Shown one piece after another: positions 1 through 23,676 of a stretch of 23,676 bases of DNA. The stretch comes from Desulfonatronum sp. GTDB lineage: Bacteria > Desulfobacterota > Desulfovibrionia > Desulfovibrionales > Desulfonatronaceae. Numbering within the stretch: the stretch's first letter is position 1; every line of letters begins with the position of its first letter. The translations under genes and the position numbers were made by a program. The DNA lies in the NCBI GenBank assembly GCA_007127655.1, contig SKYX01000418.1:1-23676 (forward strand), given 5' to 3'. The notes below the pieces were generated by a model. The model was not told where the DNA came from, ran no database searches, and worked only from the letters and a program-made list of their open reading frames with translations.

Positions 1-705
1 GAACGCGCCAAGGACGGCCAGGTGCGAAAGAATCGGACCCCGGAAGGCGAAGGCCTCGCCGCGCAGGATGCTGTTCATGTAATAGAAGGCCGCGACAATG
101 ATCGCCACGAGAACGGTCAGGCCCACCAACCAGGAGCGGAAAAATTCCAGAGCCGGCAAGCTGAAGATGTAAAAGGAATAGTCGTTGTTGAAGATCGGGT
201 CGGCCTCGCCGAAAGGCACCTGGTGCAGGTAGCGCAGGGCGACGTTCCACTCACCAGCCGGTCCGGAGGCCAGCAGAAATGCACCCAGGGCCACAACGCC
301 GCTGGCGAGCCAGATCAGCACGCTCCGGGCGGAGTCGTAGATCTGTGGCGGCAACTTGTGCCCGCCCCGGGGAAACATCCGCCCGGTTATCCGGACCACC
401 GCGATCAGATTGGGGACGGCCAGGGCCAGGAAGACGAGCACCGCTCCCACATACAACCAAACTTTGGTGGTCACGACCTTCCAAAGCACACTTTGATGGT
501 CCAGGGAACTGTACCAGAGCCAGTCCGTGTAAAAGCCCTGGGCCCAATTCAGTCCGGACCACAGGATGATCAACGCCAAACCAAGCAGGCCCAACCGCAG
601 GAAGCGATGGAACTTGGAAAAATCCATCTCCTCGACCTTGAACTGCGGAAATGGATCCCGCGGGTCGTATGGGCCTTGGGAACCGGGGCCAAAAGAAAAC
701 AGCAT
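1..705 (-). CDS. UPF0182 family membrane protein, N-terminal part (cut by window edge)
   Basis: The reading frame runs from an ATG at 705 to the window edge without a stop, giving 235 residues of a protein that is usually about 900 residues long. An AAGGAGG ribosome binding site lies 7-8 bases before the ATG. I see about four hydrophobic helices (roughly residues 36-55, 79-105, 127-147 and 189-210). The stretch YTDWLWYSSLDHQSVLWK (59-76) and the segment DPIFNNDYSFYIFSLPALEFF (169-189) are typical of UPF0182 (COG1615), a family of inner-membrane proteins with a large extracytoplasmic domain. Its biochemical function is not established. The gene is divergent from thiL, with about 250 bases between the starts. 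The family call rests on remembered signature segments, and the C-terminal two thirds are unseen. Confidence 0.82.
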   Translation of the reverse strand, partial: MLFSFGPGSQGPYDPRDPFPQFKVEEMDFSKFHRFLRLGLLGLALIILWSGLNWAQGFYTDWLWYSSLDHQSVLWKVVTTKVWLYVGAVLVFLALAVPNLIAVVRITGRMFPRGGHKLPPQIYDSARSVLIWLASGVVALGAFLLASGPAGEWNVALRYLHQVPFGEADPIFNNDYSFYIFSLPALEFFRSWLVGLTVLVAIIVAAFYYMNSILRGEAFAFRGPILSHLAVLGAF

Positions 706-953
706 CGAGACAACCTCCTTGACAGGGGGGATGAAAAATTAGGCCAAAATCACGAATGAAAAGCCGCGAGGCTTGAAACACGAATCCGAGAACAGCGGAA
801 AAAAATCCCTTATTCCTTCTTATGAAGAAAAGGTCAACTACTTGGATAGGGACTCAAAGAGTGTGCTCGTTGCTTTTTGGAGCGCTTCGAGCGAAAAGAA
901 TGTCGCGGATCGACGAACCGAACTATGCCCACACCAAGCCACCCCTCCATCGC
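706..953. other. Divergent intergenic region between the UPF0182 gene and thiL
   Basis: This roughly 250-base gap should hold the promoters of both divergent genes. A TTGACA hexamer occurs on the plus strand just upstream of position 725, but I see no good -10 partner at 16-18 bases. Two in-frame ATGs upstream of the thiL start preferred here (822 and 900) lie in this stretch. Neither has a good ribosome binding site. I see no hairpin, repeat or riboswitch-like structure. Confidence 0.4.
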
Positions 954-1976
954 ATGACCACTGCAATCCCCCTTGCCCCCCCCCATTCCAACGCTCTTCG
1001 CTCTGAAGACGCGTTTCTGGCCCTGATCGGCCGCTGCTTCCCCAACTCCCACCACCGGTTGCTTCTTGGCCGCGGCGACGATTGCGCCGTGATCGACTGC
1101 CGGGAATCCCTGTGCGTGTCCTCGGATTTGTTTTTAGAGGACGCCCATTTCCGGATGGCCTACTTCGCGCCGGAGGACATCGGCTACAAGGCCCTGGCCG
1201 TGAACATCAGCGACATCGGGGCCATGGGGGCCAAACCCCTGGGGTTTGTCCTGAATCTGATGGCCCCCAAACACTTGGAGCGTGGATTCTGGGAAGCCTT
1301 TTTTCACGGCATGGCCGAACTGGCCGCGGAACATGACCTGTACCTGGCCGGAGGCGATCTTTCCGATGCTCCGTACCTGGGCATTGCCGTGACCATCTGG
1401 GGGGAACGGCCCGAGGGCGGAAAGTTTCTGCGCCGTGTTCAAGCTCGCCCCGGAGACGTGTTATTTCTTGTCGGAAAAGTGGGGCTGGCCAGGTTGGGAC
1501 TGGCCCTTCTGGAACGAGGTCTCGGCAAGACAGCGGAGATATCGATGAGTGTTACCCCAGAGGATTGTCCCGCCGCTATACAAGCCCATTTGCGGCCTGC
1601 CTTGCATCCGGCCGTAGCCACTTCCTTGAGTCGGACGGATTGGGTCCGGGGGCTTATGGACGTTTCCGACGGTCTGGCCCGGGACCTGCCGCGCTTCCTG
1701 GGGACGGGTCTGGGGTGTTCCCTGACCCTGGACCCTGAGACGCTGCATCCGGAATTGCGCCTGTTTGCCCAGGAAAACGGAGTGGATGCGGCCGAATGGG
1801 CGGTGCTGGGAGGGGAAGACTACGCATTGCTGGGCGTGGTCGCGGCGCGGGATTGGGACGTGCTGCGGGAAAAAATTCCCGCCGTGTGGCGTTTGGGCGA
1901 CGTGACGGCAAAGCCTGGAATCCATCTGAATGGAAAACAAATGCGATCTCGAGGATTTGACCACTTCAGCCGATGA
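954..1976 (+). CDS. thiL: Thiamine-phosphate kinase ThiL
   Basis: ThiL phosphorylates thiamine monophosphate with ATP to give thiamine diphosphate, the active cofactor, in the cytoplasm. From the ATG at 954 the product is 340 residues, close to the family's usual 320-350. It has the PurM/AIR-synthase-like arrangement: GRGDDCAV (39-46) and SSD (56-58), then the glycine-alanine-rich NISDIGAMGAKP (84-95). GGDLS lies near residue 133, MDVSDGL at 235-241, and GGEDYALL near the C-terminus. The Asp residues of these motifs bind Mg-ATP and substrate in the family. The start is uncertain: ATGs at 822 and 900 are in frame, none of the three has a clear Shine-Dalgarno, and I chose 954 because homology-like sequence begins shortly after it. 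No other thiamine genes are adjacent. Confidence 0.93.
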   Translation: MTTAIPLAPPHSNALRSEDAFLALIGRCFPNSHHRLLLGRGDDCAVIDCRESLCVSSDLFLEDAHFRMAYFAPEDIGYKALAVNISDIGAMGAKPLGFVLNLMAPKHLERGFWEAFFHGMAELAAEHDLYLAGGDLSDAPYLGIAVTIWGERPEGGKFLRRVQARPGDVLFLVGKVGLARLGLALLERGLGKTAEISMSVTPEDCPAAIQAHLRPALHPAVATSLSRTDWVRGLMDVSDGLARDLPRFLGTGLGCSLTLDPETLHPELRLFAQENGVDAAEWAVLGGEDYALLGVVAARDWDVLREKIPAVWRLGDVTAKPGIHLNGKQMRSRGFDHFSR

Positions 1977-2083
1977 CCTCTGGGCTATTGCCTGCTTTTA
2001 ACCGGTTTTGCCGGTGTACTTTCATCGGGTAATCAACTAGAGATACCTAATTTGGAGTTGACCATTTCCATGGAGGTTTTCAT

Positions 2084-3247
2084 ATGAAAAAACAGATAGT
2101 TGCTCTTATCGCAACCCTGGCTCTGCTCTGCGGTACCGGGGTCTCTTCCGCCGGACAGCCCATAAAGATCGGCGCGTTTTTCGCCCTCTCCGGACCGGCG
2201 GCGTTCATCGGCACGCCCACCAGGCTGGTGGCGGAAATGGCCGTGGATCAGATCAACCAGGCCGGGGGGATCAACGGCCGGCCCCTGGAACTGGTCATCG
2301 CGGATACGGAGAGCGACCCCCAGAAGGCCCTGCTGGCCGCCCGCCGACTGGTGGAACGGGAGCGGGTCACGGCCCTGGTCGGACCGACTCGCACGGATAC
2401 CGGCATGGCGGTCAAGGCTTATCTGCATCAGCGTCAAATGCCCACTGTGATGACCGTGGGCGGGGACCCGGTGATCATGGGCGGCCGCTTCGGGGACTTC
2501 GACTGGATTTTCAAAAGCCCGCAGCGTTCCTCCGTGGCCGTAAGCCGGGTTTATGAGTATTTGCAAAGCCAGGGCGTAACCAAGGTCGGCCTGCTCACGG
2601 CCAGCGACGGTTTCGGACGGGACGGGTTGACCTGGCTGACCAGCTTGGCCGAGGAATTTGGGATCACCATCACGGCCAACGAGCAGTTCGCCCCCACGGA
2701 TACGGACATGACCACCCAACTGGTGAAAATCCGGGCCACGAATCCCGAATTCATCATCTGCTGGACCATCGGCCCGGCCGCGGCCCTGGTCAGCAAGAAC
2801 GTCCAGCAGCTGGGCCTGACCATTCCCCTGATGCATTGCCACGGGATTCCAGATCCCAAATACCTGGAACTGGCCGGTGACGCAGCCGAGGGCACCTACA
2901 TGCCGTCCACCAAGCTGATGGCCGCCGACCAACTTCCGGACGACGATCCGCAGAAGGCCGTGGTCAAGGAATTCATCCGGCTCTATCGCGAAGTTTACGA
3001 TTTCGAACGCCAGTATCCCCTCAACACCCACTCCGGCTACGCGTGGGACGCAATCATGCTCATCGCCAAGGCCTTGCGCGAGGTCGGGCCGGACGATCCG
3101 GCGGCCATCCGGGACGCCATCCGTCAGACCTCCGGGTTCGTCGGGGTCAGTGGCATCTTCACCCTGTCCGAGGAAGACCACAATGGCCTGGACACCGACT
3201 CCCTGATCATCGTCAAGGTGGAGCAGGACCGCTGGGTGATGCAGTAA
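2084..3247 (+). CDS. Branched-chain amino-acid-type ABC transporter substrate-binding protein
   Basis: This is a 387-residue periplasmic ligand-binding protein of the LivJ/Peripla_BP_6 type, which delivers amino acids or similar small ligands to an ABC importer. A GGAGG site precedes the ATG by about 8 bases. A signal peptide is clear: basic MKK, a hydrophobic core to about residue 18, and a likely signal-peptidase I site after VSSA (about residue 23). The mature start IKIGAFFALSGPAAFIGTP and the following AVDQINQAGGINGRPLELVIADTES pattern are characteristic of the family. I see no lipobox cysteine. The usual permease and ATPase genes (livH, livM, livG, livF) are not next to it, so it looks like an orphan binding protein. 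The ligand cannot be named from sequence alone. Two hairpins follow the gene. Confidence 0.9.
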   Translation: MKKQIVALIATLALLCGTGVSSAGQPIKIGAFFALSGPAAFIGTPTRLVAEMAVDQINQAGGINGRPLELVIADTESDPQKALLAARRLVERERVTALVGPTRTDTGMAVKAYLHQRQMPTVMTVGGDPVIMGGRFGDFDWIFKSPQRSSVAVSRVYEYLQSQGVTKVGLLTASDGFGRDGLTWLTSLAEEFGITITANEQFAPTDTDMTTQLVKIRATNPEFIICWTIGPAAALVSKNVQQLGLTIPLMHCHGIPDPKYLELAGDAAEGTYMPSTKLMAADQLPDDDPQKAVVKEFIRLYREVYDFERQYPLNTHSGYAWDAIMLIAKALREVGPDDPAAIRDAIRQTSGFVGVSGIFTLSEEDHNGLDTDSLIIVKVEQDRWVMQ

Positions 3248-3271
3248 GCCCGCTCCCTGGCCTCGGCAGTT

Positions 3272-3293
3272 CGGAGAGGTCGTCTCCTCTCCG
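3272..3293. repeat. Perfect 8-bp hairpin after the substrate-binding protein gene
   Basis: CGGAGAGG and CCTCTCCG form a perfect 8-bp stem with a 6-base loop, 24 bases after the stop codon. No T-run follows, so it is more likely to stabilise the 3' end of the mRNA than to terminate on its own. Confidence 0.55.
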
Positions 3294-3334
3294 TCCTATT
3301 CCATAACTTCCCTTATATCTTATTATTAACCCAC

Positions 3335-3369
3335 GCCTGATCGCCGCTCATCACGGCGATCAGGCTTTT
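3335..3369 (+). terminator. Rho-independent terminator between the binding-protein gene and nrdJ
   Basis: GCCTGATCGCCG and CGGCGATCAGGC make a perfect 12-bp stem with a 7-base loop, followed at once by TTTT. It lies about 90 bases after the binding-protein gene and ends only about 5 bases before the nrdJ ribosome binding site. It could therefore also act as a 5' leader structure of nrdJ. Confidence 0.8.
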
Positions 3370-3386
3370 GCATCAGGAGACCGCTC

Positions 3387-5651
3387 GTGACGTCAACCTC
3401 TATTGCCTCCGGCATTGTATCGGAACTGGCGACGGTTCCAGAAGATATTCCTCAACCGGTTCTGCCGCCAAACGCCGAAGTCGTTTTGAACAAGCGCTAT
3501 CTGCGCAAGGGCGGCCAGGGTGAAATTCTGGAAACCCCCCAGGAGCTTTACTGGCGCGTAGCCTCAGCTATCGCTGCGGAAGAGACCAAATACCCGGCTT
3601 CCCCGTATTCCGTGGACGAGTTGGCCCGCTTGTTCTACGAGCTCATGACCACGTATCGCTTTCTGCCTAATTCGCCGACCTTGATGAACGCCGGCACGGA
3701 TCTCGGCCAACTGGCCGCCTGTTTCGTGCTCCCGGTGGGCGATTCCATGGAGGAGATTTTCGACGCCATCAAGTACGCGGCCCTGATCCACAAATCCGGC
3801 GGCGGCACGGGCTTTTCCTTTTCCCGGCTGCGGCCGCAAAAAAGCCGGGTCGGCTCCACCGGCGGCATCGCCTCAGGGCCTATTTCCTTTCTGCGGATCT
3901 TCAACACGGCCACGGAGCAGGTCAAACAGGGCGGTACCCGGCGCGGAGCAAACATGGGCATCCTGCGGGTTGACCATCCGGATATTCTGGATTTCATTCG
4001 GGCCAAGGAACGCGATGGGGATCTGAACAACTTCAACCTCTCCATCGGTTTGACCGAAGTGTTCATGCAGGCCGTGGAAAAAGACGATGAGTACGACCTC
4101 CTCGCACCGCACACCGGGCAAACCAAGGCCCGACTCAAGGCCCGCGAAGTCTTCGGCCTGCTGGTCCAGAAGGCCTGGGAAAGCGGTGACCCCGGTATCA
4201 TCTTCCTGGACCGTATCAACCGCGACAATCCTACGCCCAAGCTAGGTGAAATTGAGAGTACGAATCCTTGCGGCGAACAGCCGCTGCTCCCCTACGAGGC
4301 CTGCAACCTTGGTTCCATCAATCTTTCCAGGTATATTCAGAATTCCGGCAAGGACGACATCCTCTGGGATGATCTGAAGCAGGACATTCATCTCTGCGTC
4401 CGGTTTCTGGACAACGTCATTGATGCGTCCCGCTATCCGTTGGAGAAGATTACCGAAACCGTCCGGATGAACCGCAAGATCGGACTGGGTGTGATGGGTT
4501 GGGCCGACCTGCTGTTCCGGCTGCATATTCCCTACAACAGCCAGGAAGCGTTAAACTTGGCCGAAAAGCTGATGCACTTCATCCAGTTCGAGGCCCAGAG
4601 CGCTTCCAAGAAGCTGGCCGAGGAACGAGGTCCATTTCAGGCCTTCGCGGAATCCACCTTTGCCGAGCACAACCAAGGTCCGTTCCGTAACGCCACCACT
4701 ACCACCATCGCGCCCACGGGCACCCTGTCCATCCTGGCTGGATGCTCCTCCGGGGTGGAGCCGCTCTTCGCCCTGAGCTTCGTGCGTCAGGTCATGGACG
4801 GAGAACGGCTTCTGGAGGCCAATCCCTGGTTTGAACAAGCCCTGCACGAGGCCCAGTGCTACAGCCCCAAACTGATGGAGGAGGTTGCGGCCAAGGGAAC
4901 CATCCATCACATCGAACACCTTCCGGAGGACGTCCGCAAGGTGTTCGTCACGGCCCACGACATCGAGCCGATCTGGCACCTGAAGATGCAGGCGGCCTTC
5001 CAGAAGTTCACGGACAACGCCGTGTCCAAGACCGTGAATCTGCCCCACACGGCCACCCAGGAAGATATCTGGAATATCTACTGGATGGCCTATGAAATGG
5101 GTTGCAAGGGCGTCACGGTCTATCGGGACGGCTGCAAAAGCACCCAGGTGCTTTGCACTGGAGACGGTGGCAAGCCCAAAGATGTGGAAAAGGCTCAGCG
5201 CGTAGTCCGGGACCGGCCGGACGTGGTCTACGGCTTCACCCAGAAGGTCAAGACCGGCTACGGATTTCTCTATCTCACGGTAAATGAGGTGGACGGACGG
5301 CCTTTTGAGGTCTTTGCAACTATCGGCAAGTCCGGGAGGTCCATCACGGCCAAGGCCGAGGCCATCGGTCGATTGGTCTCCCTGGCCCTGCGTTCCGGAG
5401 TGGGCGTGGAGGACATCGTCAGCCAGCTCAAGGGCATCGGCGGAGAGCACCCAGTGTTCCAGAAAAAGGACATGCTGTTGTCCATTCCGGACGCCGTTTC
5501 CTGGATACTGGAAAGCCGCTATCTCCAAGGCCGAAAGGCCGAAATGACCAATTCGCTGGTCAAGCCGGAATGCCCTGATTGCGGCAAGGAGCTGATCTTC
5601 CAGGAAGGCTGCTTCGTCTGCCAGGGCTGTGGTTACACCAAGTGCGGATGA
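3387..5651 (+). CDS. nrdJ: Adenosylcobalamin-dependent (class II) ribonucleoside-diphosphate reductase
   Basis: The enzyme reduces ribonucleotides to deoxyribonucleotides, using the radical made from adenosylcobalamin, so it works with or without oxygen. It starts at a GTG with AGGAGA 7-8 bases upstream and is 754 residues long. Family motifs are intact: PNSPTLMNAG, AACFVLPV with the first redox cysteine at residue 112, GGGTGFSFSRLRP, and NPCGEQ (293-298) with the thiyl-radical cysteine 295 and Glu297. APTGTLSILAG near residue 442 is also present. The C-terminus has a cysteine-rich module (C729, C732, C742, C745, C748, C753), the zinc-ribbon-like tail common in class II enzymes that relays reducing equivalents. 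No N-terminal ATP-cone is evident. ftsE follows after 13 bases, so the two are probably co-transcribed. Class II is recognised by the fused architecture and the absence of an R2 partner gene. Confidence 0.95.
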   Translation: MTSTSIASGIVSELATVPEDIPQPVLPPNAEVVLNKRYLRKGGQGEILETPQELYWRVASAIAAEETKYPASPYSVDELARLFYELMTTYRFLPNSPTLMNAGTDLGQLAACFVLPVGDSMEEIFDAIKYAALIHKSGGGTGFSFSRLRPQKSRVGSTGGIASGPISFLRIFNTATEQVKQGGTRRGANMGILRVDHPDILDFIRAKERDGDLNNFNLSIGLTEVFMQAVEKDDEYDLLAPHTGQTKARLKAREVFGLLVQKAWESGDPGIIFLDRINRDNPTPKLGEIESTNPCGEQPLLPYEACNLGSINLSRYIQNSGKDDILWDDLKQDIHLCVRFLDNVIDASRYPLEKITETVRMNRKIGLGVMGWADLLFRLHIPYNSQEALNLAEKLMHFIQFEAQSASKKLAEERGPFQAFAESTFAEHNQGPFRNATTTTIAPTGTLSILAGCSSGVEPLFALSFVRQVMDGERLLEANPWFEQALHEAQCYSPKLMEEVAAKGTIHHIEHLPEDVRKVFVTAHDIEPIWHLKMQAAFQKFTDNAVSKTVNLPHTATQEDIWNIYWMAYEMGCKGVTVYRDGCKSTQVLCTGDGGKPKDVEKAQRVVRDRPDVVYGFTQKVKTGYGFLYLTVNEVDGRPFEVFATIGKSGRSITAKAEAIGRLVSLALRSGVGVEDIVSQLKGIGGEHPVFQKKDMLLSIPDAVSWILESRYLQGRKAEMTNSLVKPECPDCGKELIFQEGCFVCQGCGYTKCG

Positions 5652-5664
5652 CCCCGCGAAAGCG

Positions 5665-6345
5665 ATGATCAGCCTGCGCCACGTCTCTTACAGCTTCGGG
5701 ACCCAATGGGCTCTGAAGAACATCTCCCTGGAGGTTCGCAAGGGCGATTTCCTGTTCCTGGTGGGCCCCAGTGGTGCGGGCAAGACCACCCTGCTCCGCC
5801 TGCTCCACGGCGCTATACCGCTAAAGCGGGGCCAGGGGACGGTGGCAGGGTTCGATCTTCATGCTCTCAAGGCCCGGCGGATTCACCTCTTGCGCCGGGA
5901 GGTGAGCGTGGTTTTTCAGGACTTCAAGATTCTGCCGGATCGCACCGTGTTCGCCAACGTGGCCCTGGCCCTGGAAGTGCGCAATATGCCCCGCACCCAC
6001 ACCGAACGGCGGGTCCGAGCGGTCCTCCGAGGCCTGGACTTGGAAAACAAGATGCACGTCTCCTGCGCCCAACTCTCCGGCGGCGAACAACAGCGGGTGG
6101 CCATCGCCCGGGCCGTCGTGGTCGGACCACAATTGCTCCTGGCCGACGAGCCCACCGGCAACCTGGACCGGGAATTGGCCATGCGCCTGATGAGCATCTT
6201 CCTCCAGTTTCACGCCCATGGCACGACCATCGTTTTGGCCACCCACAACCAGGAAATCTTGGCCTGCGTGCCGGACGCCAAGATTCTGCACCTTGAGGAC
6301 GGGGCCGTGAACTGGACCAACTGGGACATGGACGTGTCGAAATGA
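5665..6345 (+). CDS. ftsE: Cell division ATP-binding protein FtsE
   Basis: FtsE is the ABC-type ATPase that pairs with FtsX at the division ring and activates periplasmic cell-wall hydrolases through coiled-coil partners. The 226-residue product has Walker [10 protein letters not shown] (34-42), a Q-loop [16 protein letters not shown], the signature LSGGEQQ (137-143), Walker [13 protein letters not shown] with D161 and E162, and the H-loop histidine 194. DRTVFANV after the Q-loop is the usual FtsE wording, which separates it from LolD/MacB-type ATPases. An upstream in-frame GTG at 5629 would overlap nrdJ. I prefer the ATG at 5665, 13 bases after nrdJ, because the product then begins with the usual [12 protein letters not shown]. 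The ribosome binding site is weak, so translational coupling to nrdJ is possible. Confidence 0.94.
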
Positions 6346-6365
6346 ACCGTCCGGAGTAAACGCGG

Positions 6366-7244
6366 ATGTTCCGTATCGTGCTTAAACTGATGCTCCAGGG
6401 AGTGACGGACATCCGCCGTCATCCCTGGATACAGGTACTCACCCTGGCCGCCGTGACTCTGGTCGCCTTTCTGGGCGGGCTGTTCTTGCTCGTGCTGCAT
6501 AATCTGGATTTGGAGCTGCACCGCGCCGGCGGGGACATCCAGTTTCAGATCTACTGGCAGCCGGAAGCCGAACAGGAAATGGTCCGAACCCAGTGGGACA
6601 GCTTGCGGGAGCTGGAGCACCTCGCTGAGATCAAGACCTTTTCCGGAGACCAGGCCCTGGAATTGCTCATGCAGCGACTCGGCGGAACCGGGGATTTTGC
6701 CTGGTTGCAAGGCAACAATCCCCTTCCGGCCACGGCCCTGCTGACCTTCTCAGTCCGCGACGACGACCAGCAGACCTGGGCCAAGGCCACCTATCTGCAC
6801 CTGGAAACCCTGGAGGGGGTGGAGAAGGTCAGCTTCAACCCTCTGCAATTGGACCTGGCCCGAGGCTGGGCCCGGTTCAGCAATCAGGTGATTTGGCCGC
6901 TGATCCTCTTCCTTGGGGTGGTTCTGGCCCTGGTTGTAGGCAATACCATCAAGCTCTCCCAACTGCACCGCCGAAACGAAGTTGAAATTCTCCGCTTGGT
7001 CGGCGCGGCCCGGTGGTACATCCAGTTACCCATGCTTGTTTCCGGGGCGGTGCTCGGCCTGCTGGGCGGCATCCTGGCCCTGCTGATGCTCAAGGGCGTC
7101 CAGCTCAGCCTGCGGGACCTGCTGCACTTTCCCCCCCTCTGGCTGCGCCTGGACTACCTGCCGTCCTCCCAGACCCTGGCTTTTCTGGCCGTCCTTGTGG
7201 TCATGGGCTTTCTGAGCAGTTGGGTGGCGTTACGGGAGAAATAA
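6366..7244 (+). CDS. ftsX: Cell division protein FtsX (permease-like subunit)
   Basis: FtsX is the membrane partner of FtsE. The 292-residue product has the expected topology: a cytoplasmic N-terminus, one helix at about 20-46, a periplasmic domain of about 125 residues, then three helices near 174-197, 218-243 and 270-289. The cytoplasmic loop HRRNEVEILRLVGA between the second and third helices is a hallmark of the FtsX permease domain and contacts FtsE. The gene starts 20 bases after ftsE with GGAG about 8 bases upstream. The periplasmic loop, from HNLDLELHRAGGDIQFQIYW to about residue 170, is the part that recruits hydrolase activators. No EnvC or hydrolase gene lies nearby. Confidence 0.94.
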   Translation: MFRIVLKLMLQGVTDIRRHPWIQVLTLAAVTLVAFLGGLFLLVLHNLDLELHRAGGDIQFQIYWQPEAEQEMVRTQWDSLRELEHLAEIKTFSGDQALELLMQRLGGTGDFAWLQGNNPLPATALLTFSVRDDDQQTWAKATYLHLETLEGVEKVSFNPLQLDLARGWARFSNQVIWPLILFLGVVLALVVGNTIKLSQLHRRNEVEILRLVGAARWYIQLPMLVSGAVLGLLGGILALLMLKGVQLSLRDLLHFPPLWLRLDYLPSSQTLAFLAVLVVMGFLSSWVALREK

Positions 7245-7319
7245 TGGCCAAGAATGATCTCCAGTAACTGAACTTTTTATGTAATTTTTGCCGTATCAAA
7301 CCCGCTTTAAGGAGTTCCC

Positions 7320-8987
7320 ATGCGCAGTGAAACCATGACCAAAGGCCTGGAAAAAGCCCCTCACCGCTCCCTCTTGCACGCCCTGGGCATGACCAGGGAC
7401 GAAATGCGCCGCCCGCTGATCGGTGTGGTCAACTCGGCCAACGAAGTGGTTCCAGGCCACATTCACCTGCACACCATCTCCCAGGCGGTCAAGGACGGCA
7501 TCCGGTCCGCAGGGGGTACCCCCATGGAGTTTCCGGTGATCGGAATCTGCGATGGACTGGCCATGAATCATCCGGGCATGCATTACAGTCTGCCCAGCCG
7601 GGAGATCATCGCGGACTCCATCGAGGCCATGGCCATGGGCCATCCCTTCGACGCCCTGGTCTGCGTCCCCAATTGCGACAAGGTCGTTCCGGCCATGCTC
7701 ATGGCCATGCTTCGTCTGAACATTCCGTCCATCATTATTAGCGGCGGCCCGATGTTGGCTGGGGCGTGGCAGGGCAAACCTGTGGACCTGATTTCCGTTT
7801 TCGAGGGCGTAGGCAAGGTGCGCAAGGGGCAGATGACCCAGGAGGAGTTGGACGAGTTGGAAACCTGCGCTTGCCCTGGCTGCGGATCCTGCTCGGGGAT
7901 GTTCACGGCCAATTCCATGAACTGCCTGTCCGAGGCCATCGGCCTGGCTCTGCCTGGCAACGGAACCATCCCCGCGGTGACCGCGGCCAGGATCCGGCTC
8001 GCCAAACAGGCCGGGGGCCAGGTCATGAAGCTGCTGGAAAAGAACATCCGGCCTCGGGACATTGTGACACCTGCTGCGGTGCGTAACGCCGTGACTGCGG
8101 ACATGGCCCTGGGTTGCTCCACCAATACAGTGCTCCACCTGCCAGCCATTTTCGCCGAGGCGGACTTGGACCTAAATCTGGGTATCTTCGATGAACTGAG
8201 CCGCTCCACGCCGAACCTCTGCCGTCTCTCCCCCGCGGGCAGCGACCACATTGAGGACCTGCACCGGGCCGGGGGCATCCCTGCTGTGCTTGCCGAGCTG
8301 GCCAAGGCAAACCTGCTGGACCTGTCAGTTCAGACCGTCACCGGTGCCAGTCTCGGAGACAATCTCCAAGCCCTGGGTGCCACGGTACTGGACAATCAGG
8401 TCATCCGTTCCATCTCCGCACCCTACAGCCCGGAGGGCGGAATCGCCATCCTCAAAGGAACCCTGGCTCCGGACGGCGCGGTGGTCAAACAATCCGCCGT
8501 AGCCCCGGAAATGCTGGTCCGCACCTCAACGGCCCGGGTTTTCGAGGGCGAGGAAGAAGCCGTGACGGCCATTCTGGAAGGACGAATTAATCCCGGCGAC
8601 GCGTTGATCATCCGCAACGAAGGTCCCAAGGGCGGGCCCGGGATGCGCGAAATGCTCACCCCTACTTCGGCTATCGCCGGGATGGGCTTGGACAAGGACG
8701 TGGCCCTGATCACAGACGGCCGTTTCAGCGGCGGCACTCGGGGCGCGGCCATTGGCCACGTCTCCCCGGAAGCGGTGGAGGGCGGGCCCATCGGACTGGT
8801 CCAGGAAGGCGACAAGATCGAAATCGACATCCCCGGCAGAAAGCTGAACCTGCTGGTCGACGTCCAGGAACTGGCATCGCGGCGCGCTGCATGGAAGCCA
8901 CTGCAGCGCGAAATCTCCTCCCCCTTCTTGCGCCGCTACGCCCGCCTCGCGACCAGCGCGGCTCACGGAGCAGTCTTTTCCGGGTAG
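7320..8987 (+). CDS. ilvD: Dihydroxy-acid dehydratase IlvD
   Basis: IlvD dehydrates 2,3-dihydroxy-isovalerate and -methylvalerate to the 2-keto acids that precede valine, leucine and isoleucine. It is an iron-sulfur enzyme. The 555-residue product is full length. Motifs in order: [18 protein letters not shown] (117-121, cluster cysteine 119), [23 protein letters not shown] (from C185, with a cluster cysteine in the CGSC group), and [48 protein letters not shown] and [18 protein letters not shown] follow. A strong AAGGAG sits 7 bases before the ATG. There is a 75-base gap after ftsX. No other ilv or leu genes are adjacent, and I see no branched-chain-rich leader peptide. It is followed by a bidirectional terminator. 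Confidence 0.96.
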
Positions 8988-9057
8988 AGCAATCCTATAT
9001 TTTCGCTACAAACAACCATCCCCGGCAACTCTCTCCATAAATCCAAGCACATCGAAC

Positions 9058-9109
9058 AAAAAAGTCCAAGCCTCCACATGTTCACATGTGAGAGCTTGGA
9101 CTTTTTTTT
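9058..9109. terminator. Bidirectional rho-independent terminator between convergent ilvD and gyrA
   Basis: A-run, GTCCAAGC, a 3-base mismatch, CACATG, a TTCA loop, CATGTG, a 3-base mismatch, GCTTGGAC and eight T residues form one long interrupted hairpin. Because the stem is flanked by A's on the left and T's on the right, it should stop transcription from both ilvD (plus) and gyrA (minus). Confidence 0.92.
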
Positions 9110-9175
9110 AACAACGATCCAATTGGGAGTAGTATCAACGCAATGGTGAAGAGGTGGAACACCTAGCTGAACTGA

Positions 9176-11629
9176 TCATAGCTCATCCTCCGTGCCGTTA
9201 TCCAGCAACGCCTTCTCGTCCGCATCGACGCGGTCGAAGCCAACCACCATGATGTCCGGATCCATGCGCACCAGGGTCACGCCCTGGGCGTCACGGCCCA
9301 CGCGGCTGATTCCGGCCACGTTCATCCGAATAATCTTTCCGGCGCTGGTCAGGATCAGCAGATCGTCTTCGGATTCGACCAACACTGATCCGATCACGGG
9401 TCCTGTTCTGGGCGTCACGCGCATGTTGATCACCCCTTTCCCGCCACGGGATTGGCTGCGGTAGTTCTCCAGCAGAGTGCGCTTTCCAAAGCCGTTGGCC
9501 GAAACGGTCAGCACTTCCTGGCGCTGATCGTCGTCCGTGACAACGCAGGACACCACCTGATCACCGTAGTTTAAATCCATCCCCTTAACCCCGGCCGTGG
9601 CTCGACCAGTGGAGCGAATATCGGAGCAGGAAAAGCGGATGGATTTACCGTCCCGGCTGATCAGGACGACTTCCGCCGTGGAGGAAATCTCCCGCACAGT
9701 GATCAATTCGTCTTCCGGATGGAGATTGACCGCCTTCAGGCCGCTTTGGCGGCAGTTGACGTAAAGCTGAGCCTGAGAGCGCTTCACAACGCCCCGCTTA
9801 GTGGCGAACAAAAAGTTCTTGTCCGTGGCGAAATCCTTGATGGTCATGGCCGTGGCGATGAATTCGTCCTTGTCCAGAGGCAGCAGGTTGGAGGCGTGAA
9901 TGCCCCGGGCCGTGCGCGAACCCTCGGGGATGTTGTAAGCCTTGATCTTGTACATCCGGCCCTTATTGGTGAACAGCAGGATATAGTTGTGGTTCGTGGT
10001 GGTGAACATCTGGGAAATGATGTCCTCGGAAATAGTGGAGGCCCCATAAATGCCGCGACCGCCGCGCTTCTGCTGCTGATAGGTATCCATAGGCGTACGT
10101 TTGATGTACCCGCGTTGGGACAGAGTGATCACCACTTCCGTGTCGCCTACCAGATCTTCCATGTTGATGCTGTTGGCGTCTTCCTCAACGATCACGGACC
10201 GGCGTGGTGTGGCGTAGATTTTCTTAATTTCCACCAGTTCTTCGCGGATCACCTGGATCAAAACCTCCACATTCTGCAGGATGCTCTTCAGATATTCGAT
10301 CCGTTTGATCAGTTCTTGGTACTCGGCCAACAGTTTGTCCCGCTCCAGGTTGGTCAGACGCTGCAAACGCATATCCAAAATGGCCTGACTCTGAAGATCC
10401 GTAAAGGCAAAGCGGGTGATTAGTTTCTGTTTGGCCTCCGCGGGCGTCTTGGAGGACTTGATCAGCTCGATGACCTCGTCGATATTCTCCAGGGCGATCT
10501 TCAACCCTTCCAAAATGTGCGCTCGCTGTTCGGCTTTGTTCAGGTCATAGCGGGTCCGATTCAGGACCACTTCCTTGCGGTGTTCGATGAACAGTTCCAA
10601 AACGTCTTTCAGCTTCAAAAGCTGAGGCCTGTTGTGGACCACCGCCAGGGTGTTGATGTGGTACCATGACTCCAGGGGAGTAAATTTATACAAGGAATTG
10701 ATCACCACTTCCGGGATGGCGTTTTTCTTCAGATCCATGACGATCCGAATGCCGTTGCGATCGGATTCGTCTCGCAGGTCGCTGATCCCCTCCACCTTTT
10801 TTTCATGGACGATCTGGGCGATCTTCTCCACAAGGCTGGCCTTGTTCAAGGCATAGGGGATCTCGGTGATCACGATGGACTCGGCCTGTTTGGAGCGCTC
10901 CTCGATCTCTACCTTGCCCCGGACCTTGATGGAGCCTTTGCCGGTCTTGTAGGCGTCGATGATCCCGTGTCGGCCGTAAATGAATCCGCTGGTGGGAAAG
11001 TCCGGACCTTTAATGCATTCCAGCAGGTCCGCAACCTCGGCTTCGGGTTTGCTGAGCAACAGCAGCAGACCGTCGATCAACTCCCCGAGATTGTGTGGCG
11101 GAATGTTCGTAGCCATGCCCACCGCGATCCCGGACGAACCGTTGAGTAGCAGATTGGGCACCTTGGTGGGCAGAATTTCCGGCTCCTGCAAGGTGTTGTC
11201 GTAGTTGGGCCGGAAGGGAACGGTTTCCTTGTCGATGTCCTGCAAGAATTCCGACGTCAGCCTGGCCATGCGCACTTCCGTATACCGCATGGCCGCCGGA
11301 GCGTCGCCGTCCAGGGACCCGAAGTTGCCTTGCCCGTCCACCAGGGGTTCGCGCATGGAAAAATCCTGGGCCATGCGGACCATGGCGTCGTACACCGCGC
11401 TGTCGCCGTGGGGGTGATACTTACCGATCACGTCACCGACGATGCGAGCCGATTTTTTGTACGCCCGGTTGTAGGTGTTCCCCAGGTCATGCATGGCGAA
11501 CAGAATTCGCCGATGCACCGGCTTGAGACCGTCCCGGACATCGGGAATGGCCCGGCCGATAATCACGCTCAGAGCGTACTCCAAATAGGAGCGCTGCATT
11601 TCCTCTTCAATGAATATGTTGTTCTTCAC
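9176..11629 (-). CDS. gyrA: DNA gyrase subunit A
   Basis: GyrA is the DNA breakage-reunion subunit of the A2B2 gyrase that introduces negative supercoils. The 817-residue product begins at a GTG (11627-11629) with GGAG about 6 bases upstream. The breakage domain is intact: [21 protein letters not shown] (21-41), [12 protein letters not shown], and the catalytic tyrosine 116 in AAMRYTEVR. The quinolone-determining positions equivalent to E. coli Ser83 and Asp87 are Ser77 and Asp81, the susceptible type. The C-terminal wrapping domain has a GyrA box of the form QQKRGGRG, which separates it from ParC. A later QSRGGKG lies in a neighbouring blade. It is the last gene of the dnaN-gyrB-gyrA block and lies 76 bases after gyrB. 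Confidence 0.97.
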
Positions 11630-11640
11630 GATGGCTCCGG

Positions 11641-11660
11641 AAAAATGATCGGCTGATCAT
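11641..11660 (-). promoter_or_regulatory. Small hairpin with T-run between gyrB and gyrA
   Basis: Read on the minus strand, ATGATC-AGCC-GATCAT forms a 6-bp stem with a 4-base loop and is followed by TTTTT, immediately before the gyrA ribosome binding site. It looks like a weak intrinsic terminator or attenuator inside the operon that could lower gyrA relative to gyrB. The stem is short, so a functional role is only inferred. Confidence 0.45.
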
Positions 11661-11705
11661 AAATCAACCGTTCTGAACAAATGGCCTCATAAATAGCCAA
11701 AAAAA

Positions 11706-14108
<2,403 letters not shown>

Positions 14109-14144
14109 TCATTCCTTTCAAAAAAAAATGATCAAATCCGAAAT

Positions 14145-15302
14145 CTACATGTCCGTATCCGTGTACACCACTTCGTCGGATATCTGCATAGGCATGATTA
14201 ACACTTTATAGCCCGGATCATTGACGTCTTCGATAAAGCACGGTCCTTCGGGGCTGGTAAAGTGGAAATGGAGCTGGTCCGACTCAAAGTGAGAAAGAAT
14301 TTCAATCATATCTCGTGTTGGAAAGGCGATCTTTTTCAAATTGCCATGAAACACGACATCCAAAAATTCCTTGGCTTCGCCTTTTTCATCGGATTGTACA
14401 TCCATCTGCACCATGCCCTCGCTGAACTCAAAAAAAGTGCACATGCTGTTATCCGTATTGAAGATCAGAATCCGGTCCAATGCGTCCACCAATCCCCGTC
14501 TATCCACGTCCATCCCGCTGGGATCCGGCGAAGCGTGTTTGGCCAGCAACTGGTTGTAGTCCGGGTAGTCGTACAAGGAAAGAGGAAGGCTGATGTTCTC
14601 TTTGAGATCCCAGGAACGGCAATATAATCGGTTATTCTGGATATTCAGTTCAATTTCCTTCAAGGGAATCATGCGCTTCAGTTCGTAGAGATACTTCTTG
14701 CTTATCAAAATCCCCTGTTCCGGCAACAGGTTTTGCAGTCCTTCGTGCTCCAGTTTGCATAGAGCCAACTGATGGCCGTTCAGACCACAAAAGTCGATTT
14801 TTTGATCCTTGGCCGCGTACTTCAGGAGCATGCAGTTGAAGGCCTGCAAGGTGTCGTCGTCGCTGACGGAGTAGGAAACCTTCTCGATGATTCTCGAGAG
14901 AGTCTCCCCGGACAGAAAGACCGCGTTTTCCTCAGGAAAGACGGAGAGGGGCTGGAACCAGTAATTCTCATTGATGGGAAGGACATATTTGCGCTTGTTC
15001 TGCTTGACCACCAGATTGTTGGCTTTTTCATCCACAATAAATTGCAACTCCCCGGGGTGCAGTTTGCGGATCAAATCGTATAGATGGCGCCCATTGACGC
15101 CTACAAGACCGTCTTCTTTGACATCTGGGGAAAAAACGCCGAAAAATTCTATGTTTGAATCCGTGGCCATGATCCGCAATTGGTCGTTTTCGACTTTGAG
15201 CCACGTTGACCGGAGGTACACGGCTCCGGTCTTCACGCTGGTGATCTGGGCGGCTTGTTGGAGGGCGGGGAGAATTTCTTCTCTCTGTATAAGAAATTTC
15301 AT
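14145..15302 (-). CDS. dnaN: DNA polymerase III beta subunit (sliding clamp)
   Basis: DnaN forms the ring-shaped dimer that tethers DNA polymerase III and many repair proteins to DNA. The 385-residue product starts MKFLIQREEILPALQQAAQ, the usual opening, with GAGGAG 7 bases before the ATG. The three repeated clamp domains can be followed. The first has GVNGRHLYDLIRKL, and the middle has LSGETLSRIIEKVSYSVSDDDT followed by FCGLNGHQLALCKLE. The last has FPTRDMIEILSHF and ends GYKVLIMPMQISDE, the normal C-terminal M-P-M/M-R-L-type strand. Being first of dnaN-gyrB-gyrA fits the classical replication cluster, but dnaA is not upstream. The promoter probably lies in the AT-rich stretch 15335-15380. 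Confidence 0.95.
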   Translation of the reverse strand: MKFLIQREEILPALQQAAQITSVKTGAVYLRSTWLKVENDQLRIMATDSNIEFFGVFSPDVKEDGLVGVNGRHLYDLIRKLHPGELQFIVDEKANNLVVKQNKRKYVLPINENYWFQPLSVFPEENAVFLSGETLSRIIEKVSYSVSDDDTLQAFNCMLLKYAAKDQKIDFCGLNGHQLALCKLEHEGLQNLLPEQGILISKKYLYELKRMIPLKEIELNIQNNRLYCRSWDLKENISLPLSLYDYPDYNQLLAKHASPDPSGMDVDRRGLVDALDRILIFNTDNSMCTFFEFSEGMVQMDVQSDEKGEAKEFLDVVFHGNLKKIAFPTRDMIEILSHFESDQLHFHFTSPEGPCFIEDVNDPGYKVLIMPMQISDEVVYTDTDM

Positions 15303-15556
15303 ATGAATACTCCTCTTGTTATGAGCATTGTCACTTTGTTGATATTTAATATATTTATTTGATTTTTAATAAGAAATAAAAGTTGCTTCAAGGGTGCGGA
15401 ACAAGATGGCCTCTGTTCCTTTTTAGGTGAGGCTCGTGGTTGGAGGTGTCTTGTGTTCGTAAAAAACACACTTATATACCATGGTTTTCCTATCTTTGTC
15501 ATCATATTAAAATAATATGATTTTTATGTCCCATTATTGAGCTCAAACCCCGATGT
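15303..15556. other. AT-rich intergenic region upstream of dnaN
   Basis: This 254-base stretch separates dnaN from the minus-strand ORF ending at 15557. It is far more AT-rich than its flanks, especially 15335-15380, and should hold the dnaN promoter. A possible but weak minus-strand pair is TTGAAG (15384-15389 complement) and TAAAAA 17 bases further on. A 6-bp hairpin GGAACA/TGTTCC (15398-15419) followed by five T's points along the plus strand, where no gene would need it. An AT-only palindrome lies at 15501-15521 and TTGAGCTCAA at 15537-15546. No cluster of DnaA boxes is visible, so I do not call an origin. Confidence 0.45.
15501..15521. repeat. AT-only perfect inverted repeat
   Basis: ATCATATTA-AAA-TAATATGAT is a perfect 9-bp inverted repeat with a 3-base centre. 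It sits between the unrecognised ORF and dnaN and could be an operator or an upstream promoter element. T residues continue to its right on the plus strand. Confidence 0.5.
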
Positions 15557-15578
15557 TCAGAAGGAGTTATGAACATCG
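15551..15578. repeat. Inverted repeat overlapping the end of the unrecognised minus-strand ORF
   Basis: CGATGTTC and GAACATCG form a perfect 8-bp inverted repeat around a 12-base centre. The stop codon of the minus-strand ORF lies inside it. In that direction no T-run follows, so it is at best a weak 3'-end hairpin. Confidence 0.5.
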
Positions 15579-16012
15579 AACAATCGTCCTTCACAATCCC
15601 GCGGACCAGAGTTTTGACCGCTTTGTCGCAAAGCACATCCGGTGCACCCGTTTTGCCACGGCCAAAAGGTCAACACCGCGTAAGCAAGGTTGAATCGGCC
15701 GCTGGGAAGATACCGGACGTCAAGCGGATCCAGGGCCTCATTTAAAACCGGGGTCCAGGGTGGCAGCGGTGCGCATCCGTGTTCGCGAACCTGGGGAATC
15801 CGAACGATAAGCTTTTCCATTATCCGCCGGATCATCCGTTGATGGAGGGCAAAAGCCAAACTGGGTGAAGAGCGCCACGATTCATCCAGGATTCTTTCCA
15901 TATCTCGGTCGAACCACGTCAGGAAATATCCTTTTCCGGAGATGTGGAACAGGTGCTGATGGTGATGGCTGGCAAAAACGGATTCTGAAAGGAGGGGCAA
16001 CTGGTCGGTCAA
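15557..16012 (-). CDS. Hypothetical protein, family not recognised
   Basis: I do not recognise this protein. An open frame runs from a GTG at 16087 down to the TGA at 15557-15559 (176 residues). A start at 16087 would leave only 13 bases to the divergent aminotransferase gene. A TTG at 16012, with GGAAAG a few bases upstream, gives about 151 residues and is the start annotated here with low certainty. Codon choice is mixed but the protein looks natural: an amphipathic, Arg-rich helix SLAFALHQRMIRRIMEKLIVR, a proline- and tryptophan-rich segment, and a CTGC cysteine pair near the C-terminus. It has no signal peptide and no membrane helix. It occupies the place upstream of dnaN where dnaA is usually found, but it shows no AAA+ or helix-turn-helix motif. 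It could be a degraded remnant or a lineage-specific small protein. Confidence 0.42.
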   Translation of the reverse strand: MTDQLPLLSESVFASHHHQHLFHISGKGYFLTWFDRDMERILDESWRSSPSLAFALHQRMIRRIMEKLIVRIPQVREHGCAPLPPWTPVLNEALDPLDVRYLPSGRFNLAYAVLTFWPWQNGCTGCALRQSGQNSGPRDCEGRLFDVHNSF

Positions 16013-16100
16013 ACTTTTCTTTCCGTTCGTCCTGGCATAGTGTTTGGTTTTGCAGTCGCGGGCGGAAATCCCGCGATCAAATCGCACTGGAGATCAGATC

Positions 16101-17264
16101 ATGAGTCGACATCGCTGTACCGGCATGAAACCGTTTTATGTAATGGAAGTACTTGAGAAATGTCAAAGCATCGCCTGCCAGGGGCACGACGTGATCCACA
16201 TGCAGATTGGCGAGCCAGACTTCGACACCCCGGAGTGCATCAAGCAGGCCGCCTGCAAGGCCTTGATGGACGGCCATACCCACTACACCCACAGCCAGGG
16301 GATCATCGAGCTTCGGGAGGCCATCTGCCGCCATTATGAAGCAACCTACGGCGTGGAGGTCCATCCGGAGCAGATCATCGTTACTGCCGGCACCTCGCCG
16401 GCCATGTTCCTGGTTTTTTCGGCCCTGTTGGCCATGGGCGAGGAGATCATCGTCTCGGATCCCCATTATGCCTGTTATCTGAACTTCATTCGCTTTGTCG
16501 GCGGTGTGCCGGTGTGCGTGCCCACGTTGGAGGAGGACGGGTTTCAGTTTCGGCCGGAGGACGTACGATCCCGGATAACGCCCAAGACCCGCGGTCTGCT
16601 GATCAATTCCCCGTCCAATCCCACCGGAACCCTGCTCTCCGCTGAACGGATGCAAACCTTGGCCCAAATTTGCGCCGATTCGGAAGGGCATCCCTGGATT
16701 CTCTCCGACGAGATATATCACGGCCTGGTTTATGAGGGCCGAGAGCGGAGTGTCCTTGAGTTCACGGATCGAGCCTTTGTTTTCAACGGATTCTCCAAGG
16801 CCTACGCCATGACCGGATGGCGGCTGGGCTACGTCGTCGCCCCGAAGGAATTCATCCCCACCCTGCGCATTCTGCACCAGAACTTCTTCATTTCCGCCAA
16901 CGCCATGGCCCAATGGGCCGGCATCGCGGCCCTGGAGTCCGCTGGCCCGGATGTGGCCCGGATGCGGGCCGTCTACGATCAGCGACGTAAGTTCCTGGTC
17001 CGCCGACTGCGGGAAATCGGCCTGGGCGTCGCCGTGGAACCCACCGGCGCATTCTACGTCCTGGCCAATGCCCGGCATCTGGGAACGGACTCCTTGAAGT
17101 TGACCTTCGACATCTTGGACAAGGCCAAGATCGGCGTGGCCCCAGGCATAGACTTCGGCGCCAACGCTGAAGGTTTTTTGCGCTTTTCCTACGCCAATTC
17201 CTTGGATAATCTGGAAGAGGGCATTCGGAGGTTGGAGGGGTATATTGAGCAATACGGCGCGTAA
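16101..17264 (+). CDS. Class I/II pyridoxal-phosphate aminotransferase (aspartate aminotransferase-like)
   Basis: This is a 387-residue fold-type I aminotransferase that moves an amino group between an amino acid and a 2-keto acid. GGAG lies 8 bases before the ATG at 16101, which I prefer over upstream in-frame starts. Visible motifs are IGEPDFDTPECI near the N-terminus, TAGTSPAMFLVFSAL (cofactor phosphate loop), NSPSNPTGT with Asn173, and LSDEIYHGLVY. FNGFSKAYAMTGWRLGY follows, whose Lys233 forms the Schiff base with PLP. Arg361 in LRFSYANS should bind the substrate carboxylate. It resembles the I-gamma subgroup of aspartate aminotransferases and relatives acting on alanine or kynurenine, so the exact substrate is open. 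It is divergent from the hypothetical ORF and lies 96 bases before the GTPase pair. Confidence 0.93.
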   Translation: MSRHRCTGMKPFYVMEVLEKCQSIACQGHDVIHMQIGEPDFDTPECIKQAACKALMDGHTHYTHSQGIIELREAICRHYEATYGVEVHPEQIIVTAGTSPAMFLVFSALLAMGEEIIVSDPHYACYLNFIRFVGGVPVCVPTLEEDGFQFRPEDVRSRITPKTRGLLINSPSNPTGTLLSAERMQTLAQICADSEGHPWILSDEIYHGLVYEGRERSVLEFTDRAFVFNGFSKAYAMTGWRLGYVVAPKEFIPTLRILHQNFFISANAMAQWAGIAALESAGPDVARMRAVYDQRRKFLVRRLREIGLGVAVEPTGAFYVLANARHLGTDSLKLTFDILDKAKIGVAPGIDFGANAEGFLRFSYANSLDNLEEGIRRLEGYIEQYGA

Positions 17265-17360
17265 GCAGTTTGTCTTGACCAGAGAACAAGAAAGACTGTT
17301 TCAATCTTGAACCGTATTTTCACCGTCTTGTTCAGCAGAGAGTATTTTATCCGAGAAAAT

Positions 17361-19217
17361 ATGTCCAAATCCGTGTTTTCATCATCCATTCAGCAGCAAC
17401 TTAACCTCGTTCTGGAATGCGTGCCCAGGGTACATCGGGCCTTGGGCCGGGAGGATGCCGTTCTGAGGGGGGTGCCCGGGTGGTCCGAGCTGGTGGGCAG
17501 GCCTGGGCGGATCATTGTCCATGAGGGGCGGATATGTCTGGTTTGCGTGCTCTTCGGGCCCAGCGGGGCCGGGAAGAGTACGATTTTTCGGCTGTTGACC
17601 GGAATTCCCGTGCCGGCCGGTGAAACGCGGCGGCCGATGACCTTCAACTGTGCCGCGGCCGTGCCGGAGACGCTGCGGGACGTCCTGGACCTGGATGAAC
17701 TCTTTCCCAGTTACCGGATGCATCCGTTGATGGAATTGGACGTGCTCAGCGATCGGCAGCGATCGGCGACGGATCTTTTTTTTCAGTTTTACCAGGACCA
17801 GATACCAGAGCCGGTTGCGGAATCAGCGTGGCTGATCCTGGTGGACGTGCCGGATTTCAACACAGTGGAACAGGCCAACAGGACTCGGGCCGAGGCCATG
17901 CTTGGGCGGGCGGAAACCGTGATCTTCACGGTCTATCCTGAGGCGTACAAGGACGCCGCGGTAATGGAGCAGCTTCGAGCCGCGGCTGGGCGGGCCGGAC
18001 ATCTCGTCTATCTGATAACCAAGCTTTCCGCTTCGAATGAGGCAGAGGCGGCCCGGACAATCTGGGAGGATGTGCTCCATCACGTCCGCGACGCTCCGGA
18101 TTTTCAAACCCCACGCGGAGACGGGCTGCGGATCGGCGAATTTCTGGAACAGGCGAACGTCTATTATGCTCCGCGCGACATTTCACCGAGTATGGAAGAC
18201 ATCCGTCCATTGAACCCGGATGCACCGGATTTCTGGTCTCTGATCAAGGGCCGGGACGCTGTGGAGGTGTACTGGTCCAATCTGCTGGGAGTCCTAGACA
18301 AGGGATTGATAGCGGCCGACATGTTGGCTCGGGAGGCGTCGGCTCAATGTGAGGAGTTGCGTCGGCGCCTGGAGACCTCGGATCAGCGGATGGTCGAAGT
18401 CAGTGAACGAATCGCCGGATCCCAGTTTCCGGCCGGGGAACTGGTGGAACTGATTATTGCCGTGGTCAAGGAAAGTCGCCCGGGATGGTTGCGGATGATC
18501 ACCCTCCCCGTGTCCCAGGCTGCGGGCATGCTGCTGTCCGTGCGCACGTTGTTCAAAAGATTTAGCAAGACCGAGCGTCGGACTGTGCTGCGGGATCGCC
18601 GACAACTGGAACGACGACGATTGGAAGAAGCCGTGGACGTGCTTCTAGATGAGTGGAGACGGGATTTTTCCACGGAGGCAGACCTGTTCACCACCCAGAG
18701 GTGCCGGGAAGCGGCCCGGCGTCTTCAGGAGCATGAGCCCCCCCCGGTGCGCGACGATTGGAAAGAGGCACTACGAGCCGACGTGCGGGACTGGTCGCAA
18801 CGCCATCCCTGGTACGGCTCTCTTGTGGGAACGTTGTCCGAGATGCTGGTGTTGCTGGGCGGCGCAGCCCTGGTTTTGGATTTGGCCGTGTCCGGTGGCA
18901 TTTTCGGGGCGGTGGGCCAGATTGGGGTGGCCGGGGCCGCGGGAGCCGGGAGTCTGGGTGCCGGAACGGTGTTGAAGATGTTCGAGGAACTTAAACTCAA
19001 GGATATCCTGGAAAAGGCCGATGCCAAATGGCGGGCCCAGCGTCGGGATGAACTGGAGGCGCATTTGCGTGAGCATCTTGCGGAGCCACTTTTCAGGAGA
19101 AAGTGGCGAGAACGGATTCGCGCCCTGGATGAGGCCGACCCTGAGGCCTGCCTGGCCGCTGTGGAGACGATTCGGGCAAGGTGGCCGAAGCAACGTGATT
19201 CAGGAGGCCCCTCATGA
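17361..19217 (+). CDS. Dynamin-like GTPase, first of a tandem pair
   Basis: The product (618 residues from the ATG at 17361; a TTG at 17307 is also in frame, and neither has a good ribosome binding site) looks like a bacterial dynamin-like protein. The G1 P-loop is GPSGAGKST (66-74). The G3 position reads DVPDF (162-166), with Asp where most GTPases have Gly. The G4 position reads TKLS (220-223), lacking the guanine-reading Asp. Charged, probably coiled-coil helices follow (about 320-350 and 400-455). A long hydrophobic, Gly/Ala-rich segment at about 487-540 could form a membrane-inserting hairpin, and a charged tail ends the protein. It overlaps the next GTPase gene by ATGA, so the two are made together and probably work as a heteromer. 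The substrate membrane and process are unknown. Nucleotide specificity is uncertain because G4 is degenerate. Confidence 0.72.
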   Translation: MSKSVFSSSIQQQLNLVLECVPRVHRALGREDAVLRGVPGWSELVGRPGRIIVHEGRICLVCVLFGPSGAGKSTIFRLLTGIPVPAGETRRPMTFNCAAAVPETLRDVLDLDELFPSYRMHPLMELDVLSDRQRSATDLFFQFYQDQIPEPVAESAWLILVDVPDFNTVEQANRTRAEAMLGRAETVIFTVYPEAYKDAAVMEQLRAAAGRAGHLVYLITKLSASNEAEAARTIWEDVLHHVRDAPDFQTPRGDGLRIGEFLEQANVYYAPRDISPSMEDIRPLNPDAPDFWSLIKGRDAVEVYWSNLLGVLDKGLIAADMLAREASAQCEELRRRLETSDQRMVEVSERIAGSQFPAGELVELIIAVVKESRPGWLRMITLPVSQAAGMLLSVRTLFKRFSKTERRTVLRDRRQLERRRLEEAVDVLLDEWRRDFSTEADLFTTQRCREAARRLQEHEPPPVRDDWKEALRADVRDWSQRHPWYGSLVGTLSEMLVLLGGAALVLDLAVSGGIFGAVGQIGVAGAAGAGSLGAGTVLKMFEELKLKDILEKADAKWRAQRRDELEAHLREHLAEPLFRRKWRERIRALDEADPEACLAAVETIRARWPKQRDSGGPS

Positions 19218-21103
19218 CCGCTCCGCGATTTTTTCCCCAGCGCATAACCGCCAGGATTGAAGAATTGATCCAGGAGGCGCAGCGCTTCGACCGCCTGCCC
19301 GCCGCCCAGACCATGGCCCTGCGCCTGGAGCGGGTTCTGGGCGTTATGGATGACCGGACAGGCTTGGATGCCGGTCTTGGCCGCCCGGTCGTCATCGTGC
19401 TCTTGGGCGGGACCGGAGTGGGCAAGTCCGAGCTGTTCAACGCTCTGCTGAACAAGCCCGGCCTCAGTCCGACCTCGTCCACTATTCGTCCCAAGACCAC
19501 TTGCGCCCATGTCGCGGTGGCGCCGGCGGATAAACAGCATCTTACATTTCTCGATGAAGCTGACGTGGTCACCACCGATCACCTGTTGTCCGGAACGGCC
19601 CTGATCGACGCTCCGGATGTGGACAGCACCGAGTCCGTTCATTTGGAGCGCACCCGCCGGTTGGTGGAGCGGGCGGACATCGTGGTCTACGTCGGCAGTC
19701 CGGACAAGCGGGCCAACTTCAGCGTCCAGGAAGAGGTCCGGCGGTGGGCCGCCCGTAAGCGGTGGTTTTTCGTGCTGAACAAGCTGGACCAGATACCGGA
19801 ACGGGATCGGGAGACCGTGTGCGCGGATTTTATGGGCCGTGTGCGGGAATTAGGCTTTGACGTGGACCAGGACGGTTTTTTCGCGGTCAGCGCGGTTGCG
19901 GCGCAATCCGCAACACAAACTGCCGCGGATGGATTGAACGAGCGCCTCGAACGATTGCGCGCCGTCCTGTTCGCCTACCGGGCCAGGGAGCAAGTCCAGG
20001 CTTTGCGAACCGAGGATGTCTTTAATCAGGTCCGCCATGCCCTTTCCGGATCGGTCCGCCAAGACCTGGATAGATTGCACCGGTCTTTGTCGGCCCATGA
20101 GCAGGAGTTGGATGGACGGGTGCGCGAGGTTTTTCTCAAGGCCCTGTCTACGCCCCAGAGCCAAGACACGTTGCGCCGGATTATTCGGGAACAGGCCTGG
20201 CGGGTCGCACCGAGCCGGGTAGGCGGTTTTCTGGCCTTGCCGGTCTGGGTGCGCGGACGGCTGGCTTTTTCCGGCCTAGCCTACCACCTTGCCAGGATGT
20301 CCACGGGCGGTCCGTCCCTGACACGGATGCTCCGGGCCGGATGGCACGCGGCCAAGGCCGCCTGGCAGGGTATTTTGCCCATGCGGACCATTTTGCAAGG
20401 ATTTTCCGCCGAAGAAGAGCGTCGTCTGGCCGAAATAGCCCAGGATGCACGAAGAACCTTGCAGGATCTCGGATTGGACCGGCTGGACGGCGCAAAACCA
20501 TCAGCTTTTGATCCACCGACGTCAACGCCTGAAGCGGAGCAGGCGCTTTGGGCGACCCGGCTTCTGAATCAAAGCCTGAACGTGCTGCGCACACAAGGTG
20601 TGTTGCCCCGAAAGTCGGAACATTCCGATCAGGATCAGCGCACCCGGGAAATTTTTCAGGAGCGCCTGGAACAGGCCGTACTCTCCAGCGCCGGTCTGCT
20701 GACCGCCCAGCGCCTGGGGCTGGCGCACACCCTGGTTGGCAACCTCCTGCCGTTCCTGGTCTTCGGCCACGCCTCGGTACGTCTGGTTTCCGGCTGGCTG
20801 GCCGGGGACTGGCTGCCGTTTGATTTCTACCTGACCGCGGTGGCGGTGTTCCTGATCAGCCTGGTCCCAGGATACCTGCTCGTCTCCGTCTCCCTGACCC
20901 GCTTCGGAAACCTCCCCGCACCGAGCCAACTGGTCCAGGCCCTGGACGCCCCAGGAGAAACCGAACCCCTGCGCAGGGTGCGCCTGGATGTCGAAGGATT
21001 GCTGGATCGGGTCCGTGATCTGGAAGACGCGCTGCGGGTAAGCACGGAAGTGCTGCAACAGGAACTGGATCCGTCGCGGTTTGGGGCAGCGATTCGGGGT
21101 TGA
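19214..21103 (+). CDS. Dynamin-like / 50S-ribosome-binding-type membrane GTPase, second of a tandem pair
   Basis: This 629-residue protein has a better-kept GTPase domain than its upstream partner: G1 GGTGVGKSE (65-73), a likely G2 threonine around residues 89-97 (RPKTTCAHV), and G4 NKLD (189-192). G3 reads DAPDVDS (132-138), again with Asp in place of the usual Gly. A long helical middle follows. Two strongly hydrophobic segments at about 502-565 (including VAVFLISLVPGYLLVSVSL) look like a membrane hairpin, and the C-terminal helix (about 585-620) is coiled-coil-like. The ATG overlaps the previous stop as ATGA and has GGAGG upstream, showing translational coupling. The two-GTPase organisation recalls bacterial dynamin pairs. 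The family assignment rests on architecture, since overall sequence resemblance between the two proteins is low. Confidence 0.75.
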   Translation: MTAPRFFPQRITARIEELIQEAQRFDRLPAAQTMALRLERVLGVMDDRTGLDAGLGRPVVIVLLGGTGVGKSELFNALLNKPGLSPTSSTIRPKTTCAHVAVAPADKQHLTFLDEADVVTTDHLLSGTALIDAPDVDSTESVHLERTRRLVERADIVVYVGSPDKRANFSVQEEVRRWAARKRWFFVLNKLDQIPERDRETVCADFMGRVRELGFDVDQDGFFAVSAVAAQSATQTAADGLNERLERLRAVLFAYRAREQVQALRTEDVFNQVRHALSGSVRQDLDRLHRSLSAHEQELDGRVREVFLKALSTPQSQDTLRRIIREQAWRVAPSRVGGFLALPVWVRGRLAFSGLAYHLARMSTGGPSLTRMLRAGWHAAKAAWQGILPMRTILQGFSAEEERRLAEIAQDARRTLQDLGLDRLDGAKPSAFDPPTSTPEAEQALWATRLLNQSLNVLRTQGVLPRKSEHSDQDQRTREIFQERLEQAVLSSAGLLTAQRLGLAHTLVGNLLPFLVFGHASVRLVSGWLAGDWLPFDFYLTAVAVFLISLVPGYLLVSVSLTRFGNLPAPSQLVQALDAPGETEPLRRVRLDVEGLLDRVRDLEDALRVSTEVLQQELDPSRFGAAIRG

Positions 21104-21135
21104 GGGTTATTTTTCTAAGTTTTTGGGAGATCGTC

Positions 21136-21336
21136 ATGATTACAGCACATTCCGTTGAACAAGCCGTACTGCGGCTTCCACAGGAAGAATTTATCAAGTT
21201 TCGTGATTGGTTTCTTCGCTTCGAATCGGACGCATGGGACAAGCAGATTGAGGGGGATGCCGCCTTTGGGAAACTTGATGCGTTGGCTGAAGAAGCGCTT
21301 GCTGAGTATCAGAGTGGTTCCTTCACCGAACCATGA
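21136..21336 (+). CDS. Small antitoxin-like protein (toxin partner apparently lost)
   Basis: This 66-residue acidic protein starts at an ATG with GGGAG about 7 bases upstream. Its N-terminal half SVEQAVLRLPQEEFIKFRDWF and the stretch WDKQIEGDAAFGKLDALAEEALAEY match my memory of small antitoxins that precede RelE/ParE-like toxins, which typically read WDxQIExDxxxGKLDxLxEEALxxY. In such pairs the antitoxin blocks the toxin and represses the operon. Here the downstream frame that begins in the ATGA overlap (21333) ends after 13 codons, so the toxin seems truncated. Possible functions for a solitary antitoxin are protection against a related toxin elsewhere, or none. The family match is by pattern only. 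Confidence 0.65.
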   Translation: MITAHSVEQAVLRLPQEEFIKFRDWFLRFESDAWDKQIEGDAAFGKLDALAEEALAEYQSGSFTEP

Positions 21337-21374
21337 GACATTTCACATATAAAATCAAGGTTTTAGCGCATTGA
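21333..21374 (+). pseudogene. Probable remnant of the toxin gene (13 codons)
   Basis: An ATG overlaps the antitoxin stop (ATGA), exactly where the toxin of such modules normally starts. The frame encodes only MRHFTYKIKVLAH before TGA. The first residues, M-R/K-H-F-T, are like the start of the expected toxin, after which the frame is unrelated. The TGA shares its last base with the ATG of the protease gene. I infer a deletion that removed the rest of the toxin, possibly when the protease gene was joined. Confidence 0.4.
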
Positions 21375-22624
21375 TGCAAACTCTTATTCTCATCGTGGTT
21401 CTGGCCGCCCTGCTCGCCAAGGTTATTGCGGAAGCCTGGTTGATTCTATTGAACATGCGTGAGGCGAGACGTCGGCGGGATGCGCCGCCAAAGGCCTTGC
21501 GCGAGGTGATGGACGAGGCGACGTACCGGAAGTCCGTGGAATACACCCTGGCCAAAAGCCGGTTCGGGCTGTTCGGCGAAGTGTACGGGGCGGTAATCCT
21601 GGTGGTGGTGCTTTTTACCGGGCTGTTGCCCTGGGCATACGATCTGATCGGCGGCGGGCCCTCGGCTTCGGTCTGGCGGGAGGGGGTGTATCTGATTGCC
21701 GTGATGCTGGTACTTTCCCTGCCCGGCTTGCCCCTGGACCATCATGCCCAGTTTCGGCTGGAAGAGCGGTTCGGATTCAACAACAGTACCTTGCGGTTGT
21801 GGGTCACGGACAAGATCAAGGGGCTGATTTTAGGCGTAATCATCGCCCTGCCCCTGCTGGCCGGGATTCTATTCTTGATCGACTTGATCGGGCCGTGGTG
21901 GTGGGTCTGGGCCTTTGTGGTTTTTTTCGTCTTTCAACTGGTGATGATGGTCCTGTATCCCATGCTGATCCTGCCCTGGTTCAACACCCTAACCCCGCTG
22001 CCGGAGGGCGAACTGCGGCAACGGCTGATGGCCCTGGCAGACCGAACCGGGTTCAAGGCCAAGACCATCCAGGTCATGGACGGCAGTAAGCGGTCCGGCC
22101 ATTCCAACGCCTTTTTTACCGGGTTTGGACGGTTCCGGCGAATCGTGCTCTTCGACACCCTGATTGAGCAGTTGTCGGAGGAGGAGTTGGAAGCCGTCCT
22201 GGCTCATGAAATCGGCCACTACAAGCTCGGGCATATTCCGAAAATGCTGACCTTGTCCGCTGGCTTCGGGCTGGCCTCCTTCGCGTTACTGGCTTGGCTG
22301 CTGCAGAATCCGACGTTCATCGAGGCGTTTGGATTTCGTTTTGCGGACAGCGGTCCGGGACCGGCCTTTCTGCTCTTCGCCCTGCTGGCCGGGCTGTTCA
22401 CGTTCTGGCTTTCCCCGCTGATGAATCGCCTTTCCCGCAAACACGAATATCAGGCGGATCGCTTTGCCCGGAAAAGCGGCCCGGGTGCCGACCCGATGAT
22501 GAGCGCCCTACGCAAACTCAGCGAGAAGAACCTTTCCAATCTGACCCCTCACCCCTTGTACAGCGCATTTCACTATTCCCACCCCACGCTGCTGGAGCGG
22601 GAGGCGGCGCTGTCCGGTTCTTAA
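21374..22624 (+). CDS. M48 family (Ste24-type) membrane zinc metalloprotease
   Basis: This 416-residue integral membrane protease belongs to the Ste24/CAAX-protease-like M48 group, which cuts membrane-associated or misfolded proteins. It starts with a hydrophobic helix, has the M48 N-terminal domain (including LPLDHHAQFRLEERFGFNNST), and helices around residues 65-90, 150-175 and 175-200. The zinc site is HEIGH (278-282), with the third ligand Glu358 in EYQADRFA. SGHSNAFFTGFG and the C-terminal HPLYSAFHYSHPTLLEREAAL are also typical. Bacteria do not generally prenylate proteins at CAAX boxes, so the real substrates are probably other membrane proteins. The ATG at 21374 overlaps the toxin stub's stop. 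The gene runs tail-to-tail into the AT-rich glycosyltransferase gene, with overlapping stop codons. Confidence 0.93.
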   Translation: MQTLILIVVLAALLAKVIAEAWLILLNMREARRRRDAPPKALREVMDEATYRKSVEYTLAKSRFGLFGEVYGAVILVVVLFTGLLPWAYDLIGGGPSASVWREGVYLIAVMLVLSLPGLPLDHHAQFRLEERFGFNNSTLRLWVTDKIKGLILGVIIALPLLAGILFLIDLIGPWWWVWAFVVFFVFQLVMMVLYPMLILPWFNTLTPLPEGELRQRLMALADRTGFKAKTIQVMDGSKRSGHSNAFFTGFGRFRRIVLFDTLIEQLSEEELEAVLAHEIGHYKLGHIPKMLTLSAGFGLASFALLAWLLQNPTFIEAFGFRFADSGPGPAFLLFALLAGLFTFWLSPLMNRLSRKHEYQADRFARKSGPGADPMMSALRKLSEKNLSNLTPHPLYSAFHYSHPTLLEREAALSGS

Positions 22625-23601
22625 TGAAGGTGTTTTTGAATTGATCTTGCAATGTACAAATTTAAATTTTTCTTCGAAAAAACAGTGTGCCATGTTCTAC
22701 ACGATTTTTCGCACATTTCTGCGATTTGATCTGATTGAATATTGCTGAGACGATGGTTTATGATTTCACTTATGTTTGGTATTTCGTCAATTTCAATAAA
22801 GAAACAAAATTCAGAGTAATTTACTATGTCGCTTCTAGGAAGGTTTGATATATTCTTTATCAATATTGGTATTCTTCCGTAATACATTGTTTCAAATAAT
22901 CGAACAGAAAGTGGCCCAACCCCAGGTAAGCACAAAACGGTGTATGATTTTTTTGTAGCTTCCCTGAAAATCAATTTTCTCTTTGTTTTTTCCTCTTTTG
23001 AAAGTAATGGGTTAATGTAAAAACCATTTTTAATGGTTCCTTCTATTGCGTCAATGTAAGATTTGATTCTTTTATCTAGATATATTGCTTTTGTTATATA
23101 TTTTCTGATATCATTGTTTATTGTTCCAACAAACGATGTATGGTATTTTATATTTCTTAAGTTGAACGTATATTTGTCATTTTTAACATGTTCTGGTATG
23201 TCATACCATATTTGGTATGTAGAATTTGTATTTATGTTGTATGGAATGCTTACTTTAAAAAAAATGGATGGCATGTCAATCAATTTCTGTTTGTCGCCAT
23301 GATCAAAAAAAACGTGCCTAGCTTCGTTTTCTCTATAGTAAGGGAGCAAGCTTAAATATTTTTTAACTTTGCTAGATTCTTGACTGTCAGTTAGCCATCC
23401 TATGTCATATGGGAATACAAAAAAATCTGCTTTATTTGGATCGTTTGTTTTGTTTATAGCAGAGTCTTTTGAAGAACGCCATATATCTTTTTTTATATCA
23501 ATAAACCCATTGCTATTTAGGTTGGAAACGTAGTCTTTCATTTCCTTGCAAATACTGAAGTGAATATTTTCAGTATATTCAAAGTAGTTATATTTTTTCA
23601 T
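22621..23601 (-). CDS. Exostosin-like family glycosyltransferase
   Basis: This 326-residue protein resembles the exostosin (GT47-like) family of glycosyltransferases, which add sugars to polysaccharides. The pattern is ADFFVFPYD (58-66), then HVFFDHGD (96-103), HTSFVGTI (154-161), and LCLPGVGPLSVRLFETMYYGRIPILI (223-248). In the last, the Glu237 region and the G-x-I-P-I-L segment are the usual sugar-nucleotide-binding end. It is cytoplasmic, with no signal peptide or membrane helix visible. Base composition is very AT-rich, unlike every neighbour, which points to horizontal transfer. It most likely takes part in capsule, O-antigen or flagellar glycan synthesis. No good ribosome binding site is seen. 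Its start overlaps the end of the upstream gene, suggesting coupled translation. The exact sugar and linkage are unknown. Confidence 0.8.
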   Translation of the reverse strand: MKKYNYFEYTENIHFSICKEMKDYVSNLNSNGFIDIKKDIWRSSKDSAINKTNDPNKADFFVFPYDIGWLTDSQESSKVKKYLSLLPYYRENEARHVFFDHGDKQKLIDMPSIFFKVSIPYNINTNSTYQIWYDIPEHVKNDKYTFNLRNIKYHTSFVGTINNDIRKYITKAIYLDKRIKSYIDAIEGTIKNGFYINPLLSKEEKTKRKLIFREATKKSYTVLCLPGVGPLSVRLFETMYYGRIPILIKNISNLPRSDIVNYSEFCFFIEIDEIPNISEIINHRLSNIQSDQIAEMCEKSCRTWHTVFSKKNLNLYIARSIQKHLH

Positions 23602-23676
23602 TTATATATGTGTATATTTTTTTTGAAATTGTATCAAAATCGAATCTATCCATTCCAATATATGGGTTGATTAGTA
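23588..23676 (-). CDS. C-terminal end of an upstream AT-rich gene (partial)
   Basis: On the minus strand an open frame enters at the window edge and encodes 28 residues, ending DFDTISKKIYTYINEKI before TAA at 23588-23590. It overlaps the start of the exostosin-like gene by 14 bases, as is common in tightly packed operons. The other two frames close quickly. Codon use and AT richness match the glycosyltransferase gene. The family cannot be told from so little sequence. A further polysaccharide-synthesis gene is the natural guess from context. Confidence 0.55.
   Translation of the reverse strand, partial: LINPYIGMDRFDFDTISKKIYTYINEKI

Follow-up and report, generated by a model that had tools for sequence, protein, structure and literature searches.

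Two overlapping genes in the window, the whole 23,676-nucleotide stretch of Desulfonatronum sp. DNA analysed here, form a conserved pair, and we lean towards the explanation that their products, P1 and P2, jointly make up a single hetero-oligomeric machine that is associated with membranes and akin to the bacterial dynamin-like proteins, with P2 GTP-specific and P1 degenerate. The pairing of bacterial dynamins is already known, and the original prediction's statement that they occur side by side agrees with two papers (PMC6104087, PMC4159319) that describe pairing for the majority of bacterial dynamin-like genes; the new part is an asymmetry of motifs within the pair. One half, in most of the sampled lineages, has lost the residue that selects guanine; its partner has mostly retained it, and the G3 glycine is replaced in both. 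The reason for the pairing of bacterial dynamin-like genes is still being worked out, and a division of labour within a pair is now directly testable, through the ligand of P1 and through P1 as a switch for P2. No paper on this paired-GTPase family was among the matches listed in literature searches.

Gene Structure and Distribution of the Pair

P1, the upstream member (618 amino acids), is encoded on the forward strand at 17361..19217 from an ATG at 17361, and P2, the downstream member (629 amino acids), on the same strand at 19214..21103 from an ATG at 19214. The P1 stop and the P2 start overlap in an ATGA at 19214..19217 on the forward strand, as originally described, with an AGGAGG shortly upstream of the P2 ATG. 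The 4-nt overlap recurs in six of the seven pair-bearing members of the genus, the seventh (G004) having a 79-nt gap instead. Both frames are 48–88% identical across six other genomes of the genus and 30–33% identical to planctomycete counterparts, and this conservation indicates that they are intact genes and not chance open reading frames. A TTG at 17307 is an alternative P1 start that would give a protein of 636 amino acids.

The pair was found in 7/8 genomes of the window's genus. Conservation across Desulfovibrionales, which the original prediction had proposed to check, did not emerge: across the class (297 genomes), P2 was found at full length only in the window's genus (7/8, and 0/289 of the others), and a tandem pair in G009, from another family of the same order, is distant. 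The wider paired-GTPase family spans Planctomycetota and Desulfobacterota and is present in 79/392 Planctomycetota genomes sampled; all four planctomycete contigs found carry the pair, with P1 cut in one (L038) and P2 cut in another (L039).

Members of the family were classed as upstream (UP, the P1 class) or downstream (DN, the P2 class), in a survey that was seeded from P2 and thus selected on P2. Homologues that are always single, the outcome that would have told against the original prediction, were not what emerged: the order UP then DN occurs at 59/72 loci and the reverse order at none. The 49 loci outside the class-profile set comprise 36 UP-DN pairs, 11 with DN only and 2 with UP only, and every pair member among them scores at least 46 bits better with the profile of its own class. 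The two classes also co-occur when unlinked, as 9/9 genomes with an unpaired DN carry UP elsewhere, and all nine of these unlinked UP members prefer the UP profile, by margins of 32 to 434 bits.

Motif Asymmetry and Hydrophobic Stretches

The original prediction of an N-terminal nucleotide-binding domain and a C-terminal hydrophobic segment in each protein was borne out. In P1, all on the forward strand, the G1 motif is GPSGAGKST (residues 66-74; 17556..17582), the G3 position holds the variant DVPDFNT (D162-V-P-D; 17844..17864), and the G4 is a degenerate TKLS from which the Asp is absent (18018..18029). The corresponding forward-strand motifs of P2 are GGTGVGKSE (residues 65-73; 19406..19432), the G3 variant DAPDVDS (D132-A-P-D; 19607..19627) and an intact NKLD (19778..19789), and P2 passes the Pfam MMR_HSR1 cut-off (32.4 bits against 21.9). 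The description of both proteins as GTPases needs a correction for P1, whose G4 lacks the Asp found in normal GTPases.

These features extend across the family. P-loops are retained in UP and DN members alike, and G3 is D-x-P-D in 129/129 scored members (60/60 UP, 69/69 DN), not the D-x-x-G of dynamins. The guanine-selecting G4 Asp is present in 59/69 DN members vs 5/60 UP members, and the full [NT]KxD motif in 44/69 and 4/60, respectively. Where both members were scored (58 loci), 44 have the Asp in DN only; the asymmetry is not universal, with the Asp absent from both members at 9 loci, present in both at 4 and in UP only at 1. Among the unlinked UP members, read by eye, 1/9 has it.

Candidate membrane segments, identified by hydropathy only, lie on the forward strand at residues 496-514 of P1 (18846..18902; mean 2.07) and residues 543-561 of P2 (20840..20896; mean 2.28). 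By the same measure, 44/58 UP and 67/69 DN members have a hydrophobic stretch downstream of the P-loop, 14/58 UP members being without one at the threshold used, and the last such stretch lies at a median of 0.80 (UP) and 0.83 (DN) of the way to the C-terminus.

Descent of the Two Members

P1 and P2 are as divergent as originally noted: they have no mutual match in the window's own genome at E 1e-3, and each aligns with the other's orthologue in genus-mates over the GTPase domain only (26–28% identity, E 6e-4 to 1e-3). In a tree of the family, UP and DN are the two sides of one branch with support of 99/99, and a recent duplication as the origin of P1 and P2 was rejected on this basis. Their divergence is correlated (Mantel r 0.89, 0/2000 permutations as high), a pattern that shared species history alone could also yield. 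Two clades, a single gene order and parallel divergence together argue that P1 and P2 have specialised as the two halves of a single conserved unit, as the original prediction had supposed.

In the tree, the pair from the window clusters with those of planctomycetes. Vertical descent with the other Desulfobacterota pairs was rejected by an AU test (p 6e-11) in which the tested group had been named after the first tree was seen, and hidden paralogy with losses may also account for the placement. Since the tree is unrooted, the direction of any transfer is one that we infer. Planctomycetes have unusual internal membranes. A more far-reaching scenario, which we regard as quite unlikely, is that these proteins belong to a large and seemingly unnamed clade of dynamin-like GTPase pairs whose UP subunit has switched its specificity, to ATP or any purine nucleotide, making a membrane-remodelling machine gated by two different nucleotides, and that the window's genus obtained both genes together from a planctomycete lineage.

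Relation to Dynamin-Like Proteins and Other GTPases

The sequence evidence establishes homology to bacterial dynamins for the GTPase domain only. Profile-profile comparison (hhalign) with 25 dynamin-like proteins from the same class gave probabilities of 99.8% for DN and 99.3% for UP over the GTPase region, against 1.8% and 3.8% in reversed controls, and the matches stop soon past that region. The best solved structure for the DN profile is Nostoc BDLP1 (E 6e-12; PDB 2J68/2J69/2W6D), a likeness that is weak, at 16 bits for a piece of the GTPase and 27 bits, with composition bias, for a helical one. BDLP1 has the same general layout, with the GTPase at the N-terminus and a hydrophobic part towards the C-terminus. 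The original assignment to dynamin-like proteins holds for GTPase-domain ancestry and is weakened by the G3, which is not D-x-x-G, and by the Pfam Dynamin_N cut-off, which neither protein reaches (P1 not listed, P2 16.3 against 27). That cut-off is passed by 5/10 relatives and by five reading frames in the window's own genome, but Dynamin_N matches were not used as evidence because 13/14 control genomes pass it too.

Single-gene dynamin-like proteins from the same order (G048 and relatives) supplied the GTPase regions that match UP and DN, and a query of this type itself matches 5OWV, LeoA, IniA and BDLP1. Their P-loop is GEVKxGKS in 24/25, and D-T-P-G is the first pattern match in 18/25, vs D-x-P-D in UP and DN. 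Their G4 is non-canonical too, a loose pattern finding [NT]QAD in 12/25 and nothing in 13. Neither of the stretches read, L026 and L027, contained a second gene of this type. Similar in arrangement to P1 and P2 are Campylobacter jejuni Cj-DLP1 and Cj-DLP2 (PDB 5OWV), which are likewise encoded by unlike dynamin-like genes lying side by side, and for which both P-loops and a hetero-GTPase dimer are needed for hydrolysis (PMC6104087). The DN profile matches chain 5owv_A at E 4e-6; the window's pair differs in its D-x-P-D G3 and in an upstream member without the G4 Asp.

Der and Era are the nearest solved structures to the UP profile, with no dynamin among the best 60 of 91 matches, and this, together with the invariant D-x-P-D in place of D-x-x-G and the passing of MMR_HSR1 but not Dynamin_N by P2, would suit a different type of paired TRAFAC GTPase, membrane-associated and either Toc/AIG1/septin-like or Era/Der-like, in which the GTPase domains form a dimer without a dynamin stalk. 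We consider this unlikely, since BDLP1 is the top match of the DN profile and the alignment runs on beyond the GTPase domain, into BDLP1 residues 232-525, albeit with composition bias, and protein length, the C-terminal hydrophobic stretch and gene pairing all suit dynamin-like proteins. Two independent homomeric GTPases that are merely co-transcribed would be compatible with the indirect nature of the case for P1-P2 contact, yet the fixed order, the co-occurrence of unlinked members, the correlated divergence and the asymmetric loss of the G4 Asp make this very unlikely.

The LeoABC proteins of ETEC raise the further idea of a defence pair, against phage or another stress, akin to LeoA/LeoBC, which are listed among defence candidates. 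P2 prefers the PADLOC LeoA profile over LeoBC (46.9 bits, E 5e-13) and P1 prefers LeoBC over LeoA (26.9 bits, E 6e-7), and the P1-P2 order is the same as that given in PMC4159319. At E 1e-3, LeoA is matched by 19/22 and LeoBC by 17/22 DN rows, but 11/20 UP rows match each of them; these matches are weak and partial, and may reflect only common ancestry because they are not class-specific. P1 is a single intact reading frame in 7/7 genus members, whereas LeoBC is split into two genes, and switch 2 of LeoB is given in that paper as D-x-x-G, vs D-x-P-D in the window's family. Presence in 7/8 genomes of the genus, in chromosomal surroundings that are largely kept (dnaN nearby in 5/7 members, an M48 peptidase gene downstream in 6/7), is unlike a defence island, and we regard a defence role as highly improbable.

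If P1 and P2 are instead subunits of one dynamin-related machine, as we favour, P2 would be the GTP-specific subunit. P1 has lost the guanine-selecting G4 Asp while its P-loop and G3 Asp were retained, and on these grounds it would probably be an activating or regulatory half that pairs with the P2 GTPase domain and is loosely nucleotide-specific or not specific at all. Pairing of the two heads, driven by GTP, would then act on a membrane held by the hydrophobic stretches, the most plausible output being tethering, fusion or repair of the inner membrane. Physical interaction, membrane remodelling and the subunit roles are all points that we infer.

Genomic Neighbourhood

A gene for an M48 peptidase with a CAAX-protease-like membrane N-terminus lies downstream at 21371..22624, on the forward strand like the pair. 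It is a neighbour in the window's genus only, in six of the seven pair-bearing members (including the window and L031) and at 4/5 genus loci in neighbour clustering, and is outside the core unit. Between P2 and this gene the window has a 66-amino-acid reading frame (21136-21336), possibly antitoxin-like, that had no NCBIfam match and a single, unannotated match among plasmid records. P2 itself had no match in 72,556 plasmid records by single-sequence search, which is less sensitive than profiles. Clustering of neighbours around 50 loci indicated no third conserved partner among the 30 largest groups: the GTPases link 49 loci, and the next largest groups link 8 close relatives. A few small groups join distant loci without pattern, one of them three genus loci with L087 and another L039 with L116.

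Gene pair and occurrence

The window encodes, as originally predicted, two complete large GTPase genes on the forward strand, P1 (17361-19217, 618 aa) and P2 (19214-21103, 629 aa), with reading frames that share an ATGA overlap and an AGGAGG a short way 5' of the P2 start. P2 carries GGTGVGKS at G1, a G3-like DAPD and NKLD at G4; it passed the Pfam model MMR_HSR1 (32.4 bits against a cut-off of 21.9) and scored below the cut-off of Dynamin_N (16.3 against 27). P1 has GPSGAGKST at G1, DVPD at the G3 position and TKLS at the G4 position. No Pfam model exceeded its cut-off on P1, with ABC_tran 0.3 bits short by way of the P-loop, and NCBIfam held no match near its cut-off for either protein. A paired GTPase family of this kind is undescribed among the matches listed from open PMC, and Desulfonatronum together with dynamin gave no match in the open PMC literature.

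In a sample of 61 genomes (the window's own, 7 others of its genus and 53 from elsewhere in the order), P1 and P2 co-occurred as adjacent full-length genes in 7/8 genus genomes; the eighth (G002, 1.6 Mb, 90% complete) has neither. The 53 same-order genomes outside the genus contained no full-length match to P1 or P2, and partial matches in four (G009, G028, G036, G048). Full-length conservation of the pair across Desulfovibrionales, the check proposed with the original prediction, did not reach past the genus in this sample; G009, from another family of the order, has a distant tandem pair. An alignment of P2 searched against 297 genomes of the class likewise found full matches in the 7 genus genomes and partial ones in G009, G036 and G048. 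One contig scan with P2 yielded six loci, in two Desulfovibrionales MAGs, one of them named Desulfonatronum, and in four planctomycete MAGs at 30-35% identity; a P1 relative lies immediately upstream of P2 in 4/4 planctomycete loci, with an 8-nt overlap in two. A contig start cuts P1 at locus L038, and P2 runs off the contig at L039.

A wider family with fixed gene order

Matches to the P2 alignment at E 1e-10 occurred in at least 79/392 Planctomycetota and at least 45/395 Desulfobacterota genomes, both lower bounds because at most three candidates were scored per genome; among the 45, no fewer than three (G036, G048, G063) belong to a different kind of dynamin-like protein, encoded by a single gene. 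Stretches around matches, chosen mostly but not strictly by best score, were taken from 39 of the 79 matching Planctomycetota genomes (40 stretches) and from 20 of the 45 Desulfobacterota genomes plus G009. With the 7 genus and 4 planctomycete loci, and with L026 and L027 excluded as dynamin-like genes of the other kind, this gave 72 loci, whose genes were labelled UP (P1 relatives) or DN (P2 relatives) by upstream-member and downstream-member profiles.

Homologues that are always single would have spoken against a pair; instead, 59 of the 72 loci read UP then DN and none DN then UP, with 11 holding DN only and 2 UP only. Genomes with UP alone would escape this survey, because P2 matches chose all loci. 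Since other loci had trained the class profiles, 49 were counted apart (36 UP-DN, 11 DN, 2 UP; smallest class margin 46 bits), several of them near-copies of training rows. Five of the 13 unpaired loci are at contig ends (L039, L090, L102, L113, L149), and the remaining eight have no partner in the stretch taken (L105, L111, L112, L117, L157, L159, L160, L161). An unlinked UP gene was present elsewhere in 9/9 genomes searched, those of the eight and of L113, with the UP profile ahead for all by 32 to 434 bits and the G4 Asp absent, by eye, in 8/9. Three unlinked UP genes from one Desulfobacterota family (L171, L172, L173) lie nearest to both profiles, with UP ahead by 32-53 bits, and are possibly a subgroup of their own. 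At L089, L118, L121 and L125, DN frames of 801-1167 aa overlap UP in another frame by 490-1168 nt; these are probably over-extended starts, and may be frameshifts or fusions.

Motif asymmetry

The G4 Asp selects guanine in P-loop GTPases, and its alignment column holds Asp in 5/60 UP versus 59/69 DN proteins (full [NT]KxD in 4/60 versus 44/69). G3 is D-x-P-D in 60/60 UP and 69/69 DN, under a script that accepted D-x-P-G equally; 2/131 rows with no recognisable core were dropped from scoring (L038 UP, cut, and L090 DN). Over the 58 loci with both members scored, the Asp is present in DN only at 44, in neither at 9, in both at 4 and in UP only at 1. By group, UP and DN counts are 0/7 and 7/7 in the window genus, 0/5 and 5/5 in close planctomycetes, 2/16 and 21/21 in other Desulfobacterota, and 2/17 and 16/16 in other planctomycetes. 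A [TS]H-motif clade of planctomycetes (1/15 and 10/20) counts against a universal rule of asymmetry.

Eight loci of one planctomycete clade (L095, L098, L099, L108, L110, L115, L119, L123), in which the G4 Asp is missing or almost missing from both members, have ribosomal protein S2-like, elongation factor Ts-like and UppP-like genes nearby, names assigned by eye from protein starts.

Relation to dynamins and proposed mechanism

Among solved structures the DN profile matched the Nostoc protein BDLP1 best (E 6e-12), followed by Irgb10, Der and other proteins, with the Campylobacter jejuni pair Cj-DLP1/2 (5OWV) at E 4e-6; the BDLP1 match came in two pieces, the GTPase (16 bits) and a helical part (27 bits with a bias of 8). 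The UP profile matched Der, Era and other P-loop proteins, with no dynamin among the best 60 of 91. In hhalign comparisons with 25 dynamin-like proteins from the window's taxonomic class, a set whose query itself matches 5OWV, LeoA, IniA and BDLP1, DN reached 99.8% and UP 99.3% over the GTPase region, against 1.8% and 3.8% for reversed-row controls. Unlike the pair, these 25 proteins have D-T-P-G at G3 at the first pattern match in 18/25; their G4 is [NT]QAD in 12 and was not found in 13, so the comparison set is itself non-canonical in G4. C-terminal to the P-loop, 44/58 UP and 67/69 DN proteins have a hydrophobic stretch, the last at a median of 0.80 (UP) and 0.83 (DN) of the way to the C-terminus, and the PADLOC models for LeoA and LeoBC matched weakly. 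Because the D-x-x-G feature was tested and found absent, we do not file the pair as canonical dynamins; it probably functions as paired dynamin-like proteins do, its GTPase domain being related to theirs and any stalk or paddle hypothetical.

Cj-DLP1/2 serves as the mechanistic template. According to PMC6104087, the single proteins hydrolyse little GTP while the complex is active, and mutating either P-loop leaves negligible turnover. Compared with this template, both P-loops are kept here but guanine selection is lost in the upstream partner, which suggests that P2 would be a GTP-specific engine completed by P1 as a degenerate head. The likeliest work of the pair, a step we infer, is membrane tethering, fusion or repair.

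Descent

After 14 loci of near-copies were removed from the 129 rows, a tree of the remaining 104 GTPase domains placed UP and DN on the two sides of one branch (99/99, bootstrap not fully settled). UP and DN distances were correlated over 47 loci (r 0.89; 0/2000 permutations as high), a correlation that a common species history could by itself also produce. When UP and DN were joined in one alignment of 47 loci, from which 11 near-copies had been left out, the window genus grouped with the planctomycete pairs L036 and L086 (100/99) and L087 (100/100), and the other Desulfobacterota pairs fell into a separate group of their own (100/96). A single group of all Desulfobacterota pairs, a grouping defined once the first tree was known, was rejected (p-AU 6e-11). 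The simplest reading of this unrooted tree is that the pair was transferred as a unit; hidden paralogy is a possible explanation of the genus's placement.

Genomic surroundings

No third gene conserved across the family was found among the neighbours of clustered loci. In the window, gyrA, gyrB and dnaN are grouped on the reverse strand (9176-15302), and dnaN is near the pair in 5/7 genus members; an aminotransferase gene is directly 5' of the pair in 4/7 and lies some 2.5 kb upstream of it in one more. Directly downstream is a forward-strand gene (21371-22624) for an M48 peptidase whose membrane N-terminus is CAAX-protease-like. This gene follows the pair in 6/7 genus members; the gap measures 25-92 nt in five of them, and the window has one of 267 nt. 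Such a combination of a protease and dynamin-like proteins is, speculatively, reminiscent of mitochondrial OMA1 and OPA1. The 267-nt gap is filled by a forward 66-aa ORF (21136-21336), possibly antitoxin-like, with no NCBIfam match, one unannotated match among plasmids and one copy in the genome. A forward 245-aa ORF (22-759) has no Pfam or NCBIfam match. Neither promoters (2, against 1.9 in shuffled sequence) nor terminators (5, against 7.6) stand out. An Exostosin GT47-like protein (22621-23601, reverse strand; Pfam E 8.8e-15) is encoded convergently with the M48 gene, with a 4-nt overlap.
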